Shown in pieces: positions 1 to 64,000 of a stretch of DNA of 64,000 nucleotides. How positions within the stretch are numbered: the first letter of the stretch is position 1; every line of letters begins with the position of its first letter. Origin of the DNA: Heterotrichella gracilis (Eukaryota > Sar > Xanthophyceae > Tribonematales > Xanthonemataceae); assembly GCA_032358255.1 (NCBI GenBank), contig JAULBX010015202.1, forward strand, positions 1 to 64,000, read 5' to 3'. The notes below the pieces were generated by a model. The model did no database searches and was not told the origin of the DNA. It was given only the letters and a program-made list of their open reading frames with translations. Position numbers and translations under genes: made by a program.

Positions 1-1016
1 GGCGCCGCATGTGCAAGACTGACTGCTAATCTGGCTATTTTGCTGGAATGCATGTAACTAACTAACTAACTAACTAAGTTGAGAGCTTAAAACCAGCGGT
101 TATTGATACTATGCGGCTTTTAGAATTGTATAATATACCAATAAAATGTAGCCAATAAAGGGGAATGGAGTAGGCACTGCATTTTGCTAATTAAGAATTT
201 CACCACGCTTTACAAAGCCTTGTGCTTACCAACTGCACAGCATGGGGACTACGCAAGAGTCTGGTGCTTTTGCGTATTTTGTGAAAACTCTTGGCTTTAC
301 CCTTTACCTCATTATCTGCTTAAATTGAACTAGATTTTAATGAATTTAATAAAATGATGTGACTAAAGTCACATGATGGCTGCTTTGTGTTCGGTGCATG
401 CGTTCATATAAGAAACCGCTGATCACTAGGTTCATAGAAAATGAAGTGCCAGGGCCAGGGGAAGGGTCTTAGATGAAACGCAGTAGCAGGGTTTGGAAAC
501 GCGAAGGGTGTCAAGGTGTAGAGTTATCAAGATCAAAGATCACGGGAGTAGGGGGTATCTAATTTTAGACATGCAGGTTAGTGCATTGGTGCGCGCTATC
601 CAAAGCAAAGGAACTAGGGACTGATGCACCAACATGTCAATTTTTCATAGACCCTACTTTGGGCGTGAGTATATCATGATGCAAGGCATGTGTACATCAT
701 GATGCAATGCACCTATTATGAGCATCAACAGGCAATGCATGCACCTCAACTGGCAGTGTTGGCAAAATGCGTTCCTGTGGGGTGCAGGTAGCCCTGGCCG
801 ATAGACTACCCCATGTGTTGCATGTGTATTGCCAGAGCATGCATCTAACATGCAAGCGTCGCGTGGATACATCCACAGCATTGAGACCCACTGATTGCGG
901 TGGGTGTAGCTCCAGGACATGAAACCCTAACCAGGGTGTGCGAATGTTACCCCCGATAAGCTGTGCAAATGATGCCAAACCATGCATTGACCTGATCGGT
1001 GCACATTAGTTCCTAA
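1..1016. other. gene-poor left flank
   Basis: No coding region could be supported in this AT-richer stretch. It holds a short (aact)n microsatellite near 57-76 and the start of a dispersed repeat at 1-68 that recurs near 33,881. A roughly 19-base sequence reading ggtgtgcraatgttaccccc occurs at about 935-955 and again at about 1034-1054, as a spaced direct repeat. The missing C-terminal exon of the neighbouring minus-strand gene could lie here or beyond the window edge, but I could not find it. Confidence 0.5.
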
Positions 1017-4000
1017 CTAGGCATCTGAATCACGGTGTGCAAATGTTACCCCGGAGGACCAAGCATGGGTGACAAGTACATGCAGTGACATGCACAGGGC
1101 GAGGCAGCGCCGCGTGTTCCCTCCCCTCCTGTGTACATCATTACCTTCTATCAATCCCCTGGGGGTGCCAGATACCCCCTCCAACTTGTTTGGCTGGCCG
1201 TTGCGCCACGTCATGCCGATGAGGCCATGCGTGGTGTGGACGTAGGGGGAGGCGATGGCAGCCACCACATCGAAATAGTACCCCTGGCCATCCGACCGCA
1301 GCTGCTGCTGAAATTTGAACATGAAGGAGGGGGTGTGGATCATGACGGTGGGGGGGGCACTGTCTGCCTTAGGGTTGTGGAGGGTGATTAGGGTCCGGGG
1401 GCTCTCCTCCGAGGTGCCGAATGAGACCACCAGGGCCTCGGTTGCGGTGAGGATGGGTGTGATGTCTTGCTCCGCGGGCTGGGGCACGTTGGGCAGGGAG
1501 ATGCGGCGCAGCACTGCAGGAGGGGAGGAGGTACAGGGGGTCAGGATGGGGCGGGGGAGGGAGGGGGCACAGGGGGTTGGCCACAATGGGCAGGAAATGC
1601 AGGGTCTGATTGCACTGTGAGGGGGATCTCTCCTGGCATGTACACATGCCCACGCCTGAACGAGCAACAAAAATGCAAACAATCCTGTCAAAGATGGTCA
1701 AAAAGGACAAGACAAGGGCATAAAGTTGCAGGGATGACAATTGCATCCCCAAAGCTTCCCCAAAAAATGGTTTGCATTTATAAAATACAGAAAATGGTTT
1801 CCAGTAGTCTAGCTGTGTTTCCACATTTGACCTAATATTAGGCCTGCCATCACCGGGCTTGGGGGCGTAAGCTGCAAGGGTGGCTGCTAACAGTTACTGT
1901 GCTGCTAGGACGCATCAAATGGTTTACAAGGAGTCAGGGGTTTGAGTGGGGTTAACACGGGGAGTCAATTGATAAGCCACAGGGACACGGCAGCCTGCAG
2001 GGAGGTTAGGGCTTTTGGGAGGAGGTTAGGGCTTTAGGGTTTGCCACACAGGATCTTTGAAGAAGCCGGAATGATCAGGACTGGTGTAACCTGGAGAAAC
2101 AATTTGTGACGAAAGGGGTGCATGGCGTGTGGCCATTGGTGGTGGATGCATCCCTCCCAGGGCACACCCATGTACAGTAAACGCACCTGCTCTACACAAC
2201 AGGTGCGTGCAAATGTATAACACCTGGAAGCCATGCTTAAAGGCTAGGGCTACGCAAAAACAAATTGCAGGGTTTTTTTGTCTTGGGGTTGGGTTTCATA
2301 CCTTGCACCCGGCCATCAATTGCCTGCGTCCTGACCAGGATGCCCACCCTGCCCACCTGCAGGCCCAGCTGCGTGATGTAGCGGGTGGCGCCCCCTTGGC
2401 CAATCAGCGCGTTGAGCTGGTACTGGGTGTCCGTCAGCAGGTTGAACACCTCGCCTTGCATGCCCAGGATCTCATACTGCAACAAGAGAATAAGAGGTCA
2501 GCTTGTCTGTTGCAAGTGTGAAGTGTGAAGCCTGGCATGGGCGGGGCAGCTTTTTACACAGTGCAACAGGCATGAACTGCAAGCAAGGGATGCATGGGGT
2601 AAGGAAACCTAGAGATCAGCCTTCAGAGTAACAAGGCATGCAATGCCCTACTGTATCCAACGTTTTGCAGCCTAGCGTGCAGCCTATTGGCAGACATGCA
2701 GTGCATGGCTACCCAACCTGATGCCATGGATGCTTTGAGAGCAGGCACTGTTCCACTTGGACACTCTCCAACTGTGCAAGGGTATCGTGCAAGGAGCCTC
2801 GTAGCAGACCCAAAATGGCACTGAGCAGCTGGGTTTTAGCTTGTGCACCCACCTGCGAGCCATCGAACCCTGTCACCACGGGGCTGTTGGCGTCGAAGCT
2901 GTCGTGGATGTTATCCAGGTGGGCGGCCTGGTTCAGAAAGGTGGGGTGGCTGGCCGCCGTCACGTCCTGCTTGGGGTGACTGGCCACCACATACGACTTC
3001 TTCCAGGCAGCGTGCTCCTGCTCTCGAAGCGTGGCCTGCGGGTTGGCGCCAGCGGATTGCAGTCGCCGGCGTTGGGTGGACATGTGCGTGTGGGTGCTGA
3101 GCAGCGGCTGGCGGGAGGTGTGGTTGGCCTGCTGCAAGGATGCTGCCGCCGTTCCTCGGGTCGATCCCCCAGCCCTCTTGCCACCCAGGGGCCAGAAGGT
3201 GCCTGTGCTTGCCTGCACCTTGTCTGCGGCAGACTGCACCAGTGTACGGGCGGTGGCAGTGGAGTCGGGCACGGTGAGCATCGCTGAGTTGGCCAGGGAC
3301 ATGGGGTCGTAGTGCAAGGTGGAGGGTGCGTCAGTGCGGGCTGGCGCGGGGGCGGAGGTGGTGTCTGAGTGGGTGGGCTGGTCACCAGGGGCGACTGCAT
3401 CGGCTTGCTGTGGGTCGCTTTGCGGGCTGCAGCTGACGGTGGCCGCTAGGTCGTCGAGGGTCTGGCCACAGGTGACGTCTTCGTGGCCGCGTAGGTGGAC
3501 GGTGGTGGACTCCTTGTTGAGCGCCAAGCTGGTGGCGTCGGGCTCGCCAAAATCGGGCGCCTCGAAGTCTGGCATGTCGGGGGCTTCACCTGTGGAGAGC
3601 AATCAAGATTAAAAGGTTGGACTCGCGCAATGGAGGGTGCAATAGGAAATATGACGGTGTTACATAAGGTGGGAGTTTGGCAGGGCTGTTAAAGCCCTGG
3701 TCCTAACCTCTGAGCATGGGGGATGAGGCATGGCATGTGGCATGTGCGGGTGGTGAGCCGAAACCAAGATGGGCCCGCAATGGAGAATGTTGGCAACCAG
3801 AGTAAGTGAAGGCAAGGCTGAAGGATTTTTTTGTCAATGCAGTGCATTTGTGATGGATAGCTGTGCACTAAAAGACCCATTCGAGCAATTGCTCGGTTGG
3901 GATCTCGCGGGTGGGCAGTAGGGCATGCCCGGGGGGCCTGTGCACCTCCACGGTCAACTCATGCAGCCAATGCAGGGGTGAGAGTGCGGTGAACAATAGG

Positions 4001-4107
4001 CAACCAATCCTAAGAGGGTTACCTTGGGTGCTGAGGTCCTGTGCAGTCGATAACCCGACCAGCGCTAGGCACAGTAGCATGGCCAGGGCCACACCAAGGT
4101 TCCGCAT
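1017..4107 (-). CDS. secreted root-cap/VWD-like protein
   Basis: Probable secreted or wall-associated protein of the plant and algal root-cap / von Willebrand D-like group; the biochemical role is unknown. Minus-strand exons: 4107-4023, 3589-2853, 2476-2302, and 1513 down to at least about 1165. Phases match at all three introns. Exon 1 gives a signal peptide (MRNLGVALAMLLCLALVGLS, ending in STAQ); an in-frame ATG at 4152 is possible but would bury it. Exon 2 is a low-complexity Ser/Thr/Ala/Gln-rich linker ending FDGSQ. Exon 3 continues YEILGMQGEVFNLLTD, and exon 4 carries a THGLIGMTW-type motif. Those two motifs are the basis for the family call. The 3' end is unsure: the frame stays open to a stop at 1017, but the family normally ends with another short conserved block, so a last exon may be missing. 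Confidence 0.6.
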
Positions 4108-4199
4108 GCCAAGAGCCGGGCACCCAGTTTTATGCCGGTGCCGCGATACCATGGCGGTGCTGTGAGCTTCGGAAGCTAGTCAGTGACGCCTATGAGGGT

Positions 4200-6083
4200 T
4201 TTCGCTGGCTCAAAGCGCAATGAGCTGGTGGGTACAAGGAGGGAGGCAGTGGCCTGGCTGCTTGCCTGAGCCCGGAGGGACACACGATGGCGCTGGACCC
4301 GTCCCCCTGGTTGTGAGGCGAGGTTGGTTAATACGTGGGTATACCAGAGCTATGAGAGGCTGACTCTAACTGCGCAGTGTGTTGAATAAGTTCTGGGAGT
4401 GATCCACAGAGCATGCGGCAGTGTGCGGAGGTAGGTTGGCGCGCAGGTGTGTGTGGACCGATGGCACTGGGCAACGATGCCAAACGGAGGCAAGCAAAGG
4501 AGCAGGGGGGCTTGTGACGGAGCTGCGCAGCAAGAAACCTGGAAATGATACGCTCCTGTTGCGGTGTTGGCCCTTTTGCCACACACGGTAGGGAAGGGCA
4601 GAGACCATCGAGTGCTGTTTCGGGTTGCTGCCCGCGAAGCCCAGTAGGGCAGGCCGCCGCTGCAGCTGGAGAGTGACGGCGGCACATTCGGCGGTGACCG
4701 CCGTGCTGTTCCGACTTTTTTGGCGAATAGTGAGGTCACATTGCGTCCCCGGGGATGGCTGTTTGGGCGATGAAATCAGTGTTGTTCATCCGTACGGATT
4801 CCGTACGGATTGGGGTTACCCCCTGCGGATGCCGTACGAAATGAAAGGCCTCATGCGGGAGAACTGTACGGATTTGCGTACGTGGCGTGCGGGCGTGCGG
4901 CAGACATCCGCATGAAATAACGTCATCATGCGGAGACCCCGCATAAAATCCTTGTCATCCCGCACCCATGTGATCAAAATGCACATCCACATGTACCCAT
5001 GTGACTCTAAACCAACGCAGATTTGGTGAAATCCAGTGAAAATTTGGCAAAAAAAACCTTTGCCCTTGTAAAAATGGGTTTAGCACCCGTAGAATTTTTC
5101 GAAGCGGCCCTGCGGGGCTTAAAAGGTACCCGTTTAGGTTCAAATGATAAAGGGAGTCCATTGCGCAGATCAGGCAAAACACACAATGGCCCCCAAAGAA
5201 AATGGACCGGAAAAATGCATTTGACGCGCAAAATTGGGAGCCGCACGATTAGCTACCCCTCATGCTGGAAACCCGCACGGATTTGACCAGGCACCATGCG
5301 GCAGGGCGGGAGCTGTCCGCACGAAAATTAGGGGAGCGTACGGATAAGCAATATGGCTCGAGGACCCCCTGTACAACACTGCCTGAAATCCCTGACAGGG
5401 CAATAGGGTTTCTTGGTTCCTGGTCTTCTGGCGTTTAGGGTTTTGCCGCCAACTGGCCAAACTTTGCGTGCATATGCAAGCTCTTCAAGGACACCAGTGC
5501 CGTTGCCCCCAAAGTCCCGCAGTCTTAAGTCCATTTCCACCGCTCTACTGGCCTACAGTACCCTACTGGATGCCTCTTGAAGGCTAAGCTGATGTTCTTT
5601 CAGCCATCCAGGTAGTTCATGACATGGCGAGGCGCTGCCCAGGTAAACCGCACTAGGGTACTTGCCAGGGGCGTTGCACCGGCACTACGAGCGCTTTGTG
5701 TGTAGTGCGCATCAGGTTGCAAGCGAGGGGTTGCACCGCAGGGGTGAGTGGGCAAGCGTATGCTCCCCTTAGCTAGTACAGCCTTACAAGTGTCAAGTGT
5801 GGTGTGACCACGATACGGCACCACACAAGGCAGTGCAGTGAATGCTGCAATCACCCTCTTTATATATGAAGTTATTCAGCGTTGACGGTGGTGTACCAAC
5901 AGGTTGGGGTGTGGGTTACAACGGAGCTGCTGTATGGTCTCATGCACACCACCCACAGGAACACCTGCCTGACCCTGTCCACAACCCTCATAAAGACAAA
6001 TAGAGCAGGAAAAAACTACCGTGCATGCTGTCCCCCTAAGAAAAGTAAGACAGGCCCCCTCCCCCTCCCCTTGTGCCCCCTGC
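4200..6083. other. intergenic stretch with CGTACGGAT-rich block
   Basis: No gene is supported. From about 4788 to 5347 the sequence repeats the words CGTACGGAT and CGCACGGAT and their variants in both orientations, including two back-to-back TCCGTACGGA palindromes at about 4795-4815. The middle part (about 5020-5230) is A-rich and differs in base use from its surroundings. This could be a degraded mobile element, but no transposase or clean terminal repeat is visible. Several short open frames overlap here and show no family motif. Confidence 0.4.
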
Positions 6084-8239
6084 CTACCACACCCCCTGCC
6101 TGTCCAGCGCACTCATGCACAGCGACGCCATCATGGCCTCCTGAACCAGCGCCACAGCATCATACAGGTACTGCACAAGGCCGCCGCCATTATGATGGTC
6201 GCTACCAACCGGCACCGACTGGTCGATAGCTGCGCCCGGCGCAGAACCCTCCATAGGGTGTTGCCCAGCACCAGATGCAGCAGTGGGTTGGTGGTGTGGG
6301 TAGGGTGCGGTGGTGGCTACTGCTGCATAGCCATCCACTTTCCTGACCAGGGCTGCTCGAGACTTCTGTTGCTGCTGCGTGTGCGTGGAGGTGGTGGCAG
6401 CGGCCTGGTGATTAGGGTTTGTGGCTAGGGTTGCGCGGTGGGGCCAGTGGCTCCCGGATAATCCCAGGGATGCTAGGGTCCATGTTCCAGATTGACCCTT
6501 AGCTAGGGTTTGCGCATCGCCAGGGTTCCGCATCGTGGTGGCTGGCGAAGAGGTGGCGATAGGGCTGTAGATGAACTCGCCATTCCCCCGCTGCGCATCG
6601 ATCCTGTGGTTGTCGCACTCCCCTTGGCCTGACTCCGAGGGGAGGCCAGGCTGGCAGATGAGGCTGCTGATGTGGCTGGATGTGGATAAGGATGACCTTC
6701 GAGACTCCGGTTGGCTGCCCCCCTCCCCCGCCAGCCGCCACTGCTGCGTGGTCTGACACCTGCTCATGTACATGCTAACATCCCCTTGTGAGGACACCAC
6801 ATCGCCCCCCATCACTCCCTGGGTGCCCCTACTAGCGCCGCCATCAATGCCGTCACGTGCACTGCCGAATGGGCGCCATGCGGTGATGCCCTCGGCCAAT
6901 GGCGTGGCGACACCTGGCAGCACATCAGCACCGGATTTGGCGCATGGCCTGGTGGGGGGGTGCGGCGTGTGCATGTGGTCTTCAGGGGAGGAGGCGGGAG
7001 AGGGAGCAGCGGGGAGGGCGTGGGCGTGCGGCTTGCAGGGCTGTAGGTAGATGCAGCTGCGCCCCATGTAGCGCATGGACCCGGCATCGTGCTGCACACA
7101 AGAAGGAGGACATCACAGGTGAGCGGGAAGTAGTCTGTGGTGATTGTACACAATGGGCTGATACCGGGGAGGGGCATTGCACAAGTTCATGTGTTGGGTG
7201 GAATACTGTTGCGGCAATTTGGGTTGCCATGATTGCAGTACAGTGATGTGCAAGCGCCTTGTCACCTATGGCACAGCATGCCACTGTGTAGCGGGCCCCG
7301 GGGGCTAGGCCAAATGTAGCGCACTGGCGGTGAGGTGCGGTTCATGCTCACCTTGGGGATGTTAGTGAATGTGTCAGGGATTTCAAGCCAGAGGTGGCCC
7401 ATCCCCGCGGCCTGCAGCAGTGGGTTGGGGACGTGCTTGTGCAGGCTGCGGGGCACAAGGGCAGGGGCAGGCGGCAGCGCTAGCACCATCCCTGCCACGT
7501 CGTACTTCATCATTCCAGAATGCGCTGCTTCTGCTCGTCTGCACAAGATGGGGTATGGTCAATCTTAGGGTGCAGTGAATTGCCTAATAATCCGCAAACC
7601 CTACATTGCTAAACTTTAGTGTTTCCCGGCGGGAAGGCAAGCATGCCGTGGCATTGCTTGCTGTAGCCATTCGGTGAATGGGATGATCTGGTAGCATCTG
7701 AGTGATGTTGCAACAGCAATACGTATGCATGCGCAGTGCACCAACATGTGCTGAGGTAGCTGAGACCCTGTTCTAGTTCAGTCACCGTGGATTAAGGCCT
7801 ACCCATGCCGGCGGCACTGTTGCTGGTCCTGCTGAGGCTGGGGGAAGCAACTGTTGCAACTCCCGCACACAAATGCGCCACCCACCTGTCCTTCCTCTCC
7901 ACATTCTGCGCCCTCTCAATATTCCTACCTGACGTACGCATTGGGGGACATGTGGCCGCCGGGCCACACGCAGCGCTCTAGGTCAAAGTCCAGCCAATCA
8001 CTGCACAATATGGGGAGGCATGTCACCAGTGGGGCGGCACATTGCTCAGAGCTTGTTTTTCTTTGAAGGTACTGCAATTGCATGATGCTTTCTTACTCTG
8101 GCATGGGCCCCGCCAGCACACGCAACTGTACACCCTACACCTACACATATGTATCTGCCAGGCCTCACCTGGCCTTGCATCCTGATGCCGGATAGGGCGC
8201 GCCCGCACATTCCACGCAGCGCCCGCACCCGCGCCGCAT
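6084..8239 (-). CDS. unrecognised multi-exon gene
   Basis: I do not recognise this protein. Minus-strand exons with matching phases are 8000-7929, 7538-7352 and 7091-6084 (stop). A possible first exon, 8239-8169, starts with a Cys-rich stretch (MRRGCGRCVECAG) and has the correct phase, but that choice is weak. The conserved-looking part lies in the first three exons: DWLDFDLERCVWPGGH, MKYDVAGMVLALPP, MGHLWLEIPDTFTNIPK and HDAGSMRYMGRSC. The rest of the last exon is a low-complexity Ser/Pro/Gln/His-rich tail of about 300 residues, with a poly-Gln run, and is probably disordered. There is no signal peptide or membrane segment. The last exon could hide a further intron. Confidence 0.45.
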
Positions 8240-8373
8240 GTGGGTACGTTGGGAGGCGCGATCATGGCCCAGGCGTGCCTTGCGCAGCGCTGCAGCGTCA
8301 CTGCCAGCCTCTGCCACAGCACCTGAGTCTACCGGCATTGTTGGTGGAAAATTGCGCCTGCTGGTGCTCTGTA

Positions 8374-8411
8374 CAGTTACTGTAGCTGAGCTCAGTTACT
8401 GTAGCTGAACT
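8374..8411. repeat. 19-base tandem duplication
   Basis: The 19-base unit cagttactgtagctgagct occurs twice back to back, with one mismatch in the second copy. It lies between the unrecognised minus-strand gene and the BAHD gene. No function is implied. Confidence 0.8.
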
Positions 8412-9268
8412 CAGCTAGCACCGCGCTAAGATTAATAAGCAGTGGTGGAAATAATCCGACTGGGCTGAAGTTGTAGCTGCACTGGAATGGCCAAGCGATG
8501 GATGGATCAAGCAAAATCAAATGCTGGGCCCCAGTGTGTGCTCACAAGTTGATAGGAGGAACTGCAACGCAGGTGGTGCGAGAAATGGTGCGAGGAAGCA
8601 TGCCGTGCATACGTAGACAAATTGCCAATAGCAGATGCGATGTCGCACGCGCAACCTGCGGTCACGCTCGCGCGTCGCGCGCGACTGGTGGACCTGGGCG
8701 ATAATGCATCAGCGCGCGCGCTGTCCGTACCGCCCAATGATGATGTCAGCGGGCACACCCAATCACCGATCGCCCATGCATGTGACTGGCCAGCTTCGCT
8801 TTCTCCTTCCTCGAGGTGCTTATCAACACGACACACACTTTTGAAGCACTCTCTCGTTTGCAAGCACACACAACACCGGTGCCACAACTGCTAGTCTCTC
8901 AGAGTCCTGCGGGGCGCTCCTCTGGCGTTGGCAAACCCTTGTTTCGGAGACTGACACCGAGAACGTTTCGCAGCCTGCCGGGCAGCTGAACGTGTACCAC
9001 AGGGCTTTCCACCGACTCCGCGAGCTTGAACCCCTGGGACTTTAAGTAAAGTTGGAACTTTAAGTAAATTTCTTAGACTAGCAATCAGCTGCTGCAGTTT
9101 GGCCCGGGGCCCTTTGCACCGGACCAAGTGGTTCGGTCACCAGGGCCTGACAGGAGCAGTGGTACCCAGCTGGTGCACACTGTACACACGCAAGTTGCGA
9201 CACCCAAGTTGCGCCTTCAGGTGACTTGCCAGTGACTGGGCCAGCCACATACCCCCTTCCTGCCCCCC

Positions 9269-12200
9269 ATGGCCTCCATGCAGCTGACCCTCACAGCCAC
9301 CCACGTGGTCAAGGCAGAGCTGGTGGGGGGCCCAGGGGGCCAAGTGCAGGACCAGGGGGGCGCCACAGGCCCCGCCGCCCCTGCAGGGGGGCTGGCGCAG
9401 CAGGGAGGTGAAGTGCCAGTGGTGAAGGTAAGGGGAGGTCTGCTGTGCTTGTTTGTACATGCATGCATGCATGCTGCATTGCATGCGCCTCCTTTCTGTC
9501 CAGGAGACTATGCCATGTGTGCATGGCCATGGGGATGGTAGCAGGCATAGCATATACGGGCGCACCAGGTCACCGCGCAGCAATCCCTGCCCCAGCCCCG
9601 CACATACCATTCCTGCATCAATCCCTGCCACCCATTCACACCCACCTCAATTATCCTCTGTCAGCATGCATATATGCATGCACCATATTGTATTTTGCAT
9701 TGTAGATCGCCTTCTAAAGCCACCTCGTCTCTCCTTCTAGGGTAATCCCTGCCCCTGTGGCACCCTCTCACCTCATAATAATTTCAACCCCTCTCCACCC
9801 CACCCTCCTCACGTGCAGCTGTCCCGCTACGACACCTCTGGCTACGGCCTCATGGGCATGGCCTACGTGTACTACTATAATGCACCCCTGGACGCGGACA
9901 AGCTGCGCCAGGCGCTGGCCAAGACCCTAGGGAAATACCCTATCCTGGCAGGTGGGCAGGGCTGTCGCACTGCAGACACTGCATGCAGGGGGCGCATGGT
10001 CACACTGCAAGTCTTAAATGCGCACGGCGCCTGACTATTGCTCTGTTGTTCAAAGTCAGTTAACAATAGTACAACTCCAGGTCTAATATAAACGGAACAT
10101 TGAAAACACCTCTGGAACAATTCCCTGCCACGGGGGGCACACATGCAGCGCATAAATCCTGTTCTTTGCAAAGGCAATTGCATTCGCGTCATCAAGTCTA
10201 TTCACAGTATGCGGATGCAACCTGAACACGCCATCCCACATCCCAGGTCCCACCCCCTCCCCACTCCCACCCTCGCAGGCCGTGTTTCTCCAGTGCCCTC
10301 CCCAACAGGGGTGCGCCACCAGGTGCGCCTGACCAACCAAGGGGTGGAGTTCATCGAGGGGAAGTCACCCTCCACATGTGACCAGTTTGCCATGCACCGA
10401 TTTGTGCGCCGCGACTGGGAGGTCAGGCGCTTCCCAGGGGAGAACCCGCACATAGAGGTAGGTGGCGGGGGAGTCCTTGCTGCCCTGACTGGGTGAACAA
10501 ATTTTATTTGTACGCAGTATGGACACTACTCCCTGTGACATGATGGCAGCTCCAGCATGCGTAGCATTACATGAGCACGGCCATGTCACATGATCCACCC
10601 GCCATGTGGCATCGTGCGCCCATCCGCAATGCGGCACCAGGCACTCTCCAGCCACCATGCGCATGTCCCTCTCGTGCCTTCTTTGCTGCACATGCGACAA
10701 CTTTCTGAGGCATCCCCTTTGCACATGGCCCTCTCCAATTGTGTGCTAATGCAACCCCCCTTCCCTTCCCCCCACTTCCAGGCCATTGCCATCGACCCCC
10801 TTGAAGTGCTAGCGGTGCGGCAGCCCCTCCTGCGTATAATCCTTGTCTCCCTTGCGGATGGTGGCTGTGTGCTGGCGATGATGTTTGCGCACTCAATTCT
10901 GGGTGAGTGAAATTGAGGGTTAAACTTGGTATACTGCGGTTTGAGTTGTCATGAACAGCATTAGCGCTAGATTGGATGCACAGTTGGTGCACATTGTGTA
11001 TGGCTGTATAGGTTAACATGACGTAATGTGACAACCAGCATTACCTGACAGGGGAGCTGAGAACAGTAGCCGGCGCATTTTATCAGCAGTGGTAGCAAAC
11101 TGCACCACTTCCTGTCCGATCCCACATGTCACCAACCCCCCTCCTGCCCCCCCTACAGATGGCGGCTCCATCAGCTCCTTCCTGTCCACATGGGTGCGCG
11201 TGTACCAGGGGGATGAGGCAGCGCTGGCAGGGGAGGTAACCACAGACAGGGCGCTGCTGTGCCCCATGGGGGGGAACCACTCCCCCGTGTTTGCAAGCAA
11301 GGCGAGGAACATACCCTAGTGGCTAGCCTAGCCACCCGGGGTCTCATGGTCCAAATAACCACCTCATAATGTTGATGCAAGCCAGTGAAATACAGTACGC
11401 AAATTTACAGTACAGTAGTCACTATCCATGTGTAAAAAGGACAGGAGAAGCAACCAATGGAGTGGGTGCCTTGCCTGTGCTTCTATTCCAACATTTATGT
11501 TCTGTACATTTTTCCTGCCTGCCCAGAATACCACCCCCATGCATGCGGTAACAGTAGCTTATGCCGCATATGCCACAAGCTGCCGGCAGAACGTGTCCTG
11601 ACCCACCACCACCAAATCCCATATGCATGCTCTGAGCGTGCATGGCATGCACCCAAGATACCAGCCCCGCATGTATGTCAACAACCTGTCCACCACACTG
11701 TTTCCACAATTCCTGGGAACAACGTCCCACCTATGCTCTTGCCGCAAGGGCCTACACCCACCGCCCTCCTCACCCCCCCCCACCCTCACCAGCTCCAGCC
11801 TTTGCAGGGTGAGCGGGCTAGCTTCAACGAGGTGTGGTCCATTCGCTCAGCACTCACCGCACCCCTCACCTCCCTCCAGCGCCTGGGCTGCACCATGGTA
11901 CTGGGGCTGGCACGCGCGGCTGTGAGGGCGGGGGTGGAGCCGCGCGCCTGCTTCAACTTTGAGACGCTGTTTATCCCAGAGGCAGACATGAAGACTCTGC
12001 AGGTGAGGCGCATATTATTCATTAACCACACCATCCACACTAACACGGGTGTGTTTCTGCGAGACTGCTGCCCAAGGGCCTAGGTGTGCTGTTTGCCATC
12101 AATTAGTAGAATGTGGGAGCGCACATATGTCAGAGCTTGAACACCTGTCAGTGACACAGTGGTGATCCCCTTCCAGGCTGCCCTCACTGCCGCGTGCGCT

Positions 12201-14615
12201 GCCTCCGGTGCCCCCGCCCCTGTGCCCATCACCTCGTTCAACGCCCTGTCAGCGCTGGCATGGCACGTGCTGGCGGATGTGCTGGAGGGGGGGAAAGGTG
12301 AGGATGGACATGTTGGTGGGGCCAGGGTGGGAGTGCTGGGCATTGCAACTTGCAGGCGGGGGAACGCAGCGCATCGGCTTTGGTTTTCCGCGCCATGTAC
12401 CCTGCCGTGCACTGCCACAGGTCGAATTGTAATGCATGTTGCAGCAGTAACCCATCCTGTTGTGCCATAAAAGTTTTGCCATTTCATGATATGGTTATGG
12501 CAACCCATCCTGTTGTGCCATAATGATTTGCCAGTTCATGATATGTGTATGGCCAGCACCGGTCTGGCAAGTCCACAAGTCCACCCCAAACCCTAAACCC
12601 TAAACTTGCCTACAAATGCATGCCATGCATTCCACCTAGCTCCGGAGGGCCCTGGCAACAGGTAACATATACAGATTTATTTTAATTGAGAGGAATTAGG
12701 TACATCTTAAGCTTTGCACTTGGATAACTTCCAAGTTGTTTGTGAGCTCGATTTATCGATGCATAGATCTGGATAGGACCATACCTGCCAGGTCGCACCG
12801 CGCCTCACCTCCTGTGTTTCATGCGCAGCCTCCTCCCCCTCCCTGGTCCACACCGCCTTCAACGCGCGCGCCTCACACGTGCCGCCAACCTACTTTGGCA
12901 ACGCAAGCATCGGCATCAGCCTGTCAGGTACAACACCATGCCATGGTGCCTGGCCATGTGGAGGCTAGCCCTTCTGGCTGTCGACAGGCTCCTGTCTAGC
13001 AGATGTCACGAGTCTCATGTGTAGTAGTAGTGGAGTTTGACACAGAAAGCAATCGTTGATGAGAAATTGATTGTCGTTTGCTCTTATTGGCATGCCCGGT
13101 TGTACTTGGGCTTCTGCCAGTTTTACCGGATTACTATTGCCTACGTGACTAACCTCCACAAAGTTTTCCTTATTGTGACACATCTGGTGCATCTGCAGGG
13201 CCCATGCCCCGCCAGCCCGCCCCCTCCCGGACCCCCCGCCGCTGCTGCTGCTGGTCAGGGGTGAACGACACACATGCCGCAGGGGAGGAACAGGGAAGAA
13301 ATGGCACAGGGGAGGATGCAGAGCACGGCGTGGCAGGTGCGGCCATCACCCATTGCGTTGCACAACAGCACTCCCTCTCCTGTGTTGCAGTCGCTGCGAG
13401 TTGTTTTATCAATCGTGGCGTAATTATTATTATACAATAATAATATATACAATGAGGATATTCCTAAAGTCATTATGGTGACAAACGCCAAGCTTGCTTG
13501 CATTGCCAAAGGGCGGGCGCACGTGCATATGAATAACAATAATCTAAAAATGGTTTTTAAGAAAGATGTGAATGCACCATTAATGACATTATTCATATGG
13601 TGCATTTTGCCATCATAGGCATGCTACAAGTGTACGGGTATGCCAGGGGTACTAGAATAGGACTATAGTCCTATTCTAGTCCCCTTGGATATGCCTAAGT
13701 CTATCTCCCCTTCCTACACTAACTCCACCCCCTTGGCAACCCGCAGGGGTGGTCATGCAGCCTCCCGCCGCCATGCATGTGGCCCAAACAGCCAATAGCA
13801 GCGCACCCGTGGACGCACAGGTGGCGCAGCTGGTGCAGAGTGGGGGTGCGCCACTTGCGTCGGTGGCTGCCGCCGCCGCCAGGCTGCAGGGGGCGATAGC
13901 GGCTGTGAAGAATCCTGATGCGGGTAAGAGCGCATGCTGTTGAACGCGTATCTAATTTGGCAAGGTGAGACAGGGTGCCTGCAGGCTAACTTATGATGAC
14001 ACCCCGGTGCATGCAATACTTATTGAAGGCTTGGTGGTTCACAAAAAGAATAACAGAATAATGAGGAAATGCCTAGGGGCGCCTCCACGTGGCCATAATA
14101 GTACCGCTCCGCCGGCGCCCCCGCCCCCTGCCCTTCCACCCACCCTGGCACCTGCACCACACCCTGCCGGCAGGGCTGCAATTGCCACACCTGTGCTGCA
14201 CTCCTGACGCCCCTCCCACTCTCCCCCCCTTGCAGCCGCCAAGCTCATGCACGCCGCCTACAGCGGCTTTGACGCATATGGGGACCAGTTTGCTGTGGCC
14301 ATGGGCGCGCGCATGGCCTCGCACCGCACCGCAGCCGTGGTCAACAACTGGCGCTGGCTGCACCCAGCGGACAAGATGGCGTTTGAGGGCGTGGCGCCAT
14401 TTGCTGTGAACAAGACTGCGTACGCTAGGAGCGCGGTGTACCCAGAGATGTGCACGCTGACGGTGCTGCCCCAGGTGGGGAAGGAGGGGCAGTATGTGCG
14501 GCTGGTGCTGCCTGCGCGGGTGGGTGCGGGGGTGCGGGGGCACACGCTATGGGGAGCACTGCTGCCGGGGGCGGTGTTTTTGGAGGAGGGGGGGGAAGGG
14601 GTAGTGGGGGAGTAA
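9269..14615 (+). CDS. BAHD-type acyltransferase
   Basis: Member of the plant BAHD family, which moves acyl groups from CoA thioesters to alcohols or amines; the substrate cannot be told. Ten exons: 9269-9427, 9819-9951, 10279-10457, 10782-10902, 11159-11301, 11808-12002, 12177-12297, 12829-12927, 13747-13923, 14236-14615. They splice to 568 residues with every phase matching. Exon 2 has the N-terminal signature LSRYDTSGYG...KTLGKYPILAG. The catalytic HxxxD is HSILD, residues 194-198, split by intron 4. TDRALL and PPTYFGNA are further family landmarks. Where DFGWG is expected, after NNWRWLHP, the sequence reads MAFEGV (490-495), so that structural motif is lost. Intron 5 seems to start with GC rather than GT (11302-11303). 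The enzyme is longer than typical plant members (about 430-460 residues) because of an Ala-rich insert in exon 9. Confidence 0.85.
12449..12553. repeat. 53-base tandem duplication in BAHD intron 7
   Basis: Two adjacent copies of about 53 bases each begin aacccatcctgttgtgcc and end in ttcatgatatg plus a short tail. They differ at a few positions. The duplication lies inside intron 7 of the BAHD gene, between exons at 12297 and 12829. Shortly after it (about 12590-12606) is a plant telomere-type run, ccctaaaccctaaac. Confidence 0.8.
13641..13689. repeat. perfect 30-base palindrome with extended flanks
   Basis: Positions 13651-13680 are a perfect palindrome with half-site actagaataggacta. Outside it, gccaggggt on the left and ccccttgg on the right continue the symmetry imperfectly. 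It lies in intron 8 of the BAHD gene (12928-13746). It looks like a tiny foldback element or the joined ends of an excised one. The same end sequence, attctagtcccc, recurs once near 46,692. Confidence 0.9.
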
Positions 14616-17600
14616 GGGCCCGCCAGCAGTGTACCATATACAGCTAGCAGTTCAGTAAGAAGAAGACCCCTTGTGCCGCCCTCAGGCTGACATTCTCGGC
14701 CGCCAATTGAATTGCTTGCAAATGACAAATACAGTCAGTTAAGGCTAAGCCCTGGCCTGTACCATATGCCATATTTCTGATGTGAATCACTGAAAGGCCA
14801 CAGCTTCTGGGCCCCGCGGCGGCAAGGCACTTATCTGCTGAGCCGCCAAGTGATTGTCTAGCATTTTCAACGTTTCATGTTGAGCTGGGAGGGCAATAAT
14901 ATTCACTCACTTCCAAAGTTCTATTTGCGCCTGCTGCCAACCCCCGGGGCCTCATGATGTGGACATTGCCTTCAGGGGCAGACGAGGCAATAAGCCGATG
15001 GCGGCTGGGCATGCCTAAAAAAATGTTTGTATCCTTTAAAAATATTCAAGAAGGATACAAGGTCAGTAGGCACTTGGGACAGCCACCTGGGCATCGAAAC
15101 CAATCCAAATCAGGCTGACTTTCACTGTTCAACAAGACGCAAGAAAGCTAGTTTTTAAGGTTGACTCGATACCTGTGACATTAGCTTCGAGGTCCCAACC
15201 TAATTCAATTTTGCAAGGTGGCATTGGCTAAGGCCTGCTTGACTAGCCGTTCTAGCTGGCCGTCACAGATGGTGGCACTGCCCTGGTGAGAGCCAGTGGG
15301 CTATTGTGCACACCCTTTCTTCTGAAGTACCCAGCACCTGTCACCAACTGTTGGAGTGCCTCTTATTTGTGAACAACAGGCCAGGGTAACAGGCTGGTGG
15401 AACCACCACCAAGCCTGCTCGCACCTCACACTGAGAGTGCAACTCGGAGACTCGCAGCTGCTGTATCAGCAGCTGAATTGCGACACATAATTATAGTAGT
15501 TACAAAGGAGTGGTATATTGTGTATTGAAACAAGGACCGTGTCCCCTCGCTTGCCAGGCATCAAGTACACTTACGCTTTATAATGGCCTGTAAAATTGAT
15601 GGTGTGTAGTTGCCAAAAAGTAAACCCATGCCAAAACAGTGCAGAGCAGGATCAAGAAGCAGACAAGCATTGCAAGTGCTGTGGCAAGTCCAATATGCAC
15701 TTCCCTTAGGGGGATACAGCTTATGCAGGCAAAAAACCAACAAACAACGTGATATTTAGGGCTCAGGTCAAGTGTCGGATATTAATCCAGTCACTGCCAC
15801 AGATAGAACTGTGGCTCTCAGCAAAGTTATAATCATCGCCCAGTATGCACATGCACAGTGAATGCAGTTATATTGCAGCAGCTACCAGACCACCTCAGAC
15901 TTTCGCCTTTCAAAGTTGCTATCAACATCGTCTAGCAGCAACTACACCACCTAACTGCACACTCGCCCAAAGATAGTACGCTACACGTTACCACAAACTG
16001 CCGCTTTGTCCACTTTCCAAGGAGTTGTTGTAAAAGTGTTAGCTTCACTCGCCAGACTTAGTTGCATTCACTTGTGGCACATTCAAGGGACATCCACGTC
16101 ACAGTTTCATTCCAGAACTCGTTGGTATCTGCTTTGCCTGTACATCACATGGTTACAAGATGCAAGCAGGTACAGATAGCAAAGCAGGCAGGTGGCAATT
16201 TTGCAGGCAGTGGATACAGGTGTACACGTGGTAGGAAGGCAGTTACCAATAAAAACATCGAACCTTGGCATCAAGCTTACTGTGAAACCAGGACCATAAC
16301 AGGCTCAGGCCAGTGGACATTGGGTTAGTGGTGGTGCCTTGCGGCGGTTGTGGTGTTGGTGCCTTGCGGCGGTTGTGGTGTTGGTGCCTTGCGGCGGTGT
16401 GGTGTTGGTGCCTTGCGGCGGTGTGGTGTTGGTGCCTTGCGGCGGTTGTGGTGTTGGTGCCTTGCGGCGGTTGTGGTGTTGGTGCCTTGCGGCGGTGTGG
16501 TGTTGGTGCCTTGCGGCGGTACATGCCTATTTTTTAACGTGGTCAGGCCCACTGAAGAAAGCACACAGGAACACGATACAATCAGAACGCCATTGGACAG
16601 CAAACATGGTTCAAGGCGAGATACACAAATACATGCTCAAGGTCATACAAAGAGCTACACAGGCAGGGCTAATAGTAAGTCTACAGGAAAGGTGGGTTGC
16701 AAGCGTTACCAGAACTTGTACCACCTACGCAGCGCCCTTGAAGCTTTTCCCACAGCAACGCAAGATGAAAGCCAGAGCCCCACAGGAAACACCCCAGGAA
16801 CTCTTGGCGCGACGGCGACGGTGTGCAACTGCAGCCAAGCTTGAAAGCCAGGTGCAACATGCGGATATGCAGTTGTCCAAGGCACAATGATGCACCAACA
16901 GGACAACACAGCTGGTGGAACTGAATGGAGCGCAACAGATGCTACCTCCAGCTGAAAAGGAGTGGCGTAGGAGCTCCCTCTTGAGGGTGAACCAGGTATT
17001 GCCAAACATCAAACCCCCAAAGGCCAATACTGACGCTACCAACAGCGCTGCCACTCCAAGGCCAAACCCTTGCGCAGCTACCACCTGTACACCACGCTGA
17101 AACCCCGCGCGTGCAAGTGCAGAAATGCTGACCACATGCAGTGCCTGTAGTGCTACTGTCAAAGCACACCCGGAATGCTGCTCCACTGACACGTTTGAAG
17201 CAACCCACAAAGCTACCTGGTGCCCTGGTGCGCCAAGAAAGGAGAGGAGACGACGAGAGCCAAGCGATTTAAACAGCTGGCAAGAACGGCGGCGCGGTGC
17301 GTGGCGAAGAACTTGGTGCACATTGGAGTTACACTGGTTGGACGGGTGCACGCTGCAGACAACCTTGAAAGCTGGTATGCAGGGGGCGTGCGTGCAGGCC
17401 ACTGTGCGGCAACTGAGCAGCAACTGACAGCTGAATGCGTGGAAAGTAAAACAACAGTGGTACTGAACCTGGACAGCTGGGCGCGCCATAGCAACAGCGG
17501 ATGATCGCTGGGTGGGATGCCAGGTGGGGGCCTGTACATGCAATCAAACATACCCACGAGCTACAGGCTGACAGCAAACTAAGCCAAGCTACCTGGCAGA

Positions 17601-20467
17601 CTGTGACATTAACTCCAAAGATAGCTGACCATTTTGCCGCAGGTACAGTTGCTTAGCAGAGCCCTTGCGCATTATCTCAACTTGGAACTGTCTTGCTAAA
17701 CTGCATGCACAGATGTGAGCGGATGCAACTGGGGTGTGCAACAGAAACAGCTGACAAAACCTGGTGAGCCAAGCGGTGCTCCTAATAGCTGCAGCTTCAA
17801 GTACTTGCAATAGGAACTCCGGAACTGCACATACACTGAAAGGTGCAGGGAGGAATGCAGATGCAGATGTTAAGGGAACGACTTGTATCAGCAGAAATGG
17901 TGTGGTGCACTGCACACAACTTAGCAGGTCAAATCAAAAGACAGACACAACCTGGATCCAATACACTGCATCTGAAGGATGCCAGTCAACGAGGATATAC
18001 CAAGGCCACCAGCGGCTGACTCTCAACTTCATGCTCCCTGTGCCAGCAAACTGAGAGAACCCAAGGTGCAAACGTGGTGTGCAAGCAAGCAGGCAAGGTA
18101 AGGCTCAACACTGCAACACGCAATTGGCAGGCAGACCTATGCTATCTCAGCACCAATGACAAACTCATCTGTTCAAGGTACTCTGCAAGTCCTTCCCAAA
18201 CCCAATGCGCCATCAATTTGGCTCTGCAGCACACTAGTCAAGCACAAACAGGACAAGGATATATATAGGCAATAGGCAGAACACAGCAACTGATCTACAA
18301 ACCCTTCATACAAGGCAATACAGCTGCCAAGGCTACCAGTGCTACAACTACCTGTCAACAAGGCAACTAATAAAGTCTGTGACGCACCCACCAACAGCTG
18401 TTACAACGCTACTGGAGCTGAGCACACGCAAGTCGCCGAACTTCTGGAGGACCTCTTGCATTAACAACTCGCCAGAACTTGGTTTGATACACACTGCCCT
18501 GGTACTTGATGGCTTCATGATGATATAACAAGTGATTATGGTGTTCTGTGGGCTTTCCTTGGTGAGTTCGAGTTGCGTGAAGGGGGGTACCTTCAATCTT
18601 TTGGATTTCGTACCAGGTTGACGATTTTCGTGTGGGATGGCGGCCAAAGGGCTGAAGCCTTCAGTTAAGGATTCATCTAGCTATCCTCCTTAACCTGCAG
18701 CCAGGACACAGCGTGGGTGAACAAACAAAATAAACAGGAGGAGGGGAAAGGGGTCTTCAAACCCCAAACAGAGGGGGTGGAACGGCAGGTAGCAACTGCT
18801 ATCAGACCAACAAGCAGACCAGGCAGCAGAAACCTACACTAACTCACAAAACACCACAAAACTACAAAGCAGAACAGGTGTCAGCAGATAGCATATGCAC
18901 GAGGGGAACCTACAACTGCTCTGAGAGCCTGCAACCCCTTTGGCAGGTGCAACCTGTATTAACTTACGAGTCTAACATAAAGGGGAGTGTGTGATGATGC
19001 ACAGCAGAGAGCAGAGAGCAATCAAGCACAGCAGAGAGGCAGAACAGGGAAGGCAAGGACAGAGTGAGCTTTCAGAACCCAGAAAGTTCCCCTTCGAAGG
19101 TGCACCGGGAAAACTGGCAGACACACACCCAGAGTAGTAACAACAATCAACCCACCTGCCAGAGCCCAACGTATGTCCATAGCGAAGTTCAGTGAGAGTC
19201 TCTTGCGTGGCCACGACGTGGGAGCCTGAGTCTGGTTTCTGTGTTGACAACGAAATCGTGAGCGGGAAAACAACCGCCTGCCTATCTAAGGGCCAGTGTA
19301 ACAGCTAAGGGCACAGAAGCTACGCTAAAGATAACTTAAGTTCGGCCTTAAACGTCATCACTGGTGGTCTGGTGCAAAGCAAACAAATTGCACTGTGTGC
19401 ATGTGCAGACGTGTTGCTTCATCACTGTGCAAGCTCTGCAACCTCATCAGCACAGCATTTCCACGCCGTTCAGAGATATGGCAGACATATCAGCAACTGT
19501 TGAAGCCAGGCAAGTCCAGGACAAGCGCAGGCAGCAGATGCTGGGCTTGAAGGTGGCTGTGGTTCTGTTTGAAAACTATCTTCTCGCACATCACTGCTGG
19601 TAGCCAAGCGGCACCCGCTCAGATTTTGGCTAACTGGTCAGAAATGCACGCCACGCAACAGCCCAGCACCGTCACCAGTACACTTGCCACAGGAAATGCA
19701 AAGATGCAAGGACAATTGCTCCAGCTTTGTAGGCGAGGGCTCCAACCTCGAGACCTCCACACGGGGGAGACCATCAAGGGGTAGTAGTTGCACTTGTTTC
19801 ATCCCCGTGACATGTTGCATGTAAATGTAGCCCTCCTGCCTCCTGCTAGTACCGCTATCAATAACTGGCTCACTGGCTCTCTCCCTGCGTGTCAACTGGA
19901 AGCATTTCCAGAGTGCTTTGCCGCACACCTTCATAACACGAGCTGATATGGTAGGCAATGCCACCGCATGTGAGCTGTTGCCCAGTTGTTGCCACCAAGG
20001 TTCAAAGCACAACAGCACCCAGATGTTCCTAACTACAGCATGACTATGTTCCCTTAAAAGACTGATCAGGTGCTGTCTTCGTATACCTAGCTCAAAACTG
20101 TACAGAATGACCTCTGGGTGTTACTCCAGAAGCCTCTAGCGATCTATGTCCAAACCAATGCGGCAACTGAGTCAGTCCGACATCTGGTATATGCTTGGCA
20201 CAGTGATGGCTCCAATGCAAGATCGAGGTTAAGTAACACTTGGTCCATGATCACCCAGTGGACATCCAAACTGTCATAACTGCTCAGCTATCTGGCAACC
20301 CCCTTCAGCCACCACCAGCGCTGCCAACACCTGCTACCCAAACTCTGCATCTGCCGCAACAGCATAGGCAGCAAAGCAGCTCTGGGCATGCAACCCAGAG
20401 CGTAATCTAGCCTCTCATGCCATCCAAGCATGGCTGCCTGCCGTGCCACTGGGTTAAGTCCCACAGG
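14616..20467. other. 5.8-kb gene-poor interval
   Basis: Apart from the minisatellite at 16,328-16,520, no feature can be supported. Several open frames of 90-270 codons exist near 16.3-17.6 kb on both strands, but they overlap one another, partly arise from the minisatellite, and show no family motif. A small inverted repeat (gtatccttt ... aaggatac) is at about 15,030-15,062. Base composition is flatter and less GC-rich than in the genes. It may hold relics of old insertions or a noncoding transcript. Confidence 0.4.
16328..16520. repeat. 24/25-base minisatellite
   Basis: About eight head-to-tail copies of a unit reading tgtggtgttggtgccttgcg plus gcggt. Full copies are either 25 or 24 bases long, differing by one t, and come in the order 25, 25, 24, 24, 25, 25, 24 after a partial first copy. 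Copies are otherwise nearly identical, so the array is young or being homogenised. The open frames crossing it in several phases are by-products of the repeat. Confidence 0.95.
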
Positions 20468-23400
20468 TCAGGTCTTCCCACTGGTGGCAGTGCGTGGCTT
20501 GAGCGCACTGCTGACCACCATCTGCACCATGCCCGCCGTGTTGGTGTGGGCGTGGAAGAAGTTGCGCATAACGGTGATACAGGGCTCCAGCGCCACCGCG
20601 TAGTGCCACCACCCGCGCGGGATCATCAGCGCCTGGCCTACAGGCAGGGAGTGGGCACAAACAGTCAAAATGGTGGCTGCCGTCACACTCTTTGCCTATC
20701 TTGGACTGACGCTGTCCACACACATTAACCTCTGGATCTAGCAACAGTTTGGAAAAGGCGTGGAATACATCATTTAGAAGGTCTGCCGCCAGGATCACAC
20801 AGCGCACCGCCCATTTGCAAAGCCCACCCATCATCACCACCCATTTGGGCCGCCTTATGCAGATACATATATATGATTAAAATGCAGAGATATATACAAA
20901 ATCTTCACGCACCTGGTTTCAGCACGCACGCCAAAGGGCTGGCAGTCCGGCACTCTGGGAAGCGCTCATAGTCAGGGCCCAGGGGGTCTATGGGGCTCTG
21001 GGTGGTCTCCGACTGGGTGCCATCCTTGTACAGGTGGGGCGTGTCCGAGGGGGGGTACAGCACAAACAGCTTCCTCCCCTGCACCTGCCCCAGCCACCCG
21101 TGTGCATCGCCCGCGTCGTAGTGCAGGCGGGTTATGGTGCCCGGGGGCCCCATGAACGCCTGCGGGATAATGGGAGGTATCTGCGTCAGGGTGTGCGGGG
21201 AGCCCGGCAAGGTTGCATGGGCAGTGTGCACACTGCGCCTTGCCCACAACACAGCCATGGTCGACCTGGATCCAGAAATCGTGGCCGATTGCAACAACAC
21301 ACTGGCGACATGGCATTCTTCATTAAATGGCATTCTTCATTAAAATTTTTATGGAACTTATGGAAATTGCAATCGGACTGCTTGTTAGGTTAAACCATAT
21401 AAATCCCCCAGGTGAGCAGGATCCCAATCAACAGATTCCACCAATGATTAGCAATCTTGAACAGGCATGTGAGCAAAGTGGCAAGTCATCCAGACCACGC
21501 CCGCTGTATTTAGGGCCAGGGTTTGTTCCAGGGCTCAGGGCGCATCCGCCTGCCCCCCACCTTTGTGAGGTGGTCTGCCGTCTGCGTCACCCACTCATCC
21601 GTGGCCTTGGCGTCAGGCTTTGACCCAGCCACTCGTGAGAACAGGGTGGTGTGCAGCGCAAGCAGGATGTCCCGGGAGTGGTCCACAGTCTGCGTGAAGT
21701 AGGGCAGCGGGCAGTCGGCCTGCGGGGGAAGGGAAAAGGGTGTGGCAACATCAGGTAATTATTGGCAGAGGGGCATGCATGGGGCGCAGTGCAATCTTGA
21801 AGCAGCACTTGCAGTTATGTTTGCTATGGGAATGGAGTAGGGGCGGGGGGGGGGCGCTAGGTATTCTCACATTGACGCACACTAAGCGTCTGAGATGTCA
21901 TGTGGCATTACAACTCTCTGTGCCAATAGGGGCGTGGAAAGTGGGTTGTGGTGATGCAGCAAATTCGTAGGTATAGGGCTCAGGGTTTGTCTCTTCAATG
22001 GATGCACAGCGCTGCCATGATGGCATGGTAATACTATGCGTTGCTCACCTTGAGTGCCGGGATTGACTCCCCGTAAAATCGCCAGCCGTTGAGGTAGAAG
22101 GGTGTGCGCTGGGAGGCGGCGCCAAGGGAGGCGGCAGCGTCGGACAGGCTGGAGGGGAAACCCTAGGGGTATAAGGCAATAGGGCAGAGGCTTAGGAGGG
22201 GCTCAAGCGGTTCAATGCATTTATGCATGACCAGGAAGACTTTAATATGTCACTGATTGCTGATACATTGAAGTCCTCCTGGCATGACTGCTGATCTGGC
22301 TCAGCTACTGAAATACCACATACTTAATTACTTCCATGGTCCCAACACCCCAACTCAGCAAGGCTGAAATGCACATACTTCCTCACTTTCATGGCCATGC
22401 ATACTCACATGCACGGCTACTACCACAGTTATCCCAAGCTTTACCATGAGCACCCTCATGAGGGTGTAAGCACCCCATTACTCCACATTTCCCGCACCTC
22501 CATGTAGTCGCAGTATGCCCCCAGGCTCAGCATCACCGACCGCTGCTTGCCTCCAGCCGCTTCATCGCCCCGCCTGGCGGGCGCCCTGTCATTGGCCATC
22601 ACCTGCTCCCGTTCATGATGCAGCCGCAGCCACTCGACAGACCACTTGCCCACCGCGGGCCAGTCGCGCAGGGCGTCGGCCACCAGCAGGGGCCTGCCAG
22701 CACCGCCATCGCAGGTCTGCAGGGAGGTGGGTGCGGGTGGGTGCGGGAGGTGAGGTGTGCGTGGCTGCTGTGCTGGGTGAGCTTGAAGGGCTTGGATTGC
22801 GCTGCGTCATGGGTGCATGCACGGACCGTGACTCACCATTGGCCATGGGTCATTCCGGCCATGGGTAATTCAGGGGCAGGTAGTGCAGTGTATTCACAAT
22901 GCTCATTGAGTGTTAATTGCATGCGACCAGTACTGTTCTTTGACTCCCGTCGTCAATGAGCAGTACCACAGCCAATGGCTACTCGATTGGCATTCCAAAC
23001 ACAGTGCACTGCCTGCCACTGGCCAATGGCCTGCACTGCAAGCTGCACCGTGCAACGCAGCAGTGGCTGCTGCTCCCTGCTGATGGCAAGGATACGCAAC
23101 AGCAACTGGGTGGCACCGGCCGCGTGTAGATTGGTGTGGGTACGAAATTATATTGCTATTATTATTAACAATAACATTAATTAAATAATAACTGATATAT
23201 TTTGGAACGCGATGGGATGATGCCAATAGCATGTGCACCAGCAACCGGTGCTTCCAAATTATGGGGTTGCCAATTGTCACTCACCAGTGCCTCTTCCACC
23301 TGCTGTGTCGCCACATCCACCACCACCTCTGGTGCCCCCACCACTCCTGGCACCGCCCCCGCTAGCGCATCCAGGGCCCCCACCCCACCCTCCACCGATG

Positions 23401-23473
23401 CCACCCACCGCAGCAGGGATGCGTATTCCGGTGTGGTGCGAGGGGAGGACATGGTGACCTTGGAAAGCTCCTC
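20468..23473 (-). CDS. JmjC/cupin-8 Fe(II) oxygenase
   Basis: 2-oxoglutarate/Fe(II)-dependent oxygenase of the JmjC (cupin 8) type: a protein hydroxylase or demethylase, target unknown. Minus-strand exons: 23473-23285, 22716-22498, 22162-22049, 21719-21561, 21180-20913, 20637-20468; phases agree. Counting from the ATG at 23452 gives 365 residues. PLLVADALRDWPAVGKWS is the usual N-terminal JmjC signature and FYLNGWRFYGESIPAL follows. The iron triad is visible: H240 and D242 in LHYDAGDAHGW, and H321 in IPRGWWHYAV. GRKLFVLYPPSDTP is the usual lid strand. The start of exon 5 could instead be 21 bases further on, since a second AG lies in phase. The first exon has a good acceptor at 23474 and is open upstream of the ATG, so a further coding exon may precede it: see the SNW entry. 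Confidence 0.85.
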
Positions 23474-23872
23474 CTGTGAATGGACAAAAGGGGGGGGTAA
23501 TATAGGGAGAGACCAGAGTGGAAAGATGGTGGCGGTGGCATTAATAACATCATTTGCAATTAATGACGCCGCCACCATCATGATGCAGGAGTACATCTGT
23601 CAACTGAACACGGAACGGATCGCCAAGCCGATGAATGATCCTTTATCATAACCAAGTTGATGCAATCCGGCATTTACATGATGCCTCGTTTGCTCATCAA
23701 GATCTGTTACTTTACAGCAGTGCTTTGTCAATTATTTTCATAGTGCATGAAATGTGGTCGATAGTAATTTATAAGTATTGCTCCTTGGGCAAATCACCAC
23801 CCCATAATGCATATGCTATATAGCGTGCATGGAGTGCTTGATCAAACCCTCTGCTAGGGTGTAGCAGCACAC

Positions 23873-24432
23873 CTGCATGTCAGTCCAGTCCCTGAGCAGG
23901 ACCGCATCTGGCAGCCGTGTCCCCTTCGGCCCCACCCCGCATCCCAAGGGGTACTGTATCACATGGCACTCAGGGTAGGCGCCACCATCGCCAAAGTCGG
24001 AGGGCTGGCGGGGCGTGAAACCCTTACGGGACCCTGCACACCACATTGAAGAATTGCTTCTGTGGCTGGTGTATGACATATTCCCGATCCATGTTCATGT
24101 ATCTACAGCAACAGCAGCTGTGAATGCCCTTGCATAAGCATCCAAGTCATTCCATGGAGGGCGCCCATCAACAATGTCAGCAATGACTAAGGGGCACATC
24201 GTAGAGTAGCAGTGTGTCATGCTAGTGCTACATGCCTTCTTGCAGCAACGTTTCTTTATGAAGCACTTGCCAATGTGTATCTTAAAAGGCCAGTACATGG
24301 CGCGGCGCACAGCTTTTTCTGATAGCAGCACTTCAGTGCAAAGCACCTCAGTGCCCACCAGGACTGTGGGCATAGGTGTGGTGTGGCTCACCGTATGGAG
24401 GTGGCGAGTGGCCCATAACCAGTGTATACTCC
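23873..24432 (-). CDS. SNW/SKIP N-terminal exons, maybe joined to the JmjC gene
   Basis: Two minus-strand exons, 24432-24393 and 24033-23873, encode the conserved N-terminus of SNW/SKIP, a spliceosome and transcription co-regulator: HSPPPYG joins SRKG, then GFTPRQPSDFGDGGAYPE and CHVIQYPLG. This matches the family's PPYG.RKG[WF].PR..EDFGDGGAFPEIH..QYPL. The match stops there: the next 27 residues, to DWTDMQ, are unlike SNW, and the family's core (CISNWKN, RLAADGRG) was not found in either direction. The second exon ends in phase 0 and the next acceptor downstream, at 23474, opens the JmjC gene in phase 0 after a 399-base gap. It is therefore either the 5' part of a chimeric SNW-JmjC gene or an SNW remnant. 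A start codon was not identified. Confidence 0.6.
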
Positions 24433-26779
24433 TGTTTCTATGCCTGCAGGATCTCCGCCCAGTATTTGCAGCACCCAGAGCCAGGGTCACCTCGTATCCT
24501 TCCCTGGGGAGTCAGGCATGGGTGGTGAGCTACAGGGAAGCCACTGCCTTCTGGTGGGGTGCTGGGCAATGATCTGCGGGAACGAGGGTGCAAGTGGGCA
24601 GGGACTGCGCTTGTTGGTGGCGTATCAGGTATCTTTGCACCTGAGGACGATGGTGTGTGGAAATCGAGCCTGCACCAAGACATGTGTGCACGGTTTCTAA
24701 GCAGCGTTGTCGGGCCTACCTCGTTAGAGCAGCGTCGTGCGCAGCAAAGTGCACACTAGGTGGTACTGATTAAATTTTTTTCTCTAGATACTGTGGTGTT
24801 TACGGTGACGTGCAGTATGCCTACTTGTTCACCACCCAAGTGACTGGCTACAAGCTACAGACGACTACGTCGACTGGTGTACTGAACGGGCAAGTGCATG
24901 CATAGGACGTGATGGCTGAGCCCTACACGTGGGTGTTACGACATCGAAATATTTGAGCACAGAAAGCGTATGGGTGATGACAACTTGTGCGCTGCCTCTT
25001 AGCAAAAACCTGTACCGGTGGGCGTGGGCATGTACATGCGTCGGCATCTTACATGCGAAAAAGTGATTCCACCTTTACAGCCAACGCATATATACCTGAT
25101 TTGGGTTATTTGCAACTAGAAGATACGTTGGATCAAGTGTGTCCAGAAAATCACGCGTCGAGGGCGATTTATAAAGTTTAAGCCCTCCTGCCTCTCGCCT
25201 CGGCTGCCCGGCTGCCCACCTCCTGCAACAGGGTTTCCCACTGTACTGAGTACACGAGCTTGGAAGATGCCAGCTTCAGAAACGCTCTCAGGGGTCACCT
25301 TAGCCGTTATAGCCTGGCAAAAGACGTTGAAACAATCAGTGGCACCCCCTCCTGGTTCCCTGTCCCTGCGCCAGTGGTGGCACACCCAGCTGGTGTGGCA
25401 TACCAGGCAGCTTTTAACCAACCCCAGCAAGGCTTAGCCCACCACGCACTACCATATGGTCACGGGGACTGCACATAGTGCACCAGTCAAACAAGGACTG
25501 GAAAACTACCCATAAAAAACAGTTTATTATTGCTGTGCAGGGCAACGCCAGGGTGTGAAGGTTGTCCAGCGCCGATTAATATGACTTGAGTTATTCATCA
25601 GTTGAATTTCTGGTACCACGCCACAGCAGCGCGCGCCGTCAAGGCTTCCGGAGGCCTGCATGCCCCTTGGCAGGCGCATGTGATGTGGCTGTGATAAATC
25701 TGTATTTTGGTTTACAACTGTTAGCAAACTCCTAACACTTGAACCACGATGGCAGTCCCCATCAAAATGAACGCAATGCCACGAAACCAAGGCCAGCCCC
25801 GCCCCCTCCCCCACCCAGCAGTGCAACACAGAGTTGCAGTGGCTTTCAGCAAAACCTAAAAAGCTTATGTATGTCTGGCTAGGCTAACTTCACCCAAAAG
25901 GCCGATTCCACCCAAAAAAAAGGAAAACTGCAAAACTATTTGCGTGGTAGAGATGAGCATCAGTCCCTATGAACCAAGGGTTGCTTTTAAAACAAAACAC
26001 CCAAAGTCATGTTCTCAAAACTCAGTCAGAGAACGAACGAAGCAGTGCTGGCCTATCAAACTATGGATTTTGGGTCGTACTGGCACCACTAAAAGGCAGA
26101 CGGCACAGCAAACGACGTGTATGTAACACTGGCTATGAAACCAAGGTTAAATGGATCAGGGGGCACTGCAAAGCCATTGGCGACTTGAATTAAAGCCTGC
26201 CATTGCAGTGTCCAGACCCACTAAAGTGCGCATCAGAGACGAGGAATGCAAAAAGTGCTTTCAAAGGGACATATCCAATTCAGAATGATTATCTTTGCCC
26301 AGCCAAGTGACGCACTGGCAAATCAGTGGAATACTAACGAGGTATGGGACAAGAAACATTGCATATGACGTATATAAAAGGTATATATTGCTCAATCTCA
26401 AGGTAATGCAGCCCACAAAAGTGCACTGGTTTTGATAGACTAAGGTCTTTTGAGAAAACAACGTAACATATCATATCCATGGCGCATAATGTTACGTAAT
26501 GCGCAGAAACTGGGAAGGCCATCCGTGAGCGCCTAGAGAAAAGCGACACAACGCAGCAGGTTCTGTCCCTGCGGCCACTGCACACCTGCCGCCATACCCT
26601 GGCAAGGGTGTGAACGGGGTATGATGAACAGCTGTGCGCTCAACTCCAGGAGAGGCTGACGCAGCAATGGGTTCTCCACTCAATAGGGAGAAACACCCGC
26701 TCACTTCATGGAATGGAGCTGCACCCCCTCCCTTGACCCTTACAAGATTACGTAGAAACCCTTGCCCCCACACCTGCGG
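24433..26779. other. gene-poor interval
   Basis: No gene could be supported. Open frames here are short, overlap in several phases and show no motif. The missing 5' end of the SNW/JmjC transcript should lie in the part nearest 24.4 kb. Confidence 0.35.
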
Positions 26780-29700
26780 TCAATTGTATGGCAGGCTGGT
26801 TGCCTTGCCCAGGCTCACCCGCTTGCCCAGCCCCATGGGGTCACCCGTCGAGTTGTAGCTGCCAGAGGGCGATATGACCATGGAATCGGGCAGGGTGCTT
26901 TTGGTCTTTGTCGACCACTGCTGGCCACTCAGGTTATCCACCGGCAGGCTCCCCCCCTTGCGGGCCGCCCCCCTTTGCAGGCTCTTAGCCACAGCGGCCT
27001 TGGTCAGGCGCACACGGGGCAGCGGCTCCGACGCGATGCTGAGCTGCTCCCCCCCCTCCTCAGTAATCTCCTTGTCCGCCTCCATCTCCAAAGACCCTAG
27101 AGGGTTCCCGATCATGCTGTGCATGGCGCCGCCGATGACGCCGCCCGAGTGGCGCATGCGCTGGCTGATGAGCATGTGCGCAACCGCACTCCCGGTGCTG
27201 CAGCAGGTGCCGGTGCTCCCAGGGCTGGAGCTGCCGCTCCCCCCACCGTTCCCTCCACCGTTCCCCCCGCCATAGGCCCCACTAATACTCAACCGCAGCG
27301 AGGCGGGATCTGCTGAGCCGAGGCGGAGGGAGGAGAAGGGGGGTGGGGACCCCGCCATGCTGCCCCCCATGGCGTCCGGCCCGTACTTGAACGCGCCTCG
27401 CTGCCGGTGCGAGGTAGGCATGCTGAGGGAGCTGGCGAGGGTTCGCTCCTTTGCCATGCTGCCCACGGGTGCCGAGGGCAGGCGGCGCTTGATGGGTGAG
27501 TGCGTGGTTTCTTCTTGGGGCTGGTCTGGGAGGGGTGGTGCCCGAGACCCTAGGTAGTGGTCTGGCTGGGATGCGATTGAGGAGCGCTCGCTGGTGAGGC
27601 CCGCCTGGATGGAGTCTGGGGGGAAGGGGGTGGGGGCGGGGTTAGGCAGGGCAGCGTGCAGCGGGAGAGTGAGTGTGTGTGGTTGGGGTGGGTGGGCAAG
27701 TGAGAGTTGGAGGCATGCAGGCACAACCAGGTGTCCCACTAGGCTGCACACCATGCCTTTGCCTAAGGCCAGCAAACCGTCATGTAGATTGGCTGTGTGC
27801 AAGCCTTGGTGCCGCATGTGGGACTATGTGCGTGTGTGTGGATGCCGGGCAGCAGCTTCTGAGCCCAGAGACCCCAGGTGCGCCACTACACACACAACCC
27901 AACCATCCCCTTATCGCCCAACCGATAGCCCACACTACATGCATCGCGCAACTTCACCGCCATGTGCCCCGTGCGTACCCCCACCTGCTGCGTCAGTGCT
28001 GAGTGAGTCCGAGTGCTCCCTGCTCCTGGGGGTGGGGGGTGGGTAGTGCGGGGGCTGCGGGTGGGTGGGTGTGCTGCGCATGAAGCGGGTGGTCAGGTCA
28101 GCCCACCAGCTGCTGGCGGTGGTGGCGGTGCCGGGGGTGGGGGGTGGGGTGCGGGCCCGGGGGGGGCTGGCGGCGCGGGTGGAGCGGTAGGAGCCGTGCT
28201 CAATGTCCTGGGGATGGGGAGGGGGATGGAGGGTGGGTGGGGACAACACAGAAAAGAGCTGGCAGTGGGTGGTGCACGGTTGGTGGGAGAGCGGGTGGTA
28301 GGTGGCGACACTGTACAGTACACATGCGATGCCAAAGCAGTGCTCTTACGCCAAGGCCTCCATATTCGTGGGTACAACAACGCATGATAATTCCTTTGCG
28401 GTGCACCCACCTGTAAACCCTAGGCAAGGGTATGCAACCCCCGTGCAAACCTCAACACAACAAGCTATCCTGCCAGTCCTTCAAGAGGCCCTTGCCTGCG
28501 GCAACCCTAAACCCTCCCCTGCTAGCAGTTCCCAACCCCTACATCCTCACCTGCAGCAGCCCCTGCCCGCTGGGGCTCCAGCCCAGCTGCTCCCTTGCCT
28601 TAGCCCCTTGCGCCTGCAGGCTGACCGACAGAAAGTACACCAGCAGCGGGTCGAGCGCCCGGTAGGCCTCATCGATGCCGATGCTGCGCGTGGGGAGGCG
28701 CATGTTGCGGCCGATGGACTCCGCAAGGCTGCGCGTGGAGATGCCGCTCTCTGCGGGGTGGGGGAGCGGGGTGAACAAGTACGAGGGATGACAGGGCTGC
28801 TTCCTGCCTCTCCATGCAAGTTTGCACACGTCCCAGGGAGGACATGTTACCTGGACTCCCCAAACCTACTAAATTGACCACAATGCCAGCACATTGCCAG
28901 CTGCTATTGCAACTCCACAAATTCATGAAACCTTTGGGGCAATGTGACAACTGTCCTAGGGAAGGGGTGTGCGCAGGGAATTGGCCAAGGTGTAATTTGC
29001 AGGGTAGTGTAAAACCAGGTGCGGGCTGACCCCGGTCCAAGTTCCACATCGCCGCCCCCACGCACACCTTTCCCCAGACATACTTGCACACCCCATACAC
29101 ACCTCAGCCCTCATCCACCTAACCCCGTGTCCCCTTCTCCCACCCCTACCTGCGCTGCCCACGTACACCTCCCCCGCCTGGCCCCTCTCCAGCGCCAGCA
29201 GGTAGAGGTCAGCAAGGTCGCTCACGCCCACCGCAGACAGGCACGACTCCCCCTGGCCCACGTACCAGCAGGCGCCCCGCCCCTCAGCCACCGCCATGAG
29301 GCTGGGCACCACATAGCCGCCTGGAGCAAGGGGGGTGGGGATGAGGGGTGAGGCAGGGGAGTGGGACATGACGATGCAGGTGGGGCGGCGCGCAGGTGTC
29401 ACTGATGGACTGTGAATTGAGCTCGCGCAACTCTCTTTCAGTGCCCAGTGGCGTGGCTGGCTGGGAACGCGAGGCCAAGCACTGGGTGTGGCGGCGCGCA
29501 GGTGTGCCCGCGCCAGGTGTGCAGGTGGTGGGCTGGTACCAGATTAGGGTGCAAGGTTTAGGGTTTGACTTGCACCTCTTGACCCCAACGGGTGCGGCTT
29601 GTGGCAGGCACCTGGTAACCCACACCCCATGTGTGGGCAACCCAGTGCCTTGCTAACACCACCGTCACCACAGAGAAACAACACCTCCCTTCTCCACACA

Positions 29701-31114
29701 CACCAGTAACCCAACAAACCGCCACCCTAAACCCCATGTCGCTCCCCCCAACCCGCCCGACCACCATACCTTCCCCCCACTCCTCCACCCCACTCTCCAC
29801 CCCACCTCCCTAACCGTACATCAGCACACGCCGCCCCACCCCCCACCCCCACCCCCATCTGCCCCTCACCTCCCCTGCCATACACCAGCGCTGGCCGCAC
29901 CACCATGCTGCGCACCCCCTGCGCCGCGGCCCGCAGCACCTTGTGCTCGGTGCCCACGCGCAGGCGCTCCAGGGAGGTGATCACGTCAAGGGGGCTGTCC
30001 TCGTCGGCAAGGGTGGGGCCTGGGGGGGGTGGGGGGTGGGGGTGAGATGAGGGAGGGAGGGAGAGAGGGGTGGGGGGTGGGGGGTGGGGGGCAAAACAGG
30101 GGGGGTAGGTTTCAGCTTTGGGGTTGTCCTCATACGGGTTATATATGAGGATGCACACGAGGGTGCTTTTGGTACAGGGGGCCAATTCCTCAAGCTTGGC
30201 TACCAACCAGCCCCTGTAGCATCCTGTAGCTGCTCGGCCCTCTACCGGTAAAGTACACACAAAACACACTCACCTTGTGTGCTCTGTGTGACAAGGAAGA
30301 GTTACTGACAAGCGAAACAGTCGTCCTTTGTGCATGCCAAGATGCCAGTAAGACAAGTTGGTCTATACACAACTGATTGTGAAACAACCGGACAGCTGGA
30401 AAGGTTTTGTCTGGGCCGCGCTGCATGCAGCAGCAAACGAAGCAATTTCGTGTGGCAAACAGCCCACAATCCGCTGATTACGGATTGGTGTGTGCGGTAC
30501 TGTGTTTGGGAGGGAACGGTACACTGGCCCGAATACACCCAATGACACGCCCCAGGTCAGCCTATTCAGCGCGGCAGCTGGCGCAAACCCTTGACGAGCT
30601 AATTTGAGAGTGCACTGCAGCTGCAACCCCTACGCATGTGTCACATTGTGCACAGTAGTGTCCTCCAAGCTTGCCAGCCCAAACAGCCCACAACCAACTA
30701 CAATCCCCAACCCGCGCGACTACCCACAACCGTCATTCCAAGCTCTCCCTCACCTGTGTCGCCATACACCGCGATGCTGCTTGTCATTATAAGGGTCTTG
30801 CCAGTCCCCTGCAGCGCGTGGATGTACACGTCGTACGCCTGCGCCTCCAACGCCAGCATACCCGTCACGTCCCCATCCAGCAACAGCTCGCGCACGCAGC
30901 CCGTATGCACCACCGCGTCCGCCTCCTGGGCTGGCTGGAACAAGCAGTCGGGCTGTGATAGGTCCCCTCTACACGGGACAACGCCCTCGAGCAGTAGTCG
31001 CGCTGACGCCTCATCGCTGCGAGCCAGGCCCACCACCGAGTGTCCAGCAGCAACCAGCTTCTCTGCGACGGCTGAACCGATCGAGCCCGTGGCTCCTGTA
31101 ATGAAGACCCGCAT
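26780..31114 (-). CDS. NAD(P)-dependent epimerase-type SDR with long tail
   Basis: Extended short-chain dehydrogenase/reductase of the NAD-dependent epimerase/dehydratase type; the substrate is probably a nucleotide sugar or steroid-like compound but cannot be told. Six minus-strand exons: 31114-30754, 30019-29870, 29320-29150, 28750-28551, 28207-27985, 27615-26780, splicing to 646 residues in phase. The Rossmann nucleotide loop is GATGSIG (7-13) right after the start. TSSIAVYGDTG holds the usual catalytic Ser/Thr strand, VVRPALVYG and GVSDLADLYLLALE are standard for the family, and GAKAREQLGWSP is the typical C-terminal signature. The YxxxK catalytic pair is not clean: where it is expected the sequence reads RVGTEHK. 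After the enzyme (about residue 294) come about 350 residues of Ser/Pro/Gly-rich, probably disordered tail, with a GGGN repeat. It is divergent from REP across 1.1 kb. Confidence 0.8.
30010..30110 (+). other. G-rich tract in SDR intron 1
   Basis: The plus strand carries many runs of three to eight G separated by one to three bases, over about 95 bases. It is C-rich in the sense of the SDR gene and directly precedes the acceptor of SDR exon 2. Tracts of this kind can form G-quadruplexes; nothing more is shown by the sequence. Confidence 0.6.
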
Positions 31115-32230
31115 GGTTGTTGTGCTGCGGCTGTGTGAAGCGCCGTGCGTTCGCTACCAACCGATTTGAAAGCTGCAGAATGGGCGCCACTGCTGCATTG
31201 CAACCAGCTGGGCCCCTGGCGGCACCCCAGAGGCTGAAGCCAAGCTGATTCGAGCAACCTCAGAGCAGCGATGTAGAGGTCAGCTAATTGCTGGGAAAGG
31301 GTAGCCTAGTGTGCCATCAAATACTTAACAGGGGCAACAGGCCGGGAATTCCCCTCTACAGGAGGGGGTGTCACCCCTTACTTATCGCCCCACACATGCT
31401 GGCAACGGGTTTGCAGATAGCCGTCCGCACCTCTTCACCCTTTCGCTTGCATTGCATTGAACACACACGGAGGGTACGCCGGGGCTATGAGAGTGCAAGG
31501 TACCGGCAAACGCTCTTGTTTTGTTCTTGCCGGGGTTGCTCTGTATCCGTCATTCAGTGACGATCGAAATCCCAGCCCGAGAGGCGGTTCACTCAACCGC
31601 CTTTGAAATGTAGGGGCACAATGTTTCAGCCCGTAGATATTGATTAGTAATCAGGCTTGATACGGTTTTAGGGTTTATACAGGGGTATTCATACTTCTGA
31701 CATTTGAAAGCCCCTGACGTCAGATGAAGGTCGTAATTACCATGTCACATGTGGTACATGTGGTACATTCTCAATCATTCTGACCCCTTTCGATGTCACA
31801 TTTATGCTTAGGGTACAAATCCTGAAGCAAAGTTTTTGCCTGGAGACCCCCCCGGTGGATGGACCATGGCTCACATTTGATGACAGCTTTCTCCTTTGCG
31901 CCAAATTCGTGTTTTGGGCGGAATCATGTGTCAGTGGATTGTCAATCCAGTACTGCGCCAGCCTGGAGATCGAGCACGAGCCAAAACTGCATACGTGGTG
32001 CTTGTACCAGCTACCCTGCATGCAGCTACATGGCCATGGGTCATGGATGGCATGGAGGTTAGTTGCTAAAGCTATCACATATCGTGCTCGTGATGTTGGC
32101 AGTGTTCAAGTGGTACCAGTCGCATCCACTGGAAGCTCCATCCCCAGCATAGCCGTAGCCACGCCAGACATCTGGCATCAGGCACAACTTTATCGCGGGT
32201 AGCTGTGGCAGGGACACAAGCTAGAGGGTA
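31115..32230. other. divergent promoter region between SDR and REP genes
   Basis: The SDR gene reads left and the REP gene reads right from this 1.1-kb spacer, so it must hold both promoters. I see no convincing TATA box or named regulatory site. An open frame at 31737-32078 on the minus strand has no motif. Confidence 0.5.
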
Positions 32231-35200
32231 ATGGAGGACTTGGATGCCAGCGAGTTCGACCTGATCGTGGTTGGAACCGGGCTGCAGGAGTCGGTCATTG
32301 CAGCGTACGTTGGGTGCATATGCATGCATATCAACCCTGGGCATTCGGCATGTGATCCACCACTGGTCCAGCCTGAATATATTGTATAGGGCACGCCCAC
32401 CGTTGGTCTCAAAGATGTAAATAGAGTAAGTAACACCTGGCTAGCTGCAGTTGCGTGCACCGTCACAGTACCTGGTGCCCTGCACATGTGGCGCACTGTC
32501 GTTCAGCATGCACGTCTCCACCCGTGCTAGAGGTGCGACCGGTGGAACAGACCACGTTATGAATGACGGAAAGCCGCCGCAATCCCTGCGTGACCAAGAC
32601 CCCAACCCCCTCGAACCCACTCCCACTAGGCTATATGCATGCATATGCACCCCCACCCCTGCCAGGACTGCAACCTGCGCCACCCCATCCTCATATTCCC
32701 CTTCTATGCAGTGCCGCCGCTGCAGCAGGCCAATCAGTGCTCCACCTCGACTCCTCAGACACATACGGATCAGCATGGGCAGGGCTTCGCCTGGACGAGC
32801 TCCTGCAGCGGCTGGGCCAGGCGGATCCACCTGATGCCACGCCAGGCGCCAGCGGCTCGACCACCGTCGTGCACACGGACGCAACCCCGCATACGGGCGA
32901 TGGCGCCACTTGCTCATTGAGGTAGGACTCCGCTGCTTGTGGGCATCGAGCCATGGCGCTGGGAAACCCTACCGAAATACCCTATCATGGCAATGGCACC
33001 TCTGGTACCCAATGCTTCCCCATGGTGCATTTTCCTGTCACCCACATCCCTCCTGCAGTACAGCCGCAAGCCAGGCCAGGCCAGGCAGCAAGGAACTGTC
33101 ACATAGTGCAGGCACAGACGTGGCCTGGCAAGGTGCGGACCGCCCCTGCGCCGTCCACCACCCATCTCCCCTGCACCGTGTGCCCTGCGCTGGCGCACAA
33201 TCACACATTTTATTGGGGAATTGAAAAGTACGTATTTTTACAGCAAATGCTACATCCAAACATATTGAGCGAAAAAAATATTTGACTATATACAGCAGAA
33301 CATTATTTATGGCAAATAACGGCATCACTGTCCTGCGTCCTGGTTGACGAGGGTCTTGGAAATTTAATCGCTGCCAAGTCAGAGTAGTGCGGCGCACGCT
33401 GTGCAAAAATTACTGCTGGGCCGCATGCAGCTCGGTGACCACGCATATCTCTCACACGTGCCCCACTCACCTGCCCGCCCCCTGTGCAGGTGCACCCTGG
33501 AAGTCCCACTGGATGGTGGTGCTGGTGAGGGGGGGTTGGCAGGTGCACACCTGGCGGTGGCGGACCGGGGGGCGCTGGGGGCGTCACGCGAGTACTGCAT
33601 TGACCTGGCGCCAAAGGTGGGTGGGTGGGCTGTGACAGGGGGTGTGGAGAAGTGGCGACTCTGGCGATGGTGGGGGACAAAAGTGCTTTACGGTTTCACA
33701 TATTCTGGATTTTCGGTGTGGGGCGGGGCAAAAAGATCTCATAATTTTGGTTGTATTTTTTATTTTATGTCCTCTGTCCTCTGTTCTATGCTTTTTTGCT
33801 GAGAAATCCCACTACTTTAGCAGGACCTCAAGCCGCGCGGGATCAATAGGTGGTTTAAACCGTGCCGGGAAAGAGCTCCGTGGCGCCGCATGTGCAAATC
33901 TGGCTGGAGTGCATGTAACTAACCAAGTAACTGCTGGAAAATTCCAACCCTCATCACCCATAAAACGGGTATCCAAAAGTTCTTGGCTTTCAAAGGCCAC
34001 TTTCTGGGCCGTTGATTGGCCCAAACGTACGCAAATAAGAGAAAGATGTACGCCCTGCCATCCCCCCTGCAGGTGACTCACTGCGCCGGCTCCCTCATCC
34101 CGCTGCTGCTGCTGTCAGGGGGCCACAACTACCTGGAGTTCAAGCTGATGCAGGCAAGGTGGGGAAAGCATACAGGGAAGAGGGGGGAAGATGGGGCTCC
34201 CTGACTGAATACACTCGCACACTTGCAACATGGTGTGTAAGGCGGTGTATAATTACAAGCATTCCAGCATGCACTGTGAGATCCACATGCCCCTCCCCGA
34301 GCGATGACATGCGTGCACAGTTACTCCGCCTCCCTCCTCCCCACCGCCACACACACACAGTGCTCACCCTCCTCCTCCCCTTGCAGCTATGTGTTGCGTG
34401 AAGGGGTGCTGCAGTCAGTCCCGGGGGCACGAGCTGACATCTTCCGGGACAAGCAGTTGTCGCTTGGGGACAAGCGGCTGCTCATGCGCTTCATGAAGAA
34501 ATGTGGGGACGCCCTGCAAGGGGTGGAGAGTGCACAGGTGGGGAATAGGAGATGACTGTGCCTGGGTTTGAGGTGCATGTGTTAATGGCGTGTGTGGCGC
34601 CACTGGTGGTGAATACTCTGGTACCAAACATGAACATACATGAAAAATTGTACAGTAATAATGAAAGTAAATGATCAAATAGTAAGTAATGGGATGACAT
34701 AATACGTGGCTGCCCCTGCAGCCAATTTCAACACAATTTCAACATTTCCAATCCATGCCAACCGTGGTTTCTCTCCCCGCAGGCTGAATTTGACGCCCGC
34801 CCCTTTGCCCACCTGCTGCGCCAAGAAGGCCTGCCAGAGCACCTGGCGCAGGTGGTGCTGTATGCAGTGGCAATGCTGGAGGCAACGCAACACCCTGAGA
34901 CCCTACCGAGCCCGGCGCAAACCCTAGACAACCCTACGCAACCCCAGGAAGCGGCGCCGGCAGGGATATGTGGAAGCAGCCCTAGCGAGGGTTCCCCTGG
35001 AGTTGGTACCTCTACCGAGGGTTTTGGAGAGGTCAGCGCCAGCAACCCTGGCGAGGGTCAAGCAGATCCCAGCAGCAGCAGCAACCCTAGCGATGGTCCA
35101 GCAGGGGCGAGCAATAAATGCGACCAGGGTGCGGCGCCCAGCAGCAGCCCCACACACACTAAGCTAGGGTTGCCGTCAACCTGCGTCACCGCAGCGCAGG

Positions 35201-37190
35201 GGTTGCAGCGCCTGTCGCTGTACATGCGCTCGGTTGGCCGCTACGGTCCCAGCAGCAGCGCCCTGATGGCAGCAATGTATGGCACGGGGGAGCTGCCGCA
35301 GGTGAGGGGTGAGGTCAGGGTTAAGGTTTGTGGTTTAGGGTTTAGGGTAGATCATCTACCGTAGATGTATGGCACGGGGGAGCTGCCGCAGGTGAGGGTT
35401 AGGCGATGAGTAGGCTAGGGTAAGCTAGGGTTGCCTATGCCCCTTAAAAGGGTGCGGCGTGCTTTTCATCATTATCATTTGTTTACTAGGCTAGGGTAGG
35501 TAGGGCTGAAAGAGCATGCGGACTGAACTAGGGTTAGTAGCAGATTTTGTTAGCATGTTGTTTTGGGCTAGGGTGGGTGGGGATGAGAGGGCTTTTAGTG
35601 GCACGTGATTGTATACTGAAATGCATGGGACAGGGGAGCTGCCGCAGGTGATAGAGGTGGGTTTGAACCCTCTGGTTTGCTGATTGAATGCCGTCAGCTC
35701 TTTATGCTAACACATTGCATAGTCCTTCCCTATTTCCTCCCCGTTTGTACGTTGTGGTGACCGCCACCCCCCTCCATGTGCCTGTGCAGGCATTCTGTCG
35801 AGTGGCGGCAGTGAAGGGCGCCACCTACGTGCTCAGGCAAACCCTACCAGCCCTCATCATCGACCCTGACACGGGGCTATGCACGGGGGTGAAGACAGGC
35901 GGCGGCCAGGTGCTGAAATGCACCGCATTTGCGGGCAGTGCAGGGGCTCTACGGCACGCGCTGGCGCATTTTGACCCCCCTCGGCAGGAGTACAGCATCT
36001 CCCGGGCGATCGCCATTTTGGACGCCCCCCTGGCTGACTCCGAGTCCATGGTTTTGGTGACTATCCCCCCTGGTACGCAAGGGGTGGGCAATGATGAGCC
36101 CATACGGGGGCTGCAGCTGGGTGCCTCTGCGTGTGTGGCCCCCGCTGGCAGGTACCTGCTGTACCTGTGGACTGCCGCAAGGGGGGAGAGCGCGGAGCAG
36201 GACTTGAAGCGGGCTGTGAAAACCCTCGTCAGGGTTCCGCAGCCACCCAGCACCTCCCCAGGTGCCGTCCATCAAGGGGAGGGAGTGACTGCAACCAGCT
36301 CTGGAATCAGCCCCAGGAGTCCACAACCTCCCTCTACCAGCGGGAACCCCAGGCAAGAGTTTAGCGCTGATGTCGACACAAGGGGTTTGGAGCTTGCCTC
36401 CAGCAGTGGGGATTTTAAACCCCAGGCGCTGCTCCTTGCCTATTACAGGCAGGGGTTCACAGCGCTGGACTACGAAACCCTAGGGAGTGCAGGCGGCGGG
36501 TGGCCGCGCAATGTGGCCTGCTGCGCGCCTCCTGACATCTCTGTGGGATTTGAGGCACCCCTAGGGGGAGCTATGGAGGGTTTTGCCTGGCTGTTCCCCG
36601 ACCTGCAGCCCTTTGCTGCACAGCCCCAGGGGGGAGAGGGTGAAGGGGAGGGGGGGGAAGGGGAGGATTCTGATGAGGATACAGTTGCGGCGCTCAAGGT
36701 GCGTGTGAAGGGTCTCATCAGGGTTTCCGGGGTAATGGAGTGGGGGAGTGCACGCGCCTGTGTATACATGCTGTTTGTTGCGCTGCTCACTGCCACATGA
36801 CAACACACCACCACCACCATTAGCATCAGCGCCATCATCAGCATCACAGCAGCAGCATGTTAACTGAAATCTTGGGCGGTGCATATACTAGGGGTTACAT
36901 TGCGATTGCTTGGTCCCTGCAATATAGTGTGCACCAACCGTGCTGTTGCAGTGCGCCACACTCAGGCTCCACCCCCTATAGCCCAGAGCCTAACCGATTC
37001 ACAGGCGTGTACCACAAGCGCAGTTCTGGAAGTTTGTGCTATGTTCTGACGCGCTGTGTTCTGTGTGCAGGACGCGCTGAGGGGGGTGGGCGCAGCTGCA
37101 GTAGAGGGGGAGCAAGGGGAGCAAGCAGAGGTGGGGGCAGGGGAGGGACAGGGGCTGGCGGAGGGGGCACAGCCATTGCCTATGGCGTAG
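32231..37190 (+). CDS. Rab escort protein (REP), GDI superfamily
   Basis: Rab escort protein presents newly made Rab GTPases to geranylgeranyltransferase II for prenylation and delivers them to membranes. Eight exons: 32231-32304, 32712-32921, 33490-33616, 34073-34158, 34387-34537, 34783-35301, 35790-36698, 37071-37190; they splice to 731 residues in phase. FDLIVVGTGLQESVIAA near the start and GQSVLHLDSSDTYG (31-44) are the GDI/REP FAD-like fold signature. SREYCIDLAPK, SGGHNYLEFK, VPGARADIFRDKQL, YGTGELPQ and AFCRVAAVKGATYVL follow in family order. Two low-complexity inserts, one Ser/Asn/Pro/Gly-rich in exon 6 and one in exon 7, make it longer than GDI (about 450 residues) and point to REP. 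The exon 6 insert contains several aaccct and gagggt words. The end of exon 6 with its splice donor is repeated twice inside intron 6. Confidence 0.9.
33881..33935. repeat. dispersed repeat, second copy of the window's first bases
   Basis: The stretch ggcgccgcatgtgcaa, then a variable part with ctggct, then a gcatgtaactaac end, also opens the window at 1-68. The two copies differ by an internal insertion. This one lies in intron 3 of the REP gene. It suggests a short dispersed element; its limits cannot be set from two copies. Confidence 0.65.
35275..35650 (+). repeat. triplicated exon end plus splice donor in REP
   Basis: The last 27 bases of REP exon 6 with its donor (atgtatggcacgggggagct, then gccgcag/gtgag) are at 35275-35306. 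An identical copy with a good donor is at 35365-35396, and a diverged copy (atgcatgggacaggggagct, then gccgcag/gtgat) is at 35621-35652. The copies lie inside intron 6, so up to three donors could compete. Using the second or third donor would put intron sequence into the message. Confidence 0.9.
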
Positions 37191-38323
37191 GAGGAGTACA
37201 TGCCGAAATTGCTTGGCGGGGTGGTGGTGGGCATGTGCTCCAGGCATACATCCAGATATTACAAGAGCTGTATGCAGCTTGCGTCAGCAGTCAGCATTGT
37301 ATCCAGCTGTGGACAGGAACGCTTATGCACTGCTGCACACACTGTTGCACGGCTGAGTGGTGTAACGTCTCATTTGCCCCCCAAATGTTCAACCCCGTCC
37401 CACCTCCACCACCTGTAATGTTCTCCCGAGTCGTGTCATGCATGGCTCCATCATGCTGGGCATGTTCTATGGTCAATGACCGCTGCACCTGTGTGTGTGT
37501 GTGTGGCTGGTGATCATGACCCACCTGCAAGCGTTTGGTCCCAAGTTTAGGAGACATATCGCATGGGGTGATCTGCAAAATACTCCCCGTGGTGTTGCAC
37601 CCCCTGACTTCCCTGGCAAATACAACTTTGAAACCGTTCTTTCCTCCAAGGAAGCAAAATAGAAGCGCACAACCACTGCAACTACAGAGGTCCTGAACCC
37701 TTAATCACATCTGCTCGTGCACGTCTGATTGATATAAGCTATCCTTGACCCGCCCTCTTTTGAACACACGCTCACCTCGACAGCTTGACACCACGACAGC
37801 TGCAGCTGCGGGAGGAGCAACCCACCATGGCCACAGACACAGAAGCGCTGCACATAAACCCGCAGGCTGTCATGAACGTCTTTACGGAAAACTCCAGACG
37901 TGAAGCCCTGCACTGCGAGGTTCGCCTGGGTGATGGGTGCCGGGTTCAAACGCATATGCATGCATACGACTGACGCATATGAACGCATATGAACGACCCA
38001 AGCCACGGGACGCACATGGAAGACCCAACACGTCACGTCCTGGATACTACTCAGTATCTGGATAGTTTGGTCGTTACGAAGCTGGGCATGCTGAGGTGGC
38101 ACCCATCTTGCACCCTTGAATAGTCTGCCCTCGCCCAAAGCAGCAGGCGTCGCATTAAAAGTAAAACACAAGTATATTTAAGCATTGTAGGGAAAAGCAT
38201 AAGCACAGTTATAAAGTGTGGGTTTCAACAAGGTATACCCTAGTGGTTCTAACGCCTCTGCCTGGAGGTCTGCCTGCCTGCTGCTGCGTGTGCACCCCCT
38301 GACAAGTGTTTTCCTGCCCGCAG

Positions 38324-40095
38324 AACATCCTCAACCTTGTGGATGTGCTCAAGGGCTGTGCGGACCTGGTGGGGCCACACCTGGAGGCGGAGCAGGTGGG
38401 GTGGGGAATATGGTGGTAGTGGCGCAGGGTGTGGTCTTGGCTCTGTGTTGCTATGTCCTGGTCTTGGTGCTGGTGCTGGCAGTGTATTTGCTTGCCCTAG
38501 CCCTTGCCCACTGCACACCTCTCGGCCTGGAAACCCCTGCTCTCCCCTCCCCCTCAGCTCTCTCAGCTCCAGTCCGAGCTGCGCTCCATGCTCCACTTGC
38601 GGGAGCAGCTCCAGTGCCACAGCCAGGCACTGGAGTACATGAAGGTGGGATACGAGGTGGCCAAGGGGACGGACACAGACTTCAGGGCACAGCTGGAACA
38701 GCGCACGCATGCGGGCATGCAGGCCACCGGGTAGGGTTTTGGTGCTAGGGTTTTGCAGCCAGGGTGCTTGCTAGGGTTCCGTTGCTAGGGTTTAGGGTTT
38801 ATGTTGTCCCGACCAATTGCTACCCGCCAGGGTTTGCATGTTGCAGCCTGCTGAACAGGGGTGCAGGAATAACGATTGCCCACAACACTACCCCTTAAAC
38901 CCTTCCCAAGGGTCCACACACACCCTGTTGCCAGCGCTGTACCCGATTGCCCACAGAGGCTCAAAAAGCCCTAAACCAATATCGCTTGCCCACGGGGGCG
39001 CAGCTCAAACCCTACCTAAGGGATTTTCTGGGCCCCACAGGTACAGCGCTGAGCAGGACCCCCTGTACCGGGAGGTGGTTTATGCGCTGCAAGGGGGTGA
39101 AGGGGGCGGGGGGGAGGATGAGGGGGATGACGACATCGAGGTGGCGGTGCAGGGCAACAGCCTGGCGCCAAACGAGCTGTGCCCACTCAGCGGCAAGCCG
39201 GTAGGGCCCTAAACCCTAAGCCCTATAAGAGCTGTGCCCACTCAGCGGTAGGGCGCAGACCCTCCCTATGGTCATGGCTGCAAGCTCGTTGCACTTTTAG
39301 GTTTATAAGAGCTGGGCACACTCATGGGCGCCCCATCCCCTGTTGGGTATGGCATACTCTTTAACTGTGAACCCTTGTCTATAATATACTATTGTTACGT
39401 CAAGACATGTGCTCTTGTGTAGGGTGTAGGGAGGGACATGTTGGTGAAGGGTATAGGCATGAGTGTGTAACCTTATCTAGGGACGGACATGGGCCATCAG
39501 TGCCCCTGCGCATGCCATTTGCATCACGATTTTCACCCTCTCCTGTTCCACCTGTGTGATATGGCCCCCCTACACCCCCTGGTTTCATCCCCGAGTTTTG
39601 TCCTATGCGGTGCTCATCCATTCCTCCCCTCGTTGCAGATCCTTGCCCTTGATGACCCTGTTGTGGACCACAAGGGCTACGTGTATGAGCGGGCCTTCAT
39701 AGAGGCACACATCAGGAGGCCGGACTACAACAAAAAGGCACCCATTTCAGGTGAGAGGGGTAACAGTTTAAGGGATGGGAAGTTCAAAGTATGGATACAA
39801 TGGGTACATGCACGCCATGCCACGATTCAATCATCCGTGTTGGTCTTGTGTTCGTAAAATTCCAGAATACTCCCTTGTTACACTTCATACCATGCCAGGG
39901 AAGCCCCACTTGTGTTGTATTGACCCCTTCCCGCCCCGCCTCCTTTTCCCAGGCACGAGCTACATCCTTGCCCTGAGCGACCTCAAGCGCGCGGTGCGGG
40001 TGGTGCGGGCGGCGCAGGCTGCCAGGCGGGCACGGGAGGCAGGGGGAGGTGGGGACAACAGGGAAGGGGAGGAAGGCGTGCTAGACGTGGAGTGA
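38324..40095 (+). CDS. NSE2/MMS21-type SUMO ligase, degenerate ring
   Basis: Likely the NSE2 (MMS21) subunit of the SMC5/6 complex, a SUMO E3 ligase in DNA repair. Exons: 38324-38395, 38558-38730, 39041-39200, 39639-39750, 39953-40095, in phase for 219 residues. A first exon is missing; 37824-37918 (MATDTEALHINPQAV...) has the right phase but weak evidence. Exons 1-2 are helical, as expected for the part that binds SMC5. The C-terminal ring reads ELCPLSGKPILALDDPVVDH, then KGYVYERAFIEAHI and KKAPISGTSYI. In NSE2 the ring normally has C.H and a CP..GC end. Here only the first Cys remains: the C-G-H-T-Y region is H-K-G-Y-V-Y and the last pair is A and T. The result resembles a U-box, which folds without zinc. 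A U-box ligase is the alternative reading. Confidence 0.65.
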
Positions 40096-41198
40096 AGAGG
40101 GGAGGAGAGGGGAGGGGGTGCAATTGGGCTGTTGGTTACCTGTTGCATGATCTCCAATTTTACATCATCAGAGCAACCAGCCATGGACACTGATCAGCAG
40201 TGCTGTGCTGGGTGAGCCTACCCCATTGTGTCCCACCACTTGTCAATCTTGCGGGGTCTGAGGCCTTGCAATGAGGTCCTGTGGGGCTAGGATGGAGAGG
40301 GGTGACTGGGCAGTGGCAGTGCACATGCCATGGCTTCCGCCCGTGAGGGGCTGCTGTGCACATGCAACGACATCGGTGGCAGTGTGGTCACCTGGACAGT
40401 GGTCACAGGCTGAAAATCTGCCTGCGCTTTGAAAGCCAAGGCCGCCAATGGCATTTAAAAGGTTTTAAATTGATTTAAAGTTGAAGGACCCTGACAAACA
40501 TGCACTGGTCGACAAAACTTTACTTGTTGAAGTCTTCAGCTTCTCTTAGAGCTGAAGACAATGTCAGTGTGGCGGTGGCACCACGCAGGTGGTCTCCCAT
40601 GGATTGTACATACAGGTATATTATATTAACATTTGTTATTAACAGTAACATTTGTTTTCTTCCACGTTGGCTGGCAACACCCTGAGCGCTGCCTTGGCAG
40701 CACGCTGAGTGCTGCAGTGCAGTCACTCCACGCACTTGGGCTCGTTAGGTATGGTGCCAGACTGGGTGGCTTTACAGTGGGTTCGGTGTTTGAAACAGGC
40801 ATTGGGTTTACTGTGATGGCAAGAGCAAGCCAATGGCATTGCATTGCACACACTGCATGCCATGATGTGTGCAGCGACTGGATGTGTCCCATATAGCCTA
40901 AACAATCATGATGACAAAGTGAAAATTAATACCCCTTTGATGGCGATGCATTGCAGCAGCTGCTAATGCCACGTCTGCACGCAAAGCGCGTTCATTTTTT
41001 CTTCTGGATTTCACTTCCAGACTTCCGAGTATATGTGGACCAATACGCATTGTGTTGCAGAAAATGACAGCACCCTGAGCAAGAAACTGTGACGATCATA
41101 TGCCCACGCCGCACCCCACTCCCCAGCGGTATCATGATCTGATTCACCACCCCCCTCCCCTCTGCCACGTGCTACATGTCCCCCCACACCCCCACCCC
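40096..41198. other. convergent spacer between NSE2 and KNL1-like genes
   Basis: About 1.1 kb between two genes that read toward each other. It should hold both 3' untranslated regions. A minus-strand open frame and several plus-strand ones are short and lack motifs. I see no gene. Confidence 0.5.
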
Positions 41199-44100
41199 TC
41201 ACGCCGTCTCCCCCCCTGGGGCCAGCGCCCTCTCCACCGCCCTGGACACCCCCTCCAGCAGCCCCACCAGCCCCCCTTGCAGCAGCTCAGGGCGTCCCGC
41301 CAGCTCAGCAAACGCTGGGGCCAGGTCAGCATGGGAGGACAGGGCCTGCAAGGGGGGGTAAGTATGTACCGAGGTCAGTGTGAACAATTCATGATGACCC
41401 AGCTGTGGCAGCTGATGGTGGTGGTGTGGGGTGAATAGGATGCAGATCAGTGAGGGATTTCAGTACAGCGCCAGCTCTGCGTGTGTGCGAGGGGATAAAA
41501 AAACCCAAATCCCCTCAACAGCCTGCTGCCGCATTTCATTTGTTTACATAAACATATATTTATTCTACTCCTCATGCACCTCCCCCTACCTGCAGATCCG
41601 CCACCGCCAGCTTCACCCCCTGTGCAGGCCACCCCCACGGCACCAGCACCTCCGCCTCTGCGCCACATGGCAGCACCACACGCATGAGGGGGGAGGAGGG
41701 GGAGATGGCGTGCAGGGGGTAGCGCTCGCAGGCAGCTGCAGCAGGGGAGGGAACGGGGGTCAGGGGCTGGCAAGACATGCAAATGGCTTTAAAGCAGTTG
41801 GCTGGGCTAGCTCATGCTTTGCACCAGCAGTACAGCCAGAGTGATGACCAGTCTGCATGCCTTGGCCCCTTGCGCCATCGTCTGGCTCTGTGAAAGTGAA
41901 AGTGCATGCAGGCCCAAATTAGCCGCCGCCATGCCAACGCGTCCTGGGCCAAACTGCACAGATTAGTATACGACATCTGATACAGCCAATGCCACCTCCC
42001 CTATCCCATATTAATTAGTTCAAAACAGCTATAATATAGTATTCAATAAGGCTCGCCCAGCCCGGGCATTTCCCAAGGTATCCAACCAACCTCCACTCCC
42101 CCCCCCCACCTGCCAGCATGGTGCTCCTCCTTGTGGCCCCCACCACCGCCGCCTGCACCTCCCTCACCACCCACTCCACCCCCCGGTTGCCCCCCACTGC
42201 CGCAGCCACCAGGGGGGCAATGTCAGCATCGGGCGGGTTGAGGCGCGCACCAGCCACACGCGCGCTGCCGGGTCGCAGCAGTATGGTCAGCTCATGGTCG
42301 ACCACCGTGACGCGGTCTGGGGGGGCAGTGGGATGAGAGGGTTTGAGGGGGAGTTTTTGAGGTTTAACTTTTAGCAGGCAGGTGAGCTGGTGGTCAGGCA
42401 TCAGCTTGGCGTAATTTGGGGATGGTGGCTGGGGTTAGGGTTTATGGCTTAGGGTTAATCTGAATGTTCAGGATGACAGTTTGTGGCTTGGGGTTCAAAG
42501 GCGACGGGGGCTGTGTAGGGGAAGAGGTAGGCTTTGGGTGCCGTGGGACAGAGTATCAAAAGCATGCATACCACACACATGTGGTTGAATGGCGATGCGC
42601 ATTACATGCACCACCACCCCCGCCCCCCAACCTGTCTCCTCGAGCCTGTCTGGGTGTGGCAGCATGACAGGTGTGGCCAGCTTGAGGTGCAGGGTGTCGC
42701 TCTCAACCAGCACGACAGACACGCCCCCCAGCACTGTCACCAGGCCAGCAACCTCGTCGAGCCTGCGGGTGGGAAATGGGGGGTTGGTGCATGTGTGTGT
42801 GGTGCATATCAACAATTGCATGCCTGTGGACGGTGCCACATGCTGCTGTACTCCAGCCCATGCCAGCCAGGAGGTGACCCAATCAATTCAAAAATCAAAC
42901 ACGCACAAAGCACGTAACCACATCATGGACCAACGATCCATGATTACTACTGAGCGCCCCTGCAACGCCCTTGCAACGCAGCCATGGTTTCTACACAACC
43001 GCAGTCACTCCCCCCTCCCCCGCCACTCACCACTCTGCTGCGCGTGCGTTCCTGGCCGCCGCCTCCGCCCCCGCCCTGTCGGGCCCCCCTCCCCCCACCC
43101 CCGCCAGCACCTGCGCAGCCAGTGCAGCCACCTCCTCCCCCTCACCCGCAACAGAAGACTCAAGCTCCCGCAGCTGGGCCTGGTGGGGGGAGCAAAATCT
43201 GGGGTCAGCCATTGTCGCGCAGGCCCACACTTTCCCAATCGCGCGCACACTGGTCCATGCATTGGTCACATGCATCAGCCACATGCATAGTGTTGGTATA
43301 TTAGCTAAACCATGATCACATGCAATGAGTCAGTACATTGGTATATCCCTGACCGCATCATACATTTAGTTTAGGTAGCCCACAACCCTCCCTCCCCTAC
43401 CTCCTTGCTTGCGATTGCCCCCTCCAGCTCCCTGGCCTCAGCAGCAGCAGCAGCCACCAGGGCACGGCACTCAGCCTGGAGAAGGAACAAGGGTGGGTGG
43501 GTGGGGGGAATGGGAGTGGGCAACCAACATGGGGAGTGCTGCATAGGTCATCGCAGCGGCGCACCAGGCAGATGGTCCCAGCCCCCACCACTACCAGATG
43601 CAACTCGGGAGGCCACACGCATAGCACAGCAGCTGACACACAAGCGCACCTGAAAGCACGAAGTAGCAACTTCCATTTCACTTTGTCTCAAACATCATTT
43701 CCATAATCACCATAAGTTTATTATCACGTTTATTATTGACGTTATTTTAAAGCACTTTTTCTGCCTTTGTAAGCTCTATTGCTCATATTCACAAAATACG
43801 TTATTTCTCTTTTATCGCCATAAACGCACCTCCACCCCCTCCTGGCCCACCCCACAACCCCGCCAGGTCCCACCAGCACCCACCTCACCAGGCCCCTCCT
43901 CCAGGGGAGCCAGCGGCTGGCGATCAGCCCCACCCCCGCCAGAACCCCGCGCCGCCGCCATCGCCGCCAGTGCGCGCCCCGCCCGCGCCTGCGCCTCGCC
44001 CACCCCCGCGTGCGCCTGCGCCAGCCTGGCTATGGCCTCTGCCACCTGGGCTTCCAGCTGCGGGGGTGGGGAGACCCAGGTGTGAGGGGGAGGTTGCATA

Positions 44101-45570
44101 TGGTATGTGGGTGGGAAGGGGTGGTTGCAGGTGACGAAGGGTGTTGGTGGCGCATGTGACCGGGAGAGGAACACCACCTCAGGAGGACATCGCCACGCTG
44201 GCGCACTGCATGTGGCGCTTTTTGATGGCAGGTCCTACAAGCCCTGCACAGCCTCCCCTCCCATGCCCACCCCTTGCACTTAAATTTCCAAATACCACCC
44301 TACCGCTCTGATCCACCTCCCATCGTTTTATTATCATTTAAACTTCGTATTTCATCACCCGTAAATGTTCTTTCAGTTTACCTCCTCGTTTGCCTTCTTG
44401 GCGCCCTTGAGCTCCGCCCCCACCCCCTCCAGCTGTGCGCTGCTCTCAGCCAAGTGCGCAGCCTCACTGCCATCGGGGCAGCCCTCGACTAGACCTGGAC
44501 ATGCACACACCAAGACCCGTGGTTAGGGTCTAGGCTGGTTTACATGGGTAGGGTGCAGTTTTTTAGCCTTCAGCCTGCCCTTGACCACCCAGCCTCACAC
44601 ACACACAAGGGTGCTGTTGATGCTGATGCTGCGAATGACCAAGCCACCTGCATATGGTGGACCATGTCCCGAGGGTTGTGGCGATTCCATCTGCATCCAA
44701 CTGTCAACCCCAGACACTGGGTGAATGCACCACTCCCACCACCACCACCCTTGCCACTGCCTGTGCACCCAGCCACCCCCCACCCACCCTGTATGAAGTT
44801 CTCCTTGACGTCGTAGTGCAGGTAGGTGTTCTTCAGCGATGAAAACTGGCGGCGCAGGCGCTTGAGGTCGCTGTCGCCACCGCCGCACACCTGGGGGGTG
44901 GGTTTGTGTAAGGTGCAATGTGTGGGTGATGCATGGGGTGTGGAACAGGTGGCCACCACCCTGGTTCGCATGGGGGTGGAGACAAGATCTCAATGCTTTG
45001 CGATGAGTCGCCACACGCCATCATAGCCACATTCAACACCATTATCATCTGCAATATGCATGGGCAACCCCTGCGCACCACCTCCCCCCAAGCGTCCCAC
45101 CTGTTCCCTTGCCGCCGCCTCCACGCGCGCCACCCGCTCGCCTGCACTGCTCTCCAGCTGGCGCAGCGCCCTGGATGGGGCGGAAGGAGGGTCATGGGTG
45201 TGTTGAGAGCTCGCGTGAGCTTGTCAGACTGGGCGTCAGCGTGTGCACATGGCGCGTCACACAGTACCAAGGTGGCTTGTGTGACGCAGGCTTGGCAGGT
45301 GACTAGAGGACCAAAGGGTGCAATGCATGTGGATTGCCAGGTGGGGCCACTGGGTGATCAGGCGTGGCGCAGTACACACACACACACACACACACAAGCA
45401 CTGTGGTTCCGCACACAGCTGGCTGCAAGGCTGTGTCCTGGGTCTGCTTACTTTGCAAACGCCTCTGGCGAGGGGTTGGCCAGTGCGGTGAGCACGTCCT
45501 GCAGCTGTGCATACTCAGGGGTGTGCAGGGAGGCGGCACCAAAGCTGACTCGCCGCGTGGGGTCAGTCAT
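41199..45570 (-). CDS. KNL1/Spc7-like kinetochore protein
   Basis: Probable KNL1 (Spc7/Spc105), the outer-kinetochore scaffold that recruits PP1 and checkpoint kinases. Eleven exons: 45570-45452, 45170-45101, 44890-44788, 44494-44382, 44057-43884, 43475-43401, 43179-43031, 42762-42632, 42316-42110, 41735-41590, 41345-41199; 477 residues, all phases matching. RRVSF at residues 6-10 is a textbook PP1-binding motif. Residues about 40-265 are Ala/Glu/Arg-rich coiled coil. Residues about 268-477 fit the KNL1 tandem RWD layout: a strand pair around VVLVESDTLHLKL, then VVDHELTILLRP, a helix with VEWVVREVQAAV, then SPLMRVVLPCGAEAEVLVPW and a last helix. The family call rests on this order of elements plus RVSF, not on long identity. 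No MELT repeats are present, and the protein is far shorter than animal KNL1. Exons upstream of the chosen ATG are possible, since an AG acceptor lies just before it. Confidence 0.6.
45374..45396. repeat. (CA)n microsatellite
   Basis: A run of about eleven CA dinucleotides in the first intron of the KNL1-like gene. Confidence 0.95.
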
Positions 45571-47243
45571 GGCGTCTGCCTGTGGTGGGGGGGTAAGGGG
45601 GTGAGCGGGGGTGGAGAGCCCCTCCCAGGGAAGGAATGCTTGGGTGCAACCAGGGAAGGAATGCAAGGAGTGAAACGGGTATTGCTTGCCCATATCATGG
45701 CATCAACGCAGGGAAAGTGTATGTCGCAAGGTGAGAGGATTTTTGCTTGTACAGGCTTTAGGCAAAGGTGCGGGCAGTGCACTGGGGTTTCACAGCTATG
45801 ATACAAGATGCGCCCCAACAATTAAAACATCCCCAGAAGTGCCATGGATGGGTAGAGCGTGTCTGCAAAATGGATGTGGTAGCGTGGCAGGTGTTTCCAG
45901 CGTCAAAAGGGTATGTTGGGTCGGGCAGTTGCAAAACCCCAGGCAAGGTTTTATATATCCTGCCTTTATGGACAGTGCTTGGGTCACACACTGCAAAAAT
46001 GATATCACAAACTGTACACCAATGTTTAGTTGAAGCTTCCCAGCGTTGTAAGCCGCACGAGCGAGTCGCCACGAGTGTGTATGTCCCAGATGGGTATGCA
46101 TGCATATGCAGCGACCGGTGGCAACGGAACATTGGGATGACCCAAGCCACAAATGGGGTTATGAACAGGCAAACCTAGTTTACGGATCCAATGTGATTCT
46201 GGGCTGGGTAACCCACGGAAGTCTATAGCACCAGTCACGGCAAAAGGGCTGTGAGTTTAAGGCTTGCGGATAGTTCTCCGAAATGGCTTATCCCAGTGTT
46301 CCTTGAATGCTAGAGGTGGCAAGTGGGTACAACGACGAGCCTTTTTCCAACTGAGTAGAGCCGTACCTGAGGTGGGTCCACACGCGAGCTGTCTGTGTGT
46401 GCTTGCCGTGGGTTGGTGCTGGTCAACGACGCTGGTAGCGCCCCACAAGTGCGGTGTCGGACCCGCTGTTGCTGTCTAAAATTGCAAGAGTGGACGAGGT
46501 TCGTCCTGGAAAACTGCTGCTGTTCTGGTTCGTTGGTTTGTCAACTTTTTTGGTTGTCTCAAAAATACTGCAACTGTTTGAAAGTCAAACAGTGCCAGGG
46601 GAGTATTTATGGTCAGCCTGTGACTGGGTGGGAAAGATAAGGGGCTCGGGAGAGGCTCGGGGCTCGGACATCAGGGGGACCCCTGAGGACAATTCTAGTC
46701 CCCCTGGGGACATGCCGAGAGGTCTTTTGGGCACTGTCTATAGGTCGATCTACGAGCTATTTGCCACACACTCCAAGAAAAGAGGCAACCTTTCCCGCAC
46801 GTAAACCTGCTCCTTCGCATGCGTCGTCGGCCTGCCTTTGTTTGAGGTGCAGTGCTTGTTCTTGTGCCCCACTCACGAGCGGGTGAAACGTGACGGGAAG
46901 CCTGGGACTCTGCCCAGTTGTTCCGTATTAAGGGACTTCTTTGGAGCCAGAACACATCCATCTAGCAGTAAACCAAACGTGCATCCATCACACTAGCACT
47001 ACGTCACGCATGCATACAGTGTGGGTGGGACCTTGTTCGAGTCACGCAGTGCCACTCAGCATACCCAGCAAGGTCCTCACCCCTGTCTTTGCCAGAAACC
47101 CCTGAACCAACCAGCCACCGCAAGTATCACTAGGTCCGTGATCAGGAGCTGCTAGGGCCCCAGCCCCAGCCCCAGCACCCCCACCCCCCACCCACCGCCC
47201 ACCACCCACCACACCCCCGCCACCCGCCCACCACACCCCAGCC
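45571..47243. other. divergent spacer with unassigned open frame
   Basis: This 1.7-kb spacer lies between the KNL1-like gene (minus) and the phosphatase-like gene (plus). A plus-strand open frame at 46454-46804 (116 codons) has a hydrophobic stretch, LLLFWFVGLSTFLVVSKIL, that could be one membrane span, but I do not recognise it. Within it, 46,670-46,715 holds inverted caggggga/tccccctg words and the sequence attctagtcccc, which also ends the palindrome at 13.65 kb. A C-rich tract (47,151-47,240) immediately precedes the next start codon. Confidence 0.4.
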
Positions 47244-50040
47244 ATGGCGCACAGGGTGTCGTCTGGTACCGGCGCGGTGCTGGAACGCCATAAGGTTGTC
47301 GGTCAGAGACCCGCAAGCGTGCAAGGAATCGCGCACACACGCCGCCCTCGGCCCCACAAGCCCAGCTGCAGTGCAGCAGCAGCACAGCCACAGCACCCAC
47401 CCACCACCCACCCCTCCGCCTCCTCCCTGCAAGGGGAGCATGGTTTACCCCCTGGCCAGGGGAGGTGGTGCCACGTGGACAGGCGTGCAGTGCTTCGCTC
47501 CCTGGTGCTGGGGGGGGCTCTGGGTGAGGTGGGTGGTGGGTGGGCGAGGGTACCTCCCCAACCCTGGCAGTGCATACGTACCCCTTGCAGCGCCTCCTGA
47601 ATTTGCACCTTGCCTGCTGATCCCAGCGCAGGGTGCACAGCCACAGCCCCAGGCTCTTGAAATCCCTGCTTACAATCCATGCCGAAAACCCTAAGCGCGT
47701 ACCCCAAAACCCTAAAATTACGCCACATGCATGGCGTGGCATCGTGGGTCACCCCGGTTGTCCCTCCCTATGTTTCCCCTCCACCACTGTTCACCCCTCC
47801 CCCGCAGGCGTTCGTCCCCGCACTTGTCCCCCCTCCCGCCCACGCCAGCCTGGTGCAGTTCCCAGTGGAGCGCCTGAACAACACATACATACTGGTGCGG
47901 GCAGGTGAGTGAGGGCCAGGGGGAGATGATGCCACCGCAACAGGGAAAGAAGTGGGCCCACAACTGCCGCGCATAGCCATGTGTTTCACCCAGCTAGAGG
48001 TGTTATGAGCCTAAAGTAACACTCCTGCACCAGTAGGTGGAAGTATATCCTATTTAATATACTGGATTAAATGCGTATAATGCAAAAGTGTTTCACCCAG
48101 CTAGATGTTTTACTGCTGCATGCAAGAATTTTACACCCCGCTAAGGGTTTTCCTTTGTGCAACAAGTAGACCAGTTCATCGGTGTGGCGCTGTAAGGCAT
48201 CGGCAAAGCCGGCATCAGTTTCACTGTTCCATGAATGAAGTTCTTGTGTATGTTATTGTGAGATATATTGTTCGTCATAGATCGGTTTTTCATGCAATGT
48301 TACATTAAATTTATTGTCAGGTATCCAAAACGTCACCTCAATATCAGAATAAATATGTAATGTAAATATAATTATTCCGACATATACCCCCGTCTGACTG
48401 CAGGTGAGAGCGTTGCCGAGTCCCAGGGCCGTGTGCTGACCAACCCCGTGGCAAACACATCAATGGACTCGGGACTGAGCAGAGAGGGCAAGAAACAGGT
48501 GCGGTGTGGGCAGACCTGGGTTCTACTATTGTATCCTGCCTATGTTTTCCCTCTATCTATTGTCAATCCACTCCCTCCATCCTCTGCCTATTACGTCCCT
48601 CCCCCTGACTGTGTGCGTCCCGGTCCACCATCCCCACCTGTATGCCCAATGCCCAATGCGCCCCCTCCCCCTCCCCCCCAGGTCCTGCAGCGCACCCACC
48701 CCAGCCTGGTGGCCCTGCTGGCAGCCGAGTCCCAGGAGGGAGATGGGGTGGCGGAGGATGGGTCGGAGGGTCTGTGGCTGTGGCCATCCATCACGCAGCG
48801 GGCATACCAAACAGCAGAGGTAGGCGCACCATGCACACACACACACTCAACCCCCCCTGTGATCATGAGGCTCTTACAACACACAGGCGCGCATACATAC
48901 ACACACACATTCACCTCCCCAGGGGTCTCGAGACTCGTACAACACACATGCACACACACACATATACACGCATTCATTGTCCCAGCCTGGCCTCATCCAG
49001 CCACTCTCTCTCCTGCAGGTCCTTGCAGCGCTGCTGGGTGTTGGCCGGCAGCGCATCGTGCCTGAGTACTCTTTCCTGGACCCAAGGGGGGTGGGGGCGC
49101 TGGAGGGGGGGAGGCTGGAGGAGGTGGGGGCGGGGAGGAGAGGGGGGCAGTACTGTCTTAGCATTCAGGTTGGATGCTTCCTGGTACCAATGCAAGTGGC
49201 CAAGCGGGCGCATTGTGCGACCTAGTTGGAGAGAAAGGTGGTGGGGGCTCATGCCTGCACAGTTGGTCCGTGTAGATTCAGACTCCGGGGATACTAACCA
49301 GGCTGGTGACTGAACGCTGGATACTGCTGATGCGGCATGACGCACCATATGAATGTACTGGAGGCACCTCCAAGCGTGACACTGCTTCTGCAGCACCTGC
49401 AGTCAAGGGTGTTTGCCTTAGTAGCCGTGTTCACCCATAGAAGTGGCGCAGCAGTTGACAGTGCCAGGTGGCGCTTGCAGGTGGACCTGGCACTGACCAG
49501 TGGGGACTCCAGCAGCCCCTACTGGCGCCCCCCACCTGGCCAGGACGGCACCCCGCCTGAGAGCGTTGCCGACGTGCTGACGCGCGGCAGGCAGCTGCTG
49601 TCAATCACCGAGACGCAGTACTTTGGTGGGTCGATCGTGCAACCCTGTAGGGAGTGGTTTGTATGGTCTTTGCAGTCTCACACTTCATGTTGTTAGCACA
49701 CGCTTTCAGCTCGGCTTGCATGATGGGCTTGCCCCTGTGGCCGTATGTTATCATTATAAACATATGGTATCACCCTTGCACCTTTTCTCTCCCTCTCTCC
49801 TGCTCATGCCCCTCTCCCTGCCCTGCAGGCGCCACCATCGTCATCATCTCCCCTGACTCCGCCAACCTGTCGGTGCTTCAGGCCGCGGCGCAGGGCATCG
49901 ACCTGAGGGACCACGCGCGCCTGGGGTGGGCCCCGGGGGAAGCGCGCATGCTGCAGGTGGCGGGGGGCGGGGCGGTGGAGGCGGCGGGGGCGGGGCAGAG
50001 CTTCAGTATTCGCTGCGAGCGGCCGCCAAACTGCCGCTGA
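47244..50040 (+). CDS. plastid histidine-phosphatase-like protein, RHG lost
   Basis: Member of the phosphoglycerate-mutase-like (histidine phosphatase) superfamily, of the kind found in plants and probably plastid-targeted. Seven exons: 47244-47528, 47808-47904, 48404-48498, 48682-48819, 49019-49123, 49481-49625, 49829-50040; 358 residues in phase. The first 95 residues look like a transit peptide, ending in DRRAVLRSLVLGGALGE, a twin-Arg plus hydrophobic stretch that may direct it to the thylakoid lumen. The catalytic site normally reads RHGE; here LNNTYILVRAGESVAESQG gives RAGE (126-129), so the phosphorylated His is missing. TNPVANTSMDSGLSREGKKQ, WPSITQRAYQTAE and PEYSFLDPRGVGALEG are features I associate with plant proteins of this group. 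Without the nucleophile it is unlikely to act as a mutase or phosphatase. Confidence 0.75.
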
Positions 50041-51251
50041 CTGTGGTTGCTGTCCTGCATGGCATGGGCTAAGCAACACTGTCATGATGATGGGCTAAGC
50101 AACATCGTGAGGACCATGATAGCTGTACAATGGCATTAAATTAACTAATGCAATTGCAGCTGCAGTCGGCCTCAGGCAACAGCCATGATGATTGCTGATC
50201 CTAATACATCTCGCGCATGAAAGCTGATGAAGTAAAATTGGAATTGATGAATTTCATGCACATAAATATGTCAACCAGTCAATTTGTCTTAAACTTTGAA
50301 GTGTTAAGACTTGCCTCCAGGCAGGGCCGATCTGGCGGCCCGGGCCCACATGCATGGTCACTCTGCTATGCCTGCATTGTACTGTCCAACTGCCAGACAT
50401 GGCATGTCTGAACTAGTGTATCAATATATATGTAGTATACTTTTAAAGCTATGCATGCCACCTGCTGGCCGGGCCGCAATGGCATTCCCAATTTTCCGAA
50501 TGTGACAGTGTTTTGCAAGGGCTATTTTTCTCAGAAAGAAAGGCAGTAACATATCGCCATGCATGGTCATAATATGATATTATCAGACTGGAATTTTTTT
50601 CGTGTCTGTACATGTATTATTTGCAAATAATACAGAGTATACTTAGTGACGTCAGTTACAGTAACACTTGCGGCTGCCGCACTGCTGCACAGAAAATGCA
50701 TTCAGTTCAATTTGTTGCGCCAAGAACAATGTCATGTTTATAATAGGGCTATCGGATAGATGCGCTCATGGCGCTATAGCTGACCACACAATGTCAACAG
50801 CAACATGAAATCAGATTGTGCAGCCGAGAAACCGCCCATTATGGAGTGTGGCCTAAGGCTTATCGGTCCATACTTTGCCGCCTCCCACATGGCGCCACCC
50901 GCCAGCACCCGTCAATTCCCGTTCCATTGGTGTGTGCACGAGCCGCGCTGCCAAAGGTGCTGCACCTGTGAATGATGCCAGAGTTGTCCACCGCAAGCAT
51001 GACCCGGTGGGGTATTGGCAGCAACGTGCGCCACCCCCCGCTGCCTGGGTATTGGACCTATGTTCAACAACCACTTCTAGCCCAGGACCACAGTAGGATC
51101 CTGCCTGCGCTGCGCACCAACCCCCATGCGCCACAGTCCCTGGAGCCATGTGCTGGCCCCAAACCCCACAGGACCACCAGCATGCATGGGGGCAATGACC
51201 CATGCCACCGGTGCCCATGTTGTCTCCCCCCCCCCCTGCGCCGCACCCCCT
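50041..51251. other. convergent spacer
   Basis: About 1.2 kb between the phosphatase-like gene (plus) and the penta-EF-hand gene (minus). It is AT-richer than the genes and holds no supportable coding region. Confidence 0.5.
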
Positions 51252-52775
51252 CTACCTTGTCTGCGCGCATGCGTACAGGAACTGGTTGTAATCCATGGTC
51301 ACCTTGCCTGTGTTCTGCGGGTCAAAGGCCTTGAAGGTGTTGGCCACGCCGTGCACAAACAGCGTCATGGCGATGAACTCGGGCATGCCCAGCTGCCCGT
51401 TGCGGTCTGGGTCAAAGGCCTTGCACATGGCGTAGAAGGCGTGCTGGTCAAGCTTGTAGCCTGGGGGGGGGTGGGGAGGGAGGAGGAAGAGGGTGAGGTG
51501 GTGGGTTGGAGGAGCTGGGGTGGGTTGGATTGCGAGTGTGGGTGTGGCGGTGGTGGGATTAGGAGGAAAGTCGAGGGTTTAAATGTGGTGGCATGGTGTG
51601 AATGAGGTGCTGGTGGGACTGGTAGTCTGCTGCGTGCGAAGGCCAGGCAATGACATGGCGGGTGCAAGGTCGGTGCGCGGGGAGGGTGCCTGCATGCGGC
51701 ATCGGGGTTGGCGCCGCATGAGGCCATGGGATGCAACGACTGGGCTACGCGCTAGGCATCGCATGGCATGGCTGCAGTCATGCCAGGATGCTGGCCTCAG
51801 AGGCACCCCACCCAGCTCCCCACATGCGCCCCCCATCCCCGCACCCCCCTCGCCCACCCACCTGCCGCCGCCAGCGCGTTGTGAATCTCCCCGAGAGACA
51901 GGTTGCCCGACCGGTCCCCATCAAACTGCCTGAAGTTGGCCTGGGCACCCACGATGAACTTGTGCAGCGTGCGGAACTCCTCGTAGCCGATGGTGCCGCC
52001 ACCGTCCTTGTCGTGCATCCTGGAGCAAGGGGGTGGAGGGGTGGTGTGGGAGGGGGGATAGGACTGAGATGGGGGACCAGGGTGGCAAGCGCTGCACAGC
52101 CCAAGGCACGCATCCAGACAAAGCTGGTAGGTGTCGGTGCGAGTGTGTGAGGTGGCAAGAGTTGAGTGTGTGTCCCATGATGGCGGTGTGGTGGTGGTGC
52201 CGAGTTTGGGGAAAGCGACATGAGCAGCGTGGATATACCACTGTCCTGGCTTACACATTGGCAGGCTTCCCCTTCCACCTTCAGGCATATACCACATACC
52301 ACCGTCCTGGCTTAAATAGGAGATTTCACACCAAAGGACGTGGGAGGGCAGTTGATATAGCATGCCACTGCAACAACCAGCTGGCACTGCGACAACCAGC
52401 TGGCGTGTAGCTGGTGGGTGTGCAGCTGACTACCTGATCATCTGTGCACACACTGCCAGACTGAAGTTCATCTGGCCCATAGCCAGGGCCTTTTGCAGCT
52501 CCTCCACCGATATCTGACCACTCTTGTCGGCATCCACCACCGCGAACCACTGGGGACACACACACAGGAAGAATACTATTCAGTGAATTTTACAAAGCCA
52601 TACAGTGCTGCGTGACATGCAGCGAAGCTGAGGTGACAGCAGGGACAAGTCAACCCATCATGCCTAGGGCCTGACTGTGCATTGGGATGTGAACAGGCAG
52701 GTACTGGATGTAGATATCTGGTTGGTTCTAAGGCCAAAGTGTACATACGTTTTTAATCTGTGCTTCCTCTGCCAT
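51252..52775 (-). CDS. penta-EF-hand calcium-binding protein
   Basis: Calcium sensor of the penta-EF-hand group (ALG-2, peflin, sorcin), whose members dimerise through EF5 and bind membranes or partners on Ca2+ rise. Four minus-strand exons: 52775-52749, 52549-52434, 52019-51862, 51460-51252; 169 residues in phase. Exon 1 is tiny (MAEEAQIKN) and was chosen because it has a start, an ideal donor (AAAAAC/GTATGT) and the right phase. Five loops are visible: EF1 DADKSGQISVEE (15-26), EF2 DKDGGGTIGYEE (51-62), EF3 DGDRSGNLSLGE (81-92), EF4 DPDRNGQLGMPE (117-128) and EF5 DPQNTGKVTMDY (147-158). EF5 lacks the final Glu, as is usual for the dimerising hand. The Gly/Pro-rich N-terminal tail common in this family is absent. 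Confidence 0.88.
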
Positions 52776-54276
52776 CTTGACACCGGGTTGCAGGTAGATG
52801 CCGGACGCCTGGCAAGCGGGTTCGCTTGGAAGCTGCTGCCTGGTTCACCAGCAAGGATTGCCACCGAGTGTGGCGTCTTAACAAGATAGTCTTGTCAATA
52901 CCTGGGACCCAAATATCTAGCAATCTGGGCAAATAGTTGAGTCAAGCCTTTTGCTGACTTCTGTAAGGTTATTACCCAGTGAAGCTTGGGTGGATATTAA
53001 AAGCAGTCGGTACAGGCTGTGCCCACAACGAAGAGACGTCTCGACCCTCAAGCTTGAGAGTCCAGTACAAAAGCACTGGTGCCGTTATCAAGGCCTGTGA
53101 TAAACAGCCAAATAAAAAAGGCAGCAGGGTCAAGGTGAAGGGTTGCCACTGACCAGACGCCATGCAAAGTCGGTGTGGCAACATATGCATGCATTACTCG
53201 GGCAATGGAGATGCATGCATTGTCGTTTGTCAAGCCCTGGGCCGAGTATGCATGCAGGAGCCCGTGATTGAGTCAGTGCAACAGCAACCTGCACACGCGT
53301 GGTTTTTTACCACTGGTAGACATAGGATGTGCGAGTTGCTGTATTGTTGAAAGCCTTCAACGTTGACAGGGATTCAACTTCCGAGCCATATGTGGTTGAT
53401 ACATACAGCGCTATCCGCATCTACACGTAGCCTGTTAGGTGAATCTTCCTAGAAAGGTACCTCCAGTCGCTGCTTCGCTGGTCAGCAGCCGTGCACCGGG
53501 TTCTCCGCTAATGCCATGGCATGCCAGGCGGATGTTGCAAGGCATGTGCGGGTTGTGTACGCGCGCGGTGTCCTTCCCTGCTACTATCCGTATCAATAGC
53601 CAGTGGGCGAGACACCTGTCTCCCTGTACTTGTGCACGGGCCCTTTCAACCTCTTCTGAGCTGCGATGGCCAAGCTGGAGCCCTGGACCCTGCAGGGACT
53701 GTTGAGTACCCCGCTGCAGCGTCTTAGGCTCAAGCTTGGCCAGCGCGACTGAGAGACGGATACAAGGGCCCGTGCAAGAGTACAGGGAGACAAGTGCGTC
53801 CCTGCTGGACACGGTCGTTGTAAGTATTGTGAGCACATGTGCCAGTTTCTCTGTTCGTACCCCCATGCTGCTCGCTGGTCGCAGTGGCCAACTGGGTCTC
53901 CAATAGTGTAGTCGACCCACTGTATCCTCTGGACCACAGGTATGGGGTAAATGGTTCCCACCTAAAGCTGTTCATCTCCTTGGTTTTCGTCAAATGCCCA
54001 CGTCCCTGTTGTGGTGGGTCTGTTCAGTTGTACCTCCTCCTGTGATAACCTGTGATGGGCTCACCGGCACCGCCCTTGCTTTTGGTTTGCCTTGTTGTCT
54101 TCTTCGTGCTAACTTTGTTCTTCTCTGTATCTGGGGTGTGTCCTTGTTCCTGCTGCCGTCGTCTGTTTTGTGTAAACGGCTTTATTTTTATTGCTTTGTG
54201 CAATTTTATCCTGGATTGGCCACACCTGCCCTCTCACAGCATTCACACTTGCCAGGTGCAGAACTCCCAAATAGCA
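52776..54276. other. spacer with long inverted repeat
   Basis: No protein gene can be supported. The main feature is the inverted repeat at 53,611-53,797. Open frames of up to 160 codons on the minus strand run through it and have no family motif. Confidence 0.45.
53611..53797. repeat. 187-base imperfect inverted repeat
   Basis: The left arm (from about 53,613, cacctgtctccctgtacttg, then tgcacgggccctt) pairs with the right arm (about 53,729-53,797). The reverse complement of the right arm reads cacttgtctccctgtactct, then tgcacgggccctt. Both arms also share tggccaagct near the inside, and weaker pairing (gagcc...ctgcag against ctgcag...ggctc) runs almost to the centre near 53,702. Arms are about 70-90 bases and roughly 80% matched by eye. 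A transcript would fold into a long hairpin, as in algal small-RNA precursors; a foldback transposon relic is the alternative. Confidence 0.75.
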
Positions 54277-55623
54277 ATGTCCAGCTTCCAGCTGCCAACA
54301 TGTCACAACCCCCGCACGCTGTGCCGCTGCTCTGCAAACTTCCGCCCTCGCATGGGCCCAAGCCCTGAGAAAAAGGTCAGGCCAGACGCACAATGGCGCT
54401 GCGCAGTAAACTGCATGCAAACTTCTACGGTTACTTAGGCAAACAGTAACCGCTACAAAATATGTGCTTTCACCGCCTTGGTATGCTGATGAGGTGGTTG
54501 TTGAACCAGCTGTGCCCTGTGTGCAGTCGGCCAGGTACCAGCCGCGCTTCAAACTTCTTCAACGGCCGTTTTGCTGAGTCATCTACACCCAGTAGCTTGT
54601 CAACATATGCTGCTGGTCTGGTTGGGACCTTGCTGCCCTACGCGGTGATCTCGGACCTCAACACCTGGCTTGTATGGGAGCGGGTGCGCGCATGCCTTCT
54701 GCATGTGGTTGCCTGCACCACTCACCCAAAAGAAAATATGTAGTATTTTCTTTTTTTACAATTACAATTTTTTTAATTTACTAAGGCTTTTATAATTTTA
54801 GATAAAGGTTATATTGAAATAATAGGACCTTGTGGCTTTTCTGTTATGCGGTGTTTTCTCCCTGTCCCCCTCTGCTGAGTGCCTCCTTGTGCTGGTCACA
54901 GGTTGCAATCTGCGTCGGAACAGGGGTGGTTTTGAGTAGGCTGCTCACCACTGCCCAAACCCACCAAGAGCAGATATGGGAGGATGAAGAGCGGAAATGG
55001 AAGGATGTTGCAGCTGCCAACCAGACCATTGGGGTAAGCCCTGTGCTTTGCTTGCCTGTCCTATTCACAGAGCTATTCACAGTCGCCAGCGGCACTCCTG
55101 TACACCATGCTGACTGCCATTGTCCCAGATGGTCCCCGTATGACCATCATGTACGTTGCTTTTTTATTAACGTGTTTATAGTCAAGTCGGGCAGCACCAA
55201 AGGTGCAAAGAGGTGTGCCTGTTGGTTGCAGGTGGATGTCCTGGAGGGGGAGAGGATTGTCACTTGGGTTACCAGCACCGTGGGGCAGCTGGAGGAGGGC
55301 GCAGGGAACAAGAGCAAGGCACTGCCAGGCTACGTGCTGCAGGAGTGCCTGCCTGCATCCGTGACCAGGGCAGGGTGGCTGTGCTGGAGGTGGAGCTGAA
55401 GAACGGGGGAAGGGTGGAGTGGGACGGGTGGCCCCTTGAGGAGCTGAAGGGGTCTCTGTGGCAGGTCAAGGCATTCCATGTGCACTTGGGCAACGAGGGA
55501 GAAGAGGAACTTCTCCGAAAGAGCCTTGTCCGAATGGACCAGAAACGTCGTGCAGAAGAAGATGAGGAAAGAAAAAAAAGGGACGCACAAAGGCGTAGTC
55601 ATGCTGAAAAGGGGCGTATTTAG
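54277..55623 (+). CDS. unrecognised gene, possibly frameshifted
   Basis: I do not recognise this protein. The best-supported exons are 54527-54683, 54902-55033 and 55232 to about 55,365; the first two join in phase. They encode TYAAGLVGTLLPYAVISDLN, then VAICVGTGVVLSRLLTTAQ (a possible membrane span), a charged stretch (WEDEERKWKDV), and DVLEGERIVTWVTSTVGQLE. At about 55,365 the frame that reads QECLPASVTR is closed soon after, while the next frame continues as GRVAVLEVELKNGGRVEWDG, WPLEELKGSLW and a Lys/Arg/Glu-rich end to a stop at 55623. A one-base frameshift, or a missed very small intron, would explain this. A first exon at 54,277-54,375 (MSSFQLPTCHNPRTLC...) is a guess and its phase does not fit cleanly. 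Confidence 0.35.
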
Positions 55624-56779
55624 GGTTGGGGGCGCGCCCCACAATGTGAGGCTGTGTTTTTCGTTTCTTCAGAGAAACGAAATTCAATTACGAAAGTTTC
55701 TATCATAGCGTGCTTGGATGGGTCATCTGAGCCATTGTAACTAACAGTTCAGAGGGCAAGTCTGCTCACTTTTGCAGCCTGAGGGACAATGCTGTTGTGC
55801 TCCTTAATTATGTCTACTCAGGTTCACTTGAACCACAGCCTAGCCCAAGGTGGCTGTGCTGGTGGCAGCGGTGTGGTATACTAAGTAGATACAAGCAGGT
55901 AATTCCCCTCCAAGTTGGGTGTGCCTGCACTGCACTGCACTACTGCAAAGGATTGATCAACGTTTGTGGGTCCTCTAAAAGTAGTAAGAAGCATAGACCT
56001 AGTAGGATTAACTAGGCATTGCAGGAAAGGAAAAAAACACAGGCGCACATACTAGTCGTACATGTGACGTGCACGCAACCTCTGCACCTACACGCTGCAC
56101 ATGTGTTACCACATTTGGATCAGAAAATAAGCTTGTGAGTATTTTTGTGTGCACCGCGGGCCACTGGGGTTTCACTAACCAAGTATTATGAGCTTAGTGC
56201 ACTAGGGAGTGTATGTCTATGCCTTGCTGCTGTGCATGCGGGTTTTCTGCTGGCCTTGTCTCGATTTATAAGAAAAATCCTGGCTGCCCCACAGGCGGGC
56301 AGCTGGGAACTTGCATAAGGCCAAAAAAAGTAAAGCAACAAAAACATGCTGAGGTACATCTGTGCACAAATATTGCGCCACTCTCTACGCGCCACTCTCT
56401 ATGCAGGGTGCAACTAAAACAAAATACAAGCAAAAAAAGACAAGTGTACTGACTAAAGTTTGCAGCGCCGATAAATGGTGCGGAGGGCAGCAGGTGGTTG
56501 GCGTTGCCACACACACAAACAAAAACCACAGTCAACAGTGCTCTCAAGGAGTCAATACTGTCTGAAGCATGTACTGGGATGCACGTACACACGCTGGCCC
56601 ACCATGCTGCCTAGCACCTACTTGGCGCAGGGGTGGCTAGCCCACTACGTAATGCAAGAAAGAAAGAACAGAAATCAAACGACGCAGCCTGTCTCTTGCC
56701 GCACGCTAGTCAAGAAAACAGGATACAGCATACAGGTACTGCTCCATCTCCTGCAGCTGCTGGCCCCCTACCAGTACAG
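55624..56779. other. convergent spacer
   Basis: About 1.1 kb between the unrecognised plus-strand gene and the 3' end of the AP2 gene. It is A-rich in places. An AT-rich stretch with several short open frames is present, but no gene can be supported. Confidence 0.45.
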
Positions 56780-59700
56780 CTACGCCGCAACCACAGGGCT
56801 GGGCGGCAGCCAGCGCGGCGGGAGCCACATGGTGCGCCTGGTCTCCACCGCCAGGGGGGTGCCGCCAATGACGTCGACGGGGCGGCGCGGGGCGATGGGG
56901 ACGGGAACGGGCAGGGCGGGTGCCTGCGGGGAGGGTAGGGGTTAGAGATAGCGGTAGCCATTGGCAGGCAATAGGGGTGTGGGTATAGTCAACAACAGTC
57001 AATCAGTCCAGCACCACAGTGCTTGCTGTTCTCCACTACAAGACCTATGCCAGCCAGGACTGCGTATACCACTGTTGCACCAACAGTGAAGGCTGAGCCA
57101 GGGTGCAATCAACGCGGCATACCCTATCGCCTCGGGTGATTGACCAGGGCTGTGCAATGACATCAGGACATGGGAACTGCATGCCTGGAGGAGCAGCTGA
57201 AGTGCTGGTGCTAGCATGGCCCCATGCTGTTGCACAACATGACCATGAGCACCTATGCCTGTCAATGCCCTGCTTACAGAATACTTGGCCGACTTCCCCG
57301 CCACTGAATCGCATCACACACTACCCCTACACCATCCCCAAACACAGCCCCACCTGTGCCTTGGCTGCGCCATTGACCACCACCGATGGAACCTCGCCTG
57401 GGTGTGCGGTCGCCTTGCGCTGCGGCGGGCGCCAGGTGCACGGCTCTGGGCCCCGGTGGAGCGACACGCGCGCCCCGCGGTAGGTCGGCAATCTGCGCCA
57501 GGGACGGTAGGAAGGCGGGGAGGGCGGGGCGTCATCCGCTGCTGCTGGTGGTGGTGGCTGTGGCGGAGGAGAGGCGAAATGCGCCAGAGATGGTGTGGTG
57601 GCCAGTGCGGGGGGCACAGCAGGGGTGGTCGGGATCGGCGGCGCGCGCGTTGGCGGTGACGGGTGGGCGAGCTGCGGCGCCACTCCCCGCAGCAGCCCTG
57701 GTGGCATCCTTGTCTTGAGGCTCATGCTGCCCCCCCCTGTGGACAGGGTCTCCCCCAGGATGAGGGACGAGGGGCGGCGCAGCAGCGCCTCAACGCTGCG
57801 GGCGGGGGAGGAGGGCGGGGGGCTGGTGGGCCCGGGGGACGGTGGGGACTCTGCTTGGGGGCTGGACACATGCTGCTGCTCCCCATGGGGTATGGCTGGT
57901 GACAGGGGTGACTGGCGGGGTGCTGGTGCTGGTGCTGGTGCATCTGCCTGTGGGTGTGCCTGGTGCGGCAGCGGTGGGGGGTGCTGTGTGTCTGCCGCCA
58001 CTGGCAGGTCCGGTGTGTCAGGCTGGCTGGGGGGGACAACCTGCTTCGCCCACGACTTGGGGGCCATGGAAGCTACTTGCCGGGCAGGCCGCGAGTGGGT
58101 TGCTGTGTCTGTGGCGGGTGGAGGTGCTGCTGGCCCGCCCCCTCGATGCAGCGACTCTGCGGGAATGCGTGCCCCCCGTGGCAGCGCATACCCCCTGCCA
58201 CCGCCCCTCTCCCCCTCCTGCCCCCGGGGCAGCAGGTGGTCAATGCCATCCCACCCGCCCGGGCCAGGTGGGGGCGTGTGTCCCCTCGCCTGCACCGCCA
58301 CCTGCGCCGCCTCCCTGACCCGGTCCATCAGGCTGCCCGTCACATACTCTGCAGCCACCCCCTGCAGCTGGGGGATCTCCTCCAGCTTGGACGCGATCAC
58401 CTTGTCGGCAACCTCGCGCGGCACGCCGCTGCACGACACCAGGTGCTGCGCAAACTGGCGCAGGACCGACACAAGCATGTCGGTGCGGGGGCTCTCTTCG
58501 GCGCGGGGCGGGGCGGGCTGGGGCGGGGCGGGGGGCTCGCGCCGGACCTCGGCGGAGGCGGCGGCCAGGTGCGGGCGCTTGGCAGCCGTGGGGGATGCTG
58601 ACGCGGCTGGCGAGGATGCCTCTGCGCGCATGTTGACCACGCGGCTGCGCTTGCCCTTCACCTTGGCGGCTGGAAGCGCCTCGGAGGGGGATGGAGGGTG
58701 CCGCTTCATCACGCCAGATGGGGGCGGCTCCAGCGGGGATGGGGGGTGTCGCTCCTCCATGCCAGATGGCAGGGGCTCGCGTGGAGACTGGGAGTGCCGC
58801 TCCACCACGCCATACGCTTGCGGCTCGCGCGGGGAGTGAGGGTGTCGCTCCTCCACCCCAAATGGTGGCGGCTCGCGTGGAGACTGAGAGTGTCGCTCCC
58901 TCCTATAGCGTGAAGGAGCAGCACCCTCACTCCCCGTGCCATATGGTGATGCCGCCCCTGCCGCCCCATGCCCAGCTGGCCTGGGTGATGCTGCTGTTGG
59001 TGACTCAGCTGGGGTGGGTGGGGGCCGCCGTGGCTGGGGCGGATGGGCGGCCTCCTCAAAATGGCGCGGGTGCGGTGGCGGGGCCCCCAGCGGGGCCCGT
59101 GGCGGTGCCCCGTGCAGGGGGTGGTACAGCGAGTGGATGTCCTCGGGGTAGGCGTGCTGCCCGCCAGCGCGCGCCGCCGCCAGCCTGACCAGGAGCGCGT
59201 CCAACAGGGCGGGGTCCGTGTAGGATGGCGGGGGGTGCGGGGGGTAGTGGTCGTAGCGCCAGGGGTACATGGCGGCGGGGATGCCGCAGCCCATCTCGGC
59301 GTCCAGGAACGCCATGGTGTCGTGGTAGAGCGGGGCGCGGGGGGGGTAGCGCAGGGGCTCCGCTGGGCGGTAGTGGTGGTCGTAGTAGTGAGCCGGCGGC
59401 GGGGGCGCCCAGTGCGAGTGACCGGGATCGCTTGACCGCAGCATTGGGTCCCTGAGATCGCTTGACCGCAGCAGTGGGTCCCGGGGACCGCTTGACCGCA
59501 GCATTGGGTCCCGGGGACCGCTTGACCGCAGCATGGGGTCGGGCCAGGCGCTGTGGTGTGGTGCTCCCGACAGGCGCGCAAGCTCCGCTGCGTGCATCTG
59601 CGCCAGCTGGCTGAGGCGCAGGGAGGTGGGGGGGCGGTGGGACGGGTAGGGGTCCTGGTCGGGGTGGCGGTGGGGGGGCGGGGGGCCCGAGGGGAGCCAG

Positions 59701-62700
59701 CGGCCGGGGGGCGAGGGGGGCCGCTGGGGGTGGCGGTGTGGGTCGGCGTCTAGGTGGCACGTGTGGCCTGTGCGCGGGTGTGCACCTTGGTGCCAGTGCT
59801 CCTCTGCTGCTGGGCCATGCAGCCCCTGGTGTGGGGGTGGGGCGGGGTGGTGGGGCAGCGCAGGCATGCCGTCTTTAATCCTCAGATGCTCGTACTCAGA
59901 CCTGCACCAGCCAGCCGCACACACATGAGCTCTCACCATACAAACGCAGCGCACAATTTTTTGAGATAAGATTACAATTAAATAGTATGGAAATTATTAT
60001 ATATATCGAAAAAAAAAAAGGCTGCTGGATCCACGTGTTTATCAGTGCAACCAGTCCATCCATACGCTTGCTTGCGCCACACAGGGCCCTGCCCCTGTCT
60101 CACAGAGCGTGCACACATATGGCAACTGCCTGGCAGCGCACCTGGGGAAGTTGATGATTGCCTCGTCCCCCAGGACCTGCAGCACGCGCACGTCGTAGGC
60201 GCGCGCCGCCGCCTCCTCATTGTCAAAGATTCCGATGTACACCGCCTTCTTGTTGCGGCACAGCTGTGCCTTCCAGCGCCGCGTGACCTTGCACCAGCAC
60301 ACACCGCGGTAGCGCGAGGTCTTGGTGCGGCTGCGGGGCTGGCGCTGGCTGGCGCCGCCGGCGTCGCTGCCGCCGTGGGACTGCGGGTGTGGGGGGGCGG
60401 GTGAGGGTCAGGGCACATGTGGGTGGGCTAAGGTTTGCATGTGGCACAGGTGCATGTGGCACCTGGACAATTTCCTGCTGGTGATTGCGCATACCCAAAC
60501 CAGAACAACAAACCTGGCTGTGCAGTTGGAATGCACAATCTTTCCCATTTTGCAAGTGGACTGTGTGGCTGGCCAGGCATTACACATGCCACATGGGAGG
60601 CAATCAGCCAACCAGATTCCCCGAGTACCCATGCCACCATGCTGGGGTCTAGGCTGCTTACCAGAGATTGCTCTGAATGATCCATGGAGTGGTGGGGCGA
60701 GCCAGGTGGCGCCGAGTGCTCCACCTCCGCATGGGGAACATGTGGAGCTGTATACCGTTGATGCGGTGGACCCTCGCTGTAGGCAGCCGCAGGCGCCGGC
60801 CACTCGGGGGCTGTGCGCTGTTGCTGGTGGCTGTGCTGGGCGGCGGGCGGGGCCACGTGGGGGTTTGGCGCATCCTGTGCGTCCCAGGGCTTGGCAGCAC
60901 CGGTGGGAGGGGACATGGCGCGGAAGGGGAGCTTGAACTCTCGAGCAGGCCGCTGCACAGGGTGGGGAGGGGACATCAATTCTACATTGGGGCGGGGCTT
61001 GGGGTTACAGGGGCTGGCATAACGACCACGTGGAGCTGCCCCAACAATGGACTGCGTGCCCTGGAGGGGTGGTTACAAGCGCAAGTTGGGCCCTTAGCAG
61101 CCAACCTAAAACATATGTTTGGACCTGTGTTGATACTGGGTGCATCATGGTCCAGCTGGCCATCTAAACTCGGTGCGTGCTCTATTGTTCAATATGCAAC
61201 GGACATACGCAAGTTGGTATTGTGATGGCCAACTGAGTGATGCTTGGGTTGTGGCTGTTGTCTGATATGTGAACATTATTACAGGTGTGACCCCCTACCT
61301 CCATGTTGTGCGGGTCCACAGGGAAGTTGGTGGCAGCGTGGGGCCCAAACAGCTGCACCGAGTGGTAGTCATACACCTTGGCCGCCTCCTCCTCGGTGCG
61401 GTGTATGCCCAGGTACACGGCCTTGCCGTGGTGGTACAGCTGCGCGCGCCAGCGGTGCGTCACCTTGCACCATGACACGCCCCGGTAGGCGGAAGCCTTG
61501 GTCTTTTTCAGCGCGCGGGGCTTGTAGGGGGAGGCGCGCTGGGTCACCTGCAGGGGAGGGGAGGGGTGGAATGAGGGGTGGCGTACTGGGACGGGTATGC
61601 TACCGTGAACCCTACCCCACGGTGGGTTCCAGGTTGAGAGGGAGAGAGGAGTAGCATTGGGGCAGGGTAGGCTAGCCACAGGCTACTGGGGAATTGTGCA
61701 CAGGAGTTTGGCATATGAACCCGCTCTTGGTTGCAGCAAAACTGTGGGGCTGTAACCTCAGGCTGCATCAACAGGCCACCATGGAAAAGAAACCCACACA
61801 TGAGTTGCTGAAGGAGTGGTCACACTGTGACCGTCACTGGGCCCCCCAACATTATTTGGGACATTGTTTGTACACTGTCAGACCTGGAAACCCCTGACGA
61901 TAGTAACTAGGAAGTGGCTGGCTTGGCAGACCAAAAATATGACTGCAACCTTGACGTTTACCCTCGTCCTATACACCCAGGCGCCGCGAGTTGGCTAGCA
62001 CCGTGTTAGCCAGGGTGGTGCGGTGTGGATATCATTGGCGCGCGGCAGCCTGCACGTTTGCCTCTTGGCAGGCCGCGGCAGCCCGTGCGCGTACCTTGCG
62101 ACGCTTGGGTGCCGTGAAGGACGGTTCCGAGTCTTCGGAAGCCGCTGGCTGGTATTCATCCTCAGATTGGGTACCGTCTGCGTCTGGCCTCCTGGCGGTC
62201 CGCTTGCCCCGGGAACCGCCGCGAGGTGCAGGCTCCGCATCTCGCCTCACTTCGCCACTGTGCAACTCGCCTGCTTCGTCATATCCACGTGCTTGCTGTG
62301 CTGCGCGGGCAGGAGCAGCTGCCCTTGGCGGTCCAGCGTTGCTGGGCAGTGCAGTGCTCCTCCTGGGGTGGCCTTGGCTCTCCATAGCCGATAGCATCGC
62401 CCAGGCATCGCCCTCACCTGCGTCCTCACCCTCGGAAGGGAGGCCAACCCCCGTCACTTTGTTTGTTGTGGGCGGATCTCGTGGCTGCCGCCTGCCGCCA
62501 CCTGGCACCGCACCATCCTGTGCAATGGAAATGTGCTATTCATACACATGGGGACGGTGGGCTGGCAGTGGGGACAAGCGGGCATGGCGCACCTAACCAG
62601 GTTCCACAGAAGGTAAGCATTCAGCTGTGCAAGGGCAATCGTACAACGAAAGCACTATTCTACTTTATGCAGACCTTCTGCGCACTGCAAACATGACCTG

Positions 62701-62917
62701 ACGCAGCACAATCAGTCATTGTGTGACACCACCCGCCGAAAAGGAGGTGCCAAAGGCATGGCACATGCACAAAACCAGCAGCAAAAGTGTACACTGTGCA
62801 CACAATCCACTGCCTCACCTGTGCTTGTGGCTGGCCCCCTGCCGCTTTGGCGTGCTCAGCGTCTGTGGGCTCTGACAAGGCCTCAGCTGCGGCCACCAGA
62901 AACTGCAGGCCGTCCAT
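56780..62917 (-). CDS. double-AP2-domain transcription factor
   Basis: Nuclear DNA-binding protein with two AP2 domains, as in the plant AP2/ANT group. Seven minus-strand exons: 62917-62819, 62517-62095, 61547-61299, 60952-60662, 60380-60142, 59901-57354, 56923-56780; 1,330 residues, all phases matching. The start MDGLQFLVAAAEALSE is followed by an acidic, disordered region ending in a basic stretch, PKRRK, a likely nuclear signal. AP2-1 (about 195-247): AYRGVSWCKVTHRWRAQLYH, AVYLGIHRTEEEAAKVYD, then NFP. AP2-2 (about 380-432): RYRGVCWCKVTRRWKAQLCR, AVYIGIFDNEEAAARAYD, then NFP. Exon 6 is 2.5 kb, Pro/His/Ser-rich, with two sets of coding repeats. A helical stretch (MLVSVLRQFAQHLVSCSGV, KVIASKLEEIPQL) within it looks conserved and may be an interaction domain. 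Plant double-AP2 proteins are usually 400-600 residues, so the long C-terminus is unusual. Confidence 0.88.
58690..58900 (-). repeat. 48-base coding repeats in AP2 gene
   Basis: About five copies of a 16-residue unit of the form ERHSQSPREPPPFGVE are encoded head to tail. Each carries an S-P dipeptide, a possible proline-directed kinase site. Copies differ at several positions, so this array is older than the 30-base one nearby. Confidence 0.85.
59425..59540 (-). repeat. 30-base coding repeats in AP2 gene
   Basis: Four tandem copies of 30 bases encode LRSSGPRDPM or close variants. The copies are nearly identical at DNA level (cttgaccgcagcattgggtc is the core), which suggests recent slippage. 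Copy number could differ between strains. Confidence 0.9.
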
Positions 62918-63940
62918 TAGGATATACACCGATGCTTAATTCTGCATCATCCCTTGTAAACGCTGTGGCAGCTGAAACTTGCGCAAACAAGAGCCAGTTT
63001 CCAGACAACCTTGGCCTGCGAACACGGTAGGCAGAACGCCAAAGCTGAGCACACTTGGTGCCAGATAATGTGTCAAAGAATCGGCGCAGACCAACCAAAA
63101 ATACAGTTGGTTTACACCAAGGACCTGCATCCTGTATATGACGTATGTCAAAACGGGCATGGCAAGGAGTTTTACGACGACAAGGTTGTGTCAATGATGT
63201 GCACAGGTGGCTCAAGGTGGATCAGGGGCAATGACATGACTCGCTGAGCAGTACATGGTGAGGGCATGGTGACCGGGAAACGCTTTCAAGGGCCGTGCCG
63301 GGCGACAAGGAAGGGGTAGTGAGACATCCAAGAGGGCTGTGGAGAACGGCTTGCGCGTTGCGTTGCTTGCAAGGTTACATACAATGCCGTGGGAACAGGT
63401 GTGTACGTGGCGTGTACCGGACTCACCCTTGCCCTACCACAGCACCAAGGCACAGCGCAGTGTAAAACAGTCGTCAGCTGAAGCAAGCGAGGTAGCAGGT
63501 TGTCTACAAAAAAAGGACTACAGGCAGTCATGATGCAAGTGCTCATCGATCTTGGGCAACAGCCTAGTCTAGGTTGGCTGGCGTTGGTACCGGTCTCAGC
63601 CCTTGGTGAGATCGGCGGCTTCCTGGGGGGCTTCCTGGGCCATCGTGTCAACCCCATATTTCAGTCATCCTTGACAGGGGCCCACAAACCCTGCAACCTC
63701 GATATGGGTGGACATTTGGGTGGCCGGTTACATCAGGGCAGTTTAATAAGCCCGACTTTTGCAGCTGCAATATGTAATGGGGACCCTCTGATTGACGATC
63801 GGGCTGTTTAAAAGGGACCCAGGAGTATTCCTGCCCCTGCCATTGGGTTTCCATTTCCGAGGGCCCTTGGCAAAGGGCTCCCCAAACTGGTCCCAAAGAT
63901 GGGCTTTGGGTCCACGTGCCCGCCGCCAATTTCGGCAAAT
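62918..63940. other. spacer upstream of AP2 gene
   Basis: This holds the AP2 gene's promoter side and the upstream region of the partial gene at the right edge. Short open frames on both strands show no motif. No gene can be supported. Confidence 0.45.
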
Positions 63941-64000
63941 ATGGCCCGCCTAATCACCGCCGTCTTGATACTCGTGTGCCTACCCTTCAGTTGCCACCGT
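63941..64000 (+). CDS. start of a secreted protein, cut by window end
   Basis: The last 60 bases open with an ATG and encode MARLITAVLILVCLPFSCHR, a short positively charged start followed by a hydrophobic run, as in a signal peptide. The frame is open at the window edge. Only the first 20 residues are visible, so no family can be named. Confidence 0.4.
   Translation, partial: MARLITAVLILVCLPFSCHR

Follow-up and report, generated by a model that had tools for sequence, protein, structure and literature searches.

In the stretch of DNA analysed here (64,000 nucleotides, the start of contig C153; hereafter, the window), two exons resembling the N-terminus of the SNW/SKIP splicing proteins lie just upstream of a JmjC oxygenase gene on the same strand. 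The locus thus raises the question, posed in the original prediction, of whether the two are joined by splicing into a single chimeric gene. We searched the whole assembly (68.5 Mb, 903 contigs) and scored the splice sites and the coding potential around the proposed junction. Based on these analyses, an SNW-JmjC fusion is plausible, with some support beyond the agreement in phase, and unproved. Splicing of an SNW arm copy to the JmjC gene as one chimera is the reading towards which we lean, by a small degree, over a separate truncated gene or relic exons.

The two SNW-like exons are real and stand well beyond chance (Table 1). When a 67-residue query was compared with all solved chains, ten matches were obtained at E values up to 1, and the best eight are SNW, SKIP or Prp45 chains, with E values from 1.6e-15 to 1.2e-10. 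We take the first of them, named only T27F2.1, to be the worm SKIP, and the second, chain 8xi2_R, is presumably that of Chlamydomonas. The tenth match is an SNW1 chain (E 0.53). The ninth, at E 0.0034, is the PPIL1 entry 2k7n; its matched part, residues 178-201, is consistent with the PPIL1-SKIP fusion that was constructed for NMR and is mentioned in PMC2848857. Furthermore, the single occurrence of the DNA pattern for PPPYG on either strand of the window is at 24404, and a GT comes immediately after it. A chance SNW-like motif is ruled out by the SNW chain E values and by this single pattern. The ATG at 24416 is likely the start codon of the proposed chimera.

Coding potential was scored with a codon model of 1657 codons, from which the JmjC gene was left out. 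The noncoding set of the window both trained and tested this model, and introns of other genes were added as a control; all scored windows overlap, and the control sets contain no known 5′ leaders. Exon 2 scored 12.8 bits over 53 codons, versus -32.6 and -39.8 bits in the other two frames. The score of its 24-codon tail was reached by 0/3770 noncoding windows of the analysed stretch, 0/3807 windows of cyclophilin introns and 0/673 windows of C98 introns; it was matched in 293/4929 windows of an unannotated 5-kb stretch of C98 that possibly bears a gene. In a mixed control that includes this unannotated stretch (C98:50001-55000), the tail score was reached in 293/5865 open windows. The resemblance of the tail to a piece of the JmjC gene, of which it might have been a copy (LLRDW versus ALRDW), was not significant (160/3000 shuffles scored as high); against a part of the C98 SNW protein, 444/3000 shuffles scored as high. 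No relative of the SNW arm was confirmed in viral contigs or prokaryote genomes, in line with the eukaryotic nature of this family.

Table 1. Features of the SNW-JmjC locus, in the order of the proposed transcript (window coordinates)
Feature	Position	Strand	Characteristics
SNW-like exon 1	24392..24416	minus	MGHSPPPYG; donor GTGAGC, phase 1; PPPYG pattern with GT unique in the window
SNW-like exon 2	23873..24033	minus	SRKGFTPRQPSDFGDGGAYPECHVIQYPLGCGVGPKGTRLPDAVLLRDWTDMQ; carries the putative PPIL1-binding epitope; acceptor GTGCAG; donor CAG/GTGTGC, phase 0
Gap or proposed intron, 399 bp	23474..23872	minus	Strong hairpin and two TGTAA motifs
Seven codons EELSKVT ahead of the JmjC ATG	23453..23473	minus	Acceptor ACAG, phase 0; coding-like in the frame of the SNW donor
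JmjC exon 1 from its own ATG	23285..23452	minus	Exon reaches 23473 if the acceptor is used
JmjC exon 2	22498..22716	minus	Cupin_8 match begins here, GRPLLVADALRDWPAVGKW
JmjC exon 3	22049..22162	minus	Gene model
JmjC exon 4	21561..21719	minus	Gene model
JmjC exon 5	20913..21159	minus	HxD of the iron site and GRK lysine
JmjC last exon	20468..20637	minus	Distal iron-site His (WWHYA) and stop codon

The JmjC gene downstream is complete and, judged by the order of its best hits, JMJD5-like. In the 427-residue chimera model, we identified the Cupin_8 domain PF13621 (129.6 bits, cut-off 27.4, E 2.5e-37) and the JmjC domain PF02373 (30.8 bits, cut-off 24, E 4.4e-7). No SNW domain was found in this model; the Pfam profile omits the arm, and the C98 arm alone gives no match either. 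Among solved structures, the closest relative of the JmjC part is JMJD5 (82.1 bits, E 3.9e-22), followed by JMJD7, FIH and JMJD6. In the alignment to JMJD5, the window motifs LHYD, GRKLF and WWHYA match the HxD...H iron site and the GRK lysine. We take the aligned HxD and distal His to be the iron site, and the role of the GRK lysine is assumed likewise. Six further JmjC-like matches are present in the genome, the best of them 44% identical over the matched part. The original claim of two SNW/SKIP N-terminal exons upstream of a complete JmjC gene on the same strand stands.

The junction itself consists of a donor at 23873, where the last SNW exon ends in phase 0 (CAG/GTGTGC) as originally proposed, and an acceptor that opens the JmjC exon in phase 0 ahead of its own ATG. 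The first base of this exon is 23473, a small correction to the 23474 given in the original prediction. Phase agreement alone has a 1-in-3 probability by chance. The gap between the two sites was described as being of ordinary intron size, and its 399 bp indeed fall within the 73-709 bp spanned by 44 introns, not all of which are certain (34 from cyclophilin genes, 6 from the window and 4 from C98). The cyclophilin introns come from ten loci scoring >250; 26 of their donors and 25 of their acceptors were kept by hand, and the doubtful rest were dropped. According to our splice model, built on 35 donors and 34 acceptors, the donor at 23873 scores 7.83 bits and is both the best between 24031 and 23600 (the next scores 4.27) and the sole fair one there. 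Its strength is middling, with 12/35 known donors scoring lower and 1.27 sites per kb as good. The acceptor at 23473 is weak (3.13 bits); 3/34 known acceptors score lower, and 13 sites per kb are as good. As inferred from the phases, the donor could instead skip to 22716.

The seven codons EELSKVT, which lie between the acceptor and the JmjC ATG, provide evidence of another kind. Read in the frame that follows from the SNW donor, they score 6.5 bits, which is equalled or exceeded in 481/1585 coding windows. Among noncoding windows of the analysed stretch, this score was reached in 13/4127 (0/1581 at similar G+C); among introns, it was reached in 5/4878 cyclophilin windows and 1/877 C98 windows. 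With JmjC added to the codon model, the window counts became 15/4127 and, at similar G+C, 1/1581. The score was also reached in 78/4980 windows of the unannotated, possibly gene-bearing 5-kb stretch of C98 and in 83/9969 windows of the mixed control. Ahead of the acceptor, the 41 codons of the same frame (23596-23474) score -28.5 bits, and on this basis a JmjC start at the in-frame ATG at 23596, reached without splicing, was rejected. Re-checking the coding scores weakened one argument for fusion and confirmed another, and our slight preference for it was left where it had been.

The strongest rival is that the SNW exons form a separate short gene for a truncated SNW protein, about 80 residues long and terminating within the gap, while JmjC has a promoter of its own and begins at 23452. 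The truncated protein would end either at the stop at 23818-23816, if translation continues past the donor, or after splicing to 23603, and it would act as a PPIL1-binding peptide that competes with SNW. This explanation, which we judge to be unlikely, accommodates the conservation of the SNW residues. Additionally, the JmjC ATG has a Kozak-like context (GTCACCATGTCC) that resembles the start of the C98 SNW gene (CCCACCATGTCG), and the acceptor at 23603, which would yield a short non-JmjC ending, outscores that at 23473 (4.54 versus 3.13 bits). Nevertheless, the exon that begins at 23603 has a coding score of -13.5 over 17 codons. The 18 read-on codons past the donor score -1.0 bits, a value as low as which occurs in 21/1453 coding windows and which was reached by 1358/7325 open noncoding windows; the read-on piece is therefore poor as coding sequence, though not clearly noncoding. 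Reading on would also leave the donor that ends exon 2 unused. Either version requires a 3′ end, a promoter and a 5′ leader to fit within 399 bp, and leaves the coding-like EELSKVT without explanation.

A short gene would also account for the two TGTAA motifs of the gap, which are located 100 and 138 bases past the read-on stop. In PMC4701671, UGUAA is given as the main poly(A) signal of Chlamydomonas, and in PMC1868727 this signal is described as limited to late-branching chlorophytes. At least two TGTAA were found in 6.6% of composition-matched simulations of the gap; among the 44 introns, at least one is present in 6/44 and two are present in 1/44. Of six cyclophilin loci, four have their first TGTAA 171-434 bases past the approximate coding end, and in the other two, none was found within the 617-973 bases searched. 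The first exact TGTAA after the JmjC stop is 2063 bases away, so this motif is no sure guide here. Taken together, the proposed fusion retains the best nearby donor, phase 0, the coding-like EELSKVT and an ordinary gap length, whereas the weak acceptor, the Kozak-like ATG and the two TGTAA motifs count against it.

The origin of the SNW exons was examined through the rest of the genome. The original prediction had stated that the remainder of SNW is absent from the window and had suggested a search for a second, full-length SNW gene. In the genome-wide profile search, the SNW core PF02731 was matched solely on contig C98; it was not found in the window. By eye, the C98 SNW gene is full length, running from MSTLLGSLPAPTRD through PPPYG and SNWKN to the C-terminus. 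The cell therefore needs no window exons for SNW, which leaves the fusion question undecided. For the core of the C98 protein, chain 8xi2_R is the nearest match (251.3 bits; the next match scores 213.9); this and the presence of AP2 domains suggest that the genome is that of a green alga, the group assumed in the original prediction. The window exons were rejected as part of the main SNW gene, which is on C98 and has an arm of its own, encoded by a single exon; the intron that interrupts PPPYG in the window is missing there. The arm was found in two places in the genome, C98 and the window; a possible third copy on C193 was discarded (E 0.02; inspection of a part of its translation by eye revealed no SNW motif).

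The window and C98 arms share 59% protein identity over 41 residues. Across 40 aligned codons, we counted 22.0 synonymous differences over 28.8 sites (0.76, saturated) and 30.0 nonsynonymous differences over 91.2 sites (0.33), and 11/24 of the codons for the same residue are identical. Apart from the inverted repeat of the window itself, no other DNA match to the stretch was found in the assembly. A recent segmental copy of C98 was thus rejected, given the lack of a DNA match, the saturated synonymous sites and the absence of the window intron from C98. In an alignment of the C98, Chlamydomonas, worm and human sequences, 26/38 aligned columns are invariant, and the window exons, which contain the conserved N-terminal arm that carries the DFGDGGAFPE motif in SNW/SKIP, keep 21/26 of them. 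At five positions where C98 deviates, the window residue is seen in worm, human or Chlamydomonas. Judged from these comparisons, the arm copy in the window is old and diverged. It keeps 21/26 invariant residues despite saturated synonymous sites, and selection very probably acted on it over most of its existence; it may have decayed in recent time.

Such decay is the substance of a second rival, in which the exons are relics of a partial or once-whole second SNW gene, now without its core and decaying as noncoding DNA beside an ordinary JmjC gene. The restriction of the PF02731 core to C98, the alteration of five otherwise invariant SNW residues and a donor without any other known partner agree with this explanation, which we regard as distinctly improbable. 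The open frame, the splice sites and the conservation of the invariant residues despite synonymous saturation argue against it, as does the coding-like composition, yet recent loss after a long functional life may apply. Finally, an assembly error, by which the SNW exons and the JmjC gene would not be true chromosomal neighbours, is very unlikely, as the window contains no N's, the C98 copy is too diverged to cause a misjoin and the stretch has no other DNA match.

In the chimera that we favour, the SNW/SKIP N-terminus would have been copied in part long ago, and this copy would now form the 5′ portion of a JMJD5-like JmjC gene. Transcription would begin upstream of 24416; splicing would connect 24392 with 24033 and 23873 with 23473, and the message would continue across the six JmjC exons to encode the 427-residue protein. 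The function of such a protein may be suggested by the flexible SNW arm of 62 residues, which is predicted to carry the short SKIP epitope bound by the cyclophilin PPIL1. In PMC2848857, peptide-array data and NMR shifts were used to dock the ten-residue SKIP peptide DGGAFPEIHV on PPIL1, anchored by Pro65, Glu66 and His68; Met76 is a further contact, from an NMR study cited there. The corresponding window epitope, DGGAYPECHV, keeps the Pro, Glu and His anchors, and Met76 is replaced by Cys. A likely PPIL1 gene is located on C487, with three exons that show 64, 74 and 62% identity, the highest among 21 cyclophilin matches. Compared by eye with the human sequence, it keeps most of the pocket residues named in PMC2848857, with Tyr28, Lys91, Thr93, Ile97, Arg131 and Cys133 retained, while Lys30 is changed to Arg, Asp89 to Glu, and His87 is altered. 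As the three anchors are kept and the genome has a likely PPIL1, docking of the oxygenase on PPIL1 through the predicted arm is a reasonable mechanism.

According to PMC6315705, PPIL1 is a member of the Prp19 complex, together with SNW1, and is abundant in the B* and Bact complexes. By docking on PPIL1, the arm would thus bring an iron/2-oxoglutarate oxygenase to the part of the active spliceosome that is related to Prp19, and the tethered enzyme would hydroxylate splicing proteins in its vicinity. In its broadest form, this proposal holds that an algal chimeric oxygenase with an SNW/SKIP arm, selected for PPIL1 docking, brings protein hydroxylation to the catalytic spliceosome and makes splicing sensitive to oxygen and 2-oxoglutarate; we advance it tentatively, as a possibility that is somewhat more doubtful than probable. 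If the junction is real, the locus would be a natural fusion of a spliceosome-docking peptide and a protein hydroxylase. Such a fusion would make it possible to ask directly if hydroxylation operates within the active spliceosome, and it would imply that the SKIP arm works alone as a portable docking tag.

Compared with the SNW/SKIP/Prp45 family, represented by human SNW1 and 8xi2_R, the window arm shares PPPY, R, PR, DFGDGGA, PE, H, Q, PL and G in the same order and with the same spacing. Unlike these proteins, it is not followed by the PF02731 core and has five otherwise invariant residues changed; unlike the C98 gene, it has an intron inside PPPYG. The JmjC part aligns with the JMJD5/KDM8-like oxygenases of the Cupin_8 group in the HxD, GRK and distal WHY motifs. 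These oxygenases have a usual N-terminal region of their own, in place of which the window gene may have the SNW arm. The oxygenase JMJD6, which has splicing factors among its targets, is less similar to the JmjC part than JMJD5 (48.6 versus 82.1 bits). Like JMJD6, the proposed chimera would act on splicing proteins, and we know of no JMJD6 with an SNW arm. A search of the open PMC literature, which covers few subscription papers and leaves bioRxiv outside its scope, found no account of an SNW-JmjC fusion, a weak negative.

Six further JmjC/Cupin_8-like matches were identified in the Heterotrichella gracilis genome, with identities to the six-exon JmjC gene of the window ranging from 44% to 30% over the matched part only. 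On the contigs that carry these six matches, our search of the genome with the SNW/SKIP N-terminus-like exons found nothing.

JmjC/Cupin_8-like matches to the window gene in the H. gracilis assembly (G000)
Contig	Positions
C118	49275-49568
C110	52979-53335
C264	40338-40655
C4	100669-100998
C23	40783-40950
C288	185692-185892

Inside the 399-bp gap between the second SNW-like exon and the JmjC exon, a strong hairpin was observed at positions 23525-23579 (21-base arms, 13 bases between them), approximately 50-105 bases ahead of the proposed acceptor. For the 101-base stretch containing it, the folding energy is -36.8 kcal/mol, with a z of -6.0. A DNA search of the genome using the whole stretch as the query returned no second copy.

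Elsewhere in the window, a short-unit repeat at approximately 16300-16640 appears in translations as recurring LVPCGG/GALRR and PPQGTNT runs. On the minus strand, a proline-rich open frame of 888 residues (57330-59993), without Pfam matches at 0.01, is located where the window G+C peaks (0.71 at 58-60 kb). Two neighboring minus-strand frames (60045-60407 and 61185-61682) carry the AP2 domain, a plant-type transcription factor domain.
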